Assembly: GCA_003762615.1 (NCBI GenBank)
Contig: RIAZ01000007.1
Location: 62,001-126,000, forward strand
Direction: 5' to 3'
Source: Muribaculaceae bacterium Isolate-037 (Harlan)
GTDB taxonomy: Bacteria > Bacteroidota > Bacteroidia > Bacteroidales > Muribaculaceae
Length of the DNA stretch: 64,000 bases
Of this stretch, positions 1 to 64,000 are shown in pieces (within the stretch, counting starts at the first letter, position 1; each line of letters opens with the position of its first letter). Made by a program: the position numbers and the translations under genes. The notes beneath the pieces were generated by a model. The model was not told the origin of the DNA. It searched no databases and was given only the letters and a program-made list of their open reading frames with translations.

Positions 1-256
1 CTGAATCTGCATAGACGAGAATATCACCATCATCTATATTTTCAAGAACCGATAAAATAATATCAGGCTTCCATGCCCATAATCCACCACCACGTGGGAT
101 GTCCATAAGCCCTGTATCTTTCAAACTTTGACTTATATCTCTTGGACCATAGCTCTGTACTGAATCAAACCAACTGACATTACTAGCCTCAAAAAGAATC
201 CTCTCTTTTGCTTTAGTGAACTTTTCGTCACCATAAGTGATAAAGTATTTCTTCAT
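1..256 (-). CDS. Putative glycosyltransferase of the polysaccharide locus (3' end beyond window)
   Basis: The ATG is at 254-256 and the reading frame is open to the window edge, giving the first 85 residues. The peptide starts MKKYFITYGD, contains RGGGLWAWKPDII at residues 55-67 and ends in DGDILVYADS. A glycine-rich GGG-x-W-x-WKP segment followed by a D-x-D-like 'YADS' is, from memory, typical of a glycosyltransferase family common in Bacteroides polysaccharide loci. It starts 19 bp after the stop of the membrane-protein gene at 276-1652 on the same strand, so it is probably the next gene of that transcription unit. The acceptor and donor sugar cannot be told from this fragment. Confidence 0.6.
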   Translation of the reverse strand, partial: MKKYFITYGDEKFTKAKERILFEASNVSWFDSVQSYGPRDISQSLKDTGLMDIPRGGGLWAWKPDIILSVLENIDDGDILVYADS

Positions 257-275
257 ATTATATCATTACATTCAT

Positions 276-1652
276 TTATTTAATGAGAACAAAAACTGTC
301 GCTGGGAGATTGATTAATAGTAGTGAAGCAACCGCTATTTTAATGATATTATTCCTTGTTATTCTATTCAATAAATAAAACTTAGTACAGAATACCATGA
401 AAAGGATAGGAACAATAGCAAATGTCCTTCTTAAATTCGGTTCTATTAATGAGCAGGAACATATATATACTATAATAATAGCGAACATCAATTTAGTAGT
501 AAAATCTGTATGATTCCGCTTAATGAATATTGCGACAGTCAAAAGCATAACAACTCTTAAGAAAGGCGAGACAATCGAAGTTATCGCAAACAATCCAGCA
601 TTGGGGTCTGCAATATATTGAATAAACGGGAATGGTGATATATAAGAATAGATCGAATTGAAGAACATATTCAATGGGAAAGGCAAAGAATTAAACTTAT
701 TATATAATCCATCACCCAAAGATACCGTATGCTCATTAAATGCATCTCTCATATTTAGAAACAACGTCAATCCTCCAGAAAGAATGAAAACAACAGCTAC
801 AAGGAATATCGTTAAATATGTTAATTGCGTAAACTTACGATATCGATAGTAATAATATAGCGGAAAACAAATTGCAAATAAACCATTCTCAATACGAAAC
901 CCTGCTACTAACAATATCAAAACAAAAAATTTTAAATAAATGAATTTATGTTTTTCATTGCTTAAAGAATAATACCCAAGAAGAGTGTAAAAAAAAGCTA
1001 CATGTAAATCCCTTGAAAATATAACTGATGTAATAAGGAGGTATGAGAATAACCCAAATAATAAGCATAATCTTAGTATTTGCACTTTGTCGAAATTGTT
1101 TTCTCGGAGATAAAGTGCAATGATGGATAGAATAAAAGGTCCAAAAAAGAGATCTTGTATTCTTAAAAAAAATCTCACTTGTGATAGATCAACCCCGATT
1201 TGTTCACCAATTAGCCACCAGCCTGAAAAAATGACCTGAGCAAAAGGGTAGTCAGGATAAATCAACATACAATGTTGTAATAAATTACTCCAACTTGCAC
1301 CATCTATATACAGCTCTGTCTGATAAAAAAATGATTTTGAGGCATCAATGTGAAAAAAATATCCATCTTGGATTCCATTGATAAAAACGATCTGGGTCAA
1401 AAGCAGATATAATCCATAAATACAAAAGAATAAATTGAATATATTAGAAATAAATCTTGATTTAGTCCATAACCTCAGAAATAGTATACCAATAATATAT
1501 ATGAAAATCAATCCCAAACCAATATGCACAGAAGAAACAAAGGAATATGAAATACACAAAAATAAAATAGACACAATAGATACTAGACTATTAAATCTAT
1601 CGTATACTATTATTGTTGAGTTTTCCTTAGACAACTGCATATTATCAATCAT
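276..1652 (-). CDS. Polytopic membrane protein, candidate polysaccharide polymerase (Wzy-like)
   Basis: 458 residues, almost entirely hydrophobic, with about ten or more predicted membrane segments and a larger loop near residues 95-150 (SKSFFYQTELYIDGASW onward). No GT-A or GT-B nucleotide-sugar signature is visible. Every Wzx/Wzy-type locus needs a polymerase, a Wzx flippase is present at 7523-9049, and this is the only other large polytopic protein here, so Wzy is the best inference. Wzy proteins are poorly conserved and EpsG-like or GT39-like membrane enzymes are alternatives. It follows a 414-bp gap holding a possible promoter and hairpins, unlike the tightly packed genes upstream. Confidence 0.55.
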   Translation of the reverse strand: MIDNMQLSKENSTIIVYDRFNSLVSIVSILFLCISYSFVSSVHIGLGLIFIYIIGILFLRLWTKSRFISNIFNLFFCIYGLYLLLTQIVFINGIQDGYFFHIDASKSFFYQTELYIDGASWSNLLQHCMLIYPDYPFAQVIFSGWWLIGEQIGVDLSQVRFFLRIQDLFFGPFILSIIALYLRENNFDKVQILRLCLLFGLFSYLLITSVIFSRDLHVAFFYTLLGYYSLSNEKHKFIYLKFFVLILLVAGFRIENGLFAICFPLYYYYRYRKFTQLTYLTIFLVAVVFILSGGLTLFLNMRDAFNEHTVSLGDGLYNKFNSLPFPLNMFFNSIYSYISPFPFIQYIADPNAGLFAITSIVSPFLRVVMLLTVAIFIKRNHTDFTTKLMFAIIIVYICSCSLIEPNLRRTFAIVPILFMVFCTKFYLLNRITRNNIIKIAVASLLLINLPATVFVLIK

Positions 1653-1768
1653 TATTTTGATTAGTTTTTTAAGCGTCTAATTTTGACGTGTAGGTCAGGA
1701 GAAAGGGCTTCAAAGCCCCTTCTCTTAAATTTTGTCAAAAATTTAGATTTTTTAATTATTATTAAAAA

Positions 1769-1792
1769 CGCTACCGATGACCATCGGTAGCG
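1769..1792 (-). terminator. Terminator-like hairpin in leader of 276-1652
   Basis: A perfect 11-bp stem (CGCTACCGATG and its complement) with a 2-nt spacer. On the minus strand it is followed directly by TTTTTAATAATAATT, so it looks like a rho-independent terminator for the GT4 gene at 2067-3221. Because a promoter element sits upstream of it at 1982-1989, it may instead act as an attenuator. Confidence 0.55.
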
Positions 1793-1981
1793 ATAAGCCC
1801 ATCACCCCCTAAGGGGGGAGTTTACATTCATATTCTTGACGAACAAGTTATATGACACGTTGTTCTTTTTATAGTATGCCTGTATCTATACTCCTCACGG
1901 CATTGCTTCAGCCATATAACCAACATAGAATCTTCCAAAATCTGTGTCAATGTACATTTTTCGATTTAAAAATTATCAGTG

Positions 1982-1989
1982 CAAAGATA
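1982..1989 (-). promoter_or_regulatory. Bacteroidetes -7 promoter element
   Basis: The minus strand reads TATCTTTG followed by CAC, matching the Bacteroidetes -7 consensus TAnnTTTG. No good -33 TTTG is seen at 19-21 bp. It would start a transcript leading through two or three hairpins into the 276-1652 gene. Confidence 0.4.
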
Positions 1990-2066
1990 AATCTTATTCC
2001 TTAGCGTTGGCATACGTCAAAATTGGATGCTTACAACTTAAAGAAGATTGCTATATCTGAAGAGAA

Positions 2067-3221
2067 TCATAATCTTGATATGATGTCCAAATACCTATCT
2101 ACAAACAGTTCAATTGTAAAGTTGCTACTAAATATTGACAGGCTTGCCGCTTCTGCTTGATGTTTTTCATCAGTTGTCATTTTGGCTATCTTTTCCAAAA
2201 GTTGAACAGCTTCTGATTGTTTATTATATAAATATATTCCCTTTCCGTCCCACTTTTTGAAGTATTTATTTCCTCCCGACTCAGAAGCAACTACCATTTT
2301 ACCTAAAGACAAGACTTCAAGTAAGATTAAATCAAAGTATGTTTCCTTATTAGGAAGCACAAATGCATCGGACGCTCCTATGAGGGAATGAGGGTCATTT
2401 GTCCAACCGACCTCAATCCACCTTGGATGATTCAGTCCTGACAATGGGTTTTCTTTTCCCGCGATTAAGAAATATGCTTTCGGATTTTTCGCCAGGATTA
2501 TCTCAGCCATATTCTTTAGATCGTCATATCCCTTGATAGAATTATGCCTTCCTGCATAAGAGAATATGACAGCATCTGAAGGTATACCATATTTTTCACA
2601 TATAAATTCTCTTGATTCCTTGACGGTTTTCCCGACTATACCGGAAGGGTTATATAGGAATCTTTCCTTTTTAGATGCTTTCAAATCTTTAAAGTGACTC
2701 CATGCATGTTCATAAGGTTCTTCGGCTTCTTTGCAAGGGAATAGAATATAATCAGCTCTATTAAAAGCATATTCATCCATGCGTATAAGATCTTTCAACA
2801 TCTTACCACATAAATGTTTCTTCATCTTAGAAGCCTCATCATGCCATTCTTTTGACAAGATTGTAGGAGAATGGGAAGTAAGAACAACCTTTCCCTTATA
2901 TGTTTTAAGACTATCCTGTGAAATAAACATTCTCCAGGTATCGTGGAAATGAATTATGTCAAATTCGTTCAAATCTATCTGAGCGGAATGATTATTTCCA
3001 TATAGGCCCTTATATAACGAGAACGTATAGCTTAAACTATTCCATATTCCAGAAAGAAATGAAGGAAGAACAATTTTGGATTTTTCCGATGGAGGTAAAA
3101 AATAAATATTTCTAAGCCCTCTTCTATCAATCTCCTGCTTGAGATTATACAAATAACCTCGAGGACCGCCAACAGGTGCTAATAAGTCCTCAGGCATATA
3201 AATTAATACTTTTTTATCCAT
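2067..3221 (-). CDS. Glycosyltransferase family 4 (GT-B fold)
   Basis: 384 residues. The N-terminal half opens with a GT-B pattern (KVLIYMPEDLLAPVGGPRGYLYNL, here a donor/acceptor loop with GGPRGY near residue 18). The C-terminal half has FSYAGRHNSIKGYDDL near residue 220, then FLIAGKENP, and SLIGASDAFVLPNKETYFDLILLEVLSLGKMVVAS, which is the usual GT4 sugar-nucleotide site (E-x7-E region). It probably adds a sugar to the growing lipid-linked repeat unit at the cytoplasmic face. It is 8 bp from the glf gene upstream and belongs to the same operon. The substrate is unknown. Confidence 0.85.
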   Translation of the reverse strand: MDKKVLIYMPEDLLAPVGGPRGYLYNLKQEIDRRGLRNIYFLPPSEKSKIVLPSFLSGIWNSLSYTFSLYKGLYGNNHSAQIDLNEFDIIHFHDTWRMFISQDSLKTYKGKVVLTSHSPTILSKEWHDEASKMKKHLCGKMLKDLIRMDEYAFNRADYILFPCKEAEEPYEHAWSHFKDLKASKKERFLYNPSGIVGKTVKESREFICEKYGIPSDAVIFSYAGRHNSIKGYDDLKNMAEIILAKNPKAYFLIAGKENPLSGLNHPRWIEVGWTNDPHSLIGASDAFVLPNKETYFDLILLEVLSLGKMVVASESGGNKYFKKWDGKGIYLYNKQSEAVQLLEKIAKMTTDEKHQAEAASLSIFSSNFTIELFVDRYLDIISRL

Positions 3222-3229
3222 CTTTTCTC

Positions 3230-4369
3230 TTATCTAAACAGTTCAAACACTTTTGCAATTATCGGTGCCATATCGTAATACTTGTATTCTGCGAGGCGAC
3301 CACCGAAGATTATGTTCTTCTCATGCTCGGCAAGGGCACGATATTGCTCATATATCGTTTGATTGCGGGCGTCATTCACGGGATAGAACGGTTCCATACC
3401 ATCTTCCCATTCTGTGGAATATTCACGGGAGATTACCGTCTTGGGATTTTCGTAGACCGCATTGCCAAAAGTTTCGAAATGTTTGTGCTCTATGATACGG
3501 GTAAAGGGTACATCGGCGGAAGTGTAGTTCACAACGGCATTACCCTGATAGTTCGGATTATCAAGTCTCTCGGTCTCAAAACGGACAGTACGATATTCAA
3601 GTTTTCCGAATCTGTAACCGTAAAATTCATCTATCTTACCGGTGAAGACAACCTTATCCGCCATACCCATCCATTTCTCTCTATCATCGAAGAAATCAAC
3701 GCCAAGCATCACATCCGAACCCTCGAGAAGACCCTCGATAAGTTTATTGTAACCGCCAATTGGAATACCTTGATATGAGTCGTTGAAGTAATTGTTGTCA
3801 AAAACCATCCGGACAGGAAGACGACGGATGATAAATGCCGGTAGTTCGGAACAAGGACGTCCCCACTGTTTCTCCGTATAACCTTTTATCAACTGTTCAT
3901 AAATATCTTTACCGATAAGTGCCAGAGCCTGATCTTCCAGGTTAAGTGGTTCTGAGATCCCTTCGGCTTTCATCTTTGCGATAGCCTCCTGACGCTGCTC
4001 ATCAAGTTTCTGACGAGCCTCCTCCGGAGTCTTCACACCCCACATCTGATAGAACGTGTTCATATTGAAGGGCAGATTGTAAAGACATCCGTTAGGAGCC
4101 TGAGCAACCGGACAATTGGTATAGCGATTGAAAGGAACGATGGAATTCACGAAATCCCATACCTCTTTGTCGGAAGTATGGAAGATATGTGCTCCGTACT
4201 TATGGACATTGATACCCTCAATATTCTCGCAATAGATATTTCCGCCGGTATGATCACGCTTGTCGATGACAAGACATTTCTTCCTTTTTTTTGTAGCGAG
4301 ATGCGCAAAAGTCGCTCCGAAAAGACCTGCGCCTACAATAATATAGTCGTAGTGTTTGGTCGTACTCAT
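3230..4369 (-). CDS. glf: UDP-galactopyranose mutase
   Basis: 379 residues. It converts UDP-galactopyranose to UDP-galactofuranose, so the polysaccharide made here probably contains galactofuranose. The N-terminus has the FAD-binding Rossmann motif YIIVGAGLFGATFAHLA, then VIDKRDHTGGNIY and the typical HKYGAHIFHTSDKEVWDFV and FNRYTN segments; IKGYTEKQWGRP and RLPVRMVFDNNYFND are conserved in the family. Length is normal. Its start codon shares one base with the stop of the GT2 gene upstream (TAATG), indicating translational coupling. Confidence 0.96.
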   Translation of the reverse strand: MSTTKHYDYIIVGAGLFGATFAHLATKKRKKCLVIDKRDHTGGNIYCENIEGINVHKYGAHIFHTSDKEVWDFVNSIVPFNRYTNCPVAQAPNGCLYNLPFNMNTFYQMWGVKTPEEARQKLDEQRQEAIAKMKAEGISEPLNLEDQALALIGKDIYEQLIKGYTEKQWGRPCSELPAFIIRRLPVRMVFDNNYFNDSYQGIPIGGYNKLIEGLLEGSDVMLGVDFFDDREKWMGMADKVVFTGKIDEFYGYRFGKLEYRTVRFETERLDNPNYQGNAVVNYTSADVPFTRIIEHKHFETFGNAVYENPKTVISREYSTEWEDGMEPFYPVNDARNQTIYEQYRALAEHEKNIIFGGRLAEYKYYDMAPIIAKVFELFR

Positions 4370-5370
4370 TATTTTGTTTTGGTTTTATTCCACAATCTAT
4401 GAACTGCTTGGTAAATATTACATAGAAATAGGGCTTGTCTATGATATCTATTACAAGCGAATTTCACCAACTTCAGTTTTATCGTATTGAATTCCTTGGA
4501 ATAAGAACAATAGTCATCATATTCTGAGAAATATTGCGTAAAATCTTTATTTGAGAATTCTTTACAAGGGAAAGCTCTATATATTATCCATGCCCCTATC
4601 CATGCCTTTAAACAGTCTTGATATTGTGTGGATTTATTAGATTTAATAATACCATCCACAAACTTTAATGCATGCATGTTATCTATAACTGTCTTTTTCG
4701 AGAAACTCTTCATGAGACTGTCCTGACGATTTATCCAATAATGATAAAACGCGCTGTCAATATAACTGATACTATGCTCTTTATCCAATAGTTGAACCCA
4801 TATCAAATCATCTTCCTGGATATAGACTCCGGGGATAAAACTCACTGTATTATAGAGCTCTCTTTTCATAAGTTTGTTCCAAAGACAACCATTGATTTTA
4901 TTTGGGACAAGACCGGTTATATTTGCTAATACAGAAAGCGATGTGAGTTCATCAGGTTCTTGTTTTTTTAATGTTTCGCTATCCGAAAAGTTTTCATAAT
5001 AGTCGCATATCACCACATCCACATTCTCGTCCGTAGCTTTGGTATACATTTTCTCGTACATGTCTAGTTCTACCCAATCATCCGGATCACAATGTATAAT
5101 GTATTCTCCAGATGCAGCGTCTACTCCATCCTGACGTGATTTTCCGACACCTTTGTTTACCTCATGCCGGATTATTTTAACCTGTTCCAACCGATTGGGG
5201 TAATCATTTAATACCTTTTTTAATAATTCTATACTATTATCTGGACTGCAATCATCCACAAATATGAATTCCAAGGAATCAAGGGTCTGACCGAAAAGCG
5301 TACGGACACAACGTTCAATGTATTTCTCAACTTTGTATACAGGAATGATGATACTTACTTTTGGTCTCAT
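4369..5370 (-). CDS. Glycosyltransferase family 2
   Basis: 333 residues with the GT2 N-terminal signature VSIIIPVYKVEKYIERCV, LEFIFVDDCSPDNS and the metal-binding IIHCDPDDWVE (D-x-D-like), then KMYTKATDENVDVVICDYY and NKLMKREL near residues 130-170, characteristic of bacterial polysaccharide GT2 enzymes. It is a cytoplasmic enzyme with an unknown sugar donor. It lies 6 bp after the pyruvyltransferase gene and overlaps glf by one base, so it is part of the same operon. Confidence 0.88.
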   Translation of the reverse strand: MRPKVSIIIPVYKVEKYIERCVRTLFGQTLDSLEFIFVDDCSPDNSIELLKKVLNDYPNRLEQVKIIRHEVNKGVGKSRQDGVDAASGEYIIHCDPDDWVELDMYEKMYTKATDENVDVVICDYYENFSDSETLKKQEPDELTSLSVLANITGLVPNKINGCLWNKLMKRELYNTVSFIPGVYIQEDDLIWVQLLDKEHSISYIDSAFYHYWINRQDSLMKSFSKKTVIDNMHALKFVDGIIKSNKSTQYQDCLKAWIGAWIIYRAFPCKEFSNKDFTQYFSEYDDYCSYSKEFNTIKLKLVKFACNRYHRQALFLCNIYQAVHRLWNKTKTK

Positions 5371-5376
5371 TTGTTC

Positions 5377-6516
5377 TTATTTTAGTGCGTTTTTTAGATA
5401 CTGGAGCGAAACTTTACGACTTTCTTCAAGAACCGTATTCACTTTATCCCAATCTATGTCTGATGGCATTTCGAAATTCGTTTTATCGGAATCTGCTATT
5501 AGTCGTGATTGCAGTCCAAAACGGTTTAATAAGGAGGTGAAACGTGTCATTCCTCTCCCGAGATTCCCTATTGCGATAAAGGGTTTGTTGAAGATTATGG
5601 AGAAGACGCATGCATGGAAACTGTCTGTGACTACAAAGTTTGCATCATGGAATCCTCTCAGCCATGTCTCTACAGCAGGCTGTATGCGTTCCGTTGCCGG
5701 AAGTTTGGTATTGTCAACATCTGCATTCACGTTGAACGGTGTCAATCCCTTTCCATCAGCAATTCGCTTTATTACGTTGGTCTTGAATTCATCCGAATCA
5801 AGTATATAGCAAAGCATATCCCCCTTACTTTTCCCCTCGCCTTTATTGTTAATTAGTTGCTCATAATCCGAGCGATTTAATAACATTGTCGGATCAAGTA
5901 CAGCTTGTGCATTTACATCAAACTGATTTTTACATATATCAACGCCTGAGTCTTCCCGTACTGACACACTATCAAATCTCTTTACAGCATTAGAACACTC
6001 CTTCTCTTCATCTGATGTATATTCGGATAGGTTATCTACACCGAATGATGCAGCATACGCGATACGTCGGACTGATTCCCAGGTTCCAGTAAATTTCAGA
6101 AAACCATCAGCCATACCGGAATGCCACATCCCACAGAAATAAGGCTTTCTCCATATCTGGTCACTGCCAACTATGATACAATCATAATCTCCTGATGACA
6201 ATTCATTAAGACCACTGACGTGATGAATCGATATATAATTCTTTATGAATTGGTTTGTATTTGATTGTATTATCGGTTTATCATGCTTAAGTTTACTCTC
6301 ATAAAATACCGGTATCTCAGATTTTCTCAGTAGTTTGTATATTAATCTCTTAGAATATACAATCGGCATTAGAAACCATGGACGTGATTTTATAATATCA
6401 GTATCAAGCACATCCACATGATGCCCCATCCGCTGAAGAACAGTCTGAAGTGCATACGCCTGAAGTATACCCCCATAATTCGTATGCAGAGGAAGTGTGA
6501 GTATGGCAATTTTCAT
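5377..6516 (-). CDS. Polysaccharide pyruvyl transferase family protein
   Basis: 379 residues. The start MKIAILTLPLHTNYGGILQAYALQ and the later DCIIVGSDQIWR and NFVVTDSFHACVFSIIFNKPFIAIGN are the standard landmarks of the polysaccharide pyruvyl transferase family (CsaB/WcaK-like). Members transfer a pyruvate ketal from phosphoenolpyruvate onto a sugar, adding negative charge. In Bacteroidales loci this gene is very often found with an F420-dehydrogenase-beta-like protein, and one is present here at 10385-12181. It lies between two GT2 genes on the same strand. Confidence 0.88.
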   Translation of the reverse strand: MKIAILTLPLHTNYGGILQAYALQTVLQRMGHHVDVLDTDIIKSRPWFLMPIVYSKRLIYKLLRKSEIPVFYESKLKHDKPIIQSNTNQFIKNYISIHHVSGLNELSSGDYDCIIVGSDQIWRKPYFCGMWHSGMADGFLKFTGTWESVRRIAYAASFGVDNLSEYTSDEEKECSNAVKRFDSVSVREDSGVDICKNQFDVNAQAVLDPTMLLNRSDYEQLINNKGEGKSKGDMLCYILDSDEFKTNVIKRIADGKGLTPFNVNADVDNTKLPATERIQPAVETWLRGFHDANFVVTDSFHACVFSIIFNKPFIAIGNLGRGMTRFTSLLNRFGLQSRLIADSDKTNFEMPSDIDWDKVNTVLEESRKVSLQYLKNALK

Positions 6517-6545
6517 TTATATGGATATTCTATTTATGACACTAA

Positions 6546-7538
6546 TTATTTTAATAATTTTAATATCCTATTATACACACTATTTAATATCCTTAAACAC
6601 GGATATTTTACTAAATAACAATCCTTAATAATATTCCTATCTTTAATATCATTATTTTTTATAAGTTGTTGCGTTTCAACCAATAAATCATCCCTATGAT
6701 AATTCAACATAAGTCTCAAATAATTCTTTACTTTTTGAATCATCAATGCTTTATTAATATCCTCAATATCCTCATCATTTATTTTTATATCTTTAATTAT
6801 ATTTCTCAACACCTTTTGAGAAATACCTATAATCTCTATTTCTTTATAAAATGAATGTGCTGTTCGGGAATGACTTCCTGCCCTTACGATATATCTATAA
6901 CATACGTCTTCAATATATCCAGCCGGATATTTGTATGCAATTGGTAGTAATAATTGATAATTTTGTCCTATTTCTCTTGGACATTGAATTATTAATGGAT
7001 TTGGCATAGCATCCCTAAACATTGAAGATCGAACCATATATCCTCCTGGAGAATAATAAATATTATTACCTGTTATTAAATCAAGGAATAAATTATCTTT
7101 ACTATCTACAATAACTCGTTGATAAAATCCTAAACGTTTAAACGTAACATCCTCAACTATTTCTGTTTTACAAATTAAAATTCCACAGTCTGGATGTTCA
7201 TCCATATATTTTATTTTTATTTCAATAGCATCTGGCGTTAAGATATCATCAGAATCAGGCCATGTCAAATATTCACCTGAAAAGATTTCCAACCCTTTAT
7301 TAATAGCAGAACTTTGTCCTCCATTTGATTGAAATAAATGGATGAATTTTATACCTTTTTCTTTAAACTTTATTTCATAACTTTTTAATATTTGTTCAGT
7401 TTGATCTGTAGAACCATCATTAATAACTATTAGTTCAATATTTGTGTAAGATTGGTCAAGTACTGAGTCTAAAAATCTTGAGACAAATTTTTCGCCATTA
7501 TAACATGGCGTAATAATTGATACTAAACCTTTTTGCAT
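6546..7538 (-). CDS. Glycosyltransferase family 2
   Basis: 330 residues. It opens with VSIITPCYNGEKFVSRFLDSV, has IELIVINDGSTDQT and the D-x-D region YLTWPDSDDIL near residue 95, and FQSNGGQSSAINKGLE before it, all typical of GT2 (GT-A fold). Its start overlaps the end of the flippase gene by 16 bp, indicating coupled translation. The coding sequence is very AT-rich, as is usual for the middle of such loci and consistent with horizontal exchange. The substrate is unknown. Confidence 0.87.
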   Translation of the reverse strand: MQKGLVSIITPCYNGEKFVSRFLDSVLDQSYTNIELIVINDGSTDQTEQILKSYEIKFKEKGIKFIHLFQSNGGQSSAINKGLEIFSGEYLTWPDSDDILTPDAIEIKIKYMDEHPDCGILICKTEIVEDVTFKRLGFYQRVIVDSKDNLFLDLITGNNIYYSPGGYMVRSSMFRDAMPNPLIIQCPREIGQNYQLLLPIAYKYPAGYIEDVCYRYIVRAGSHSRTAHSFYKEIEIIGISQKVLRNIIKDIKINDEDIEDINKALMIQKVKNYLRLMLNYHRDDLLVETQQLIKNNDIKDRNIIKDCYLVKYPCLRILNSVYNRILKLLK

Positions 7539-9049
7539 AGTTTTTTACGTAATATATATATAACTTTCATTCTTAAATCAGAGGGAAAAATACAATAGAA
7601 CCCAACAACAGTCGTAATAAAAGTATTAACTAAAATCACCATTACTAATCTTAATGGAGATTCGTCAAATTGTTGAGACATATATCCTATTGAACCAATT
7701 AATACGAACACAACTAACCATTCTTTACACAAATCTTTAAATACTATCTTGTAAAAAGAAAATGCTGTGACAAATTTTTTTATTGTATATGACGAAAAAA
7801 AAGAAGCAATAATTACAGTAATAATATTAAATAAATAGGGTAACCAAAAAGGATAACCAAACTTAAACATTATATACGTAATCGGGACTATGAGGAGAAA
7901 TAATGTTCCAGAACAAATACTTACAATTTTAACATACCCAGTTGCATGCACACAATAATTTAATGTAATAGTCATTGAAACAGCAATATTCCAAAGTAAT
8001 GACAATCTCATTAATAAAATAGTATGATCTGGTACGTCTCCTAACCAAAGATTCAAAATATATTTTGCTTCAATAATTAAAGGAACAGCAAAATATAACA
8101 TCAATACAAATGTAATACGGGATCCATTCTGAAGTAGAAATAACATCCGAGTATAATCAGAAGTACTATACGACTTTATAATCTGAGGACGTATAGCCAT
8201 AGAGATATTTGTAGAGAGATTAAGAACTATAGTCTGTACACGTGCAGCTATATCTGATGCAGCATTCATAATCGGACCGAACCACATATTTAATAGCATA
8301 TTTACGCCTTGTGTCCGTGCCATCACACTGATGTTGCCATATAAGTCCCATCCAGAAAAAGACAACATTGGTTTTATTATAGACTTATCCCATATAACGT
8401 AAACTCGACATTCTTCAAAACGATATCTACATACACAAATGTATATAAATAAAATTAATGCAGATATTGAGCATGTCAAAATAGAATACAGAATCAATTT
8501 ATTTATACAAATAACTACAAGAAGATAAACGATCAATAATCTAAGAATTGAATTTGCGATCTCAATATATGCAAATATTCCCATTTTTTCATGAGCTATT
8601 ATAGAAGCACTATATGGCACTTGAATAATATTAAAAAACATTGACAATATTGAGAAATGAAATACCCACTGAGCTGCAATTTTCTGTTCTACAGGAATTA
8701 CTAATTTATTATTTAATAGCCACATACCTATCGTTTCACAAATAATTACGATACATAAAGCAATTACGAAATGAAGAATTACAGCTGTAGAAAATGTATC
8801 TTTTAATTTTTTCACATTCCCAGTTCCCAACTCAAAAGTCAAAAATCTTGAAGTAGCTCCTGACATTGTAGAATTGAAAAATGAGAACATGGTTACAACA
8901 CCCCCAACTACGCTAAAAATACCATAATCCGTAACTCCAAGAGTTTCCAATACCACTCTTGAAGTATACAATGATATAACCATACTCAGGATCATCCTGA
9001 TATAAAGCATAATTGTATTTTTAGCTATAGTTTTGTTTGAACTTGACAT
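7523..9049 (-). CDS. Wzx-type polysaccharide flippase (MATE/MVF superfamily)
   Basis: 508 residues with about 12-14 hydrophobic segments. The start SSSNKTIAKNTIMLYIRMILSMVISLYTSRVVLETLGVTDYGIFSVVGGVV is the usual opening of a Bacteroidales lipopolysaccharide-biosynthesis flippase, followed by FFNSTMSGATSRFLTFELG. It should move the undecaprenyl-linked repeat unit across the inner membrane. It is on the same strand as the glycosyltransferases and overlaps the next gene by 16 bp. Its presence argues for a Wzx/Wzy-dependent rather than an ABC-transporter-dependent pathway. Confidence 0.9.
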   Translation of the reverse strand: MSSSNKTIAKNTIMLYIRMILSMVISLYTSRVVLETLGVTDYGIFSVVGGVVTMFSFFNSTMSGATSRFLTFELGTGNVKKLKDTFSTAVILHFVIALCIVIICETIGMWLLNNKLVIPVEQKIAAQWVFHFSILSMFFNIIQVPYSASIIAHEKMGIFAYIEIANSILRLLIVYLLVVICINKLILYSILTCSISALILFIYICVCRYRFEECRVYVIWDKSIIKPMLSFSGWDLYGNISVMARTQGVNMLLNMWFGPIMNAASDIAARVQTIVLNLSTNISMAIRPQIIKSYSTSDYTRMLFLLQNGSRITFVLMLYFAVPLIIEAKYILNLWLGDVPDHTILLMRLSLLWNIAVSMTITLNYCVHATGYVKIVSICSGTLFLLIVPITYIMFKFGYPFWLPYLFNIITVIIASFFSSYTIKKFVTAFSFYKIVFKDLCKEWLVVFVLIGSIGYMSQQFDESPLRLVMVILVNTFITTVVGFYCIFPSDLRMKVIYILRKKLCKKV

Positions 9050-9207
9050 ATAATATAAATAAAACTTCGCTTTTATTATTTAGGCGTTTGATCAGATATT
9101 ACGTTCTTTTATTTATTCTTAATAACTATTCTTTTCATCGAGAATATTTTGCATTACTATTATAAATATTTGATAAAACCATTCTTCTATTCATGGGATA
9201 TATACAT

Positions 9208-10359
9208 CTAAATCAACTTATTATAAATTTTTGTAGCAAATTTAAGTATCTTAGCATCAAGTCTTCCTTTATGAAAGGAACAATAGTAAGATATTTTATC
9301 TTTCCATGATGCATTTCCAAGATAATCAATAAAACCGATATTGAAATCTTTGGGATTGTAATTATTCCGATTGCACCAGTCTTTTACAGCTTTGTCACAT
9401 ATTCCGTCAAAAGAATAATCCATACCATCCATCCAATTATTATTGACATAAGCGTCAATAGTCTTCGCCACACCACTCTTAATATCGTATTCTTCGTTGA
9501 CAAAAGGTATTATTGACTTAACTTTGGATGATGAGCTTTTACAATCGGTTGATCTTCCAGCTATCAATTCACCTCGTCTTTCTGGAATATAAGCAGCATA
9601 TTCTTCTGGAGTGAGATCAATAGTCTTGACTGGTACTTTAAGATTCTCTTCTATTGCATGTAATACTTCCTCAAAAGAATAGACATTATTACCGCATATA
9701 TTAAACTCCTGATTATATGCCTTTTTATTTCCGATAAGAGGAACAAAAAATTTTGCAAAATCTTCCACACGCATCATATTGCACAAATTTTTACCTTCAT
9801 TCCATCTTATAATAGGTTTTCCTAAAAGAACCCTTTTTATTATGGTGCCATGTTTCCCATAAGGAGGAGTGATTCCATAAGGTATCCTCGTATCCCCATA
9901 TGTTATTGATGGTCTTATGATTGTATATGCAGTGTTTGTTTTTTGAGACAAATCCCTCAGACATTCCTCAGCTGCCCATTTATTAATACTATAATCCCAT
10001 CGGGAATCCACCTTGGAGGAATCCTCAAAACTTACATCAATATTAGGATAGTCATACACCTGAGCTGAAGAAATAAAGAAATACTGAGATGTAACTTTTG
10101 AATAAAGACTAAAGCTCTTTTTAATATCATCAGCATTATAACACAAAAAATCAATCACTGCGTCAAAGTGATCATTGCAAATAGATTTCTGTATAGTATT
10201 CACATCGTTTTTATCCGCTATAATTAAACGAATACCATCTGGAATATTAGATTTCCTATGTCCACGATTGATAATTGTTACATCTAATTTATTTGATATA
10301 CACTCTGAGAGAATTGCGGAACTGATACATCCAGTTCCTCCTATGATTAAAACTTTCAT
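9208..10359 (-). CDS. NAD(P)-dependent epimerase/dehydratase (SDR family)
   Basis: 383 residues. The N-terminus KVLIIGGTGCISSAIL is a Rossmann dinucleotide motif (GGTGxIS), FDAVIDFLCYNADDI follows, FFISSAQVYDYP is the usual SDR strand, and WDYSINKWAAEECL supplies the catalytic Y-x3-K. It probably makes or modifies a nucleotide sugar for the repeat unit; the C-terminal ~70 residues extend beyond a minimal epimerase. The next gene in the locus starts 158 bp away at 9049. The exact sugar cannot be assigned. Confidence 0.82.
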   Translation of the reverse strand: MKVLIIGGTGCISSAILSECISNKLDVTIINRGHRKSNIPDGIRLIIADKNDVNTIQKSICNDHFDAVIDFLCYNADDIKKSFSLYSKVTSQYFFISSAQVYDYPNIDVSFEDSSKVDSRWDYSINKWAAEECLRDLSQKTNTAYTIIRPSITYGDTRIPYGITPPYGKHGTIIKRVLLGKPIIRWNEGKNLCNMMRVEDFAKFFVPLIGNKKAYNQEFNICGNNVYSFEEVLHAIEENLKVPVKTIDLTPEEYAAYIPERRGELIAGRSTDCKSSSSKVKSIIPFVNEEYDIKSGVAKTIDAYVNNNWMDGMDYSFDGICDKAVKDWCNRNNYNPKDFNIGFIDYLGNASWKDKISYYCSFHKGRLDAKILKFATKIYNKLI

Positions 10360-10384
10360 AACGAACCTACAAAATCATGAATTA

Positions 10385-12181
10385 TTAATACCATTCCACG
10401 GAATCTTTAAGAACTTTAGCAGGAACACCGCCAACAATTGATTTTGCCGGTACATCTTTTGTCACCAATGCCCCGGCTGCGATTATAGCACCATCGCCAA
10501 TTGTTACTCCCTTTAATATTGTTGCTCCCTGACCAATCCAAACATGATTTCCAATCTTAATTGGTTTGGAGATAGAATAACCAGACATCTTAATCATGTG
10601 ACCATCGTAAGATCTTATCACCACATCTCTTCCTATTGCACATCCATGTCCAATTTCTATCTTATCCCCACATGTAATTTGTACATTTTCGTTTATAAAT
10701 CCATCATGAAGAATCAAATGTCCATTTTCAACAATACGTATATAAGAGCCAGAAAATATGGAAAAATTTCCAGTTATTTCAAGACTCCCATTATTTTCCA
10801 AAAGTAACCGTGTTTCCATTCGGCTATTCTTTACTTGATTTACTCCCATTCTTAATTTACCATTAATCCTTATTGAGGCATTTTTAGCAATATCTAAAAT
10901 GCAATGCCGAGTAAAGAAAAACGATATTTTAGATGTAGATGACAAGTGTTTGCTAAACAAATTTAAAGATAGTACCTTAAATAGATGTAAGGGGCTATAT
11001 CCTATAAAATTAAGCATCCTTTTTATTCCTCCCATGACAGACAGATATCTCTTTAACTTATTTTTAACAGTTGGAAGTGGGAAATACCTTTTGGCAACCT
11101 TATCAAATGTATCTTTATCAAGAGCATTAAAGAATTCATTCCTATTGTCATTTGATGGTGTTAATGAGGAATCCATTGCTGGATTGCAAAGTCTAGCTTG
11201 TTCAAGAGTAAACTGTTTCCATACTATGTCATTCTTTATTTCATTAAATAATTGTTCCCCTTTCTTTGAATTTACCATAACAAGAGAGGTACCTTTATCC
11301 TGATCCATTGTAGGATCAATATTTTCAATACCCCAAAAATCGGCTAAAGTAATATCTGATTTCTGAGGAAAGCCTTTAAATGGACAATCATAGCAAGACG
11401 GTCGAGCAAAATTACCCGATTGAAGATAACCAATAAAGAATAAATCATGATAGCGATCCTTACAATATTCTTTACCATTCTCAAAATTTACCCTCATGGA
11501 GAATCTATGCCAGCCCCATTCTTTTGCCTTGAACTTTATACGATTAGCTTTTGCTCCAAATTGAGTTTCAAGCATTTTCATATATGAAAGAAATACTTTT
11601 GGAGAATTAACTCCCCTACAGATAAAGTCAATTGTCACTAAATTATCATAATCCCTATTGCCTAAAAATCTATATAACGCTTGTATTTGACAAGGCGTAC
11701 CACAAAAAAGAACTCTTTTTTGCTCACTTAAAAGTTTTTTGATTTTTTTATAGACATTAGTAGCATTACTCTGTAAATATTTGCTACTTCGCAATTTACC
11801 CAGAGAAGAAGGCTCATTATTAATGATTTGAGACACAGTATGGTCTTCGTTATATACAGCCCCACCAACATATGAACCTTTATTATATTGATTCTGCCCC
11901 AAAACAGAAAATATACCACCCGAAGTACTATCAATTCTAATTTCTTCATCTTTTGAGTAAGCGGCATATACTTTTGGGACATCAAACCGAATAACGCTAT
12001 CTGCTTTATGCAACATCGGACATGTCTTCTCACAAAGATGGCAATTGATACACTTATCAGTATTCACTTCCGGATACCAAAAGCCCTCAATATCATTTTT
12101 AAATGTTATTGCGTTTGTGGGACATATATCTCCGCAAGCATTACATCCACAACAATCGACTTTATTTTTTATTTCAATCAT
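10385..12181 (-). CDS. Fusion: F420-dehydrogenase beta-like Fe-S protein plus hexapeptide acyltransferase
   Basis: 598 residues with two recognisable parts. Residues 1-60 carry two 4Fe-4S clusters ([12 protein letters not shown] and [12 protein letters not shown]). Residues ~80-370 match the coenzyme F420 hydrogenase/dehydrogenase beta subunit family, with [16 protein letters not shown] and [11 protein letters not shown]. Residues ~430-598 form a left-handed beta-helix acyltransferase ending [20 protein letters not shown] and VGGVPAKVL. In polysaccharide loci the Fe-S protein usually accompanies a pyruvyltransferase (here 5377-6516) and the acetyltransferase is a separate gene. The frame is open throughout, so this appears to be a true fusion. 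It is the first biosynthetic gene; an IS element lies 68 bp upstream of its start. Confidence 0.87.
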
Positions 12182-12249
12182 TTTATTTATATCAATTTTG
12201 ACAAAAATATTAATACCAACGACTCAATCTTGTCTAGGTAGTATATTTA

Positions 12250-13145
12250 GAGCTTGTTTAAAAACAAATGTGAATAAAAAAGAGCACCAAATCAAATAAT
12301 CAGGTACTTATGCTTTGAAGATTGTTTTAATAAGTGAAAAAGAACAAACAAACTCAAAGAATCATGTATCTGACCGATTTGACTGATGCTCAAAAGGAGT
12401 ATATAAAAGGAACAATTCTCATGGATAATTGGCGTAGCAAATATGACTTTTTTCTCATACTTGACGCAATCATCTTCATTGATGTCAGTGGTGTTCAATG
12501 GAGAAATCTCCCACACGAATACCCCAAATGGCAGACAGTGTACTACTATTTCAGGCGTTGGGGAGCAATGGATGCCTTTTCTGAATTGGAGGATGTCCTG
12601 ATTCAGAAAGTAAGGCTCAAGAAAGGGGAATCCCCAACTCCGACAATCGGGGCGATAGACAGCCAAAGCTCCCGTTCCGCTCTTCCTCGCTCTGAAAAAG
12701 GTATTGACGGCAACAAGAAGGTCAAAGGTGTAAAACGCAATATAATAACCGATAAGGATGGTGATATCCTGGAAGGTTCCACGACTCCAGCCAATATGCA
12801 CGACTCCAAGACTGCCTATGCGCTTGTCGCCTTGCTTGTGGCGACTTTCCCCTGGATCAAACGCATTTATGCAGATAGGGGGTATCGTGGCAACTTCATT
12901 GAAACAGCCAAGCATGACTTCGGAATTGATATTGAGATTACACATTCTAACTACAGCGGTAAATTTGTCCCTGCCAAGAAGAGATGGGTTGTGGAGCGGA
13001 CTTTCGCGTGGTTGGATAACTTCAGACGGCTATGCCGCAACTATGAGGAAACCACTGCATCCGCCAATGAAATGCTCATGGTGGCAGCTGTGGTGTTGAC
13101 GCTCCGAAAACTCACCTCTGTTAACAATAATTTTTAAACAACCTC
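12250..13145. mobile_element. Complete IS5-family insertion sequence (IS1031/ISL2-like)
   Basis: An 896-bp element. The left end starts GAGCTTGTTTAAAAA (12250-12264) and the right end, read inward, is GAGGTTGTTTAAAAA (13145-13131): 15-bp terminal inverted repeats with one mismatch. Both ends are flanked by TTA (12247-12249 and 13146-13148), a 3-bp target duplication of the TNA kind made by the IS1031 group. One intact transposase gene lies inside. The element sits between the antiterminator-like gene and the first biosynthetic gene of the polysaccharide locus, with the transposase pointing against the locus. Confidence 0.93.
12334..13137 (+). CDS. IS5-family transposase (DDE)
   Basis: 267 residues. 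The catalytic triad is visible: D in TIGAIDSQSSR (near residue 108), D in IYADRGYRGNF (near 186) and E in KRWVVERTFAWLDNFRRL (near 227). The N-terminal SGVQWRNLPHEYPKWQTVYYYFRRW is the standard IS5/IS1031 N-terminal region. The reading frame is intact and ends inside the right terminal repeat (stop at 13135-13137), so the element is probably active. A shorter start at MYLTDLTDAQ (12364) is possible. A 217-codon open frame on the opposite strand is a shadow of this gene. Confidence 0.95.
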   Translation: MKKNKQTQRIMYLTDLTDAQKEYIKGTILMDNWRSKYDFFLILDAIIFIDVSGVQWRNLPHEYPKWQTVYYYFRRWGAMDAFSELEDVLIQKVRLKKGESPTPTIGAIDSQSSRSALPRSEKGIDGNKKVKGVKRNIITDKDGDILEGSTTPANMHDSKTAYALVALLVATFPWIKRIYADRGYRGNFIETAKHDFGIDIEITHSNYSGKFVPAKKRWVVERTFAWLDNFRRLCRNYEETTASANEMLMVAAVVLTLRKLTSVNNNF

Positions 13146-13430
13146 TTATAATAAATTGGAATATAGAACTAAGGAATCACGCTATTCACATAAAAGAGAA
13201 GTCTAAAATATGAGGGTGAATATTGAGGGTGATTGTTTTGCTATAAATTTCTTTTTATTCTTTTGTTTCTTCGTGTGAAGATGATTCTTTGTGGTCTCTG
13301 CGGTCTCTGCGGTTTTATCTGTGGTTTCGCGCTTTGCGCTCACACTTGAAACAAAACGGCTACGCTTTGGCCGACTTTCCATTTAGAGATCGGGGGGGGA
13401 TCGAGTCGGAAAGGCAGTCGGGATGGGGAG

Positions 13431-14873
13431 TTAGAGGGGTGTGATGAATTCGATGGGGACGGTGGCGGTGACGCGCGCGCCGCCGAGACTGCTGAAGGTG
13501 AGGCTCACTTTGTAGCGGTCGTGGGAAATTTTTTCTATTATGCCTACCTGTCCGACGGCGTTGCCGTGCGTGATGCGGGCGGTGCGCCCTTTCTCTATGG
13601 CGGGAAGGGCGGTCTGTCGTGTGGGGAAGTGGTAGGTGATGGTGTCGGTGCTCACTTCGCAGAGGAGCATGAAGGTGAGCATCTCGCGGTCGGAGATGGG
13701 TGCGGGGAGAGAGGTGGCGGGATGCGTGTAGATGTATGCGTCGGCTCCGAGGTAGCGTTTGAGTTGCTGCGCCACGTCTTGTGTGCAGTTGATGAAGAGT
13801 AGCGACCCCATGAATGTGGGACGCGTGGTCTTTCGCTTCTTGCCGGGGAGTTTCTTGTCGAGTGCCGCATCGGGGGGTGGTACGAATGACCGGAATGCCT
13901 CGCCGCGTAGGAAGGGTATCTGCGGACCGAAACTCTCTGCCATCGTCATGGAGTCTTCGGCATAGCAACGCATCACGTACCAGTGGAGGCGTTCGTCGGA
14001 GATACGGTTGGCTACGGTGAGCCTCGTCTCATCGATCCGCCATTGCTCGTATTGCTTTTTCCCGGTGAGTTTCTTTGCCATGTCGGTTTCCACCTGTATT
14101 GAGGCGGCTATCAGATCGGCTGGTATGTCGCATTTACGTGCGGCGGAGATCCAAGCGTCGGCAGCTGTTGCCGGGGAGAGTGTGGAGGATAGTCCGGCAA
14201 GCTGTCCGATGATGGATAGATTGTCGGAGAATCCCTTTACATCAAGCGATTCAATACATTTGGTGAATGACTTGCGGGTGCGCAGTTCAAATCTGCGGAG
14301 TATGCGACGCTGATGAGGGAGCACGGGGCGAAGCGTACCTTCCGCTGCCATGCTCTTCATGCTGTCGATGGGGAGGGCTGCGGAGAAGAGGGAGTAGAGG
14401 AATATGTCGAGTGAGTTCTGGAGGAGCGGCTGATCGGAGAGATCGAGCGAAGCAAGACGCACCACCTCATCGAATGGCATACTCCTTTCCATTGTTACGT
14501 TTTTTGAACCCAAACCGTTGAATGCTGCCTTAAACTTGGATGCGTTCTCCTTTCCGAATGAATCTTTCATGACGGCGCGGAAACTCATCTGGAAGAGTTT
14601 CACGGATGAGGGGGTCACACCTTCGCGCACGAGAAAATCGCCGAAGTCGGCTACAAAGCCGGGGTTGACGGCGTTGAGGTCGAAGTCGGGTGCGTCGACG
14701 AATTGCTCAAGACGGTTGAGCATCGCGAGGTAGTAGCGTGCCGTGCTTTTTGATTTTGAGTCGGCGACACGCTGACGCAGTGATTCTACTGAGATAAGCA
14801 CTGTGGAATTAGCTTTATTTCGGTGTGGAATCGTGGAAGGGTTCGGGGTGAAATCCGGTATTGAATCGCACAA
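13431..14873 (-). CDS. Tyrosine-recombinase-like domain fused to UpxY/NusG-like transcription antiterminator
   Basis: 480 residues. Residues ~36-110 (STARYYLAMLNRLEQF, DFGDFLVREGVTPSSVKLFQMSFRAVM) resemble the SAM-like core-binding domain of Bacteroidales tyrosine recombinases. Residues ~130-290 follow the layout of the catalytic domain but lack its residues: the box-I arginine region reads SAALPIDSM and the HxxR helix reads SPATAADAWISAA. From residue 297, HWYVMRCYAED, RPTFMGSLLFINC and a KOW-like end (IEKGRTARITHGNAVGQVGIIEKI, closing with TVPIEFI) match UpxY, the NusG-family antiterminator of Bacteroides capsule loci. Position and strand fit an antiterminator for the polysaccharide operon. 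The only start in frame before residue 48 is TTG (14871-14873), so the exact start is uncertain. Its GC content is clearly higher than that of the locus it precedes. Confidence 0.75.
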   Translation of the reverse strand: MCDSIPDFTPNPSTIPHRNKANSTVLISVESLRQRVADSKSKSTARYYLAMLNRLEQFVDAPDFDLNAVNPGFVADFGDFLVREGVTPSSVKLFQMSFRAVMKDSFGKENASKFKAAFNGLGSKNVTMERSMPFDEVVRLASLDLSDQPLLQNSLDIFLYSLFSAALPIDSMKSMAAEGTLRPVLPHQRRILRRFELRTRKSFTKCIESLDVKGFSDNLSIIGQLAGLSSTLSPATAADAWISAARKCDIPADLIAASIQVETDMAKKLTGKKQYEQWRIDETRLTVANRISDERLHWYVMRCYAEDSMTMAESFGPQIPFLRGEAFRSFVPPPDAALDKKLPGKKRKTTRPTFMGSLLFINCTQDVAQQLKRYLGADAYIYTHPATSLPAPISDREMLTFMLLCEVSTDTITYHFPTRQTALPAIEKGRTARITHGNAVGQVGIIEKISHDRYKVSLTFSSLGGARVTATVPIEFITPL

Positions 14874-15089
14874 AAAATTAAAACAACCGTTTTTTTGAGC
14901 AATTCTTCGTCTCCCCCGGAAGTTGCTTTTTGATAGTGATTCCGGAGTGACGATTAGTGCGAATCAATTGGTTTTCATTCGCTTGGATATGTAAGTAGGA
15001 TGAAGACATCTGTCTTTTCCTTTTTTGTTGCAATGGTCTGCCGAGATGAGGAGTGATGGTTGTGTCGGCAGTCGCTTTTATTTGGAACG

Positions 15090-15121
15090 CAAATTTAGGC
15101 ATTTTATTTGGTTTACGCAAA
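15090..15121 (-). promoter_or_regulatory. Promoter of the recombinase-antiterminator fusion
   Basis: On the minus strand TTTG (15121-15118), a 20-bp spacer, then TAAATTTG (15097-15090). This matches the Bacteroidetes sigma consensus TTTG-N19-21-TAnnTTTG exactly. Confidence 0.75.
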
Positions 15122-15127
15122 TTTTTA

Positions 15128-15193
15128 TGACATCATGCACATCATGTTGTGACATCATGCACATGTCAGGCTCATATCAGGCACACGTCAGGC
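15128..15193. repeat. Six 11-bp phased repeat units upstream of bioA
   Basis: Six consecutive 11-bp units. Units 1 and 3 are identical (TGACATCATGC), unit 2 is ACATCATGTTG, and units 4-6 (ACATGTCAGGC, TCATATCAGGC, ACACGTCAGGC) share the ending TCAGGC at 15166, 15177 and 15188. The 11-bp step places each unit on the same helix face. The array starts 7 bp beyond the minus-strand -33 element and ends 17 bp before the plus-strand -33 element, so a bound protein could affect either promoter. Confidence 0.75.
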
Positions 15194-15210
15194 ACAATAT
15201 TATTTTCAGG

Positions 15211-15241
15211 TTGCGTGTTTGGTTCGGATTTTGTAATTTCG
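15211..15241 (+). promoter_or_regulatory. Probable promoter of the biotin genes
   Basis: TTG at 15211-15213, a 20-bp spacer, and TAATTTCG at 15234-15241, a near match to TAnnTTTG. Transcription would begin close to 15248, about 27 nt before the bioA ATG. Confidence 0.5.
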
Positions 15242-15274
15242 CGACAGATTAATTCTTATGATTAATTTTTTATT

Positions 15275-16573
15275 ATGAGCAATTGCGGAATCAATTCTGT
15301 GCATGACGAGTTTGACCGTCTGCATCTTTGGCATCCATATACTTCCACTCATGACCCTCTGCCGACTTATCTTGTTGACCATGCGGAGGGTGCGGAGATC
15401 GTATTGGCTGACGGCACCCGTCTTATCGACGGTATGTCGTCGTGGTGGTGCGTGATCCACGGCTATAACCATCCGGTTCTCAACAAGGCGATCGCTGACC
15501 AGACTGCGAAGATGAGCCATGTGATGTTCGGAGGTCTGACCCACTCCCCTGCCATTGAGCTTGGGAAACTTCTACTATCGATTCTTCCACCGTCTATGAA
15601 CCATATCTTCTATGCCGATTCGGGAAGCGTCGCCACGGAGGTGGCGATGAAGATGGCTGTGCAGGCGCAGAATAATCCGCGCAGAACGAATTTCGCCACT
15701 ATCCGCTCCGGGTATCATGGTGACACGTGGAACGCCATGTCGGTGTGCGATCCGGTGACGGGCATGCACGGGGCTTTCGGACCGGCATTGCCGGTGAGAT
15801 TTTTCGCTGATGCTCCGGCGTGTCGCTTCGGTGAGGACTGGGACCCGAAGGATTTCGACTCTATGGCTCGTCTGCTTGACGAGCATGGGGATGAGTTGGC
15901 GGCTGTCATCCTGGAGCCTGTGGTGCAGGGTGCGGGGGGAATGCGTTTCTATCATCCGCAGTATCTTCGCGAGCTGAGGCGTGCTTGCGATGAGAAGGGT
16001 ATCCTGCTCATATTCGATGAGATTGCCACCGGATTCGGGCGGACGGGGAAACTCTTTGCGTGGGAACATGCGGGAGTGGAACCCGACATAATGCTCATCG
16101 GAAAAGCCTTGACCGGAGGTTACATGACGTTCTCTGCAGTGGCTGCCACGGCGAAGGTCGCCGACATGATATCGTCGGGCGAGGCGGGAGTGATGATGCA
16201 CGGTCCCACATTCATGGGGAACCCGCTTGCTTGCGCGGTGGCACTCGCATCGGTAAGGCTGCTGCTCGCCTCCCCGTGGCAGGAGAGGATCAAGCGCATC
16301 GAGAGCATCATGAAGGAACGTCTTGAGGAGGCACGCAATTATCCCAACGTGCGCGACGTCAGGGTGCTCGGTGGTATCGGCGTGATTGAGACGGAGCAAT
16401 ACGTGGATTGCGGTGAGTATCAGAAGCGTTGTGTGAAGGAGGGGGTATGGATACGCCCATTCGGTCACAATTGCTACATAATGCCTCCATATATGGCAGT
16501 CAGCGACAGCCAGGTGGAGAAGCTCTGCGATGCGTTGCTTAAACTGACAAGAGAGATGCCATGCCGGAAATAA
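15275..16573 (+). CDS. bioA: Adenosylmethionine-8-amino-7-oxononanoate aminotransferase
   Basis: 432 residues, normal for BioA. It makes 7,8-diaminopelargonate from KAPA in biotin synthesis, using PLP. Landmarks are [15 protein letters not shown] at the N-terminus ([10 protein letters not shown]), [89 protein letters not shown] (the PLP lysine lies in IGKALTGG) and [15 protein letters not shown]. It is the first gene of the operon and overlaps bioF by 13 bp. Confidence 0.97.
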
Positions 16574-17703
16574 AGGATATTCTCGCGCAACTTGACGGTG
16601 AGAACCGTCTGCGCACCATACCGCATGAGGCAACAGGGATGATTGCCGACCTATCGTCAAACGATTACATGGGTCTCGGTGAACTCGGCGACGGATTCCG
16701 TGAGGAATTTCTCAACCGTTTCCCCGATGCTGCATTCACATCGTCGGCATCGCGTCTGCTGTCGCAACGTCAGAAGTATCATTTCTCCCTTGAGGAGATG
16801 CTTGAGGGTCTTTACGGTAAACCTGCACTCCTGTTCAATTCCGGCTACCATGCCAACGTGGGTTGCACCGGTGCACTCACGCTACCCGGTACGCTCTTCG
16901 TATGCGACAAGCTGATACATGCCTCTATGGTGGATGGACTCAGAATCGCAGGGAGCGTGTTCAAGCGATTCCCCCACAACGACCTCTCCAAACTGGAGAT
17001 GATCCTGAGTAGGGAATGTCGGAACTATGAGCACGTTGTGGTGATGGCGGAGTCGATCTACAGTATGGATGGCGATGAAGCCAACCTAATGAAACTTGTG
17101 AAACTGAAACACCTCTACCCCAACCTACTCCTATATATAGATGAGGCGCACGCCTTCGGTGTGCGCGGAGAGAGAGGACTCGGAGTGGCGGAAGAGAAGG
17201 GGCTTATCGATGAGATCGACTTGCTTATCGGCACGTTCGGTAAGGCTGCCGCCTCTGCCGGAGCGTTTGCCGTATGTAGTGAGGAGATGAAGAGTCTGCT
17301 CGTCAACTGCGCCCGTCCATTCATATTCTCCACCGCCCTACCCCCAGTCAATGCCGCGTGGAGCATACTAATAACGGAGAAACTCGTCGGGATGAAGCGT
17401 GAACGGCTCCACCTTGCGGAGCTTTCCCGCCGGTTCTCATCGCGCATAGAGGAGATTTCCGGCGTGCCTACCGGATCCACCTCGCAGATAATACCCTATC
17501 TCACGGGGGATGCCGCACGCGCCATTGCGATAGCCCGCACTCTGAGAGATGCCGGATTCCTCGCGTTACCGATACGCCGCCCCACCGTGCCGCCGGGGGG
17601 TGAACGGATACGCTTCTCGCTCAACGCGAATCTTGACATGAAGAAACTATCCCCGCTTTTCGACGTATTGCGGGATGAAAGAATATTTATCAATGAGAAT
17701 TGA
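16561..17703 (+). CDS. bioF: 8-amino-7-oxononanoate synthase
   Basis: 380 residues. It condenses pimeloyl-ACP with alanine to give KAPA; PLP-dependent alpha-oxoamine synthase family. It has [47 protein letters not shown], the substrate-face [32 protein letters not shown] and the PLP lysine in [14 protein letters not shown]. The start ATG (16561) lies inside the end of bioA, and the end overlaps the bioG-bioC gene by 11 bp, so the three genes are translationally coupled. Confidence 0.95.
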
Positions 17704-19063
17704 ATGGTTAGCTAAAGAGGGGAACAATCGGCTTATCCTCATATTCGCCGGATGGGGTACGGATGCCTCGTTCTACGTGGGATGCCTCCACGAAGGATGG
17801 GATCTCGCCGTGGCATCGGGGTATTCTGATCTAAGTTTTCCGGATGACATACTGCTCCCCTACCACTCGGTGGTGGTCTTCGCCTGGTCGATGGGGGTAT
17901 ATGCCGCCTCGCGGGTGATGACTTCCGACAGGGTGGCACTTGCCCTGGCGGTCAATGGTACGGAATCTCCTGCCGATGACCGGTCAGGGATACCGACAGC
18001 CATCTTCGACGGCACCGCCGACAGTCTGAACGAGAGGAATCTGATGAAATTCAGGCGACGCATGACCGGGAAGGATTACGATAACGTCCGCACGCGGCTG
18101 GAGGGTTGCGTATACGGCATAGAGCAACTGCGCGACGAATTGAGGTGGATACGTCAGGAATCGTCCGTATCATACGGTGGTAGGCTACGCTGGCAGAGGG
18201 CATACATAAGCACCGGTGACCTTATCTTCCCCCCTGAGTCGCAGCGGAGGGCATGGATGCAGAATCCATATAGTCCGGAGATTGTGACTCTCGACGCCCC
18301 TCATTACGTCGACATGAGCGAAATCATACATTCCATCCTTCCGGCAGGTAGGAAAGTGGGTGAACGTTTCATGAAAGCCTCCCCCACCTACGACTCGCAG
18401 GCGCATGCCCAACGCGAGATCACAAGGCATCTTGCAGAGTTGGGTCCGAAGGATGATGCCTACCGCCGAGTCGTGGAGATTGGTCCGGGCACCGGTATGC
18501 TCACGCGCATCATCGATGAGAAATGGCACCCCACGGTCATGGAACTTGTAGACCTCTACCCTACCGGACGCTTTGACATCACCGCCGAGCAACGTCTGCA
18601 CATAGCCAATGCCGAGGAATGGATAGAGTATATGGCGGAGAGGGAACCGGGGAGTATCGATGCCATAGTGTCGGCATCCGCAATACAATGGTTTGCTGAC
18701 CCACGCCGCTTCTTCCGCAATGCGGCACGTCTGCTCCGCCCCGGAGGACTGTTGCTCTGCTCCACTTTCCTCCCCGACAACATGAAGGAGTTGCAACGGA
18801 TCTCACCCTACGGACTCGTCTACCGCAGCCGCGAGGAGCTGGAGGAGTATCTTGATGAATATTTCCATACCGCTAAGCTATCGGAGAAACGGATAGAGAT
18901 GAGATTCGACAACGCACGCGACACTCTCCGACATCTCCGGCAGACAGGCGTCGGGGGCACGGCGCGTGCTCAGGTCAGCATATCCGCACTACTGGGCATG
19001 ATGCCTACAGAACTGACATATCATGCCCTCTGCATAGCGGCTGAGAGACGAAATACAGACTGA
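17693..19063 (+). CDS. bioC: BioG-BioC fusion: pimeloyl-ACP methyl ester esterase plus malonyl-ACP O-methyltransferase
   Basis: 456 residues from ATG at 17693 (an upstream in-frame ATG at 17675 lies deeper in bioF). Residues 1-~205 match BioG (DUF452): RLILIFAGWGTDASFY, then VVVFAWSMGVYAAS with the nucleophilic serine, and DAPHYVDM with the late histidine. Residues ~225-456 are a class I methyltransferase: RRVVEIGPGTGMLTRII is the SAM-binding loop, followed by IDAIVSASAIQWFADPRRFFRNAARLLRPGGLLLCSTF, typical of BioC. One chain would therefore both protect the malonyl group at the start and unprotect pimeloyl-ACP at the end. bioB and bioD are not in this window. Confidence 0.9.
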   Translation: MRIEWLAKEGNNRLILIFAGWGTDASFYVGCLHEGWDLAVASGYSDLSFPDDILLPYHSVVVFAWSMGVYAASRVMTSDRVALALAVNGTESPADDRSGIPTAIFDGTADSLNERNLMKFRRRMTGKDYDNVRTRLEGCVYGIEQLRDELRWIRQESSVSYGGRLRWQRAYISTGDLIFPPESQRRAWMQNPYSPEIVTLDAPHYVDMSEIIHSILPAGRKVGERFMKASPTYDSQAHAQREITRHLAELGPKDDAYRRVVEIGPGTGMLTRIIDEKWHPTVMELVDLYPTGRFDITAEQRLHIANAEEWIEYMAEREPGSIDAIVSASAIQWFADPRRFFRNAARLLRPGGLLLCSTFLPDNMKELQRISPYGLVYRSREELEEYLDEYFHTAKLSEKRIEMRFDNARDTLRHLRQTGVGGTARAQVSISALLGMMPTELTYHALCIAAERRNTD

Positions 19064-19165
19064 CAAATTACATTTTGACAGGTCAAGTATCATCCTTACC
19101 CTAAAATCATGTGTTTAGGATACTTATTTGTCTTAAATAAATACAAATATACAAATATTTTTATC

Positions 19166-19173
19166 TAACTTTG
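19166..19173 (+). promoter_or_regulatory. -7 promoter element of nhaD
   Basis: TAACTTTG followed by CAGC, matching TAnnTTTG, 34 bp before the nhaD ATG. The upstream 40 bp are very AT-rich, with no perfect TTTG at 19-21 bp. Confidence 0.6.
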
Positions 19174-19207
19174 CAGCATACAATCAATACTATTTCTAAA
19201 CTAAACC

Positions 19208-20542
19208 ATGGTAACAACACTTTTAATCATCTTCATTGTCGGCTATATCCTTATAGCCTCTGAACACGTGCTCGGTGTGAACAAGGCAACCTTCGCGCTG
19301 ATCATGTGTGGACTCCTTTGGGCAGTCTATTCGTTGTGTACCCACGATCCCAACATCTCGTCGGAAATGGTGGAGGCACTCGGCGACACCTGTGAGATTG
19401 TCGTCTTCCTTATCGGAGCGATGACAATAGTGGAGCTGATCGACCGCTACGGCGGCTTCAAGATCATGATTGACAAGATCCATGCGTCCAACAAACGGAA
19501 ACTACTCTGGATCCTTGCTCTTGTGGCATTCTTCATGTCGGCGGTGCTCGACAACATGACCACCACCATCATCATGGTCATGATGCTCCGGCGTATGCTT
19601 CAGGACCAGAAGGAACGCTGGATGTTTGCCTGTACGATTGTATTGGCGGCAAACGCAGGCGGAGCCTGGTCTCCTATCGGCGACATCACTACCATCATGC
19701 TCTGGATGAAGAACTACGTGTCATCCGTCGATCTTATCGAGAATCTTCTCCTCCCGTCGCTTGTATCCGTAATCGTGCCGGTATTCATCGCCAGCCGCAT
19801 GATACCCACCTCGCCCATGGAGGAGCGCAACAGTCAGGACAACCGTATAGGCTACGACATGTCGAAGGAGCATCCGAAAATCTCAAGAGTGATACTATGG
19901 TGTGGCATCGGCGGTCTGCTTTTCGTGCCGGTGTTCAAGGCTACGACTCATCTCGCCCCCTACATGGGTATCCTTCTCTCGCTTGGTGTGCTCTGGCTCA
20001 TGACGGAGCTTCTCGTGCGCCACTATAAGCTTGACGGCAAGATCGAGGGGAGAATCTCGCAGGTTATGCGTAATATCGATATGTCTACTATCCTGTTCTT
20101 CCTCGGCATCCTTATGGCAGTGTCCGCACTGAGTCAGGCAGGCATACTTGGAGAACTTGCAGGATGGCTCAACAATACAATGCACAACGTCTATGCAATC
20201 AACGGTATCATCGGTGTGTTGTCATCCATCGTGGATAATGTTCCGTTGGTGGCAGCGTGCATGGAGATGTATCCTGTGGCTAATGATGCCATGATAGCTG
20301 CGGCAAGCGATCCCGCCTATACAGCTCTGTTTGTGGAAGACGGTCTGTTCTGGCATCTGCTCACATTCTGTGCCGGTGTCGGTGGGAGTATGCTCATCAT
20401 CGGTTCGGCAGCAGGAGTCGTTGCGATGGGCATTGAGAAGATACCGTTCATGTGGTATCTCAAACGCATCACCTGGCTTGCATTCAGTGGCTACATCGCC
20501 GGTATCGCCATGATATGGCTGATGGATCTGATTCTGAACTAA
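19208..20542 (+). CDS. nhaD: NhaD-type sodium:proton antiporter
   Basis: 444 residues with about 11-12 membrane segments; ion transporter superfamily. It opens MVTTLLIIFIVGYILIASEHVLGVNKATFALIMCGLLWAVY, and has SAVLDNMTTTIIMVMMLRRM, LAANAGGAWSPIGDITTIMLWM and GVLSSIVDNVPLVAACMEM. The two 'DN' sites and the SPIGDxTT signature are characteristic of NhaD. It exports Na+ or Li+ in exchange for protons at the inner membrane. It has its own promoter and a strong downstream hairpin, so it is probably monocistronic. Confidence 0.93.
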   Translation: MVTTLLIIFIVGYILIASEHVLGVNKATFALIMCGLLWAVYSLCTHDPNISSEMVEALGDTCEIVVFLIGAMTIVELIDRYGGFKIMIDKIHASNKRKLLWILALVAFFMSAVLDNMTTTIIMVMMLRRMLQDQKERWMFACTIVLAANAGGAWSPIGDITTIMLWMKNYVSSVDLIENLLLPSLVSVIVPVFIASRMIPTSPMEERNSQDNRIGYDMSKEHPKISRVILWCGIGGLLFVPVFKATTHLAPYMGILLSLGVLWLMTELLVRHYKLDGKIEGRISQVMRNIDMSTILFFLGILMAVSALSQAGILGELAGWLNNTMHNVYAINGIIGVLSSIVDNVPLVAACMEMYPVANDAMIAAASDPAYTALFVEDGLFWHLLTFCAGVGGSMLIIGSAAGVVAMGIEKIPFMWYLKRITWLAFSGYIAGIAMIWLMDLILN

Positions 20543-20579
20543 ACGCTGATATTTAAATAATATATAATCGCATATTGAA

Positions 20580-20611
20580 GTAGGGAAATTTGAAAAAATT
20601 TCCCTACTTTT
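20580..20611 (+). terminator. Rho-independent terminator after nhaD
   Basis: A perfect 12-bp stem (GTAGGGAAATTT and its complement) with a GAAA loop, followed by TTTT. The same bases also contain TACTTTTG (20605-20612), a -7 promoter match that may have served the gene remnant at 20664. Confidence 0.8.
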
Positions 20612-20663
20612 GCATTGTAGTTGTCCAAGCCCCAACTCCGTTTCATCAAAATATCCATTGCGA

Positions 20664-20726
20664 ATGAAAACACAAGATTACCCGATAGGCATACAGACTT
20701 TCCAGACAATCCGTGAGGAAGGTTAG
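20664..20726 (+). pseudogene. 20-codon stub of a DUF1703/AAA-ATPase (PD-(D/E)XK) gene
   Basis: ATG to TAG encodes MKTQDYPIGIQTFQTIREEG. This is, from memory, the characteristic N-terminus of the abundant Bacteroidales AAA-ATPase family with a C-terminal PD-(D/E)XK nuclease (DUF1703), which continues ...EEGYVYVDKT. Here a stop replaces the tyrosine position and the following bases have no similarity; they form the terminator hairpin of the oppositely oriented oxidoreductase gene. A -7 element (TACTTTTG, 20605-20612) lies upstream. The rest of the gene appears to have been deleted. Confidence 0.65.
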
Positions 20727-20734
20727 TTACGAAA

Positions 20735-20765
20735 AAAGGACGTGTCTCGACGAGACACGTCCTTT
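20735..20765 (-). terminator. Terminator of the pyruvate:ferredoxin oxidoreductase gene
   Basis: A 15-bp perfect inverted repeat (AAAGGACGTGTCTCG with complement, one base between), 24 bp beyond the stop codon at 20789. On the minus strand it runs into TTTTTTCG, the usual U-tract. Confidence 0.8.
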
Positions 20766-20788
20766 CTGTTATAAGGATTATTCGAGGA

Positions 20789-23700
20789 TTACTTGCGGAG
20801 ATCTTCCTCTACCTTTGTCATTTCGGGATCCTGACCCCACTGCTGCTGAGAAAGACGCTTGTAGTTGTTGTAGCGCCAGCGAGCGTTGTCCTGTGCTGCC
20901 TGGAAGAGCTCATCGGCTGCGGCAGGCTGCATCTTGTAGAGCGATGCGAAACGAACCTCACCCTTGAGGAAGTCGTTGAACTTGCTCCAATCCGGCTCCT
21001 TGCTGTCAAGTGAGAACGGATTCTGACCGGCGTTCTCAAGCTCGGGATTGTAACGCCAGAGGTGCCAGTAGCCACATTCCACTGCCTTCTTCTCCTCTTC
21101 CTGTGCGCGACCCATACCGGCTTTCAGACCGTGGTTGATACAGGGAGCGTAAGCAATGATCAAAGAGGGACCATCGTATGCCTCTGCCTCACGGATAGCC
21201 TTAAGAGTCTGAGCATTGTCAGCACCCATAGCCACCTGTGCAACGTAAACGTAGCCGTAAGTGGTAGCAATCAGACCAAGGTCTTTCTTGCGGATTCTCT
21301 TACCTGCGGCAGCAAACTTAGCGATAGCTGCAATAGGTGTAGATTTGGATGACTGACCACCGGTGTTGGAGTAAACCTCTGTGTCGAGCACGAGGATGTT
21401 GACGTTCTTGCCGGAAGCGATCACGTGGTCAAGACCACCGAAACCTATATCGTAGCTTGCACCGTCACCACCGATGATCCACTGGCTGCGCTTGGGCAGA
21501 TAGTGACCAAGTTCCAATACCTGCTTAGAAAGCTCGCAACCTGCGGCGGCACCCTTCTCTGCCTCTGCGATGAATGCTGCTGCTCTCGCGCGTGAGAGTG
21601 CGCTGTCGTCGCGGTCGGCACGCCATGCAGCTGCTGCATTCTTGAAGCTCTCGGGAGCCTCAGATGCCTCGATCTTTCCGCAGATCTCATCAAGACGGGC
21701 ACGCATCTTCTCGTAAGCGAGGCTCATGCCGAGACCGAACTCACAGAAGTCCTCAAAGAGGGAGTTCGCCCAAGCCGGACCATGACCATTCTCATCCTTG
21801 CAATAAGGAGTAGAAGGAACTGAGCCGGAATAGATAGAGGAGCAACCTGTAGCGTTGGCTACAATCTCATGGTCGCCATAAAGCTGAGTGATAAGCTTCA
21901 CGTAAGGAGTCTCACCACAGCCGGAACATGCACCGGAGAACTCGAAGAGAGGCGTTGCGAACTGGCTGTTCTTAACGTTTGCCTTGATGTCAACAAGGTT
22001 TTTCTTCGACTTAACGTTCTTTGTGAGGTAATCCCAGTTAGCCTGCTGAACGAGCTGACCCTCCTCATGCTTCATTGAGAGAGCCTTGTTGCCCTTCTTG
22101 CCCGGACATACGTCAACACAGTTGCCGCAACCGAGACAGTCAAGCACGTCGACCTGCTGAACGAACTTCATGCCCGGGAACATCTTACCGATAGCCGGGA
22201 TAGCGTGCTCGTCGCCAAACGGAGCTGCCGCCATCTCTGCCTCATCAAGCACGAACGGACGGATTGCAGCGTGAGGACATACGAACGAACACTTGTTACA
22301 CTGGATACAGTTCTCAGGATTCCATTCGGGAACGAATGCTGCCACACCACGTTTCTCATAGCGTGCTGTGCCCTGACGCCATGTGCCGTCGGGGTTCTCC
22401 TTGAATGTAGACACTGGAAGAAGGTCACCATCCTGTGCGTTGATCGGGAAGACAACGTTTGTGACAAACTCGGGAGCATCTACCTTGGCAGGTGCCTCCT
22501 CAGGGAGATTAGCCCATTCGGGATCCACGTCAAGTTTCTTGTATTCTCCGCCACGGTCAACAGCCGCATAGTTCATGTTGACGATATTCTCACCCTTCTT
22601 GCCGTAAGACTTAACAATGAATTTCTTCATCTGCTCAATAGCAAGATCTACGGGGATAACCTCTGTGATGCGGAAGAATGCGCTCTGGAGAATAGTGTTC
22701 GTGCGGTTGCCGAGACCGATCTCCTGTGCAATCTTGGATGCGTTGATATAATATACGGTGATATTGTTCTGTGCGAAGAGTTTCTTCACCTTGTTGGGAA
22801 GATTCTTAGCAAGCTCCTCACCCTCCCAGATAGTGTTGAGAAGGAATGTGCCGTTGGGCTGGAGACCACGAGTCACGTCATACATATTGAGGTAAGCCTG
22901 AACGTGGCATGCCACGAAGTTAGGAGTAGTCACCAGATATGTAGAACGGATAGGCTCGTCGCCGAAACGGAGGTGAGAGCAAGTGAAACCGCCCGATTTC
23001 TTGGAGTCGTAAGAGAAGTAAGCCTGGCAATATTTGTCGGTGTTGTCGCCGATGATCTTGACAGAGTTCTTGTTGGCACCTACAGTACCGTCAGCACCAA
23101 GACCGAAGAACTTAGCCTGGAACATACCCTTGCCGCCTACGCTGATCTCAGGGAGAAGCGGGAGTGAAAGGAATGTGACGTCATCAACGATACCGATGGT
23201 GAATCCATGCTTAGGCTCGGGAAGAGCGAGATTCTCATATACGGAAAGGATCTGAGACGGAGTAGTGTCCTTAGAGCTGAGGCCGTAGCGTCCGCCGACG
23301 ATGAGAGGAGCGTTCTCCTTGCCTGCGTAGCATTCAACCACGTCAAGATAGAGAGGCTCGCCGTTAGCTCCCGGCTCCTTAGTGCGGTCGAGCACTGCGA
23401 TACGTTTTGCAGTCTCAGGCACGGCAGCAAGGAAATGCTTTGCAGAGAACGGACGATATAGATGCACAGTCACGAGACCGACTTTCTCACCCTTTGCGCG
23501 GAGATAGTCGATAGTCTCACAGATGCACTCGGATACAGAGCCCATAGCGATTATCACGCGCTCAGCCTCCGGATCGCCATAATAGTCAAAGAGACCATAA
23601 TTGCGACCTGTGATCTTCGACACCTCTTTCATATAGTTTTCAACCACCTCGGGCACTGCATCATAGTAAGAGTTGCAAGCCTCACGGTGCTGGAAGTAAA

Positions 23701-24376
23701 CGTCGGGGTTCTCTGCCATACCGCGAGCTACAGGAGCATCAGGGTTGAGTGCGCTCTTGCGGAACTGAGCAAGCGCGTCGCGGGCGATAAGCGGAGCAAG
23801 ATCATCCTGATCTATTGCCTCGATTTTCTGAATCTCATGAGATGTGCGGAATCCGTCGAAGAAGTTTACAAACGGAACACGGCTCTTGATCGTAGAGAGG
23901 TGGGCGACTGCGGCAAGATCCATAACCTCCTGCACTGAGCTCTCGCACAACATTGCGAAACCTGTCTGACGGCAAGCCATCACGTCTTGATGGTCGCCGA
24001 AGATGCTAAGCGCATGAGAAGCGAGCGCACGGGCTGAAACATGGAACACACATGGGAGAAGTTCACCTGCAATCTTATACATATTGGGGATCATCAGGAG
24101 CAGACCCTGTGATGCTGTGTAAGTTGTCGTGAGGGCACCTGCCTGGAGAGAACCGTGAACGGCACCTGCTGCGCCTGCCTCGCTCTGCATCTCCTGCACG
24201 AGCACTGTCTCACCAAAAATATTCTTCCTGCCGGCAGCTGACCAGTCATCGACATACTCAGCCATCGTTGACGACGGAGTGATAGGATAGATAGCTGCAA
24301 CTTCAGTAAACATGTAACTGATATGCGCAGCTGCCTGGTTACCGTCGCAAGTCAGGAATTGCTTTGCTTTGCTCAT
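20789..24376 (-). CDS. nifJ: Pyruvate:ferredoxin (flavodoxin) oxidoreductase
   Basis: 1195 residues from the ATG at 24374-24376; an in-frame ATG 48 codons upstream lies at or before the predicted transcription start and is rejected. It converts pyruvate and CoA to acetyl-CoA, CO2 and reduced ferredoxin. Visible domains are: N-terminal pyrimidine-binding domain (AAHISYMFTEVAAIYPITPSSTMAEYVDDW), domain II (KRIAVLDRTKEPGANGEPLY), gamma domain (AKFFGLGADGTVGANKNSVKIIG), two 4Fe-4S clusters (CIQCNKCSFVCPHA and CLGCGNCVDVCPG), and the TPP domain with a proximal cluster (FSGACSGCGETPYVKL, then GDGASYDIGFGGLDHV and TEVYSNTGGQSSKSTP). Length is typical of the homodimeric anaerobe enzyme. Confidence 0.97.
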   Translation of the reverse strand: MSKAKQFLTCDGNQAAAHISYMFTEVAAIYPITPSSTMAEYVDDWSAAGRKNIFGETVLVQEMQSEAGAAGAVHGSLQAGALTTTYTASQGLLLMIPNMYKIAGELLPCVFHVSARALASHALSIFGDHQDVMACRQTGFAMLCESSVQEVMDLAAVAHLSTIKSRVPFVNFFDGFRTSHEIQKIEAIDQDDLAPLIARDALAQFRKSALNPDAPVARGMAENPDVYFQHREACNSYYDAVPEVVENYMKEVSKITGRNYGLFDYYGDPEAERVIIAMGSVSECICETIDYLRAKGEKVGLVTVHLYRPFSAKHFLAAVPETAKRIAVLDRTKEPGANGEPLYLDVVECYAGKENAPLIVGGRYGLSSKDTTPSQILSVYENLALPEPKHGFTIGIVDDVTFLSLPLLPEISVGGKGMFQAKFFGLGADGTVGANKNSVKIIGDNTDKYCQAYFSYDSKKSGGFTCSHLRFGDEPIRSTYLVTTPNFVACHVQAYLNMYDVTRGLQPNGTFLLNTIWEGEELAKNLPNKVKKLFAQNNITVYYINASKIAQEIGLGNRTNTILQSAFFRITEVIPVDLAIEQMKKFIVKSYGKKGENIVNMNYAAVDRGGEYKKLDVDPEWANLPEEAPAKVDAPEFVTNVVFPINAQDGDLLPVSTFKENPDGTWRQGTARYEKRGVAAFVPEWNPENCIQCNKCSFVCPHAAIRPFVLDEAEMAAAPFGDEHAIPAIGKMFPGMKFVQQVDVLDCLGCGNCVDVCPGKKGNKALSMKHEEGQLVQQANWDYLTKNVKSKKNLVDIKANVKNSQFATPLFEFSGACSGCGETPYVKLITQLYGDHEIVANATGCSSIYSGSVPSTPYCKDENGHGPAWANSLFEDFCEFGLGMSLAYEKMRARLDEICGKIEASEAPESFKNAAAAWRADRDDSALSRARAAAFIAEAEKGAAAGCELSKQVLELGHYLPKRSQWIIGGDGASYDIGFGGLDHVIASGKNVNILVLDTEVYSNTGGQSSKSTPIAAIAKFAAAGKRIRKKDLGLIATTYGYVYVAQVAMGADNAQTLKAIREAEAYDGPSLIIAYAPCINHGLKAGMGRAQEEEKKAVECGYWHLWRYNPELENAGQNPFSLDSKEPDWSKFNDFLKGEVRFASLYKMQPAAADELFQAAQDNARWRYNNYKRLSQQQWGQDPEMTKVEEDLRK

Positions 24377-24489
24377 AGTTATTAAAGTTATTAAATTTGA
24401 GATATTCTGATCTTTTCTTTTATTTTCTTTTATTTCATCCGGCTTGATAGCAGTAGTTTTTATCGCTATCCTCGCTTTATTACAGAATG

Positions 24490-24521
24490 CAAAGATAACA
24501 AAATCTCCGGATTTTACCAAA
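24490..24521 (-). promoter_or_regulatory. Promoter of the pyruvate:ferredoxin oxidoreductase gene
   Basis: On the minus strand TTTG (24521-24518), a 20-bp spacer, and TATCTTTG (24497-24490), a perfect Bacteroidetes promoter. The predicted leader is about 107 nt and ends at the ATG at 24376, which supports that start. Confidence 0.8.
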
Positions 24522-24656
24522 ACAATCGTCTATTTAATTTTAAGTCAATCCATTATGACAACAAATTATCAGTTATTCCAAAGATTCGGGAGAACAATGC
24601 TGTCATTTTGTCAGCATTCTCCCCCTTTCTCGTTATAAAATTTTATGACATCGGGA

Positions 24657-25991
24657 TTATTTCAACGGGCTGATACGCCGTTTCTCCCCTTTCAACTTCT
24701 TCCCTTCGATAGAGTTAAGCAATCCTGCCACCTCTCCCTCCTTAACTGCCACGAGGGAATAATGGTCGTAGACGTTGATCTTTCCTATCGAATCCGCAGA
24801 CACGCCGCCCTCCTTTATAAGGAAGCCGAGAATATCTCCACGCGACACCTTTTCCCTCTTGCCTGCCGACACGTAGAGCGTCATGAACCGTGAACGCAAC
24901 GCTCCGGATGCCGTCGAATCTAGTGAATATGTGTCGTCAAAATTCACAAAATCCTTGACCTCCTCATCTGGACCCACGAGAAGATAGACATCGCCCTCCT
25001 CCTCCACACGCGCTGTCCGTCCATTGCGGTGGGTGTAGGCTTCAGGCGTGAGCGGCTGATGATAATGTATCACTGATCCCACCCTCTCTATGTCAAGACC
25101 TCTTGCAGCAAGGTCAGTGGCTACAAGTATCGGGCAACTCCCGTTGTTGAAAAGGGCGAGTGCCGTCTCTCGGTCACGCTGGTCAAGCGCACCATGATAC
25201 AGCACTGCTGATACCCCCTTGCGCTTCAGGAAATCTACCACACGTTCCGCGCTCTCCCGATGATTGACGAATATAATACTCTTTTCCGGTGCGTCCCCCG
25301 TATTTATATTATTAAGGAGCGACAACAACGTGTCGAGCTTATCCTTACCGTCGGAATCCACACGGTGCACACTCATCCTCTCGCGCAATCCGCTGTTCTT
25401 GTCGCGGAAATCAATGGTGTGTGGGTCGGTGAGATTAAGGAAATCCGGAAGCACGTCTGCCGACGTGGCTGACGTCAGTATGTAGCGGCTCACATTCTTC
25501 ATCCTCTTGACGAGTTTTCCCATCTCCTCGTCAAAACCGAGTTCAAGAGATTTGTCAAACTCATCAAGCACGAGAATCCTGACCGGCAGAAGATCCACAT
25601 TGCGCCTAACGGCATGGTCAAGCAGACGTCCCGGTGTCGACACAATTATATCGGGCACCACCTTCAGACTGTTGACCTCATCCTCCACATTATGTCCGCC
25701 ATAAAGGGCTACCACCCTGAGTCCGACAGCCACCTCTCTCATTACGCCGGCTATCTGCACCACGAGTTCACGCGACGGGGCAATCACCACACACTGCACC
25801 CTCCCCGTAGAGGGCTTCATTATCTTCATCACCGGGAGCGTGAACGCCAACGTCTTGCCGCTTCCCGTAGGTGACAATAGGATTATATCGCGCGGTTCTG
25901 ACGCACACGCCATCATCTTCTGCTGCATCTCATTGAGCTCGCTGATGCCAAGACGTTCTCTCACCGCCGGTAGAAATTCTTTCTCTCTCAT
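24657..25991 (-). CDS. dbpA: DbpA-like DEAD-box RNA helicase
   Basis: 444 residues. Helicase motifs in order: Q motif region ISELNEMQQKMM, motif I LLSPTGSGKTLAF, Ia APSRELVVQI, Ib STPGRLLDHA, II VLDEFDKSLELG (DEFD instead of DEAD), III LTSATSADV, then FVNHRESAERVVDFL, LVATDLAARGLDI and HRNGRTARVEEEG. The last ~75 residues (GDILGFLIKEGGVSADSIGKINVYDHYSLVAVKEGEVAGLLNSI) match the DbpA RNA-binding domain that targets 23S rRNA hairpin 92. It probably acts in 50S assembly. The DEFD variant is seen in some bacterial DbpA-like proteins. Confidence 0.85.
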   Translation of the reverse strand: MREKEFLPAVRERLGISELNEMQQKMMACASEPRDIILLSPTGSGKTLAFTLPVMKIMKPSTGRVQCVVIAPSRELVVQIAGVMREVAVGLRVVALYGGHNVEDEVNSLKVVPDIIVSTPGRLLDHAVRRNVDLLPVRILVLDEFDKSLELGFDEEMGKLVKRMKNVSRYILTSATSADVLPDFLNLTDPHTIDFRDKNSGLRERMSVHRVDSDGKDKLDTLLSLLNNINTGDAPEKSIIFVNHRESAERVVDFLKRKGVSAVLYHGALDQRDRETALALFNNGSCPILVATDLAARGLDIERVGSVIHYHQPLTPEAYTHRNGRTARVEEEGDVYLLVGPDEEVKDFVNFDDTYSLDSTASGALRSRFMTLYVSAGKREKVSRGDILGFLIKEGGVSADSIGKINVYDHYSLVAVKEGEVAGLLNSIEGKKLKGEKRRISPLK

Positions 25992-26095
25992 TACGTTTGA
26001 TATTTTTTCATCCGCTCATGCCATCAGCATAAAGGCACAAGCGGATAGCGATAGTTTATAGTTATAACGTTTCTCATGCCGGCATGGGTCACGCC

Positions 26096-28255
26096 TCACG
26101 ATATTTGCGACCAGTCAACAGTACGGGCAAAACGCATGGAAAGTTCCGATGCCATAACCGACACCCAGAAATGATCCACCGGCAACGGCGTCATATCCCC
26201 CTGCATTGCCGGAGTAGCCACGCATCCAGGAGCCAGCAACGACGGATTGCCACGCAAAACGGCGAGAGCCGCCTCCCGCGCACGCGTAAGTATCTGCCCG
26301 TCGCGTGCCAGATCCGCCACTTTCAGGTTGAACGCCAGACCACTCTGCTGCGTGCCTTCCATGTCGCCCGGCCCGCGTATCTTCATATCCGCCTCAGATA
26401 TGAGGAAACCGTCGGTCGTCTCTGTCATTATGGCAAGACGTTTCTTCGTGTCAGCCCCCGATTTTATCTTACCCATCAATATGCAGTAGCTTTGGTCGGC
26501 TCCACGCCCCACCCTACCGCGAAGCTGATGCAGCTGCGACAGTCCGAACCTCTCGGCATTCTCTATCACCATCACAGATGCGTTAGGCACATTCACGCCT
26601 ACCTCTATGACCGTCGTTGCCACCATGATACGTGCCTCTCCTCTCACGAAGATATCCATCTGATGATCTTTCTCCGCAGGTTTCATCTTGCCATGCACAA
26701 AACATACGCGATAGCCGGGGAATGTGTCGCACGTGCGCTGATAGCCCTCCTCCAGACTTTTCAGATCCAGTTTCTCATTCTCCTCTATAAGGGGATATAC
26801 GATATAGATCTGGCGTCCGGCACGTAGTTCACGGAATATCAGGCGGTCAACTTCCATCCGGTTTGAATCGTAGCGGAGCAATGTAGTGATCGGCTTCCTT
26901 CCCGGGGGCAACTCATCTATAACCGACACCTCAAGATCGCCATACACCGTCATCGCAAGCGTGCGCGGAATCGGTGTGGCGGTCATCACAAGGACGTGGG
27001 GCACCTTCTCCGACTTATGCCACAGTTTACCACGCTGCGCCACTCCGAAACGATGCTGCTCGTCGATCACGACAAGTCCAAGAAGATGAAACTGTACGCT
27101 ATCCTCTATCAAGGCATGAGTGCCTACGATTATGTCAATCTCTCCCGACAAAAGACCCGCATGAATCTCCCTGCGGGCTGCCGCACGAGTGGATCCGGTC
27201 AGCAACGCCACCTTCACCCCAATCGGACGCGCCCACTCCGTAAGCGATGCGAAATGCTGCTGCGCAAGAATCTCGGTGGGAGCCATCAATGCTGCCTGAC
27301 AACCGTTGTCTACAGCCATGAGCATCGACATGAACGCCACCATCGTCTTCCCCGAACCGACATCACCCTGCAAAAGACGGTTCATCTGTCTGCCTGTCTT
27401 CATATCGGCACGTATCTCTTTAAGCACCCTCTTCTGCGCTCCCGTCAGTTGGAACGGCAATACGTTGAAATAAAAACCATTGAATTTATCCCCTATTTTC
27501 GCAAACAGGAATCCCGGAAGTTTTGAGCCGCGCTCCATGGAATAACGCAATATGTGCGCCTCCACATAGAAAAGCTCCTCAAATTTCATGCGCTCCATAG
27601 CTTTCTGAAGCATCTGCGCATTCTCCGGAAAATGCATCTGGCGTATCGCCGACTTGAGGGGCATGAGATTATAGCGTGCCACCACTTCCGGAGGCAACGT
27701 GTCGGTGATACCCTCATAGCCAGGATGAGACAGGAGGTTGAAAACCAAATTCTGCAACAGACGGGTGGTATAGCCACGCTTGCGCATGGTCTCCGTGATG
27801 GAATACACGCCACGGAAACCCGTGGGAGGCTTCGAGGCATCATAGATCTCCACCTCCGGATGCGCTATCGAGTAAGCATTGCGGAAAAGGGTCGGCTTAC
27901 CGAAAATCACGTAATCCACTCCCGGCTTATATGCAGTGGAGAAAGTGGTTATTTTTGAGAACCATACGGTCTCCATCATCTTCTTGCCGTCGGAGAAAAC
28001 ACCGATAAGGCGTTTGCGCGCACCCTCACCATCTGTATGGAAATTTATGAACTGTCCTTTTATCTGTATGGCAGGCATATCGGTGCCAGACAACTCTGAA
28101 ATCGCATAAAAACGGCTCCGATCAATATGCCGGAAGGGGAAATAGTAAAGGAGGTCGCGAAATGTCGCAACCCCTAACTCGGAGGCAAGCACCTTTGCAC
28201 GTGCATCGCCTACCCCTTTAAGAAATTTTATGTCGGTTTCAAAGAAATTTGACAT
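26096..28255 (-). CDS. recG: ATP-dependent DNA helicase RecG
   Basis: 719 residues, full length. The N-terminal wedge domain starts FLKGVGDARAKVLASELGVATFRDLLYYFPFRHIDRS. Helicase motifs are LTGAQKRVLKEI, LLQGDVGSGKTMVAFMSM, ALMAPTEILAQQHFASL, IIVGTHALIEDSV, VVIDEQHRFGVAQR, VMTATPIPRTLAMT, MVATTVIEVGVNVPNASVMVIENAERFGLSQLHQLRGRVGR. It remodels stalled forks and recombination intermediates. It follows ispD by 28 bp on the same strand, so it is probably co-transcribed with fabG and ispD. Confidence 0.97.
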   Translation of the reverse strand: MSNFFETDIKFLKGVGDARAKVLASELGVATFRDLLYYFPFRHIDRSRFYAISELSGTDMPAIQIKGQFINFHTDGEGARKRLIGVFSDGKKMMETVWFSKITTFSTAYKPGVDYVIFGKPTLFRNAYSIAHPEVEIYDASKPPTGFRGVYSITETMRKRGYTTRLLQNLVFNLLSHPGYEGITDTLPPEVVARYNLMPLKSAIRQMHFPENAQMLQKAMERMKFEELFYVEAHILRYSMERGSKLPGFLFAKIGDKFNGFYFNVLPFQLTGAQKRVLKEIRADMKTGRQMNRLLQGDVGSGKTMVAFMSMLMAVDNGCQAALMAPTEILAQQHFASLTEWARPIGVKVALLTGSTRAAARREIHAGLLSGEIDIIVGTHALIEDSVQFHLLGLVVIDEQHRFGVAQRGKLWHKSEKVPHVLVMTATPIPRTLAMTVYGDLEVSVIDELPPGRKPITTLLRYDSNRMEVDRLIFRELRAGRQIYIVYPLIEENEKLDLKSLEEGYQRTCDTFPGYRVCFVHGKMKPAEKDHQMDIFVRGEARIMVATTVIEVGVNVPNASVMVIENAERFGLSQLHQLRGRVGRGADQSYCILMGKIKSGADTKKRLAIMTETTDGFLISEADMKIRGPGDMEGTQQSGLAFNLKVADLARDGQILTRAREAALAVLRGNPSLLAPGCVATPAMQGDMTPLPVDHFWVSVMASELSMRFARTVDWSQIS

Positions 28256-28283
28256 ACGTCACATCTGCCGCAACAATCATTCG

Positions 28284-28976
28284 TCACCGCTGCCGCAACA
28301 ACAGTGAGGCTATCTCAATATCGCCCGGATTTGTAACCTTCATATTGGCATGGTCGCCGTCAAACAATGCTGTCACATTCCCTGCCGCTTCTGTAGCGGA
28401 GGCATCGTCTGAAAACACAGTGTCCGGGAAACGCTGATACGCCCCCTTCAACACTGCAGCGCGGAACACCTGCGGCGTCTGCACCGCTACGTATTCCGAA
28501 CGGTCTACAGCCTCATTCCCGGCATCGGTCACGCGTCGCAACGAATCAGTGACTGCCACTGCCGGTACTGCCGCGCCGGATTCTGCTCCGGCAACCCATC
28601 CACGCGAGATGATTCCTGTGCTGACCAACGGACGGGCGGCATCATGCACCGCCACAAGCACATTGTCAGCCATCGGCACACCCTCAAGACCATTTATCAC
28701 GGAGGCTGTCCTTGATGCGCCGCCACCCCTCACCACATGAGGCACATGGTCTTCCGGAGGAAGCTGCGACATCAGCTCATCCCACATACCTACGTAATCG
28801 GGATGCACCACAAGAATAATGCGGGTGGAGGAATCCGCCTCATGAAAGGCTTTCATCGACCACCACGCCATAGGACGCCCATTAAGCGGGCGGAACTGTT
28901 TGGGAAGACCCCCTCCAAGACGGGATCCGGTTCCGCCAGCTACTATGATAGCGTATTTTTCAAAATTCTCGTCCAC
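28284..28976 (-). CDS. ispD: 2-C-methyl-D-erythritol 4-phosphate cytidylyltransferase
   Basis: 230 residues. Third step of the MEP isoprenoid pathway: CTP plus MEP gives CDP-ME. The nucleotide-binding IIVAGGTGSRLGGGLPKQFRPLNGRPM is at residues 10-36, HDAARPLVSTGII near 110 and QTPQVFRAAVLKGAYQRF near 155, followed by FSDDASATEAAG. The gene lies 6 bp after fabG on the same strand, giving an operon fabG-ispD-recG. Confidence 0.94.
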   Translation of the reverse strand: MDENFEKYAIIVAGGTGSRLGGGLPKQFRPLNGRPMAWWSMKAFHEADSSTRIILVVHPDYVGMWDELMSQLPPEDHVPHVVRGGGASRTASVINGLEGVPMADNVLVAVHDAARPLVSTGIISRGWVAGAESGAAVPAVAVTDSLRRVTDAGNEAVDRSEYVAVQTPQVFRAAVLKGAYQRFPDTVFSDDASATEAAGNVTALFDGDHANMKVTNPGDIEIASLLLRQR

Positions 28977-28982
28977 GACAGA

Positions 28983-29729
28983 TCACATGTTCATGCCGCC
29001 GTCTACCTGTATCACCTGACCTGACACGTAGCTTGACAAGTCAGATGCAAGGAAGGTGGCAACGTCTGCGATATCCTCCGGTTTTCCGCCGCGACGGAGA
29101 GGAATTTTCTTGCACCATTCCTCACGCACGCTGTCGGGAAGTGCAGCTGTCATGGCTGTCTCGATAAATCCGGGAGCAATTGCATTCGCACGTATGCCAC
29201 GTGAGCCAACCTCCTGAGCGATGCTCTTCGCAAGCGCGATAAGTCCTGCCTTTGAAGCGGCATAGTTTGCCTGACCTGCATTGCCATGAACGCCTACCAC
29301 CGACGCCATGTTGATGATAGAGCCTGAACGCTGGCGCATCATGATTGGAAGCACCGCATGGATGAAGTTGAATGCTGATTTCAGGTTGACTGCAATAACG
29401 GCATCCCACTGAGCCTCAGTCATACGCATCATCAGACCATCCTTTGTGATGCCGGCGTTGTTCACGAGAATGTCAATACGTCCGAAATCCTCTTTTATCT
29501 GATTGACAACCTGTTCTGTCTCTGCAAAATTGGCTGCATTTGACGCGTATGCCTTACATTCCACGCCAAGAGCCTTGATCTCCTCTTCGGTTTTCTTACC
29601 ATTTTCATCGATCACAAGGTCGGTGAATGCTATATTAGCACCTTCAGAAGCGAATTTCAATGCAATCGCCTTACCGATTCCGCGTGCGGCACCGGTGACA
29701 ATGGCGGTTTTACCTTCAAGTAGTTTCAT
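28983..29729 (-). CDS. fabG: 3-oxoacyl-ACP reductase
   Basis: 248 residues, an SDR enzyme that reduces 3-oxoacyl-ACP with NADPH in fatty-acid elongation. It has GKTAIVTGAARGIGKAIALKFASEGANIAFTD with the TGxxxGIG motif, ILVNNAGITKDGLMMRM, the catalytic serine in GSIINMASVVGVHGNAGQANYAASKAGL with YAASK, and the FabG-typical end SSYVSGQVIQVDGGMNM. It starts 204 bp after the stop of the ketoacyl synthase gene; the gap is filled with a CATG palindrome array. No -7 promoter is seen in that gap. Confidence 0.95.
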   Translation of the reverse strand: MKLLEGKTAIVTGAARGIGKAIALKFASEGANIAFTDLVIDENGKKTEEEIKALGVECKAYASNAANFAETEQVVNQIKEDFGRIDILVNNAGITKDGLMMRMTEAQWDAVIAVNLKSAFNFIHAVLPIMMRQRSGSIINMASVVGVHGNAGQANYAASKAGLIALAKSIAQEVGSRGIRANAIAPGFIETAMTAALPDSVREEWCKKIPLRRGGKPEDIADVATFLASDLSSYVSGQVIQVDGGMNM

Positions 29730-29776
29730 TATTGTTATTTTTTTTGGGGTTGTTATTGTTGTTGAGTTTGGTTATA

Positions 29777-29878
29777 TCATGACATCACATGAAAATTTGA
29801 TATCTCATGATATAACATGTTGAATCATGATATATCATGACGATTTGTCGTATCATGTTATAACATGATTTATCATGA
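29777..29878. repeat. 10-bp phased CATG palindrome array between fabH and fabG
   Basis: CATG begins at 29778, 29788, 29806, 29816, 29826, 29836, 29854, 29864 and 29874, so nearly all occurrences are 10 bp apart (two 18-bp steps). Several lie in longer palindromes: TCATGATATATCATGA (29825-29840) and ATCATGTTATAACATGAT (29852-29869) are perfect. The array occupies about half of the 204-bp leader of fabG. It may be an operator array, or form RNA structure in the fabH-fabG transcript. Confidence 0.75.
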
Positions 29879-29933
29879 TACATCAGCCCTTTCCAACGAG
29901 GCTGCATCATGCAGCATCATGCCTAAAAACCTG

Positions 29934-30878
29934 TCAGAATCTGACGATGAAGCAGCCGCAGGAATAGCCACCGCCAAACACCATCAAGGCAGCCTTGTCG
30001 CCTTTCTTGAACTTGTCAAGATTCTGTGTCAGCACAAGTGCAGCCGAGGCCGATCCTGTATTGCCGAGCGTCTCTATATTATTGAGGAAATCATCCAGAG
30101 GCTTGTCAAGCTGATGAGCCACCTGAGCCACTATCCGCTTGTTTGCCTGATGGCATATCAGTTTGTTGATATCCTCAATCTTCAGACCCGTATGACCCAG
30201 TGATTTCTTCAGTGCATATATCATATACTTGCAGGCATGGATAAAGACATCGCGTCCGTCGGGCATCATTATGCCACCCTCTTTCGGACGAAGCTTCACA
30301 CCTTCCGGACCCTTGCCAACGTTGCCGAGTCCCTCGGTGAACACGTCGAGTATCTCGACATCATTCTCCGACTCCCTCTCCTTGCTGATGAAGAATGCCA
30401 CAGCTGCATCCCCCCAGAGGTGTCCTGCCTTATGATCCTTCTCATTGCTGTAATACGTATTGTGCTCCGTACAGATAAGAAGAGCACGCTTAGCCTTTCC
30501 GGAAGCGAAATAACCCTCGATCACCTCAAGTCCGTTGATAAACGATGAGCAAGCCGCCGACACGTACACAGCCTTTGCCCCGCTTATGTCATAGTGCTGC
30601 TGCGCTACGTGGGCGGGAGTGGCAACGGTGTCGTATGCCGCATAACAGGCTGCCACAATCAGATCCACATCCTTTATAGCGTATGGAAGATTACCAAGGG
30701 CATCATCTATTGCGGCAAGTGCCATGGAATCAGCTCCTTCATCAGATGCAGCCTTCGAACGGCTGATTATACCGGTGCGTTGCAGAATCCAACCCGGCTC
30801 AAGACCGTTGAGATTCTCGAAATATTCATTGGTTATTCTTGCGGAGGGCACATAATTGCCCATTGAATTTATATACAT
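29934..30878 (-). CDS. 3-oxoacyl-ACP synthase III (FabH-like ketoacyl synthase)
   Basis: 314 residues, thiolase fold. The catalytic triad is visible: Cys in YVSAACSSFINGLEVIEGYF, His in LICHQANKRIVAQVAHQL and Asn in ETLGNTGSASAALVL. LQRTGIISRSKAASDEGADSMALAAIDDAL near the N-terminus and the glycine-rich C-terminus (FGGGYSCGCFIVRF) are also typical. It could start fatty-acid synthesis from an acyl-CoA, or be a paralogue with another starter. It lies 54 bp after a TetR-family gene on the same strand. Confidence 0.9.
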   Translation of the reverse strand: MYINSMGNYVPSARITNEYFENLNGLEPGWILQRTGIISRSKAASDEGADSMALAAIDDALGNLPYAIKDVDLIVAACYAAYDTVATPAHVAQQHYDISGAKAVYVSAACSSFINGLEVIEGYFASGKAKRALLICTEHNTYYSNEKDHKAGHLWGDAAVAFFISKERESENDVEILDVFTEGLGNVGKGPEGVKLRPKEGGIMMPDGRDVFIHACKYMIYALKKSLGHTGLKIEDINKLICHQANKRIVAQVAHQLDKPLDDFLNNIETLGNTGSASAALVLTQNLDKFKKGDKAALMVFGGGYSCGCFIVRF

Positions 30879-30932
30879 ACTCTGATTTTTTTCATTTTGG
30901 ATATAGGTGCCATTTCCCGATTCGGGAATGCC

Positions 30933-31511
30933 TCATCTTTTCTTTATACCGTTAAGAATTATATCTGACACGTAAGATTTCAGCATCCCTTTATCAATGC
31001 CTTCATCCGAAAGATTATCCCTGATATAAGGCACGTCAAGACCATGAATCGTCTGCGTGATTATCACCGACGCCTGATTAAGATTTGAAATAGCAAACAC
31101 ACCCTGCTCCACCCCCTCCTGAAGAATGCCGCGAAGCATTGCCGTCTCCTTACGGGTTATGATCTTACGTGCTCGGTCCACTTTTCTGACGTCTCTGAAG
31201 AAACCGGCACGCAACGAACCATTACGCGACACAATCTCCCGCATGGCTTCAAAACGGCAATCCACATACTCCATCAGCTTCTCTTCCGGCGTGCATTGGC
31301 GTGCCACTATCAGGCGAAGACGGTTGAGAAGCTGATCTGTCTCGCTCTCTATGACCGCATTGAAAATATCTCGCTTACTTTTGAAATATGTATATATGGT
31401 TCGCCGTCCCTTGTCGGAGGCTGAGGCTATATCGTTCATAGTTGTGTTCTCGACACCTTTCCTTGCGAACAGCTGACGAGCTACCTCTATAAACTTGTCT
31501 CTTGTCTTCAT
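30933..31511 (-). CDS. TetR/AcrR-family transcriptional regulator
   Basis: About 192 residues from MKTRDKFIEVARQLFARKGVENTTMNDIASASDKGRRTIYTYFKSKRDIFNAVI; this is the standard TetR helix-turn-helix (residues ~10-55). An alternative ATG two codons upstream ends at 31517. The C-terminal ligand domain has no assignable ligand. It precedes the FabH-like gene on the same strand, so it may regulate the fatty-acid genes, and the palindromes at 29777-29878 are a possible target (inference only). Confidence 0.9.
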   Translation of the reverse strand: MKTRDKFIEVARQLFARKGVENTTMNDIASASDKGRRTIYTYFKSKRDIFNAVIESETDQLLNRLRLIVARQCTPEEKLMEYVDCRFEAMREIVSRNGSLRAGFFRDVRKVDRARKIITRKETAMLRGILQEGVEQGVFAISNLNQASVIITQTIHGLDVPYIRDNLSDEGIDKGMLKSYVSDIILNGIKKR

Positions 31512-31610
31512 CACCATATTTCGAGAGTTATGCGGTTAGAGATTCTGTCGGAATTGCAAAGAAGCGTTGTAGTGGAAACACTTTGATTGCACATATTCCG
31601 ATTTATTGAG

Positions 31611-31644
31611 CAAATTTAGCAATTTTTTTTGACTTGTCTACAAT
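31611..31644 (-). promoter_or_regulatory. Probable promoter of the tetR-fabH transcript
   Basis: On the minus strand TAAATTTG (31618-31611) matches the -7 consensus; the nearest -33-like ATTG is at 31644-31641 with a 22-bp spacer, slightly long. About 100 nt precede the TetR start codon. Confidence 0.5.
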
Positions 31645-31765
31645 TTTGTAAAATAATTTTTATCCCAGCTTTTAGCCACTGATTTTATTACAAAATTTAT
31701 TTCATTGACATAGTGATATTTATCTAAATATTTACATAATTTAACACATTTTTATCCCAAAATAT

Positions 31766-31796
31766 TTTGCAGATATCAAAAATAGCCGTAACTTTG
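31766..31796 (+). promoter_or_regulatory. Promoter of tRNA-Met
   Basis: TTTG at 31766-31769, a 19-bp spacer and TAACTTTG at 31789-31796, a full consensus match. The tRNA begins 16 bp downstream. Confidence 0.8.
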
Positions 31797-31811
31797 CACT
31801 CGAAATCACAT

Positions 31812-31883
<72 letters not shown>

Positions 31884-31885
31884 CT

Positions 31886-31915
31886 AAAAGCCGATTCCTT
31901 AAGAATCGGCTTTTT
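31886..31915 (+). terminator. Terminator after tRNA-Met
   Basis: AAAAGCCGATTC, a 5-nt loop, and GAATCGGC followed by TTTTTATTTAT: a 12-bp stem with a U-tract directly behind the tRNA. Confidence 0.85.
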
Positions 31916-31936
31916 ATTTATATATCCTTTTTTCAC

Positions 31937-32596
31937 ATGGAAGTTATCTACGAAGACAACCATATTATTGTAATCAACAAGGTGCCCGGTGAAATCGTGC
32001 AAGGCGACAAGACCGGCGACACTCCCCTCTCCGAGATCATCAAGAAATATATTAAAGAGAAATACTGCAAACCGGGCAACGTGTTCTGCGGCGTGGTGCA
32101 TCGCATTGACAGACCTGTGAGTGGGCTTGTAGTATTTGCCAAAACGTCAAAGGCCCTGACACGACTAAACGACATGTTGCGCAAAGGGGAACTGCACAAG
32201 ACTTATTGGGCTCTCGTGCAGGGGCATCTTGAAAAGGAGGAGGACACTCTGAAAAATTTCCTCGTAAGCGACGGCAGAATAAACAAGACCTTTATTGCGG
32301 ACTGCAATGCAAAGGATGCAAAGGAATCAATACTGAAATACCGCACCATTGCCAAAGGCGACAGATATACCTTGCTGGAAATTAACCTAATAACCGGACG
32401 AAAACATCAGATTCGGGCGCAATTGTCAAATATCGGACATCCGATAAAGGGCGACCTGAAATATGGAGCCCGCAGAAGCAATCCCGACGGTGGCATATCC
32501 CTTCTCGCACGCCATATTGAATTCATCCATCCTGTATCGAAGAAGGAGATATCGCTCGACGCTCCCCTACCCTCCGAATTTCAGAAATTCATCTAA
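31937..32596 (+). CDS. RluA-family pseudouridine synthase
   Basis: 219 residues from MEVIYEDNHIIVINKVPGEIVQGDKTGD (ATG at 31937; a longer frame would begin inside the tRNA). The catalytic aspartate lies in VVHRIDRPVSGLVVFAKTSKAL (HRLDRPTSG-type motif), and YTLLEINLITGRKHQIRAQLSNIGHPIKGDLKYGA is the usual C-terminal motif. No S4 domain is present. It isomerises uridine in rRNA or tRNA; the target site cannot be told. It probably depends on read-through from the tRNA promoter or on a weak local promoter. Confidence 0.92.
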   Translation: MEVIYEDNHIIVINKVPGEIVQGDKTGDTPLSEIIKKYIKEKYCKPGNVFCGVVHRIDRPVSGLVVFAKTSKALTRLNDMLRKGELHKTYWALVQGHLEKEEDTLKNFLVSDGRINKTFIADCNAKDAKESILKYRTIAKGDRYTLLEINLITGRKHQIRAQLSNIGHPIKGDLKYGARRSNPDGGISLLARHIEFIHPVSKKEISLDAPLPSEFQKFI

Positions 32597-32644
32597 GCCA
32601 TCCTCTGACAATCTTTAGGATTAACGATAATAATAATAATGGCA

Positions 32645-32700
32645 ACTACATAAAATAATAAAGCCGGATCTTGAGATCCGGCTTTATTATTTTATGTAGT
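32645..32700. terminator. Perfect 56-nt inverted repeat, bidirectional terminator
   Basis: A 26-bp stem without mismatch around a TTGA loop, with core AAGCCGGATC and AT-rich outer parts that give U-rich tails on both strands. It lies between two convergent genes (ends at 32596 and 32725). Confidence 0.88.
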
Positions 32701-32724
32701 TTTATAAAGTATGCTATAGGAATC

Positions 32725-34053
32725 TTACACGAGTTCCTCTTTCATCTCCTCTTCAAGCGATACGGGAATATCTTGGTTGACATTCTTCGAACCGATAATA
32801 GCATAATAGAAGATATAGACGAGCATTGCAAATATCAGCCAGTAGCTTGATACGTAGCCCACACTACGACCGATCCAGTCCTGGATAAACGGCATGATAC
32901 CACCCCCGACAACCATAGTCATGAAAAGACCGGATGCCTTGGCTGTGTATTTGCCGAGACCCTCTGTCGCAAGGTTGAAGATACCGCCCCACATCACTGA
33001 TGTGCAAAGACCGCAAAGGAAAAGGAAGAGCGTCTTCATCGGCACCTCTCCGCTTGTAATGTTGAGTGCGCTGATTTCAGGCGACTGGAATGTGACCTCT
33101 TCCGGAAGGATAATGGCGATAAGCACGAGCACGATTGCCACAGCCGAAGCCGTGATAAGCTGGATGCGGGTGGAGATCTTACCACTGATGACCGAGCTAA
33201 GGAAACGTCCGATAAGCATCATGAGCCAATAAAGTGCGGCAAGGGAGCCGGCAACGGCTGCTGCACCCTCGAAGCTCTCGCGGCTGATCCATGCGTTCAT
33301 CTCGCCGGGGATACCGATCTCGATACCCACATAGAAGAAGATAGCGAGGATCCCGAGCTTACAGTGGCGGAATGAGAGCGGGCTGTGCTCATATTTCACA
33401 TTGCTGAGGTTAGCCTGGGGCTCCTGAATCTTGACAAACGAAATGATGATGAAAGCAAGCACGAAGATCACGATACCGGTCACAACAAGCGGTGCCACAG
33501 ATGCCATGGTTGTTTCTTTGGTAAGAGTACCCACAAGCACACCGACAAACATCGGGGTCAAAGTGCCGGAAAGTGAGTTGAGCGCGCCACCGGTCTGGAT
33601 AAGCTGATTACCCTTGTTACCACCACCGCCGAGGAGGTTAAGCATCGGGTTAACAACCGTATTGAGCATACATACGCAGACACCGCAGACAAGCGCACCG
33701 AGAAGATAGATGAACAGGTTGAGGGTGGTGGGGTTCTCGCCTCCGATTACGATGACATTATCACCGACCACACTTGAGAGCAACTGGATAGCAAGACCAA
33801 TCGCACCTACAGCCAATGCGATGAGCGCAGTCTTCTTATAGCCGTAACGGATAAGCATGTTGCCCGCAGGGATACCCATGAAGAGATAAGCGGTAAAGTT
33901 CATAAGGTTACCAGCCATACCGGCCCAAGCATATCTGAAACCCCAGATATTACCGAACGGAGCCGCCATGTTGGTCACAAAAGAGATCATCGCGAAGATA
34001 AAGAACATCGTGATGATCGCGACAATAGGTCGCTTTTGAGTTGTTTGTGCCAT
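32725..34053 (-). CDS. MFS sugar transporter, FucP/GluP (FHS) type
   Basis: 442 residues, 12 membrane segments. It has FNFTAYLFMGIPAGNMLIRYGYKKTALIAL, LNTVVNPMLNLLGGGGNKGNQLIQTGGALNSLSGTLTPMFVGVL and FYVGIEIGIPGEMNAWIS, features of the fucose/glucose/galactose:H+ symporter (FHS) branch of the MFS. It would import a hexose or related sugar across the inner membrane. The precise sugar is unknown because no catabolic genes are adjacent. Confidence 0.85.
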   Translation of the reverse strand: MAQTTQKRPIVAIITMFFIFAMISFVTNMAAPFGNIWGFRYAWAGMAGNLMNFTAYLFMGIPAGNMLIRYGYKKTALIALAVGAIGLAIQLLSSVVGDNVIVIGGENPTTLNLFIYLLGALVCGVCVCMLNTVVNPMLNLLGGGGNKGNQLIQTGGALNSLSGTLTPMFVGVLVGTLTKETTMASVAPLVVTGIVIFVLAFIIISFVKIQEPQANLSNVKYEHSPLSFRHCKLGILAIFFYVGIEIGIPGEMNAWISRESFEGAAAVAGSLAALYWLMMLIGRFLSSVISGKISTRIQLITASAVAIVLVLIAIILPEEVTFQSPEISALNITSGEVPMKTLFLFLCGLCTSVMWGGIFNLATEGLGKYTAKASGLFMTMVVGGGIMPFIQDWIGRSVGYVSSYWLIFAMLVYIFYYAIIGSKNVNQDIPVSLEEEMKEELV

Positions 34054-34146
34054 AAAGCAGATTTTAAGTTAAGTTAGTATTATTGTTGTTTGGTTTGTAG
34101 TTTTAAGGATAATCGCAACATCTTTAAATATTACTGAAGAGCAATC

Positions 34147-34815
34147 TCAATATTGGCGCGCCCCGAATATTCTTGTCCCGATTCTCACGATATTAGCCCC
34201 CTCATCCACTGCGATTTGCCAATCGCCACTCATCCCCATCGACAGCTTGTCGAATCCTCGCAGCCCGAGGGCGGAATCATCTGCCACCTGATGGAAAATC
34301 TCTGAAATACGATGGAAATCCTCGCGTATCCTATCCTCATCATCCGTATTGGACGCCATTCCCATTATTCCGCAGATATGAGTGCTGGTCAGAGTCTCAA
34401 ACCGCCTTTCCCGGAAATACTCCAGCAATTCCTCCGGATAGAATCCGAATTTTGTCTCCTCCTGAGCCACGTGCACCTGAAGCAGCACATTCGTAACCAC
34501 CCCTGCCTTAGCCGATTCGGAATCAATCAGCTTCAACAGACGCTCGGAATCAACGCTCTCTATCAGCGACGTCTTGCCTACAAGCATCTTCACCTTGTTG
34601 GTCTGAAGATGCCCGATGAAATGCCAGCGTATATCCGATGGTAGCACATCCACCTTCTGAAGAAGTTCCTGCACCCGACTCTCCCCGAAGCATCTCTGCC
34701 CGGCGTCATAAGCCTCCATCACGGCTGATGCCGGATGGAACTTAGACACCGCAACGAGTTCTACTCCCGACGGAATTTCAGAACGTACCTCAACTATATT
34801 TTGAGCTATTCCCAT
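34147..34815 (-). CDS. YggS-family PLP homeostasis protein
   Basis: 222 residues, the normal length. ELVAVSKFHPASAVMEAYDAGQRCFGESRVQELLQK carries the PLP lysine (VSK), WHFIGHLQTNKVKMLVG is the family hallmark, and LSMGMSGDWQIAVDEGANIVRIGTRIFGARQY is the standard C-terminus. It is a non-catalytic PLP-binding barrel that buffers PLP and amino acid pools. It starts 2 bp after the DUF4494 gene, so the two form an operon. Confidence 0.95.
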   Translation of the reverse strand: MGIAQNIVEVRSEIPSGVELVAVSKFHPASAVMEAYDAGQRCFGESRVQELLQKVDVLPSDIRWHFIGHLQTNKVKMLVGKTSLIESVDSERLLKLIDSESAKAGVVTNVLLQVHVAQEETKFGFYPEELLEYFRERRFETLTSTHICGIMGMASNTDDEDRIREDFHRISEIFHQVADDSALGLRGFDKLSMGMSGDWQIAVDEGANIVRIGTRIFGARQY

Positions 34816-34817
34816 TA

Positions 34818-35276
34818 TTATTCCCCCGGTTTTTCTGTTTTATCCGACGACAGGTCAAGCGGATACACGTCCATAAGGGGAGTCTCTGCAATCGATGCTA
34901 TGTCATAGTCAGCCATAGTCCCCTTCATACCCTCCTTGAATCGGGACAAAGCTCCTTCAAGATCTGACGCCTGAGTCAATATGAATGAGGCAGACTTCTT
35001 CTCCACGCCACTCTTCTCATCGAGAGTGATGAAATTCACTTTCACCATATAATATTTGTCGGCACTGTCATCAAAGAATATCTCCGAAATCTTGGTCTTC
35101 TTAACCGCTGATATCGAAAACTCTCCGGAGATGAACGGAGTCATCTCCTCTATGATACGCGCCTCCGCCTCTGTGAAAGAGAGGGCATCCACCAAATAAG
35201 GCTCATTCACTTTCTTTACGGTGCCGTTCTCCATCATCTTGTCGTAACGCACCTTGCATTCAAACCATAATGCCAT
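34818..35276 (-). CDS. DUF4494 domain-containing protein
   Basis: 152 residues from MALWFECKVRYDKMMENGTVKKVNEPYLVDALSFTEAEARIIEEM; a longer frame begins 12 codons earlier but the family, as I recall it, starts at MxxWFECKVRY. No membrane segment or signal peptide is seen; the C-terminal ~15 residues are polar and probably disordered. The function of DUF4494 is unknown; it is a conserved Bacteroidetes cytoplasmic protein. Its pairing with yggS here suggests co-expression only. Confidence 0.85.
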   Translation of the reverse strand: MALWFECKVRYDKMMENGTVKKVNEPYLVDALSFTEAEARIIEEMTPFISGEFSISAVKKTKISEIFFDDSADKYYMVKVNFITLDEKSGVEKKSASFILTQASDLEGALSRFKEGMKGTMADYDIASIAETPLMDVYPLDLSSDKTEKPGE

Positions 35277-35405
35277 GGTAATATCTGTTTTTATACTTAA
35301 ATTTTTTACCAAATCGTTTTACTGGCAAGAATTTATACCATACCAACCAGCTATTAGACCTTAAGGAAAGTCCGGAAAAAATCAAACCCAACGTAAAACT
35401 TATTG

Positions 35406-35413
35406 CAAAGATA
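35406..35413 (-). promoter_or_regulatory. -7 element of the DUF4494-yggS operon
   Basis: The minus strand reads TATCTTTG then CAATAAG, matching TAnnTTTG. No clear -33. The leader to the ATG at 35276 would be about 120 nt. Confidence 0.5.
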
Positions 35414-35466
35414 ATCATTTTTAATATATAAACCGTGATATGGTTCAAACTTTTTACCACCACATG

Positions 35467-35495
35467 GTCATTTGCGTTTCAAAATGCCACTTATG
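35467..35495. repeat. 29-bp repeat, copy 1
   Basis: GTCATTTGCGTTTCAAAATG followed by CCACTTATG. It matches 45501-45529 at 27 of 29 positions, in the same orientation. Confidence 0.65.
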
Positions 35496-35505
35496 ATATT
35501 ATATC

Positions 35506-35625
35506 CTGAAGTCTCGCGAGCTGCACTTCTGGGGTTTACAGTTTATAGTTTAAGGTTTAAGATTCACGGAAATCTACAAATCTTTTCATTATGCAAAATT
35601 TAATGACAATAAACCTTAAACCATT
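35506..35625 (+). repeat. Palindromic intergenic repeat, copy A (120 bp, shortened)
   Basis: It begins with a CTGAAG...CACTTC hairpin, then tandem GTTTAnn heptamers (GTTTACAGTTTATAGTTTAAG region), a central GATTCACG...TCTTTTCATTATG part, and a final block of TAAACC heptamers in opposite sense. Compared with copies B and C it lacks about 14 bp near the 3' end and has several substitutions. It lies 3' of the 35758-36930 gene. Confidence 0.8.
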
Positions 35626-35757
35626 TAATTAGAGTTATTAGATAAAAAACTTTGACTATCGGAATATGCGGCACACATTCCAATAGCCAAAGACAATTTA
35701 CAGGATTCACTTAAATATTTTCAATAGTGAGATGAAGACATATTCACATCTCAAAAA

Positions 35758-36930
35758 TCAACGTCCGAACGTCTTTTCAAGAAATTCTGTCAGATTATTG
35801 GGATCATGTCCTCCGAAAACGATCTTTCCCTGCGGATCAATTACCATCATGAAAGGAATGCTGCTTACTGCGTATGACTCGGTAGCCCCTTTCACCCTAT
35901 CCTTGTCAGCCCATAGCTGCGCCCATTCCATATTTTCCTGTTCCATCGCTTTACGCCATGCCTTTTCATTTGAATCAAGCGATACGGAAGAGACCGTCAG
36001 AGCGTCGGAATATTTATTATACAACTCCTTGACATGAGGGATAGCCAAACGACACGGACCGCACCATGATGCCCAGAAGTCAACCAGAAGATACTTATCG
36101 TCTTCCATAAGTCCGGAAATACGGCATTCCTTCCCTTCCGGATCAAGAACTGCGAAATCGGTATAGTCTGCACCACGCAAATACTTACGATTATCATCAA
36201 CTGCCTTTTTAAGAGAATCGTAGCGCGCCTTGTCCCACATTCCTGAAGACGCGGCAAGGATATTATCAAGTTCTGAGGCGGTATACGTGAATGGCGTTCT
36301 GAGATTTTCAATCATCAATTTGCCGGATATGCTATATTCCGGATGTCTTCCGACAAAATCCATAATAGCTGCCTTCTCCTTTTTTTGAGCCTCATCCATT
36401 GCTGTTTCAAGACGCTTCTCACCTTCCGGACTGGTATCTCGGTTTTCATCGACATACAGATTATAATGAGCCGCCTTGCTTGCAAACATATACGGGAAAA
36501 GCTCCGACTTATAATTGGCATACTCCTCCTGTGCCCTTCCTCCGGTCACTGTCACGTTTTTCTCTTTGAGAAACCCATCAGTGCCAAAATAGAAACTGGG
36601 GGGTATGCTGTCAAGATGTGCCGCACTGACCCTGATATCCGTATTCTCCACCATAAGCGATATGGCATTACCCATGCCATCCTCTTGGGCAGGCGAAATG
36701 AATATCTCACATAATGCCGGAGAGGGCACGGTGCCGGAGAGTGTAAACTTTCCGTTTTTTGCAACAGTCTGGGTATTTATATCCTGTGAGACTTTATCCT
36801 TGCTCTTCAGCTCCACAACGCAACCGTCGGGTATTCCCGGAATATCACCAATGATATTAAAGCCTGATGCCATGACCGAAAGTCCACAAGACAACAGAAA
36901 AGCTAACAATATATTCCTCATGATATCCAT
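35758..36930 (-). CDS. TlpA-like thioredoxin-fold protein with DUF4369 domain
   Basis: 390 residues. An N-terminal signal peptide (MRNILLAFLLSCGLSVMASG, after an optional MDI) indicates export. Residues ~25-120 resemble DUF4369 (GDIPGIPDGCVVELKS, FTLSGTVPSPALCEIF), a middle helical part follows, and residues ~265-390 are a TlpA/AhpC-type thioredoxin domain with the redox site LLVDFWASWCGPCRLAIPHVKEL (WCGPC). It would act as a periplasmic thiol-disulfide enzyme or sensor. It is a paralogue of 37125-38294 and separated from it by repeat copy B. The partner proteins are unknown. Confidence 0.88.
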   Translation of the reverse strand: MDIMRNILLAFLLSCGLSVMASGFNIIGDIPGIPDGCVVELKSKDKVSQDINTQTVAKNGKFTLSGTVPSPALCEIFISPAQEDGMGNAISLMVENTDIRVSAAHLDSIPPSFYFGTDGFLKEKNVTVTGGRAQEEYANYKSELFPYMFASKAAHYNLYVDENRDTSPEGEKRLETAMDEAQKKEKAAIMDFVGRHPEYSISGKLMIENLRTPFTYTASELDNILAASSGMWDKARYDSLKKAVDDNRKYLRGADYTDFAVLDPEGKECRISGLMEDDKYLLVDFWASWCGPCRLAIPHVKELYNKYSDALTVSSVSLDSNEKAWRKAMEQENMEWAQLWADKDRVKGATESYAVSSIPFMMVIDPQGKIVFGGHDPNNLTEFLEKTFGR

Positions 36931-36973
36931 TAAATTATTTAAGTTTCACAAGTTTTCCAACTTGCTTCACTTA

Positions 36974-37107
36974 AATGGTTTAAGGTTTAATGTTTATGGT
37001 TTATGATCATTAAATTTTGTATAATGAAAAGATTCGTGGATTTTCGTGAATCTTAAACCTTAAACTATAAACTTTAAACCACTGAAGTGTAGCTTGCGAA
37101 ACTTCAG
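36974..37107 (-). repeat. Palindromic intergenic repeat, copy B (134 bp)
   Basis: Read on the minus strand it differs from copy C at only 2 of 134 positions. It lies 3' of the 37125-38294 gene, in opposite orientation to copies A and C. A related but diverged hairpin (AAGTTTCACAAGTT paired imperfectly with AACTTGCTTCACTT) adjoins it at 36941-36972. Confidence 0.88.
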
Positions 37108-37124
37108 TTAAATTATATTATCTT

Positions 37125-38294
37125 TCATTCGCCCAAGCGTGATTTTAACATATCCGACACATCATCCGGATTATTGGTGGAGCATATCACTTTCCCCATA
37201 TCGTCAATAAGTACAAGCCGTGGGATTGTAGTGATAAAGAATGCCTGTGCTCCCTTACCCAACTGTTCTGATCCGGAAAGATGGAACTGACGCCACTCCA
37301 TATTCTCCTTCTCCATAGCCTTACGCCACGCTTTCTCATTTTCATCAACAGAGACACTGTAGACATCAAGTCTGCCATCATACTTCTTATGCAAATCCCT
37401 GACATGAGGAATAGCCTCACGACACGGACCACACCATGACGCCCAGAAATCAATGAATGTATATTTGCCCGGATTCAACATTTGCTTAAAGTCAACGGTC
37501 TCACCCTCCGGAGTGGTTGCCGAGAACTGCGGACAATCGATTCCAAGAGCATATTTCAATGCAAAATTACGTCGCTTATTCACCGTATTCACGCGGGCTG
37601 TATCCGGACACACCTTAACCAAATCTGCCATAGAATTGATATCCGTTGCATTACGGGTAAACAGATTCTCCAATTCCCTCTGCACGACGTAGGCGGATAT
37701 ATTGTAGTCAGGATGCGCTGCAACAAACCTCAACTTTGCATCAAGGAGTTCCTGCTCCGTAAGTTTCTTTGCTGCATTATATTTCCTTACAGTATCAGGA
37801 TTAGCATTTGTATCAAAATATTTCCGAGCAGAGAGATAAGAGACTGAATCATTCTGACGTTCCTTCTCTTCTATGGCTGATAGATACTCATTAAACTGCC
37901 GCATAATATCTGACCCTGACACCTTAAAGTCCCTCTTACCATAAATGCTGTCGAAATCACACATGCACTCCAACGTCAGCGCGGATGCATCAAGCATAAC
38001 AGGAGTTGACACTCTCGTCCTGTAGGATTCATCTTTCTTGTTGTAGACTTGGAATAGCAGACTTCCCATCCTCGGCGACTTAATGTCTCCGGAAAGAGTG
38101 AACGCTCCTCCTTTCGGATTCGTCTTTGCAAGTTCCACATATTCTCCATTTGGATCCTCTACGTCCATAAGGACAACGCGGACACTGTCAGGCATACCTT
38201 TGACATTTCCTGTCAATGAAAATTTTCCTTGCGCGGAAGTCGGAAGACACATCAACATGGCCAATCCTCCCGCCAGCATAATATTCTTTATCAT
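37125..38294 (-). CDS. TlpA-like thioredoxin-fold protein with DUF4369 domain
   Basis: 389 residues. Signal peptide MIKNIMLAGGLAMLMCLPTSAQG, then a DUF4369-like region (FSLTGNVKGMPDSVRVVLMDVEDPNGEYVELAKT), a helical linker, and a C-terminal TlpA domain with YTFIDFWASWCGPCREAIPHVRDLHKKYDGRLDVYSVSVDENEKAWRKAMEKENMEW. The active-site and following segment are almost identical to those of the neighbouring paralogue, which suggests a duplication. Both belong to the operon downstream of SusC/SusD-like genes. They probably act on thiols or disulfides in the periplasm. Confidence 0.88.
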   Translation of the reverse strand: MIKNIMLAGGLAMLMCLPTSAQGKFSLTGNVKGMPDSVRVVLMDVEDPNGEYVELAKTNPKGGAFTLSGDIKSPRMGSLLFQVYNKKDESYRTRVSTPVMLDASALTLECMCDFDSIYGKRDFKVSGSDIMRQFNEYLSAIEEKERQNDSVSYLSARKYFDTNANPDTVRKYNAAKKLTEQELLDAKLRFVAAHPDYNISAYVVQRELENLFTRNATDINSMADLVKVCPDTARVNTVNKRRNFALKYALGIDCPQFSATTPEGETVDFKQMLNPGKYTFIDFWASWCGPCREAIPHVRDLHKKYDGRLDVYSVSVDENEKAWRKAMEKENMEWRQFHLSGSEQLGKGAQAFFITTIPRLVLIDDMGKVICSTNNPDDVSDMLKSRLGE

Positions 38295-38334
38295 TGCCTT
38301 AATTTTTAATGGTTTATATTTTATTATTTTTTAT

Positions 38335-39045
38335 CTATTTTGCATCCTTAACCCATCTTACACTCAGATAGCTGTCGGCACGCATGCAGGCTCGCTGCAC
38401 TTTTCCATAATTAACCGTAATCCGGCGATAATAGGCCATTGGATAATCAAGGTCATACTTATCGGTAGTGGTGGAAGTCCAATAGTAACCTGACTCCTCC
38501 TTGCTATCAAGTTTGACCTCAACCCATCCCAAAACCTGCTTCATGAAACATGCCCCACCGAATCCGAGATTAAGCTGCGTACCGCCATCCTTATTTATAA
38601 GCGAATAAGCTACACCCTCTCCACCAAATCCTATGCGGTCGGTGTCTTTCATCCCAAGTGTCCGCTCAAGTTTCTGCCAATCTTCATCTGTCGGCACCCG
38701 CCATCCTTCGGGGGCATTTGCTATGGCATCTTCAAGTGTCACAAGATTTCCGTATTCCGGCAGGTAATTCTCAGCATAATCAGTTGCTTCATCAGTGGAA
38801 AGCACATTATTATAATCCCAACCATCATAATATGTAGCATCTGCAAGTGAACTGCCATTCTTGGCATTGGTAGTAGTCCAAAGTTGGTCGCCTATACGTA
38901 CCCAGTCATACACGTTACCCTCATTATCCGTGACTGTGCCACGGTCTGATGGTTTAACATCCGGGAGGTCGTTGCCATCGCTACACGACGCAACTGAGAA
39001 AGCGGCAATCGCTATATATAGAAATTGAATGTACTTTTTCATCAT
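38335..39045 (-). CDS. FISUMP-domain lipoprotein
   Basis: 236 residues with a lipoprotein signal (KYIQFLYIAIAAFSVASCSDGN, lipobox VASC). The body has VTDNEGNVYDWVRIGDQLWTTTNAKNGS, TLEDAIANAPEGWRVPTDEDWQKLERTLG and SGYYWTSTTTD, the pattern of the Fibrobacter succinogenes major paralogous domain. Such proteins are surface or periplasmic, with unknown biochemical role. Its ATG overlaps the end of the upstream lipoprotein gene by 4 bp. Confidence 0.87.
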   Translation of the reverse strand: MMKKYIQFLYIAIAAFSVASCSDGNDLPDVKPSDRGTVTDNEGNVYDWVRIGDQLWTTTNAKNGSSLADATYYDGWDYNNVLSTDEATDYAENYLPEYGNLVTLEDAIANAPEGWRVPTDEDWQKLERTLGMKDTDRIGFGGEGVAYSLINKDGGTQLNLGFGGACFMKQVLGWVEVKLDSKEESGYYWTSTTTDKYDLDYPMAYYRRITVNYGKVQRACMRADSYLSVRWVKDAK

Positions 39046-39953
39046 TTCACTGCATTAAAGTCAATCCCAATATCTTCAATACACTTCTTAAGAGTATTGT
39101 ATTTCAACATAATCTGCGGATAATCCTTCCATGTCTCCTCAAAATCCGGATCAAACAGACCGGAAAGGAAACTCTTGAAATCATTGGACTCGTTCTGAAA
39201 CTCATCATAGGCGGGATCATCCATCCAATCAGGGTAATAATCCAGGAATCCAAGATTATAGATTATCTCCATATCTTGGTTGTCAATCCATTCCGGAGCT
39301 GCCTTGGATATATATTCCAGTTCGTAATACTCCTCACTGATTTCAAAGAAAGGAATCAGTTCCGACGACGTATAGTTCAACCTATCTTGAATAAGACTCT
39401 GGAGAAGACTATACCCCAGGGACTTTGCCTCATCATCATCGGCTCCTATCCAATCGGTAGCATTTATTCCGAAGCATCGCCAGCAACTGACGTAATCCGC
39501 AGGCATATACCTTCCGCTCGAAATCCGTTTTTCCAGATTCTTTACAAGCAAAACAGAATAAGGCTTCATGGAGCCTCCCTCTACATTTATATACGGGATG
39601 AAGTATCTCTTTATGAGCTCCGTCACATTGCTTTTCTCCGAGTCTTCAAGCACATCAAAAGTAGGATCATTGTCTGAACTGGAAGTGGTCATCCCCCAAT
39701 TGAAATCTACTCTTTCCTCCCGCTGCACTCCATATTCATCCGTATAGGTGGCAAGCAGATCGGAAAATATAAGATAAATGCCGGTGTCATCACGGAAACT
39801 GCGCCTCAGTTGTGCTTCCTGACTATTGTCGGATGCATCAACCTCAAAATAGTTGGGCTCCGGTGCAGACGGACTCAGTGATTCTGTCCCATCGCCACAG
39901 CCTCCTGAGAAGAGCAACGCCGCAACAGAGAGTATTGAAAATATCTTATTCAT
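39042..39953 (-). CDS. Lipoprotein of unknown function in SusCD operon (possibly Mx1 peptidase-like)
   Basis: About 303 residues from MNKIFSILSVAALLFSGGCGDGTE (lipobox SGGC); an in-frame ATG four codons upstream ends at 39965. Its strongly acidic body starts SQEAQLRRSFRDDTGIYLIFSDLL, and FIPYINVEGGSMKPYSVLLVKNLE follows at residues ~120-145. This layout recalls the SusD-associated putative zinc metallopeptidase family, but no HExxH motif is present, so peptidase activity is doubtful. It lies after SusD and repeat copy C on the same strand and is coupled to the FISUMP gene. Confidence 0.7.
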   Translation of the reverse strand: MNKIFSILSVAALLFSGGCGDGTESLSPSAPEPNYFEVDASDNSQEAQLRRSFRDDTGIYLIFSDLLATYTDEYGVQREERVDFNWGMTTSSSDNDPTFDVLEDSEKSNVTELIKRYFIPYINVEGGSMKPYSVLLVKNLEKRISSGRYMPADYVSCWRCFGINATDWIGADDDEAKSLGYSLLQSLIQDRLNYTSSELIPFFEISEEYYELEYISKAAPEWIDNQDMEIIYNLGFLDYYPDWMDDPAYDEFQNESNDFKSFLSGLFDPDFEETWKDYPQIMLKYNTLKKCIEDIGIDFNAVK

Positions 39954-39995
39954 ACGGTTAATCATTGTTATCTGTCATTTTTTAATTATCATTAA

Positions 39996-40129
39996 CTGAA
40001 GTTTCGCAAGCTGCACTTCAGTGGTTTAAAGTTTATAGTTTAAGGTTTAAGATTCACGAAAATCCACGAATCTTTTCATTATACAAAATTTAATAATCAT
40101 AAACCATAAACATTAAACCTTAAACCATT
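39996..40129 (+). repeat. Palindromic intergenic repeat, copy C (134 bp)
   Basis: It begins 2 bp beyond the SusD stop codon. The outer hairpin is CTGAAGTTTCGCAAGCTG with CACTTCAG; behind it four GTTTA-heptamers, a central 50 bp, and four complementary TAAAC heptamers, so the whole unit can fold into one long imperfect hairpin. Confidence 0.88.
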
Positions 40130-40131
40130 CA

Positions 40132-41733
40132 TCACCAGTCATCACCCCAATCATCCTCATCATCAAGATTGTCAAAGCTGGAGCCATGCACTGTAGTTGT
40201 CACAAACGCCTTGCGTGCCGGACGGTTAACATTCCCTAATGAGACCTGATAATTCCGGATTTCTCGCGGTATTGGCAGTGTGTATGCAGCATCGTTCTTT
40301 TCAAGTTTATACCAATCCGTGTGGTCATAAGAATAATTTGCCTCATACACGTAGCCATGCACTATCTCTTTGCTCCACGGATAAGGAGCACACACCGTGT
40401 AACGACGCAGGTCAAACCAACGGTGCCCCTCAAGCAGAAATTCCCTTGCGCGTTCATCTCGGATTATATCTATAAGAGCGTTTCCGGATGCTGCCACAGC
40501 TGCATCTCCACTGAAGCGCGTAGCTCTGAATCGGTTCAGATAATCGCGTGCTGTCTGATCATCCCCCTTATAGGCGGATGCCTCCGCCATTATGAGATAT
40601 GCCTCCGAGGTACGAAAACAGAACACACTTCCTACTGAGCTATACGGACCCATAGCCTCATTCTGTCCGTTGACCTTACGGAACACATTATCCATACGCT
40701 TATATTGGGATTTCCCGATATACCTCTCTTTTCTGTAGTCATTGGAGGCATAAAGAGCCACCATATCATCTGATATAAACAGACCGGGCTCATAATATCT
40801 GGCATCCATAAACTGATATGCCACCAGATAATCTCCCATTGAGAAAAGGACCTCGGGCGAAGAGGAATCAAGACATGTCTCCCCTACATTCTTAGCCCCT
40901 ATGTTCATCAGATCATCGTTATACTCGAGAACTTGCTTGGCCTTAGCTATTGCATTCTCCCAGTCCTGCATATAGAGATAGACCCTGCTCTGGAGAAGGT
41001 GTACTGTGTGGACATCCGCTCTGTAGAGAGATTTGCGGGTCGTGCCTTCAAGACATTTCTCAGCATTCTCCAAATCGGAAAGGATTGCACGATATGTGGA
41101 TTCAAGCGATGAACGGTCAAACTCCACATCCTCTATCACTTCGCTGAACTTCAATGGCATACCCATCTTTGAAGATGCCGTCGCAGGGTCGTATGGTTCA
41201 CAATACAAGTTCGCCAGCATGAAATAATATATCGCCCTCAGAAAATATGCCTCCCCCTTCACTCTGCTCTTCTCTACCTTATCAGTGGCATCGGGCTCAG
41301 GCTGCTCGTCAATAAGCGATATGACCATATTGCAGACATTGATACGAGAATACGGGGTATTGAAATATTTATCATCTCCACCCATATATTTAAACTCCCT
41401 GTCCATACCGGTGTCCTGCTGCCAGGTGTAAAACGGAAAGTCTGTCTCTCTTGACATCCAATAATTAGTATCCTTTCCACTCCTGACCTCATCACCCATG
41501 AAATGCAGTATGTCGAAATCATCATCTCTGTCACTCTGCGTACTGTAATTCTCTACATAATATCTGCCGGAATGAAGATATGCCGAGCCCAACAGCACCT
41601 CGTCAAGATCTTCCCATGAATTGACTTTAGAAAGATCCTGTGAATACTCCTTTAGAAAGGAATCACATGAGGATATGCCCACGGTCAACAGTACCGCTGC
41701 AAAGCCACATAATATATCTTTTATCTGTTTCAT
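40132..41733 (-). CDS. SusD/RagB-family nutrient-binding lipoprotein
   Basis: 533 residues. Signal peptide with lipobox (AAVLLTVGISSCDSFL), then TPR-rich SusD features: YSRINVCNMVISLIDEQPE, SRVKGEAYFLRAIYYFMLANLYCEPYDPATASSKMGMPL, SLESTYRAILSDLENAEKCL, SEAYLIMAEASAYKGDDQTARDYLNRFRATRF and IRDERAREFLLEGHRWFDLRRYTV. It sits on the cell surface as the lid of the SusC-like transporter encoded upstream (12 bp gap). The ligand is not known; no glycoside hydrolase or peptidase gene is adjacent. Confidence 0.95.
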   Translation of the reverse strand: MKQIKDILCGFAAVLLTVGISSCDSFLKEYSQDLSKVNSWEDLDEVLLGSAYLHSGRYYVENYSTQSDRDDDFDILHFMGDEVRSGKDTNYWMSRETDFPFYTWQQDTGMDREFKYMGGDDKYFNTPYSRINVCNMVISLIDEQPEPDATDKVEKSRVKGEAYFLRAIYYFMLANLYCEPYDPATASSKMGMPLKFSEVIEDVEFDRSSLESTYRAILSDLENAEKCLEGTTRKSLYRADVHTVHLLQSRVYLYMQDWENAIAKAKQVLEYNDDLMNIGAKNVGETCLDSSSPEVLFSMGDYLVAYQFMDARYYEPGLFISDDMVALYASNDYRKERYIGKSQYKRMDNVFRKVNGQNEAMGPYSSVGSVFCFRTSEAYLIMAEASAYKGDDQTARDYLNRFRATRFSGDAAVAASGNALIDIIRDERAREFLLEGHRWFDLRRYTVCAPYPWSKEIVHGYVYEANYSYDHTDWYKLEKNDAAYTLPIPREIRNYQVSLGNVNRPARKAFVTTTVHGSSFDNLDDEDDWGDDW

Positions 41734-41745
41734 GATTTTTATTTG

Positions 41746-44700
41746 TTAGAATGTGATGCCCAGACCGAAAGAGAATCCCGGACGGTCTGATAGCTGTATT
41801 GTTGTGAATCCGCCTTGTGTCGGTGTCTGACCTTTAAGTTTCTTGTCGCAGATGGTGAACAGATTCGAACCCGTCACTGTCAGTTCAAGACGCTTGCAAC
41901 CCCATGGTTTCAACAATGAGATGGGGAAATCATAGGAAAGGCTCAATGTATTCAGCTTTAGATAATCTGCACTCACCACCCGGATATCAGAATAATCATA
42001 CATGTCCCACGCATTGTCAGCAAATCCGTAGACACCATCTGTATTTGATGACCAATGATCCTGATATTTGAAATAATTCGGATGCAGCTGACCTATGATG
42101 GCGGGGATATTTGTATGCAACTCATCACCCGGCTTTATCCAACGCTCAAGATAATCTCGACTGAGATTGTTCTCTGACTTTATCAGACCCTGCTGGGCAT
42201 AGACTCCGTTGCTTTCCGTGCCGGATCCATACATACCGAAAAGACGTGTCTTGGCACCCAAGCTGTATACGAAGTTGGCATTAAGTCGAAGGTTTTTCCA
42301 CCTTACCATCGTTGACAGATTACCGGATGCTATCGGCTCACGTGATCCGGAAGCGGTCAGCACGCTCGTAAACGTATCATATTTGCTCAATCCCTTGAGA
42401 TCTTCCGTGTGATCTGACCAGTCGTCAAACATCGGACCGCCGTCAACCGGGCTAAGTCCCAGAAACTTATAGGAATAGAATGTGCCTACCGACTGGTTCT
42501 TCACAATAGCATTGCCGTTAAGAAAATCATTCAGCTCGTAAGTCTCTCCTGCCGGAAGGGTCTTGATCTTGTTGATATAGCGTGAGAAACTTGTAGATAC
42601 CGTCCAGTTCCAATCGCGGCTGTTGAGTATTCTCCCCGTGATTCCAACCGAATAACCCGTATTGTCTATATTGCCTCCGTTAACCACATAACTCTCATAA
42701 CCGTTGATTGTGGAAATGGTCTTAGTCATAAAGGCATCCTTGGTATGTTTCCAGTAAAAAGAAGCCTCAAACTGTATGGCACGGTCAAGAAATCCCCACT
42801 CGAAGCCGAGGTTATAGCTGTTGGTCTTTTCCCAACGGAGATCCGGATTTGGGTTGCGCTCCACCGTCGACATATACTCGTTGTAGAAATCATTATACGA
42901 TCCCTTGCGTATTATCATGACCGGCGACTGGTCGGAAAGCATGTTGCCTTGAAAACCGTAGCTACCCTTGATGGAGAAATAATCAAGCCATGTAAACTGA
43001 CGGAAGAAATCAAGCTGTGCCGCATCAAATGATGCCGAGACTGACCATATCGGAAGGAGCTTATCATTGGCGCGATCTCCGAAACTGTTAGAGCCGTCCA
43101 CTCTTGCATTTGCATTCAAGAAGATAAGGCGTCGCCAATCATAGCTGGCTGTGATATATGCAGAAAGCACATTCGACTTGCTGTCGGTAATGGAGGGTAC
43201 ATTGTCTGCAAGCCACGACGCATAATTGGTATATTTCGTAAGATCAATACCTTGTGCGAAACTCATACCCCTGTCAGGGAAATAGCCTCGTGTAGTATTG
43301 GAATAACCTTTGTAGCCATCGGATGATGCCTCTATACCCACACCTCCACTGAAGCTATGGACTTCGTTGAAATAATGGCTCCAGTCCAATTGGAAACGTG
43401 CAGTCCAACTGCGCAGATTGGTATTGGTCACCGAAAGTTCTCCGCCTTGTGGCATTGCACTATATTCATCGGGTGTCTCTCCATACTCACAACCTCTCAA
43501 CTTGGCAGCATAATACGTATTAGCTCCCCATAAGGAATTAATACCCGTGTTTGAAGCGGTGTAGGAGAATATGGCGTTTGCCGAGAGCCAGTCTGTAAAT
43601 TTAAATCGGAAATTGGCATTGAATGTCAATTGCTGACTGTTCTGATCCACCCCACTGTTCTCAAGCTCGTTGAGTATATTGAAATTTCTGCCTAATCCTT
43701 GATGTTCCCTTTGTTTATAAAAATAGTATGTTCCATCATCATTATAGGCAGGTATGACTCGGCTTGCCCTATATGCATACTGCATCGGTGCGATAGATGA
43801 TGGTAGTAGCTACGATCGCTGACTGATCCGTTTAGACCAAAACTCGCGGTAATCCATTTGGTGAAATTCACGTCAAGATTCACCATGGCATTATAACGTT
43901 TGTTTTTGTTCCCCTTTACAATATCGTCATCATCGGTGAACCCAAACGAAGCGTAATAAGAAGCCTTTGAACCTCCTCCGCTTACAGTCAGGGTGTGCTG
44001 TTGAGAGAAACTGTCATGTGTAAGGAGATCAAACCAGTCGGTATTGACCGTCTCAAACCATGCCAACTGAGTGTTAAACTGTTCCTGGCTGATCCTACCA
44101 CCATAAAGCTCATCCATAAGATATTCATATCCTACAAGCGTATTCGAAGAATTATAGACGTAATGATCTGCAAACAGTTGTTTTGACAATGCGATACGCT
44201 CCTTTGAATTGAGCACATCGACTGAATGATCCGTGTAGCGCGGTCGTGCTTTCCAAGTGAAAGAATTGGTGTAGCGTATCTGTGGCGCTCCCTCTTTACC
44301 TCTCTTAGTGGTGATCACAATCACACCGTTGGCTGCTTTAGTACCGTAAAGGGCGGTTGCTGACGCATCTTTAAGCACGTCAAGACGCTCAATATCCTGT
44401 GGATTCAATCCGGAAATAGCATTACCTATTCGATTGATATAGTCCGGGTCATTGAGTTCATCGGGAGATATCGGCACGGGGTCTTTGACGACAATACCGT
44501 CAACCACCCACAACGGCTCTCGATTGCCGATTATGGAGGAGGTGCCTCGGATTCGTATCTTTGGAGTGGTGCCGGATTCTCCTGAAGTGGAGACATACAT
44601 AAGGTCCGGCACCTGACCTTCAAGCATCTTGTCTATACTCATGGCATCCGGACGGAGTATGTCTTCTGCTTTGATGGAAGTGATGGCACTTGTCGAAGCC

Positions 44701-45104
44701 CGTTTATCCACAATCTTGTAACCGGTGACCACCACGTCATCAAGCATATCAACATTGTCATGCATGACTATCTTCATCGGTTTCCCATCCCAAATAGCTT
44801 CCTGCCGGGTATAGCCTACATAAGAAAAAATCAATGCCACTTTCTTGTCACCTTTTGCCGGCAGAGTAAATTTGCCGTCCAAATCGGTCATCGTTCCATT
44901 CTTAGGACTTTTCTTCTCATAAACAGCGACTCCTACCAATGGCTCCCCCTGCTGGTCAAACACCTGTCCGGTGATATGATCTGAACGTCCGGTGACACCT
45001 TCAACCTGTGCCAAAAGATCCGAACCGCTTATGAATGTCATAATCATAAGCAACATGAAGAGGAATCGCTTATTCCAATCCATTTTCAGTCTGTAATTAT
45101 TCAT
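41746..45104 (-). pseudogene. SusC/RagA TonB-dependent transporter, single frameshift
   Basis: Two overlapping frames (43692-45104 and 41746-43785) together make one SusC of ~1118 residues. The N-terminal part has a signal peptide (FLFMLLMIMTFISGSDLLA), the carboxypeptidase-regulatory-like domain (GQVFDQQGEPLVGVAVYEKK), a TonB-box/plug region (DDVVVTGYKIVDKR, LEGQVPDLMYVSTSGESGTTPKIRIRGTSS, DASATALYGTKAANGVIVITTKRG) and ends in SYYHHLS. The C-terminal part resumes PMQYAYRASRVIPAYNDDGTYYF and runs through the barrel to FSFGLGITF. At 43789-43790 two bases separate the last codon of one frame from the first of the next, equal to a 1-bp deletion. All else is intact, so a sequencing error or recent mutation is possible. 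Confidence 0.85.
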
Positions 45105-45148
45105 AAATTATAATATAAGGTTAGCATTATTTTTCATCTGTGATTTTG

Positions 45149-45182
45149 CAAAATTAATATATTTTTTTATTTTACAAACAAA
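45149..45182 (-). promoter_or_regulatory. Promoter of the SusC/SusD operon
   Basis: The minus strand has TAATTTTG (45156-45149), matching -7, behind TTTGTTTG (45182-45175), whose two TTTG copies give spacers of 22 or 18 bp. The leader is about 40 nt. Confidence 0.6.
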
Positions 45183-45500
45183 TTATAACAATTTATATAA
45201 TTAAAAATTTAATTGTAAACTTTACACTTTATATTCTTTTATAATCAAAAAGCACAATTATAATTGCATTTTGCTACAGATTTATTTAATAATTCAAATA
45301 TATACACATCATAATATTTATCAAATGCCACTTAATATCTATCTAAAAAAATTTATCTTTTTTATCCGGATTATCATGTTCATTATTATAACAATCATAG
45401 CATACTAAATATATACACCAAATATACATTATTTGAATTATTTCCAATAACAGTAAAATAGCGGTCAACAATAGTCATTACCAATGGTTATTACTATGAA

Positions 45501-45529
45501 GTCATTTGCTTTTCAAAATGCCAATTATG
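45501..45529. repeat. 29-bp repeat, copy 2
   Basis: GTCATTTGCTTTTCAAAATG followed by CCAATTATG; 27 of 29 positions match 35467-35495. Confidence 0.65.
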
Positions 45530-45615
45530 GGGGTTGAAAGTTGTGGATTGACTTCATGAGGAAGATTATTTCACATTTTTTAACCCGAGGATGTCGGCAT
45601 ATCATGGTTTTTAGT

Positions 45616-45623
45616 TATATTTG
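45616..45623 (+). promoter_or_regulatory. -7 element of the DUF4492-cydAB operon
   Basis: TATATTTG followed by CAC and the ATG at 45627. The usual start site, about 7 nt beyond the middle of the element, coincides with this ATG. Confidence 0.55.
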
Positions 45624-45626
45624 CAC

Positions 45627-45893
45627 ATGATTCCATTATTAAGAGGCGTCGGTGCCTCAATATCATCGACAAGCCGGCGGATATGGTCGCTCTATTACGA
45701 CGGATTCCGCTCAATGACCGTAGGGAAAACCCTATGGGCAATAATACTCGTGAAATTATTTCTCTTCTTTGTAGTCATAAAACTGCTTTTCTTCCCTAAT
45801 ATCCTTAAGCGCGACTTCGATTCCGATGAAGACAGGGCAAACCACGTGCGCCAAGAATTGCTGGAGAATCACAGAAAAACTCCTCCTCTATGA
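45627..45893 (+). CDS. DUF4492 small membrane protein of the cytochrome bd operon
   Basis: 88 residues. IWSLYYDGFRSMTVGKTLWAIILVKLFLFFVVIKLLFFPNIL contains the DUF4492 core (YYDGFRSMTxGKTLW) and a single membrane helix at about residues 38-58. In Bacteroidetes this small protein regularly precedes cydA and may be a CydX-like subunit (inference). The gene ends 62 bp before cydA on the same strand. The ATG lies only 3 bp after a -7 promoter element, so translation may start on a leaderless message. Confidence 0.85.
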   Translation: MIPLLRGVGASISSTSRRIWSLYYDGFRSMTVGKTLWAIILVKLFLFFVVIKLLFFPNILKRDFDSDEDRANHVRQELLENHRKTPPL

Positions 45894-45955
45894 AAAGGGA
45901 GACAACCCTATTATCTCCGTCAACAATCTAATTTCTAATATTAAAACACTTATTT

Positions 45956-47524
45956 ATGGATGATTTAATGACCGTAGTCGATTGGTCGAGATGGCAATTC
46001 GCTCTGACTGCCATCTACCATTGGCTCTTCGTGCCCCTCACCCTCGGACTGTCGCTAATCGTGGCTGTGATGGAAAGCCTCTATCTGAAGACAAAGTCAG
46101 AGAAATGGCTTGCCGCAACAAAATTCTGGATGACCCTGTTTGGAATAAACTTCGCAATCGGAGTGGCTACCGGACTTATCCTCGAATTTGAGTTCGGCAC
46201 AAACTGGAGCAACTATTCTTGGTTCGTAGGCGACATTTTCGGTGCGCCGCTGGCAATAGAAGGTCTTGTGGCTTTCTTTATGGAGGCTACCTTCGTCGCA
46301 GTGATGTTCTTCGGCTGGGGCAAGGTAAGCCCCAAATTCCACCTCGCCTCCACTTGGCTCACATGGCTCGGCGCGTCGATCTCCGCGCTCTGGATTCTCG
46401 TGGCTAACGCATGGATGCAGTATCCTGTCGGCATGGAGTTTGATCCTGCACAGATGCGAAACGTGATGGATAATTTCTGGGCTCTATTCTCCGGAATAGC
46501 CATCAACAAGTATTTCCACGCAGTATGCTCCGGATGGGCTCTATCCGGTGTGTTTGTGATCGGCGTGAGCTGCTGGCTGCTTTATAAGAAACGCAATGAG
46601 GCATTCGCGCTGCGATCTATCAAAGTGGGCGGTTGGATAGGACTCATCGGTCTGTTGCTCACAATGTGGACAGGCGACGGATCTGCCGTGGAGGTGACAA
46701 AACACCAGCCCATGAAACTCGCAGCCATGGAGGGTCTTTACAAAGGATCTACAGCTCAAAGCATCGTGGCAGCCGGATTGGTAAACCCTGATAAGAGATG
46801 GGACAACAATGAGGATGAATACCTGTTTGCAATCGAGGTGCCATACGGTCTGTCGATTCTCGCAAAGCATGACCCAAACGCATTCGTGCCCGGTATAGCC
46901 GATATCATCAACGGTATAGACGTAAATGAAATGGGCGACACCGTTAACACCGTCAGCTATGCCGAACGCATACGCCTCGGCAAACTCTCGCATGAGGCTC
47001 TGAGAGCCTACGACATAGCCCGCGCCAATCATGACGCCGCTGCCATGGAGAAGGCGGAGAACGATCTGCGTCAATATTATCCCTATTTCGGCTATGGATA
47101 TTTCAACTCCGTAGACGAGGCAATACCACCGGTTGCTGTAACGTTCTACTCCTTCCGTGTGATGGTGGTGCTCGGCAGCTACTTCCTACTCTTCTTCATC
47201 GTGGCTCTATTCGCCGCTTACCGCAAGGATTGGCTACAGCGCATCAATTGGCTGCAATGGGTGGCTATCGTCTCCGTCCCACTGATGTGGATATGCTCCG
47301 AGGCTGGATGGATGGTTGCCGAGGTAGGACGCCAACCCTGGACCGTGCAGGATCTGCTACCGACGAAGGCCGCCATTTCCGAAATATCTTCGGCATCCGT
47401 CATCACTACGTTCTGGCTATTCGCCGTGATCTTCACAGTCCTGCTTGTGGCTGAAGTGAGCATCATGCTGCGCCAGATCGACAAGAAATCTCAAAAAAAT
47501 TTAGAAATCGATAACGCTCATTAA
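45956..47524 (+). CDS. cydA: Cytochrome bd ubiquinol oxidase subunit I
   Basis: 522 residues. It starts DLMTVVDWSRWQFALTAIYHWLFVPLTLGLSLIVAVME, with the high-spin heme ligand histidine at about residue 22; INKYFHAVCSGWALSGVFVIGVS contains the b558 histidine and FRVMVVLGSYFLLFF the methionine ligand. GWMVAEVGRQPWTVQDLLPTKAAIS is the usual C-terminal signature. Its quinol loop is of the long type with extra inserted residues. It reduces O2 to water at high affinity, used by this anaerobe to scavenge oxygen. It is followed by cydB after 3 bp. Confidence 0.97.
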   Translation: MDDLMTVVDWSRWQFALTAIYHWLFVPLTLGLSLIVAVMESLYLKTKSEKWLAATKFWMTLFGINFAIGVATGLILEFEFGTNWSNYSWFVGDIFGAPLAIEGLVAFFMEATFVAVMFFGWGKVSPKFHLASTWLTWLGASISALWILVANAWMQYPVGMEFDPAQMRNVMDNFWALFSGIAINKYFHAVCSGWALSGVFVIGVSCWLLYKKRNEAFALRSIKVGGWIGLIGLLLTMWTGDGSAVEVTKHQPMKLAAMEGLYKGSTAQSIVAAGLVNPDKRWDNNEDEYLFAIEVPYGLSILAKHDPNAFVPGIADIINGIDVNEMGDTVNTVSYAERIRLGKLSHEALRAYDIARANHDAAAMEKAENDLRQYYPYFGYGYFNSVDEAIPPVAVTFYSFRVMVVLGSYFLLFFIVALFAAYRKDWLQRINWLQWVAIVSVPLMWICSEAGWMVAEVGRQPWTVQDLLPTKAAISEISSASVITTFWLFAVIFTVLLVAEVSIMLRQIDKKSQKNLEIDNAH

Positions 47525-47527
47525 GTT

Positions 47528-48679
47528 ATGACTTACGAATATCTTCAAAACTATTGGTGGCTGCTTATATCGGTGCTCGGTGGCATCCTCGTATGCCTGC
47601 TTTTCGTGCAGGGCGGACAGTCAATGCTTCTCGGCGCTCGTTCAAAGGAACGCAGAGACCTTATCGTCAATTCCATGGGACGCAAGTGGGAGCTTACGTT
47701 CACCACTCTCGTGACTTTCGGCGGTGCGTTCTTCGCATCTTTCCCTCTTTTCTATTCCACAAGTTTCGGGGGTGCCTACTGGCTCTGGATTCTGATTCTG
47801 TTCAGTTTCATCGTGCAGGCGGTCAGCTATGAATACCGCAATAAGAAGGGCAACGTCTACGGCACTCACACATACGACGTTTTCCTTTTCATCAACGGAT
47901 GCGTGGGTTGTATCCTTCTCGGCGTAGCGGTATCGATGTTCTTCTTCGGTGCTGAATTTACCGTAAGACGCGGCAACCTGCTCGACCCGGGAAGCCCCGT
48001 AATATCACAATGGGCACCGACCCACGGCTTCGAGGCGATATTCAACTGGAGAAACCTCGTGCTCGGCGTGGCTGTGCTCTTCCTCGCAAGGATGCAGGCA
48101 GCCCTCTACATGATGAACAACATCACCGATGACCCGGATTTCTTCAAAAGTCTCAAACAGAAAGCCCTCATCAATGGCGGCATCTTCGTGGTGTTCTTCC
48201 TCACATTCCTTGCACTCCTCCTTACCGCATGGGGATATACGGTGGAAAGCAACCATGATTACACTGTCAACGTGACAATCACCCCCTACAAGTATTTCCA
48301 TAATTTCGTGGATCTGTGGTGGGCAGGTGCTACCCTGCTTATCGGTGTAGTGGCTGTACTGTTCGGGCTTATCAAGACCGTGCTTAGCAAGCATTGGACG
48401 AAGGGTATCTGGTTCACCGGAATCGGCACTTTCCTTGCCGTAATCTCCCTCTTCTGGGTGGCAGGCTACAACGACACCGCTTTCTATCCCTCTCTGACAG
48501 ATCCGGCATCGTCGCTCACCATCAGAAACGCCTCTTCATCCGAGTTCACCCTCACTGCCATGAGCTACGTATCGATTGTAATACCCTTCGTGCTGGCATA
48601 CATCGCTTATGTTTGGCATTCGATGGACAAGAAGAAACTGACTCCGGAAGAACTTGAAAACACTTCCCACAAATATTAA
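47528..48679 (+). CDS. cydB: Cytochrome bd ubiquinol oxidase subunit II
   Basis: 383 residues with about nine membrane helices. YEYLQNYWWLLISVLGGILVCLLFVQGGQSMLLGA is the typical start (W-x3-GG-x8-GG), then NSMGRKWELTFTTLVTFGGAFFASFPLFYSTSFGGAYWLW and a C-terminal membrane helix ending in a basic tail. It forms the heterodimer with CydA. The gene is translationally close-coupled to cydA and followed by a strong hairpin. Confidence 0.97.
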   Translation: MTYEYLQNYWWLLISVLGGILVCLLFVQGGQSMLLGARSKERRDLIVNSMGRKWELTFTTLVTFGGAFFASFPLFYSTSFGGAYWLWILILFSFIVQAVSYEYRNKKGNVYGTHTYDVFLFINGCVGCILLGVAVSMFFFGAEFTVRRGNLLDPGSPVISQWAPTHGFEAIFNWRNLVLGVAVLFLARMQAALYMMNNITDDPDFFKSLKQKALINGGIFVVFFLTFLALLLTAWGYTVESNHDYTVNVTITPYKYFHNFVDLWWAGATLLIGVVAVLFGLIKTVLSKHWTKGIWFTGIGTFLAVISLFWVAGYNDTAFYPSLTDPASSLTIRNASSSEFTLTAMSYVSIVIPFVLAYIAYVWHSMDKKKLTPEELENTSHKY

Positions 48680-48698
48680 GACTCCTACTCATAAAAAA

Positions 48699-48788
48699 AT
48701 TGAAGTTTCGATAACTTCAATAAAACAGACACGGTTTATAATCGTTATATAAGAGTCGCCGTCCTGAGAAGGGGCGGCGACTCTTATA
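48699..48788 (+). terminator. Two hairpins after cydB
   Basis: A small perfect stem ATTGAAGTT / AACTTCAAT (48699-48721) and a larger GC-rich stem-loop, TATAAGAGTCGCCG paired with CGGCGACTCTTATA (48748-48788). The larger one lacks a strong U-tract but is the likely operon end. Confidence 0.6.
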
Positions 48789-48832
48789 GGTTAAAATCAA
48801 TTTTCAGGTCTCATTCAATTATTCCACCCGCT

Positions 48833-49453
48833 ATGTCGGAACAGAAAACAGAAAAAGCTAATCTTGATTCCAATTATGACTCATCTCATGACTCCTATTG
48901 GAACCTATTCTCCACATTTTTTAAGATAGGTGCATTCACCTTCGGTGGTGGATGGGCGATGATCTCTATCATCGAACGGGAAATTGTGGATAAACACCAC
49001 TGGATCGAACGTAATGAATTTCTCGATCTGCTCGCCATTGCCCAATCATTGCCCGGCATACTCGCCGTCAATATCGCAACTGCCGTGGGCGACAAGATCA
49101 AAGGGGGGAAAGGGAGTATCGCCGCCGCTGTCGGCACAATTCTACCCTCTTTCCTTATAATTCTCTTCATCGCCATTTTCCTCACCCCTGACCTTATAAA
49201 GAACAATCGGGTGATTTCATCCATTTTCATGGGGATACGTCCGGCTGTCGTGGCCTTGATCCTGGCTCCGGTCTTAACGTCGGCGAAAGCTGCCAAACTG
49301 CGCTGGAATACGGTGTGGATTCCGTTCGCTGTAGCCGCACTCATATCCATTGATCAAGGATTTATATCAAATCCTATCCTCTACATCCTTCTCGGAGCCA
49401 TTGGCGGACTCCTCTTCTGGTGGATTCCCCAAAGGAAACTTAGACAACATTGA
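48833..49453 (+). CDS. Chromate transporter family protein (single CHR domain, first of pair)
   Basis: 206 residues. YWNLFSTFFKIGAFTFGGGWAMISIIEREIVDKHHWIERNEFLDLLAIAQSLPGILAVNIATAVGDKIKG is the CHR domain signature (FGGG, then AQSxPG), followed by about six membrane helices. Single-domain ChrA proteins are usually encoded as tandem pairs that act together to export chromate or another oxyanion. The second member overlaps its end region. The N-terminus has ~20 polar residues (KTEKANLDSNYDSSHDS). Confidence 0.92.
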   Translation: MSEQKTEKANLDSNYDSSHDSYWNLFSTFFKIGAFTFGGGWAMISIIEREIVDKHHWIERNEFLDLLAIAQSLPGILAVNIATAVGDKIKGGKGSIAAAVGTILPSFLIILFIAIFLTPDLIKNNRVISSIFMGIRPAVVALILAPVLTSAKAAKLRWNTVWIPFAVAALISIDQGFISNPILYILLGAIGGLLFWWIPQRKLRQH

Positions 49454-49494
49454 CAAATCTTAATCTCCAACATAATTTCACGTATCAAGAAGAC

Positions 49495-50103
49495 ATGACA
49501 ATATACTGGCAACTGATATGGGCTTATATCAAGATAGGCATCTTCGGATTCGGCGGCGGCTACGCAATGCTGTCGCTCGTAGAGAAAGCGGTGGTGGGTC
49601 CCGGATGGATCTCCGAGACAATGTTTACCGATATAGTGGCGATTTCCCAGATGACACCCGGACCGATAGGCATAAATTCCGCCACGTATATAGGGTTTGT
49701 CGCGCCCGGAAGCGTCAACCCGGAACTATCCGGCATAGGATGGGGACTCTTAGGCTCCTGCCTTGCCACACTCGCTGTGGTGATTCCAAGTTTCCTACTT
49801 GTGCTCTACAGCTCCCATTTCATAAGGCGCCATAGTGAGAGCGGTGCGATAAAAGCCATATTCTCCGGATTGCGCCCTGTGGTGGTAGGGCTTATAGCCT
49901 CCGCCGCGATAATGCTGATGAATGCCGCCAACTTCAATCCCAACGGGATAAACTGGCAGCTATGGACAAACATAGCCATCTGCGTGGCTGCTTTCATCCT
50001 CGTATATTTCCCGATAAAGATAAAACAGAAAAACAGACGGCTACACCCCATACTGATAATAATTATGGCGGGAGTCGCCGGATTCCTTATATATGGATTA
50101 TGA
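49495..50103 (+). CDS. Chromate transporter family protein (single CHR domain, second of pair)
   Basis: 202 residues from MTIYWQLIWAYIKIGIFGFGGGYAMLSLVEKAVVGPGWISETMFTDIVAISQMTPGPIGINSATYIGF. A TTG 15 codons upstream also opens the frame but the peptide before this ATG is unlike the family. FGFGGG and SQMTPGPIGIN are the CHR landmarks. It is probably the partner of the preceding 206-residue protein. The physiological substrate is unknown; chromate is the assayed substrate in other bacteria. Confidence 0.92.
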   Translation: MTIYWQLIWAYIKIGIFGFGGGYAMLSLVEKAVVGPGWISETMFTDIVAISQMTPGPIGINSATYIGFVAPGSVNPELSGIGWGLLGSCLATLAVVIPSFLLVLYSSHFIRRHSESGAIKAIFSGLRPVVVGLIASAAIMLMNAANFNPNGINWQLWTNIAICVAAFILVYFPIKIKQKNRRLHPILIIIMAGVAGFLIYGL

Positions 50104-50172
50104 TGTACTGACCATGATATATCCATTATAATATCCGATCTGTAATTTAATTTATGTTTAATACCGACAATC

Positions 50173-51474
50173 ATGGACAACGATTCTAAATATGACGAAG
50201 CCCTCTCCTTCCTCTTCAGTCAGCTCCCCATGTTCTCACGCGTAGGGGCTGCAGCTTATAAACCCGGACTCGACACCAGCCTGGCTATCGACAGATTCTT
50301 CGGTCATCCCCATCGCCGGTTCAAGTCAATCCACGTTGGTGGCACCAACGGCAAGGGTAGCACATCCCACATGCTCGCCTCTATCCTTCAGTCGCAAGGT
50401 TATAAGACCGGACTATACACATCCCCTCACCTTGTGGATTTCCGCGAACGTATGCGGATTGACGGGAAGATGATTCCCAAGGAGAAGGTGGTGGAGTTTG
50501 TCGAGAAATGGAAAGGATGCGGTTATGACGGACACCCCTCTTTCTTTGAACTTACCATGATGATGGCATTCAATTGGTTTGCGGAGGAGAACGTGGACTA
50601 TGCCATTATAGAAGTGGGTATGGGCGGACGTCTTGACTCCACCAATATAATCACACCGGAGGTATGCGTGATCACCAACATCTCCAATGACCACACACAA
50701 TTTCTTGGCGACACACTTCCGAAGATTGCCGCCGAGAAGGCGGGTATAATCAAACATGACATACCCGTGGTGATCGGCGAGGCTGAGGGTGAGATAAAGG
50801 AGGTGTTCGCACGTAAGGCGGAGGAGGTCGGTGCGCCGATAGTTTTTGCGGCAGACTCCGACCGTCTGCTATCAATCGTGCCTGCCGAAACCGGAGGATG
50901 GCACATCGTTTGTGAGGAGGGAGAAACCACCCTGCCTCTTGCCGGCGACTATCAGAAGAAGAATCTCAACACCGTGATCAATGCAGTTGACTCCATGCGG
51001 AAGGCAGGAATCGAGATCTCTGACGACAACGTGTTGCGCGGACTTGAAAACGTGGTGAAGAATACCGGTCTTTGCGGACGATGGACTATCATCGGCAACA
51101 ATCCGCTCACGATTGTCGACACAGGTCACAACGTGGCGGGCATATCCTATAATATGGAGCAGCTCCGGCGTCTGATGTCGGAACGCCCAGGCAAACGGCT
51201 ACGCATCGTCATAGGGTTTGTGGCCGACAAGGCTATTGACAAAATTCTGCGGCTTCTCCCCACAGATGCGGAATATTACCTCACCAACGCAAGCATTCCG
51301 CGTGCTCTTCCCGTTGATAAGTTGCATCAGAAGTTTGAGGAGGCAAATCTTGAAGGAAGATGCTACCCCGACGTAAAGACTGCATTTGAGGCTGCAAGCA
51401 ATGATGCCGACAAGGATGATGTCATTTTCATAGGAGGCTCAACGTTTATTGTTGCCGACTTTCTCGCTTCATGA
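50173..51474 (+). CDS. folC: Folylpolyglutamate synthase / dihydrofolate synthase
   Basis: 433 residues. It adds glutamate to (dihydro)folate or dihydropteroate, ATP-dependent, Mur-ligase fold. Landmarks: SIHVGGTNGKGSTSHMLASILQSQGYKTGLYTSPHLVDFRERMRIDG (P-loop GTNGKGS), YAIIEVGMGGRLDSTNIITPEVCVITNISNDHTQFLGDTLPKIAAEKAGIIK, and in the C-terminal domain GRWTIIGNNPLTIVDTGHNVAG. Length is normal. It stands alone, followed by a hairpin. Confidence 0.95.
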   Translation: MDNDSKYDEALSFLFSQLPMFSRVGAAAYKPGLDTSLAIDRFFGHPHRRFKSIHVGGTNGKGSTSHMLASILQSQGYKTGLYTSPHLVDFRERMRIDGKMIPKEKVVEFVEKWKGCGYDGHPSFFELTMMMAFNWFAEENVDYAIIEVGMGGRLDSTNIITPEVCVITNISNDHTQFLGDTLPKIAAEKAGIIKHDIPVVIGEAEGEIKEVFARKAEEVGAPIVFAADSDRLLSIVPAETGGWHIVCEEGETTLPLAGDYQKKNLNTVINAVDSMRKAGIEISDDNVLRGLENVVKNTGLCGRWTIIGNNPLTIVDTGHNVAGISYNMEQLRRLMSERPGKRLRIVIGFVADKAIDKILRLLPTDAEYYLTNASIPRALPVDKLHQKFEEANLEGRCYPDVKTAFEAASNDADKDDVIFIGGSTFIVADFLAS

Positions 51475-51499
51475 CGATTCACATAGCAGAACCATAAAA

Positions 51500-51536
51500 A
51501 GGTGGGAATCCGCACATAATGCGTGGGTTCCCACCT
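51500..51536 (+). terminator. Hairpin after folC
   Basis: GGTGGGAATCCGCAC with GCGTGGGTTCCCACC (a few mismatches near the loop), between the convergent folC and decarboxylase genes. Only a weak U-tract follows on either strand. Confidence 0.55.
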
Positions 51537-51571
51537 AATCTTATCAATTGTTATTCATAATCCCTACATCA

Positions 51572-52729
51572 TCATTCACCTACCGGGAATGCTTCTGCAA
51601 TACGTGTACCAAAATTATAGTGTATGCCAGGCTGTGCCGTGATGCTGACGTTAGAAGCACGCTCAAACACCATCACGATATCAGAACCGCCAAACTGGAA
51701 ATAGGAAATCTCTTCACCTTTACGCAGAGTGGTTCCTTCCTCAGCTGTAACAACAATTGATGACACCTGAGCCATGCCCATCGGCAATATCGCCACCTTA
51801 CCGATTGACGACTGGATAACGATCAGACCACGCATCTGCTGGAACTGATAGCCTGCTTCATCAAGAGCATTCAGCTTACGACGTACAATGTGAGTACGTC
51901 CCTTTTCATCACCCTCAATAGGAACCGCCTCAACGCCGAGATATGCAGCACCCTGGAGCACACGTGCCTCAAGCACCTTCCCCCCTACTGGGGCATGCTG
52001 ACGGTGATAGTCGGTAGTGTTAAGGAACTGGTGGATCCAGATACCGCCGGCAAAGTCATCTTTATATTTAGAACCCTCAAGCAATTCCTCGATACTCCAT
52101 TCAAGACCCTTGATATCTACCTTTGAATCTGCCAGCACTTCCCACTGTCCATCATTTGTAGAATCGGCAGGTGATGTGATGATATGGTCATCGTTGATTG
52201 CTGCGATAGGACGATGTCCGGGTTTGGTGTAACGTGCAAAGAATTGATTGAATGTCTTCCATCCTCCAACCGGCTGATCATAATCATCCATCTTGTAGCG
52301 CGGCGATGCGTAATAACTTGCCACAGCTTCAGGAGTCAAAGACTCCGGCTTATCCATCCATGCTCCGAACGAGATGACAAACTTACGTATCCACTGTGAG
52401 AGTGGTGTCAGTTCCGGCTCCTCGTTATCCTTCAGCTTCGAGGGGATGACAGGAGTCTGAAGCTCCTTGACAGGACTCTGATCCAACAGGAAATAGAACA
52501 TCGTCACATGCTCATACACGATGGTGCCCTCCGGATTCTCAACCGGCACCCAATGCAACTGAGCCTCAAGCCAGTCATAGTAATCATCCAGTGTCTTGAT
52601 GTTCTCATACTCAATAGTATTCAGTGCATGGCATGCATCAAGTGCTTTTTGAAATTTTTCTTCCCAACCATTCTTCTCAATGAGGTCGAGAAGCTCCTGC
52701 ACAATAGGAGAATAATTCTTCTTTTCCAT
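51572..52729 (-). CDS. Soluble phosphatidylserine-decarboxylase-family (pyruvoyl) decarboxylase
   Basis: 385 residues with no membrane segment. The N-terminal ~150 residues form an extra domain of the PSDC type, ending in GWKTFNQFFARYTKPGHRPIA. The catalytic core has SPADS (Asp189), DYHRQHAPVGG (His242/His245) and the cleavage site YFQFGGSDIVMVF (Ser349), so self-cleavage to a pyruvoyl enzyme is expected. Membrane phosphatidylserine decarboxylases are shorter, with an LGST-type site. This longer, soluble GGS form resembles the branch that includes the fungal tryptophan decarboxylase PsiD, so the substrate may be a free amino acid (inference). The divergent neighbour is a GadC-like antiporter. 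Confidence 0.85.
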   Translation of the reverse strand: MEKKNYSPIVQELLDLIEKNGWEEKFQKALDACHALNTIEYENIKTLDDYYDWLEAQLHWVPVENPEGTIVYEHVTMFYFLLDQSPVKELQTPVIPSKLKDNEEPELTPLSQWIRKFVISFGAWMDKPESLTPEAVASYYASPRYKMDDYDQPVGGWKTFNQFFARYTKPGHRPIAAINDDHIITSPADSTNDGQWEVLADSKVDIKGLEWSIEELLEGSKYKDDFAGGIWIHQFLNTTDYHRQHAPVGGKVLEARVLQGAAYLGVEAVPIEGDEKGRTHIVRRKLNALDEAGYQFQQMRGLIVIQSSIGKVAILPMGMAQVSSIVVTAEEGTTLRKGEEISYFQFGGSDIVMVFERASNVSITAQPGIHYNFGTRIAEAFPVGE

Positions 52730-53051
52730 AATATAACCAAAAAATTTTTAAATCATTCTACAATCCGATCCAACGATAGGGGGATCTCCGGATTATAAGA
52801 GCTCGAAAACTTTATCGGGAACTTATACATTTGACACTAAAACACACGTGTTCATAAATAAGTTTATACACCATGCAATTTTAACATTAAAAAAAAAATT
52901 GCGAACACCCCTATTATATTATATATGTATGCAATTATCAGGAAAGAGTTAAGCAATCTCATTAACAATATTAAAAATCAACTTTTTATAACAAACAGGT
53001 GTTTTTAAAACGATATGTCCCTAATTAATGAATTATTAAAAAAGAATTCCT
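52730..53051. other. Divergent intergenic region between decarboxylase and antiporter genes
   Basis: 322 bp, AT-rich. A plus-strand -7 match TACATTTG is at 52826-52833 without a good -33. The long distance from it to the ATG at 53052 (about 210 nt) leaves room for a regulated leader. A run of nine A (52890-52898 area) and alternating AT are seen; no small gene is convincing. Confidence 0.5.
52826..52833 (+). promoter_or_regulatory. Possible -7 element of the antiporter-MFS operon
   Basis: TACATTTG then ACAC matches TAnnTTTG. No TTTG is found 19-21 bp upstream, so the call is weak. Confidence 0.35.
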
Positions 53052-54785
53052 ATGGCAAATTCAAAAACAATCACTCCCGGCTCCGGAAGTGCGGGAGGCA
53101 AATCCGGACCCTCCCCAAAGACAGTCATCACGATGTGGGCGATGACAATTCTTATAGTCACGAATATTGTCAGCATGCGTGGGCTGGCATCTCAGGCAGA
53201 GTATGGCTACACATCTATTTTCTATTATGTGTTTGCGGCTCTCGTATTCCTCGTGCCCTACTCCCTGGTATGCGCCGAACTCGCTTCCACTTGGACCAAA
53301 AGCGGCGGTCTTTTCCGCTGGTGTGCGGAGGCATTCGGTCCCAAATGGGGCTGGGCTGCCATGTACTATGAATGGCAGATGGTCGTGATCTGGTTTCCGG
53401 CAGTACTCATGTTCGGAGCGGTGACGCTCGCCTACATATTCTGGCCTGAGACGTTTGATTCATCCCTTTCAAAAAACGTGATTTACACACTCATCGTGGT
53501 ATTGGCGATATATTGGTTGGCTACATTCAACACCTTCCGCGGAACCGCCTACGCCAACAAGCTCTCTACTTACGGAGGATTGTTCGGCACGATCATTCCG
53601 GCATGTGTCTTGATTGTGATGGGAATCATCTACGTCTGCATGGGTAACCATATATTTATAGATGCCCACCAGCCATTCTGGCCCGACTTCTCAAAGTTCG
53701 GGACTATCGTGCTCGCCGCCTCGATATTCCTCTTCTATGCCGGCATGGAGATGCAGGCTGTCCATGTGCCGTCAATGCGTAATCCATCAAAGGATTTTCC
53801 AAAATCTGTGCTCTTGGCGGTGCTCATAATTCTAATCGTATTCGTAGGTGGCACTTTGGCAATCGGATTCGTCATCCCTGAAAAGGATATCAATCTTCTG
53901 GCATCACTGCTGGTGGCGTATAACAATCTTTTCGCTTCAATCCATTGCGAATGGCTCGGACATATTCTCGCACTTTTCCTGACTTTCGGAGTCATAGGAC
54001 AAGTCAGCTGCGTCATTGCTGCCCCATCTTCAGGTATGCTCTCTGTCGGTAAGGCCGGCTATCTTCCGCGCGGACTTCAGAAGACCAATAAGAATGGCAT
54101 CCAGGTGCCTATTCTATGGGTGCAGGGAATAATGGTTTCCATTCTTGCACTTGTGCTCGTGGTTCTTCCGAGCGTACAGTCAGCCTACCAGATTCTTAGC
54201 CAGATGTCTACCATTATATATCTTGCCATGGTCTTCATCATCTATTTCGCATTTATTCGTCTGCGCCGCACGGAGCCCAACGTGAAACGTGGCTTCAAAG
54301 TGCCCGGAGGTGAGTTCGGCAAATGGTTGGTCACCATAGTCGGATGTCTCGGAGCATTGGTTGCAATGGTGCTCAGCTTCGTTCCACCGTCACAGATAAA
54401 CACCGGCAGTCCCCTTGTATATATCATCATCCTGATTGCGGGATCTGCAATCTTTCTTGCTGTGCCGTTTGTGGTCTATGCAAAGAGAAAAGCATCCTGG
54501 AGAAATCCTCAGACTTCGTTTGAGCCTTTTGATTGGGAAATAGAGGGACGCACACCGTCGACAGTATCCAAATGGCCGGAAGGTTATGAGCCCACACCGG
54601 AGATGATACGTCGTGCCACAGAATGGGAAGATGGAGAGTTTGGTCCCGTCAGCATGAAAACCGTAGCTGAAGTAGCCGATCTATCGATCCAACCAAATTC
54701 TTCTATTTCTTCACCCACCCCTTCATCTGCACAGCCAGCCCAGGAGAAAGCCCCGGAAAAGGAGACGGGCGCCGATAAGGCATAG
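53052..54785 (+). CDS. APC-family amino acid antiporter, GadC-like
   Basis: 577 residues. Twelve membrane helices: the first region TVITMWAMTILIVTNIVSMRGLASQAEYGYTSIFYYVFAALVFLVPYSLVCAELASTWTKSGGLFRWCAEAFGPKWGW is the glutamate:GABA-antiporter (GGA) type of the APC superfamily, and FYAGMEMQAVHVPSMRNPSKDFP is conserved in GadC. A ~110-residue C-terminal cytoplasmic tail follows, ending in a Ser/Pro/Glu-rich stretch, comparable to the pH-gating C-plug of GadC. It could exchange an amino acid for the amine made by the decarboxylase at 51572-52729. It is co-transcribed with the next gene (8-bp gap). Confidence 0.87.
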   Translation: MANSKTITPGSGSAGGKSGPSPKTVITMWAMTILIVTNIVSMRGLASQAEYGYTSIFYYVFAALVFLVPYSLVCAELASTWTKSGGLFRWCAEAFGPKWGWAAMYYEWQMVVIWFPAVLMFGAVTLAYIFWPETFDSSLSKNVIYTLIVVLAIYWLATFNTFRGTAYANKLSTYGGLFGTIIPACVLIVMGIIYVCMGNHIFIDAHQPFWPDFSKFGTIVLAASIFLFYAGMEMQAVHVPSMRNPSKDFPKSVLLAVLIILIVFVGGTLAIGFVIPEKDINLLASLLVAYNNLFASIHCEWLGHILALFLTFGVIGQVSCVIAAPSSGMLSVGKAGYLPRGLQKTNKNGIQVPILWVQGIMVSILALVLVVLPSVQSAYQILSQMSTIIYLAMVFIIYFAFIRLRRTEPNVKRGFKVPGGEFGKWLVTIVGCLGALVAMVLSFVPPSQINTGSPLVYIIILIAGSAIFLAVPFVVYAKRKASWRNPQTSFEPFDWEIEGRTPSTVSKWPEGYEPTPEMIRRATEWEDGEFGPVSMKTVAEVADLSIQPNSSISSPTPSSAQPAQEKAPEKETGADKA

Positions 54786-54793
54786 CCTCCGCC

Positions 54794-56035
54794 ATGATCC
54801 AGACCGGGAAAAAACCGATAAGGCTGCTGACGCTCCTTGCAATACTGTCAATATCTTTGGTAGTGAATCTGCCGGGACTCGCCGTCACGCCCATGCTTGC
54901 GACTCTATCCGACGTCTTTCCGCATACGTCGCAACTTGAGAAGCAGATGCTTACCGTGCTCCCAAACTTGCTTATCATTCCGTTCGTTCTTATTTCGGGA
55001 AAACTCTCCCTTTCCCGACATAAGACCGCAATCGTAGTGGCAGGACTCGTAATCTTCACGGCGTGTGCCATACTCTATCTCATTGCAGACTCAATGACCG
55101 AGCTTATCATCATAAGTTGTCTGCTCGGGTGTGGTGCCGGACTGCTTATCCCTCTCTCTTCCGGATTGATAGCCGACGCGTTTGCCGGGAAGTATAGGAT
55201 GAAGACCATGGGCATAAAATCAGGTATCTCCAATTCCTCACTCGTCATCGCCACATTCGCGGTTGGATGGTTGAGCCATGGCAATTGGCATCTCCCGTTT
55301 TTGGTGTATCTCATATCCGTCATTCCTCTTCTGCTTGCATTCCGTCTGAAGGGTATCGATACGACAGAGCCGCAATCAACGCCAACAGGCTCGACATCAT
55401 CCCAGCCCACCTCTCAACCGGGGGTGTCTCACGGATTCTATGTCGGAAGAATATGGGCTCTTATAGGGGTATATGCGTTCATAACATTCTCGTGCATAGC
55501 CATCACCTACTACTGCCCGTTTCTGATTGAGAAGAAAGACTGGAGTGCGTCTTTCACCGGTACTGTGACTGCCATATTCTATCTTTTCATGCTGATACCG
55601 GGGTTCACACTGCCGTTTTTCATCAACATAATGAGGAAAGGCACGTTCGTGTATTGTGCAATGCTGATGACTGTGGGAGTGGCTCTATTTGCGTTCGTGC
55701 CTGAGACATGGACAATGTGCGTCGGTGCGGCTCTCATAGGATTGGGCTACGGGATCTGCCAACCGCTTATCTACGACAAGGCAAGCGTGGTAGTTACAAC
55801 TGCAAATAAGGCCACGCTATCCCTGGCTTTTGTGCTGGCGGCAAATTATCTGGCAATCGTGCTGACACCCTTCATAATCGACGGGCTCAGACCGCTTCTG
55901 TCTCATCCATCCAGCAACAGCACTTTTGCCTTCACCCTATGCTTCTTCCTATTGATCGGATACACGGTGCTGACATTCTTTCTCCGGAATAAATTCGCAT
56001 TCTCCATCAGTAAGGACTATTACGGAAGCAAATGA
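54794..56035 (+). CDS. MFS transporter
   Basis: 413 residues, 12 membrane segments. LLTLLAILSISLVVNLPGLAVTPMLATLSDVFPHTSQLEKQMLTVLPNLLIIPFVLISGKLSLSRHK and CLLGCGAGLLIPLSSGLIADAFAGKYRMKTMGIKSG are typical of drug:H+ antiporter-like MFS proteins. A short cytoplasmic loop rich in Thr/Ser/Pro lies between the halves (residues ~195-215). The substrate is unknown. Because it shares an operon with the GadC-like antiporter, it may move a substrate or product of the adjacent decarboxylase. Confidence 0.85.
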   Translation: MIQTGKKPIRLLTLLAILSISLVVNLPGLAVTPMLATLSDVFPHTSQLEKQMLTVLPNLLIIPFVLISGKLSLSRHKTAIVVAGLVIFTACAILYLIADSMTELIIISCLLGCGAGLLIPLSSGLIADAFAGKYRMKTMGIKSGISNSSLVIATFAVGWLSHGNWHLPFLVYLISVIPLLLAFRLKGIDTTEPQSTPTGSTSSQPTSQPGVSHGFYVGRIWALIGVYAFITFSCIAITYYCPFLIEKKDWSASFTGTVTAIFYLFMLIPGFTLPFFINIMRKGTFVYCAMLMTVGVALFAFVPETWTMCVGAALIGLGYGICQPLIYDKASVVVTTANKATLSLAFVLAANYLAIVLTPFIIDGLRPLLSHPSSNSTFAFTLCFFLLIGYTVLTFFLRNKFAFSISKDYYGSK

Positions 56036-56234
56036 TGCAAGAAGTACAATATATGCAATCCCTACGATATGCCTATAAATGGCATTTATCCGGTATGTTT
56101 TTAAATATTTATTAGCACTTATGTTAATATGATTTAAAAACACATATATCGATTGAACCTTTTGCCCTCTTTCGTTGTCATACTTATGAAAATCGTTTCA
56201 TGATGTTAGGTTAGTTAAAAGTATTTTGATTGGG

Positions 56235-56260
56235 AAAAGACCGATGCGAATCGGTCTTTT
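56235..56260. terminator. Terminator between MFS gene and unknown gene
   Basis: AAAAGACCGAT, loop GCGA, ATCGGTCTTTT, followed on the plus strand by TCTATTT. It serves convergent genes ending at 56035 (+) and 56276 (-). Confidence 0.85.
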
Positions 56261-56275
56261 TCTATTTCCCACCCC

Positions 56276-57040
56276 TCATCTATGGTATTTACGGACAATC
56301 TCAGGAGCTTCCCTCTTAGCTTGCTCCAAACTTATATCCATACCATGATACTCATTGTTTCTATTCGGACGGAACTGCACAAATGTTTTATATTTCTTAT
56401 CGTATGTATACAGATATGTCCGATCATCCACATCTCCACCATAATCCTCATAAGCTCGTTGAAGAAGAGATTTCGCATATCTTTCATCATTCCTATCATA
56501 CGCAGAAAATGCAGAAATATATTTATCTCCGTATTGCCTTGAGACCGTATCATGTTTCAACTGATTAAGTACCGGAGAAAATGATTGTATGTACATCGAC
56601 AAATCCATCTTTGATACTTCCGGATTGAAATGTAGGATACTCTTCATTTTTCTATCAATAGAGACGTTTACCTCAATTGTATCTGCATTTACATAAGAAT
56701 ACAATCTCTTGCAATCATCATACTTGCATAAGGCAAAAATATGCTGTTTTGCAGGAATTTGTTCCAAGTTATCACAATCACCCAATATATCCGGTTGTAA
56801 TTTTATAAATTCAGCCTTCCTATCTATTGAAAATTTCTCTACAGAAAGATCCAACAATAATGAAAACAACTCATACGATGATGCTATAATCGGATGATTT
56901 GCCAGGTACTCCTCCCATGAGATTGGCACAAGTATCGACACATAGCTTGGCAATTTAGTCATTACCAATTGATACAATATCGTATTCTCTATCCCCTTAT
57001 CCGATGATGAATATATGTGGGGTGCAATCACAATCTTCAT
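56276..57040 (-). CDS. Unrecognised protein, partner of the adjacent ATPase (possible defence effector)
   Basis: 254 residues, not recognised. No signal peptide or membrane segment. It starts MKIVIAPHIYSSSDKGIENTILYQL, has a middle of mixed helix and strand, and a C-terminal region rich in Tyr, Asp and Lys (YISAFSAYDRNDERYAKSLL, RTYLYTYDKKYKTFVQFRPN). No nuclease, TOPRIM or phosphatase motif could be identified by eye. Its ATG overlaps the last 4 bases of the ATPase gene, so the two proteins are made together. By analogy with other ATPase-plus-partner gene pairs it may be the effector, but this is inference. Confidence 0.8.
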   Translation of the reverse strand: MKIVIAPHIYSSSDKGIENTILYQLVMTKLPSYVSILVPISWEEYLANHPIIASSYELFSLLLDLSVEKFSIDRKAEFIKLQPDILGDCDNLEQIPAKQHIFALCKYDDCKRLYSYVNADTIEVNVSIDRKMKSILHFNPEVSKMDLSMYIQSFSPVLNQLKHDTVSRQYGDKYISAFSAYDRNDERYAKSLLQRAYEDYGGDVDDRTYLYTYDKKYKTFVQFRPNRNNEYHGMDISLEQAKREAPEIVRKYHR

Positions 57041-58329
57041 TTTAGTCCGGCTTTGATGATAGCTCTAAAATCCGCATCTAATGAATCCAAAAATCCATTG
57101 GGCATTGATCCCTCTAATTTTCCCTTATTAGAAAGAGGTATTGATTGATATATACTTTCACCATATTCATTCTCAACAAATATCAAATGAATATCAGATG
57201 TGGGGACACCTCCTTCAGCCACTCGTCGTCTTATACGTGTTATGAAATGGTCACTGTGTGTTTCAATAAGTACCGTGACACCTTTTTCCAACGATAGGAA
57301 TATGAAGAAATCTGCCATAGCAGCCTGAATACTGGGATGCATGTGCACGTCTGGATCCTCAACTATCAGCGTAGACCCCTTGACAGATATACAACCTTGG
57401 GTGACTATCGGCAATATCTGACTCAACCCGAACCCCATGTGCATGAGGTCTACTTTCAGACCTTCGTTTGTAGTAATCAACGCCCTATATCTCTTTCCCG
57501 TCTCCTTCACTATCGAGATATCCTTTGCAAGTTGAAACCTTTTACATATCCAATATTTAAGAAGTCCGATAAGTTCCGTATTACCGGAAATACTGTCTAT
57601 TATGAATCGGGTATTCTCACCATCAGGCAATACATGATGTGATTCCACATCCATATTATATGTACGGGCAAGTACGGGTGCCACTCTCAATGGTGCGATG
57701 TAAACTAATCGTTCAAGGGAATGTCGCAATAATTCCCGACTCGCCTTAAACAATGTCAAATTATGAATTTCACTACCTTTTGCAGCAAACACCGGAAAAA
57801 AATTGGCAAACGAATACTTGTCAAGTTTCAGATCCTCAAGTTTATTCAATAATGCCATGCCTTTAGACGACAAATCATACGTACCCTTACGAGGACGCAA
57901 CTTTAGCATCATCTCCGACTTTTGCCCATCCTTATGGCAGAGGATAATCCTAAACTCAGATACCGTATAATTTTCAGAGCTAACCTTAAATGCGACATCA
58001 ATCTTGAAAGAATCCAAGTCATATCCCATTTCTCTGAAATCTTCCAAGTCTGACTTGACTATCTCAGCGGGGAACAGCGCCAAAGAGAATCTCATAATTC
58101 CGGAACGCTTGTTATGCATCAAATCCATAACCGAACCGGCATACACATACGGTCCGGCAAGATTCAACATATCATTCGACGACGTACACAACGTTTGCTT
58201 AAGCAATAGAAGAGCCTGTATCAATGAACTCTTTCCACTACTATTCACACCGGCCAACACTGTCAGCCCAGATAAATCAACATCAGCTACATGCTCTATT
58301 GATTTAAAATTATCGATGCTAAGGAGCAT
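57037..58329 (-). CDS. AAA/ABC-type ATPase of the DUF3696-like family (OLD-like)
   Basis: 430 residues. Walker A is LAGVNSSGKSSLIQALLLLKQ (residues ~26-45), an ABC-like signature MGFGLSQILPIVTQG lies near 300, Walker B STLIVEDPDVHMHPSIQAAMADF near 325 (Asp where Glu is usual), and the H-loop region VLIETHSDHFITRIRRRVAEG near 355. This is the layout of DUF3696/AAA_15-21 ATPases, many of which belong to anti-phage systems with a second gene. It starts MLLSIDNFKSIEHVADVDLSGLTVL, the usual opening. The gene is AT-rich compared with the neighbours. Confidence 0.85.
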   Translation of the reverse strand: MLLSIDNFKSIEHVADVDLSGLTVLAGVNSSGKSSLIQALLLLKQTLCTSSNDMLNLAGPYVYAGSVMDLMHNKRSGIMRFSLALFPAEIVKSDLEDFREMGYDLDSFKIDVAFKVSSENYTVSEFRIILCHKDGQKSEMMLKLRPRKGTYDLSSKGMALLNKLEDLKLDKYSFANFFPVFAAKGSEIHNLTLFKASRELLRHSLERLVYIAPLRVAPVLARTYNMDVESHHVLPDGENTRFIIDSISGNTELIGLLKYWICKRFQLAKDISIVKETGKRYRALITTNEGLKVDLMHMGFGLSQILPIVTQGCISVKGSTLIVEDPDVHMHPSIQAAMADFFIFLSLEKGVTVLIETHSDHFITRIRRRVAEGGVPTSDIHLIFVENEYGESIYQSIPLSNKGKLEGSMPNGFLDSLDADFRAIIKAGLK

Positions 58330-58803
58330 TCTCTTAATATTATATTGTCAAAATTCAGATAACTCCACCCATCCCTTCAGATAGGTTCTCTCAAGCCACA
58401 AAGATATTAAAAATTTTATAATTAAGCCTCCTATCAACCAGACTTTTTAATTTTCTATCCCCCCGATCACCCCCGTGTCCACCACATTCTCCAAGGTAAC
58501 ACCATCTCTCTTTTAATTAAGACTAAGAAATCAAGTAAATAAATTATCATGTTGGTGTATATCTTTTTCGGTTGATAAGGTCCAAATGATTCGGGCATCG
58601 GTAAATCATGGCTATGAATCCCTGTCAGATTATTTTGTATCGGTTTGTATCGCCTGTATCGGTGCGATACAACCGATACAAACCGATACAAGCTGCCTAT
58701 TTACACCCATAGTTCTTAAATTTGCCACAAAATTTCACATTTTTTGTGGCATTGTATAATCATATATGTTTTAACTAAGAAATAAAAGATGTGAAAGGAA
58801 TAA
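58330..58803. other. Non-coding stretch with GTATCGG repeat hairpin
   Basis: 474 bp upstream of the ATPase gene. It contains the inverted-repeat cluster at 58635-58691 and a smaller hairpin GCCACAAAA / TTTTTGTGGC (58724-58750). No -7 consensus for the ATPase gene was found close to its start, and no coding frame is convincing. Confidence 0.55.
58635..58691. repeat. GTATCGG inverted-repeat cluster
   Basis: The arm TTGTATCGGTTTGTATCG (58635-58652) is perfectly repeated in inverse at 58674-58691, an 18-bp stem. The 21 bases between contain a further TATCG/CGATA pair. Altogether GTATCG or its complement occurs six times in 57 bp, spaced about 10-11 bp. Confidence 0.8.
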
Positions 58804-59231
58804 TTTATTATAAAAGATTACCGTGGTCTCGGCTCTGGCATTATACGCGCATTGCAGTCTGACAGCAATATTGAATTCCATAATGAAATCAACGGTGATC
58901 AGTTTAGGGTAATTCTATGGAGAAACGACCTAAAATGTTCAGAAGAAACTACACTGAAAAGTTCAGAAGAAACTACACTGGAAACAGAGAACTCGAAGAA
59001 ACTACACTGAAAAGTTCAGAAGGAACTACACTGAAAACAAGCAAGGAGAAAACTACACAGAAAATCATTAATCTAATGACGAAAAATCCGGAGATTTCTA
59101 TTGAACAGTTAGCTTCTTTGTGCAGTTTAACCCGTGATGGTATAAATTGGCAAATCAGAAAATTAAAAGAGTCGGGTAAAATTCACCGTGTTGGACCAGA
59201 CAAAGGCGGTCATTGGGAAATCTGCGAATAA
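58804..59231 (+). pseudogene. 3' remnant of an AlbA_2/RecG-like ATP-binding regulator
   Basis: Reading from 58804 the frame gives KDYRGLGSGIIRALQSDSN and then IEFHNEINGDQFRVILW, the end of the ATPase (HATPase_c_4) domain of the AlbA_2-containing family; the preceding 300 or more residues are missing. A repetitive Glu/Thr-rich linker follows, in which one base is lost (29-bp unit at 58981-59009), and the other frame (ATG-initiated frame 58917-59231) continues to a winged-helix end, IINLMTKNPEISIEQLASLC and DGINWQIRKLKESGKIHRVGPDKGG. The 58917 start is therefore a frame artefact. The piece is a decayed gene, although the 104-residue winged-helix part could still be made. Confidence 0.7.
58932..59060 (+). 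repeat. Five ~24-bp tandem repeats in the linker of the remnant
   Basis: Units of 25, 24, 29, 24 and 27 bp, each ending AACTACACTG or a variant; the basic unit encodes KSSEETTL. The 29-bp third unit breaks the triplet phase and causes the frameshift. Confidence 0.75.
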
Positions 59232-59361
59232 TCATGAGATTCATACGACATTAGTTTTTTCAATTGGAGTATTGCATTTAATTTGAAATACTCCGTGTCC
59301 TCTGCGGTCTTTATGGTAATTAGCTTACTGAGGTGATGACAGTGGTGTGGATAGACGAACG

Positions 59362-59400
59362 AAACCGGGAATCGGTCGGTGACTGATTCCCGGTTTTTTT
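59362..59400 (+). terminator. Terminator between remnant and rng
   Basis: AAACCGGGAATC and GATTCCCGGTTT around an 11-nt loop, followed by TTTTTTT on the plus strand. It lies 11 bp beyond the rng stop codon (59411). Confidence 0.8.
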
Positions 59401-59410
59401 AAAGTGGGTA

Positions 59411-61039
59411 TTAATCCTTTTCTTCATTTACGCCGTGCTTCTGACGGGCGTGTGTCTTTGACTGGTTGCTGTTGAAATCGCTCTCCTCCTTGAGGTCGAT
59501 CTCCTTGTTCATATCGTCAAACACCTTGTATTGCAGATATGCCAACGACTCATCAGCAACTATCTTGATGCTCCTGCCGTAGCGTCTGCGCCATTTGCCA
59601 TAGAGGGAGAACATCCCTTTCTTGATGTATGCCTCCACATAGGGATGGACATACATGGTAAATTTTTTGACCTTGAGTATATTTACAAGATAATCGAGTT
59701 TTTCTCCCAATTTATCGGTAAAGAGCAATGAGGGCTGAACCTCACCTTTTCCAAAACAGGACGGACACGTCTCGCTCGTGGTTATGTCGAGCGCAGGGCG
59801 CACCCTCTGACGCGTGATCTGCATCAATCCGAATTTACTCAACGGGAGGATATTGTGGCGGGCACGGTCATTTGCCATGACCTCCTTCATGTGGTCAAAA
59901 AGGGTCTGACGATGCTCCACCTTATTCATATCGATAAAGTCGATCACAATTATGCCTCCCATATCGCGCAAGCGCAACTGGCGCGCAATCTCATCGGCTG
60001 CCTTCAGATTCACATCTAACGCATTCGACTCCTGATCAGGACTTGCCTTACTACGGTTGCCGGAATTGACATCGATGACATGCAGCGCTTCTGTATGTTC
60101 AATTATGATATATGCGCCGCTCTTAAACGACACTGTCTTGCCGAATGAGCTCTTTATCTGGCGCGTAATGTTGAAATTGTCGAAAATAGGTATATCCTTG
60201 TTATAGAGCTTCACGATATCCTTATTTTCGGGAGAGATAAGCGCTACATAATTCTGAATCTGGGCAAACGTCTCCTGCTCGTTGACGTATATATTCTCAA
60301 AATTCGGACTGAATATGTCTCTTATGACACTGACCGCCCTTGAATCCTCCTCATAAATCAGCATCGGAGGCTGGCTGCGTTGCATCTTTGATATTGATTC
60401 CTCCCAGCATCTTACGAGGGTCTTCATCTCATTGTTGAGCTCGGCGACACGCTTGTTTTCTGCCGACGTGCGTATGATGACGCTGAATCCCTTGGGCTTT
60501 ATGCTGCCTATAAGCTGACGGAGCCTTATCTTCTCCTCCGTCGACTTTATTTTCTGCGATATGGAGATCTTCTCGCCAAAGGGCATCAGCACCATGAAAC
60601 GTCCGGTGAAGGATAATTCCGTGGTCAGACGCGGTCCCTTGGAGGAGATCGGCTCCTTCGCTATCTGCACGAGAAGCTGCTGACCCGGCTGAAGGAGATC
60701 CTGTATCGTACCCTGCTTGGGTATGTCGGGAGATAATTTGAATTTTGAGATATTGGGCACTTTCTTCTTATCGGACAATGCCTCCTGTATGAAAGAATTG
60801 TAAGAATTGAACTGTGGCCCAAGGTCAAGGTAATGAAGAAAAGCATCCTTTTCGTAACCCACGTCAACGAAGGCTGCATTAAGACCCGGCATCAGTTTCT
60901 TCACCTTTGCAAGATACAAGTCGCCCACGGCATACGCTATGTTGCGGCTCTCCTTCTGTAAAGAAACAAGACGAGAGTCTTCGAGCAGCGCAATTGAAAT
61001 CTCTTTCTGTTGTACGTCTACTACTAATTCGCTTTTCAT
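59411..61039 (-). CDS. rng: Ribonuclease G (Rne/Rng family)
   Basis: 542 residues from MKSELVVDVQQKEISIALLEDSRLVSLQKE (ATG at 61037-61039; a longer frame starts 12 codons earlier). The S1 domain is at residues ~35-130 (GDLYLAKVKKLMPGLNAAFVDVGYEKDAFLHY). The catalytic region has IIEHTEALHVIDVNSGN and GGIIVIDFIDMNKVEHRQ with the Mg2+ aspartates, and the zinc-link CPSCFGKGEV. It is the Bacteroidetes-length enzyme without the RNase E degradosome tail. It cleaves single-stranded AU-rich RNA. It has an N-terminal insertion (residues ~80-110) compared with E. coli Rng. Confidence 0.95.
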   Translation of the reverse strand: MKSELVVDVQQKEISIALLEDSRLVSLQKESRNIAYAVGDLYLAKVKKLMPGLNAAFVDVGYEKDAFLHYLDLGPQFNSYNSFIQEALSDKKKVPNISKFKLSPDIPKQGTIQDLLQPGQQLLVQIAKEPISSKGPRLTTELSFTGRFMVLMPFGEKISISQKIKSTEEKIRLRQLIGSIKPKGFSVIIRTSAENKRVAELNNEMKTLVRCWEESISKMQRSQPPMLIYEEDSRAVSVIRDIFSPNFENIYVNEQETFAQIQNYVALISPENKDIVKLYNKDIPIFDNFNITRQIKSSFGKTVSFKSGAYIIIEHTEALHVIDVNSGNRSKASPDQESNALDVNLKAADEIARQLRLRDMGGIIVIDFIDMNKVEHRQTLFDHMKEVMANDRARHNILPLSKFGLMQITRQRVRPALDITTSETCPSCFGKGEVQPSLLFTDKLGEKLDYLVNILKVKKFTMYVHPYVEAYIKKGMFSLYGKWRRRYGRSIKIVADESLAYLQYKVFDDMNKEIDLKEESDFNSNQSKTHARQKHGVNEEKD

Positions 61040-61123
61040 CTTGGTAATTTTCAAAAAACCGTCTGCATCACTCACGCATCTTCTCTGGGAAGGATGGAGA
61101 CGACGGACGGCATAAAATAAAAA

Positions 61124-61174
61124 AGAACAAACATATTATGGGTGAAGCTTATTCTTCACCCATAGGTTTGTTCT
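61124..61174 (-). terminator. Large two-part hairpin upstream of rng
   Basis: Outer stem AGAACAAAC / GTTTGTTCT and inner stem ATGGGTGAAG / CTTCACCCAT, followed on the minus strand by TTTTTTATTTTAT. It looks like a strong terminator after the small basic protein gene, yet no promoter is seen between it and rng. Confidence 0.75.
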
Positions 61175-61225
61175 AAGACTATAGAATCGTTATCCGGAAT
61201 AAATCCGACGGGAATCCCGCCTTAT

Positions 61226-61315
61226 TTATTTCTTCTTATGACGATTCTTTCTCAGTCTTTTCTTGCGTTTGTGCGTAGCCATCTTGTGGCCTTTTCTTTT
61301 CTTTCCGCTTGGCAT
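61226..61315 (-). CDS. 29-residue basic ribosome-associated-type protein (COX24/THX-like)
   Basis: ATG at 61313-61315, stop at 61226-61228. The peptide starts MPSGKKRKGHKMATHKRKKR and ends in RHKKK; more than half of the residues are Lys, Arg or His. From memory this is a widely conserved Bacteroidetes mini-protein annotated as AURKAIP1/COX24-domain or THX-like, related to the mitochondrial ribosomal protein mS38. It lies between the HU gene and rng, as in other Bacteroidales. Role in the small ribosomal subunit is inferred. Confidence 0.82.
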   Translation of the reverse strand: MPSGKKRKGHKMATHKRKKRLRKNRHKKK

Positions 61316-61381
61316 ACTGGTTAATATTTTAGTTAATTATGATAATTTGTTTGTTGTCGATAATATTTTCAAGACGCCTTC

Positions 61382-61654
61382 TCACTTAACCTCGTCAAGA
61401 AATACCCTTGAGGGCTTGAACGACGGGATCTTGTGCTCCGGTATCTTGATTGCCGTGTTCTTGGAGATATTGCGGGCTGTCTTCTCTTTTCTGGTTTTGA
61501 CAACAAAACTGCCAAATCCACGGAGATATATGTTTTCGCCCCCTGACATGGTGTCTTTGACTACCTCCATAAATTTCTCCACAATATCCAATACGGCGCC
61601 TTTCTCAAGACCCGTGGTGCGAGAAATCTCACTTACTATCTCAGCTTTTGTCAT
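61382..61654 (-). CDS. HU-family DNA-binding protein
   Basis: 90 residues. MTKAEIVSEISRTTGLEKGAVLDIVEKFMEVVKDTMSGGENIYLRGFGSFVVKTRKEKTARN is the HU/IHF fold with the conserved RGFGSF strand, and the DNA-binding arm ends IPEHKIPSFKPSRVFLDEV. The arm has PEHK in place of the usual PAxxVPxFKPG. It bends or coats DNA in the nucleoid. It lies upstream of the 29-residue gene on the same strand; a near -7 match (GATATTTG on the minus strand, near 61743-61750) may drive both. Confidence 0.93.
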   Translation of the reverse strand: MTKAEIVSEISRTTGLEKGAVLDIVEKFMEVVKDTMSGGENIYLRGFGSFVVKTRKEKTARNISKNTAIKIPEHKIPSFKPSRVFLDEVK

Positions 61655-61805
61655 TTTGTAAAAATGTATTGTTGTTTGTCTGTTTTTTCCTGCCGGATGG
61701 GACTTGCGCTACCACGTTCAGACCCTTTTCCGGTTTGGCAGTGCAAATATCGTAATTTTTTTTCATTCCGTAAAAGGTTGAACTTAAAAAACCGGATTTT
61801 TTGCG

Positions 61806-61813
61806 TAATTTTG
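61806..61813 (+). promoter_or_regulatory. -7 element of the YjjG-like gene
   Basis: TAATTTTG followed by TCTATAA, matching TAnnTTTG, 31 bp before the ATG at 61845. No perfect -33 at 19-21 bp. Confidence 0.55.
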
Positions 61814-61844
61814 TCTATAAAACATCTTATTTGCAGCAGTTGTT

Positions 61845-62618
61845 ATGAATTTTCACCTTTCCGGATGCTCCAACTGGATTTTCCTTGACCTCGACGACAC
61901 TCTTTGGGATTTCGCAGGAAATTCCCTACTGAGCCTTCATCACGTGTATGATCTTTTCAGTATTTTCAAGCAGGAGTATCCCTCCCGCGATGAGTTTATC
62001 GACGTGTATCATCAGCATAATTCCGCGCTTTGGACAGATTATGCCAAGGGCAATGTATCGGCTGATTTCCTGAAAACCGAACGCTGGCGGCGCACCCTGT
62101 TTCCCGACTCTGACCTACAGGATACCCCTCCGATATGCTCTGAAATAAATACGGAGTATCTTTCCCGACTGGCCTCCTTACCAAACGCTGTAGCCGGTGC
62201 GCATGACCTGCTTACCGCTCTTTCCGATCATTTCCTGATTGGGGTAATCTCCAACGGGTTTGCCGACACCCAATACCGTAAGCTCGACAATTCGGGTTTG
62301 TGGCGGTTCGTCACGCGCATGATAATCAGTGATGAGATAGGGATACAGAAACCTGACAGGCGACTCTTCGACTATGCCATACGCGAGACCGGTGCCACCG
62401 GACGCCCCATCATGATAGGTGATAATCCCGACACTGACATCATGGGTGCGCTGAAAGCGGGATGGGAAGCTATCTGGTTTAATCCTCAGCGACGACAATC
62501 CCCTTTCACTCCTGAGACGCTTGCCTCCTTGGGTATCGATCCTCATCTATATATTGGTGAGACGGATAATCTTCATGACGTGTTGAGGCTACTTTCCGAG
62601 CGCAGCGCAATCAAATAA
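61845..62618 (+). CDS. HAD hydrolase, YjjG-type nucleotidase
   Basis: 257 residues. HAD motif I WIFLDLDDTLWDFAGNS (DxDxT), motif II VISNGFA, motif III lysine in IGIQKPDRRLF and motif IV IMIGDNPDTDIMGALKAGW. The helical cap with YHQHNSALWTDYAKGNVSADFL matches the YjjG family, which hydrolyses noncanonical pyrimidine nucleotides and dUMP/dTMP. Its stop codon is 6 bp from the end of the convergent YigZ gene. Confidence 0.88.
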   Translation: MNFHLSGCSNWIFLDLDDTLWDFAGNSLLSLHHVYDLFSIFKQEYPSRDEFIDVYHQHNSALWTDYAKGNVSADFLKTERWRRTLFPDSDLQDTPPICSEINTEYLSRLASLPNAVAGAHDLLTALSDHFLIGVISNGFADTQYRKLDNSGLWRFVTRMIISDEIGIQKPDRRLFDYAIRETGATGRPIMIGDNPDTDIMGALKAGWEAIWFNPQRRQSPFTPETLASLGIDPHLYIGETDNLHDVLRLLSERSAIK

Positions 62619-62623
62619 CGTGG

Positions 62624-63220
62624 CTATTCTCCGAGCGTCACTCCATCCAATGAGAGCAGACGTCCGGTTATTTCCGGGGCGAAATCGCTCCGGAAACGCA
62701 GTGTCATGGAGCAGGTGTTGTCAAAGGTGCGGTTGATTACCTCCACGTCTCCACCCTTCACAATCTTCATAACTCCGTCGGCAGCGACGTATGGGAAAGT
62801 CACGGTAACAGTCTCCATCTGGTGCATCTCCTTGCGTCCCGCCTCCTCCAATGCCAATCGGGCAGCCTCGCGATAAGCCGCTATCAATCCGGGGGTACCG
62901 AGTTTGATTCCACCGAAATAGCGCACTACTACGACCACCACGTCTGTCACCTCCTTACTGTTGATCTGTCCGAGAATCGGCTTACCTGCCGTTCCCGACG
63001 GCTCACCATTGTCATTAAGTTGCCATTCCTTACGTTCCGGACCTATCATATATGCCCAGCATACGTGCCGTGCATCATGGTACTCATTCTGATACTCCTT
63101 GACGATGGCACGTGCCTCATCCGCACTCGCCACTTTTCTGGCGAATGAGATGAAACGGCTCATCTTCTCCCGGAACTGCGCCTCCGCATCCCTCTCTATC
63201 GTATAATAAAGGTCTCCCAT
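62624..63220 (-). CDS. YigZ/IMPACT-family protein
   Basis: 198 residues from MGDLYYTIERDAEAQFREKMSRFISFARKV (ATG at 63218-63220). A longer frame begins at 63241, but that ATG overlaps the -7 promoter element, so the shorter start is preferred. NEYHDARHVCWAYMIG, WQLNDNGEPSGTAGKPILGQI, VVVVVRYFGGIKLGTPGLIAAYREAARLAL are the UPF0029/IMPACT hallmarks, and a C-terminal DUF1949-like domain follows. Function in bacteria is unclear; the eukaryotic relative inhibits GCN1-mediated signalling. Confidence 0.92.
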   Translation of the reverse strand: MGDLYYTIERDAEAQFREKMSRFISFARKVASADEARAIVKEYQNEYHDARHVCWAYMIGPERKEWQLNDNGEPSGTAGKPILGQINSKEVTDVVVVVVRYFGGIKLGTPGLIAAYREAARLALEEAGRKEMHQMETVTVTFPYVAADGVMKIVKGGDVEVINRTFDNTCSMTLRFRSDFAPEITGRLLSLDGVTLGE

Positions 63221-63238
63221 CTTTTTCAAATTATTCTG

Positions 63239-63270
63239 CAAAGATACGACATGGAAACGATTCCTCCAAT
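63239..63270 (-). promoter_or_regulatory. Promoter of the YigZ-family gene
   Basis: On the minus strand ATTG (63270-63267), 20-bp spacer, TATCTTTG (63246-63239). The predicted start near 63232 leaves a short leader before the ATG at 63220 and excludes the ATG at 63241. Confidence 0.7.
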
Positions 63271-63406
63271 TGAAGTTGTCTAAACTTCACTCAGTAATCC
63301 TCAAAAACGATACCCTATCCCATAACAAAACATCCCGTAGCTACCGCAAGTCTTATTACATCTTATAAATAATACTTAACGACCTCAATTCTTTTGTATA
63401 TTTACA

Positions 63407-63444
63407 ATTTTGTTCCGTTTTTTGCGCAAAAAACGGAACAAAAT
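63407..63444. promoter_or_regulatory. Perfect 38-bp palindrome, likely operator of the AbiEi-type gene
   Basis: A 19-bp arm (ATTTTGTTCCGTTTTTTGC and its exact complement) centred between 63425 and 63426. It ends 3 bp before the -7 element, covering the -33 region. AbiE antitoxins are known to repress their own promoter through inverted repeats. Confidence 0.7.
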
Positions 63445-63447
63445 CAT

Positions 63448-63455
63448 TATCTTTG
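63448..63455 (+). promoter_or_regulatory. -7 element of the AbiEi-type gene
   Basis: TATCTTTG then CAGTT, a perfect TAnnTTTG, 24 bp before the ATG at 63480. TTTG at 63421-63424 inside the palindrome may be the -33 (23-bp spacer). Confidence 0.7.
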
Positions 63456-63479
63456 CAGTTGAAATATAAAGTATTAATA

Positions 63480-64000
63480 ATGACATTCGCTCGTAAAATA
63501 GAAATAGCAGTAAACAACGTGCCAATCGGTACGGTTTTCTCTATTCCTGATCTTCATTTTCCACCGGTATCCAGTGCAAATATCAAGGTTAAACTCAATC
63601 GTATGGTTAGAGCCGGAAGATTGCAAAAACTCGTAAATGGCAAGTATTACAGAGCAATGGAGTCTGTATTTGGAGCCACTTTGCCTTCTACAGAAGAGCT
63701 GGTAAAAGACATCCTATATACCGATGGCAAAATATCAGGATACCTCACAGGCAATTCCGTTTGGACCTCAATGCAACTCACCACACAATTTTCAGGAACC
63801 ATTACTGTTGGAGTAAATGCACGAAAAGCATCCATTCGACGAGCAGGACAGAAAATAATGTTTATTGTCCAGCATAATAAAATCACAAGCGAAAATATAC
63901 ATCTGCTTCAAATTTTAGATGCCCTAAAATTCATCAAAAAGATTCCGGACACAACAGTTTCTGCAAGTTTTTCAAAATTGAACAATATCATAAAGCATCT
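63480..64000 (+). CDS. AbiEi/DUF6088-type antitoxin (runs past window end)
   Basis: At least 173 residues are present and the frame is still open at the window edge. The start MTFARKIEIAVNNVPIGTVFSIPDL followed by LNRMVRAGRLQKLVNGKYYRA is a winged-helix DNA-binding domain, then GATLPSTEELVKDILYTDGKISGYLTGNSVWTSMQLTTQF and TITVGVNARKASIRRAGQKIMFI. This matches, from memory, the DUF6088/AbiEi family of type IV antitoxins. The cognate AbiEii nucleotidyltransferase toxin would be expected just downstream, outside the window. Confidence 0.78.
   Translation, partial: MTFARKIEIAVNNVPIGTVFSIPDLHFPPVSSANIKVKLNRMVRAGRLQKLVNGKYYRAMESVFGATLPSTEELVKDILYTDGKISGYLTGNSVWTSMQLTTQFSGTITVGVNARKASIRRAGQKIMFIVQHNKITSENIHLLQILDALKFIKKIPDTTVSASFSKLNNIIKH

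Follow-up and report, generated by a model that had tools for sequence, protein, structure and literature searches.

What a disabled recombinase does in front of a transcription antiterminator is the question raised by a gene of Muribaculaceae bacterium Isolate-037 (Harlan), found in a 64,000-nucleotide stretch of contig RIAZ01000007.1 (this whole stretch is referred to below as the window; its relevant features are listed in Table 1). The first-pass annotation described the gene product as a tyrosine recombinase deprived of its catalytic residues, fused to a UpxY/NusG-type antiterminator and encoded at the head of a polysaccharide locus. In our analysis this composite nature of the protein was confirmed, and we consider it fairly probable that the fusion acts as an operon-specific processive antiterminator of the UpxY class, tethered to its own operon by the catalytically dead recombinase N-terminus.

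Table 1. Features of the fused locus, in window coordinates
Feature	Position	Strand	Basis and remarks
Recombinase–UpxY fusion gene	13431..14873	-	480 codons from TTG 14873; alternative start GTG 14801
Core-binding (SAM-like) domain of tyrosine recombinase, residues 38-109	14547..14762	-	Pfam PF13102, E 1.2e-7; hhalign; structure
Catalytic-domain-like region without the five catalytic letters, residues 131-290	14004..14483	-	hhalign (to residue 266); catalytic columns
UpxY-type NusG N-terminal domain and KOW, residues 295-479	13437..13991	-	NCBIfam NF033644; PDB NusG chains; structure
Leader box CCGGGGGAGACGAAGAAT	14902..14919	-	29-46 nt upstream of TTG; weak fold, then T-tract to about 14875
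Bacteroidetes-type promoter TTTG-N20-TAAATTTG	15090..15121	-	Sequence and regular expression; leader about 200 nt
Five copies of TGTGCcTGAyr in 11-bp register	15131..15196	-	Just upstream of the -33 box, beside bioA
Downstream polysaccharide genes	276..12181	-	Pfam: glycosyltransferases, UDP-galactopyranose mutase, pyruvyl transferase, epimerase, FrhB/hexapeptide protein
IS4/IS5-type transposase between fusion gene and operon	12334..13137	+	Opposed to operon
Possible IS terminal repeats	12242-12274/13121-13153		76% identity

A catalytically dead tyrosine recombinase joined to UpxY

Both halves of the protein were recognized by profile comparison as well as by structure prediction. When the family was aligned by hhalign with 12 live integrases, residues 39-266 corresponded to tyrosine recombinases with 99.2% probability (E 3.4e-19), and the UpxY model NF033644 matched residues 298-476 (E 5.8e-14) over positions 1-163 of its 164, in agreement with the annotated completeness of the NusG-like/KOW end. 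The score of the window protein, 52.4 bits, lies below the curated NCBI cut-off of the model (100 bits), which is exceeded by the fused relative from genome G205 (106.6 bits); a match to NF033644 was obtained for 11 of 11 family members. Seven NusG chains from PDB also matched the NusG/KOW half (E 2.9e-4 to 8.2e-4). In the AlphaFold model (mean pLDDT 80), residues 25-292 resemble Xer/integrase structures and residues 295-480 resemble NusG, the comparison of residues 296-480 with Thermotoga NusG (2xhc) covering 138 positions of the NusG part. The core-binding and catalytic domain folds of a tyrosine recombinase are both present, and the protein is confirmed as a catalytically dead recombinase N-terminus followed by a UpxY-class C-terminus, i.e., by a paralogue of NusG. 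The true start of the window gene may be GTG 14801.

The loss of the catalytic residues was analyzed in an alignment of 32 fused rows (the window protein, 21 further frames, the divergent frames L138 and L139, and eight database proteins) to 49 rows of integrases, which come almost entirely from Muribaculaceae genomes; among the latter, one gene is present twice (L066 = L085) and L023/L025 are near-copies. The catalytic columns were assigned on the basis of what we take to be the canonical residues of tyrosine recombinases. The window protein retains none of the five letters R-K-R-H-Y, and the same is true for 28 of the 32 fused rows, one letter remaining in the other four, whereas all five were found in 47 of the 49 integrase rows and four in the other two; the alignment, and hence the column readings, are uncertain for the most divergent fused rows. 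Column by column, the first R is present in 1/32 fused versus 47/49 integrase rows, the hairpin K in 0/32 versus 49/49, the second R in 2/32 versus 49/49, the H in 1/32 versus 49/49, and the Y in 0/32 versus 49/49. The absence of the R and HxxR residues was thus read correctly in the first pass. Trp241 (window numbering) is kept in 29/32 fused and 48/49 integrase rows. The fusion therefore shares with recombinases of the PF13102 type the core-binding domain and the outline of the catalytic domain including W241, but it lacks the catalytic R, K, R, H and Y and is joined to NusG, so that cutting of DNA is not to be expected.

Genomic context, spread and history of the family

The fusion gene heads a polysaccharide locus, as had been annotated: the window operon was identified with Pfam, and in 17 of the 20 fetched loci of its relatives, genes of polysaccharide type come after the fused gene on its strand, according to a reading of N-termini rather than an HMM scan, the remaining three loci ending at a contig edge. 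Within the window operon, a flippase-like protein (508 aa, recognized by eye) and a 458-aa protein gave no Pfam match. The accompanying statement that Bacteroides capsule loci are headed by a separate invertase proved too simple, since, according to a study on B. fragilis, one global invertase serves seven of the eight loci (PMC12632263). The window copy may be uncoupled from its operon by the IS element with the opposed transposase; this element may sever the operon from its promoter, or the antiterminator may read through it.

In Bacteroides, upxY and upxZ are often the first two genes of capsule loci, as stated in the same source (PMC12632263). No small second gene follows the fusion gene in the window. 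Small genes encoding 106-152 aa follow the fusions at L090, L092, L094, L101 and L103, roughly at the upxZ position of Bacteroides; the six small genes behind the relatives' fusions matched no Pfam family above cut-off, and it is possible that they represent unrecognized UpxZ analogues.

The matches to the UpxY model in the window's genome comprise the housekeeping NusG, encoded next to secE and rplK, as well as the window gene, another fusion (contig C29) and the frames on contigs C69, C102 and C52. The five non-housekeeping matches lie in frames of 463-589 codons; no standalone UpxY was found in this genome above the cut-off, its single standalone match being the housekeeping NusG. Standalone UpxY genes are frequent in Muribaculaceae, a match above the cut-off being present in 97 of 147 genomes. 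Separate integrase and UpxY genes are neighbours at L030, L040, L063 and L064, and in genome G377 the fused gene is preceded, at a distance of about 400 bp, by an integrase with late catalytic motifs. The three frames on C69, C102 and C52 (L137, L138 and L139, 514-581 aa) are long and very divergent, those on C102 and C52 being near-copies of each other; judging from their length and from reading by eye, they are probably recombinase-UpxY fusions too.

The fusion is not confined to the window, its presence in related genomes being confirmed. The protein search, in which the best 7997 candidates were scored, gave 11 proteins, ten of them with 93-100% query coverage at 28-99% identity; the database relatives show 28-46% identity, the near-identical P0002 and P0003 excepted. 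With the full-length profile (E<=1e-20), the family was detected in at least 18 of 397 Muribaculaceae genomes and at least 7 of 30 genera, including the short forms in G284 and G315 and the split gene in G296; these counts are lower bounds, in which weak cases may be missed, as at most four candidates per genome were scored with this profile and eight with that of the fused NusG part. Two further genomes of the 20 listed, G283 and G293, were dropped, their matches being intact integrases. In the window's genus, 11 of 111 genomes contain an open frame of 463-535 codons reaching the NusG part (E<=1e-15); the frames were read in six of these (G000, G030, G114, G047, G016, G147) and in G033. When 22 fused frames were scored with each domain profile separately, 18 matched the core-binding or the catalytic profile and four (L137, L038, L037, L101) matched neither; L037 (= L103) and L101 align with the full-length profile over much of the recombinase part. 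In a sample of 393 genomes of the order Bacteroidales (up to four candidates per genome), the full-length profile at E<=1e-25 found the window's own genome as the sole match, and the frames that the fused NusG profile (E<=1e-12, eight candidates per genome) matched in the other genomes did not exceed 367 codons. Two profile scans of the genome_contigs and viral_contigs collections revealed no relatives. An artefact, such as a chance or misjoined frame, was rejected, the fusion recurring as one frame in many genomes.

In a quick tree of the NusG domains, from which L138 and L139 were left out, 29 of the 30 fused rows formed one clade together with two short rows and one split row (SH-aLRT 97), L137 falling outside it on a very long branch. 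A single clade of the fused rows was not rejected in the tree of the recombinase domains (p-AU 0.872). The short forms L096 (336 residues) and L099 (301 residues) have lost the catalytic-like part and kept the NusG part; against the full profile both retain a core-binding piece, at positions 41-80 and 39-68, and the core-binding domain profile is matched by L096 (alias L076; E 1.2e-4) and not by L099 (alias L079). Since these forms lie inside the fused clade and keep a remnant of the core-binding domain, the fusion probably came first and the recombinase shell was lost later.

Two further arrangements were observed. In G296 (L092) the fusion is split into a recombinase-like and a NusG-like frame (3388-4020 and 2792-3445), representing either a broken copy or a secondary split. 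In G336 a second, divergent fusion-like gene (L084, 1967-3442; 491 aa, E 9.8e-21, profile positions 9-379) stands head to head with the fused gene.

A purine-rich box in the leaders of fused genes

Twenty-six fused genes have in common an 18-base motif, with the consensus cgGGGGGAGaaAAAGaAT, in the 300-bp regions surrounding their called starts. Its log-likelihood was 136, as compared to 56-64 in 12 shuffled sets and 57-67 in eight sets of other genes, the control motifs having been fitted with fewer starting points and rounds. A score of at least 14.7 was reached at 18 of the 26 fused genes, a count that includes three near-copy pairs and is favoured by scoring the training set itself, versus none of 25 standalone UpxY genes, which were taken from the UpxY loci with the best scores and from the integrase loci (maximum 7.3), none of 49 integrases (maximum 10.7) and 1 of 203 other genes. 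Thirteen of the 18 boxes begin 44-89 bases ahead of the called start; the other five lie at -17 or within the called frame, these starts probably having been called too early. When each locus was held out together with its near-copy, if it belonged to one of the three near-copy pairs (40 starts, 200 shuffles), 12 of the 26 loci scored at a level attained by no more than two of the 200 shuffles and 14 failed, the motif being shifted in some of the held-out fits; the window box scored 19.8, a value reached by none of the 200 shuffles.

No place in the window matches the matrix better than the true box (20.1), yet six others score 15.2-18.4, as high as the leaders of fused genes. A stricter pattern, drawn from these same sites, has three exact matches in the 4.9-Mb genome, each preceding a UpxY-model frame (in the window, on C52 and on C102), and 13 one-mismatch matches, versus nine for a control pattern. 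Downstream of the box lies a T-tract and, at several loci, a hairpin as well. No common structure emerged for 14 leader boxes with RNAalifold (0 pairs), no terminator was detected in the window's leader by a simple scan, and Rfam gave no matches over positions 12900-15400 at E<=1. A short translated leader peptide (TTG after a purine run) was considered as an explanation for the box and dropped, the frames differing between loci. Scanning genome_contigs with the box pattern gave 76 stretches, approximately the chance expectation for 16 fixed bases by our own estimate, none of them with a called family frame. One stretch, L171 from Muribaculum sp. SC0335, carries the box before the start of a broken fused gene: it shares with G238 the leader, the beginning of the gene and the adjoining neighbour (332 matching positions over 337 residues), the gene being broken near a run of G. 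The purine-rich leader box accompanying the fused genes is a new observation.

Such a box could also be read by the NusG-like domain itself, in the way that RfaH recognizes ops on the non-template strand, with the dead recombinase being an autoinhibitory or stabilizing appendage. In favour of this reading, the box belongs to the transcribed leader and lies a short way ahead of the gene, where factors of the RfaH and LoaP type load; it is purine-rich and precedes a T-tract, and RfaH is loaded by a non-template DNA sequence, as described in a paper on LoaP (PMC12691694). On the other side, the box accompanies the fusion (18/26 fused versus 0/25 standalone UpxY genes), but this association does not separate the two readings, because the fused NusG domains also form a clade of their own. 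On balance, we regard recognition of the box by the NusG-like domain as somewhat unlikely.

Possible role of the recombinase module

The helix bearing K92, R99 and K103, which presumably is the one touching DNA in the relatives of the module, shows a changed pattern of basic residues: K or R occupies the K92 column in 22/32 fused versus 0/49 integrase rows, the R99 column in 21/32 versus 49/49, and the K103 column in 25/32 versus 1/49. The mean net charge of the core-binding part is +1.9 in the fused proteins versus +3.4 in the live integrases, and that of the catalytic-like part is -1.6 versus +8.4. These kept and newly acquired basic residues on the presumed DNA-contact helix, along with the leader box accompanying the fused genes, are circumstantial evidence in favour of a DNA-directed role; the lower basicity of the core-binding part and the negative charge of the catalytic part count against a DNA tether, as does the absence from the window of the inverted repeats present at some relatives.

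According to two papers, UpxY proteins act in the leaders of their own operons, where they keep transcription from terminating prematurely (PMC7819879, PMC7315117). On the basis of homology, antitermination of its own operon is a well supported predicted function of the fusion protein, and it is plausible that the dead module directs this antitermination to DNA, as suggested in the first-pass annotation. By analogy with UpxY, the NusG/KOW half would associate with RNA polymerase within the operon's own leader, and the polymerase carrying the fusion protein would continue transcribing through the long downstream operon. Less surely, the core-binding domain may still hold DNA, either that of the leader or promoter or the duplex behind the polymerase, and this hold might tether the antiterminator to its own operon, with the catalytic shell serving as a scaffold that would be free to erode or be deleted. 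NusG and UpxY contact the upstream DNA duplex, as stated in the LoaP paper (PMC12691694), and an N-terminal DNA-holding module would be well placed for such a contact.

That the recombinase part is instead a passive leftover of gene fusion, or a surface for protein-protein contacts devoid of DNA binding, would agree with the loss of positive charge from the catalytic-like part, with its absence from L096 and L099 and with the low identity of most database relatives (28-46%); nevertheless, the recombinase part is retained in the fused genes of seven genera, with conserved basic positions, and if a domain of about 250 residues were useless, its loss should be seen more frequently, so we hold such passivity to be unlikely.

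A different kind of link between recombination and the fused operons concerns their promoters, which were called here with the consensus that we take to be characteristic of Bacteroidetes (-33 element and -7 box TAnnTTTG). Inverted repeats were searched for at 24 fused loci, 21 of which have at least 600 bp upstream. At six of them a pair of TCTCTTnnnAAGAGA or a close variant encloses 147-235 bases; each of these six segments contains one -7 box, located 14-39 bases from one arm and directed toward the gene in three loci and away from it in three, and a -33 element was also found in four. Invertible promoters at these six loci are, as judged from the sequence, a further new observation. At the window locus no inverted-repeat pair surrounds the promoter, which is instead a fixed one preceded by the 11-bp direct repeats, and the double-unit pattern of these repeats occurs in the genome solely at the window site. 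The inverted-repeat pairs are not peculiar to the fusion, because they are also present near live-integrase genes, at two of 25 standalone UpxY loci (L064 and L030, both beside integrases) and at Ssp defence genes. The latter case is L140 on contig C14 of the window's genome, where a TCTCTTnnnAAGAGA pair at 101153 and 101328, with one -7 box between its arms, is situated between divergent genes, those on one side encoding defence proteins that resemble SspB and SspC (PADLOC E 6.9e-87 and 3.7e-77); an invertible promoter may here switch a phage-defence system.

It seems quite improbable that the dead module governs a live recombinase, locking the promoter by binding the inverted repeats or by forming mixed tetramers and so coupling inversion to antitermination: the six segments with -7 boxes facing either way, the similar pairs near live integrases and the integrase upstream of the G377 fusion would fit such a role, but 18 of the 24 fused loci, including the window, have no such pair, and the two standalone UpxY loci possess it beside integrases. 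Returning to the fusion as a tethered antiterminator, a more specific version, which we put forward tentatively as a possibility, is that the retired recombinase serves as a sequence reader which loads a NusG-type antiterminator on one operon, reading either a recombination site at the promoter or the leader box.

With UpxY (NF033644) the fusion shares the NusG N-terminal and KOW domains, the position as the first gene of a polysaccharide operon, the long leader and the presence of several copies per genome; it differs in approximately 290 extra N-terminal residues of a dead tyrosine recombinase, in its own clade and in its own leader box, and in score the window protein falls under the curated value, the G205 relative exceeding it. 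RfaH and LoaP are likewise operon-specific NusG paralogues loaded at leader elements (for the fusion, such loading is presumed), but these elements, namely the ops DNA and the dfn RNA hairpin, differ from the GGGGGAGA box of the fusion. To our knowledge, neither factor has a recombinase module. NusG of Thermotoga also bears an added domain, DII, which helps its recruitment (PMC7819879); DII is a different domain. The plant ALOG proteins resemble the fusion in that a recombinase DNA-binding domain has turned into a regulator; they differ in being eukaryotic, in having a zinc ribbon inserted in the domain and in lacking a NusG partner (PMC3537659). The two probably originated independently. No fusion of a recombinase with UpxY or NusG was found in the full-text literature searched, which included few subscription papers, so that within this literature the annotated lack of a described example holds.

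In the literature surveyed, it is not settled how UpxY discriminates its own operon, and the fusion family makes this question directly testable, because it brings together a candidate reader, the dead recombinase, and a candidate address, the leader box. If antitermination is indeed addressed by the recombinase module, phase switching and transcript elongation would share one DNA address. Should the DNA role be true, the family would exemplify, in bacteria, the domestication of a recombinase's DNA-binding domain as part of a transcription elongation factor. The invertible promoters at some of the fused loci point to a two-layer logic of polysaccharide phase variation in these gut commensals, similar to that of Bacteroides and built from different parts.
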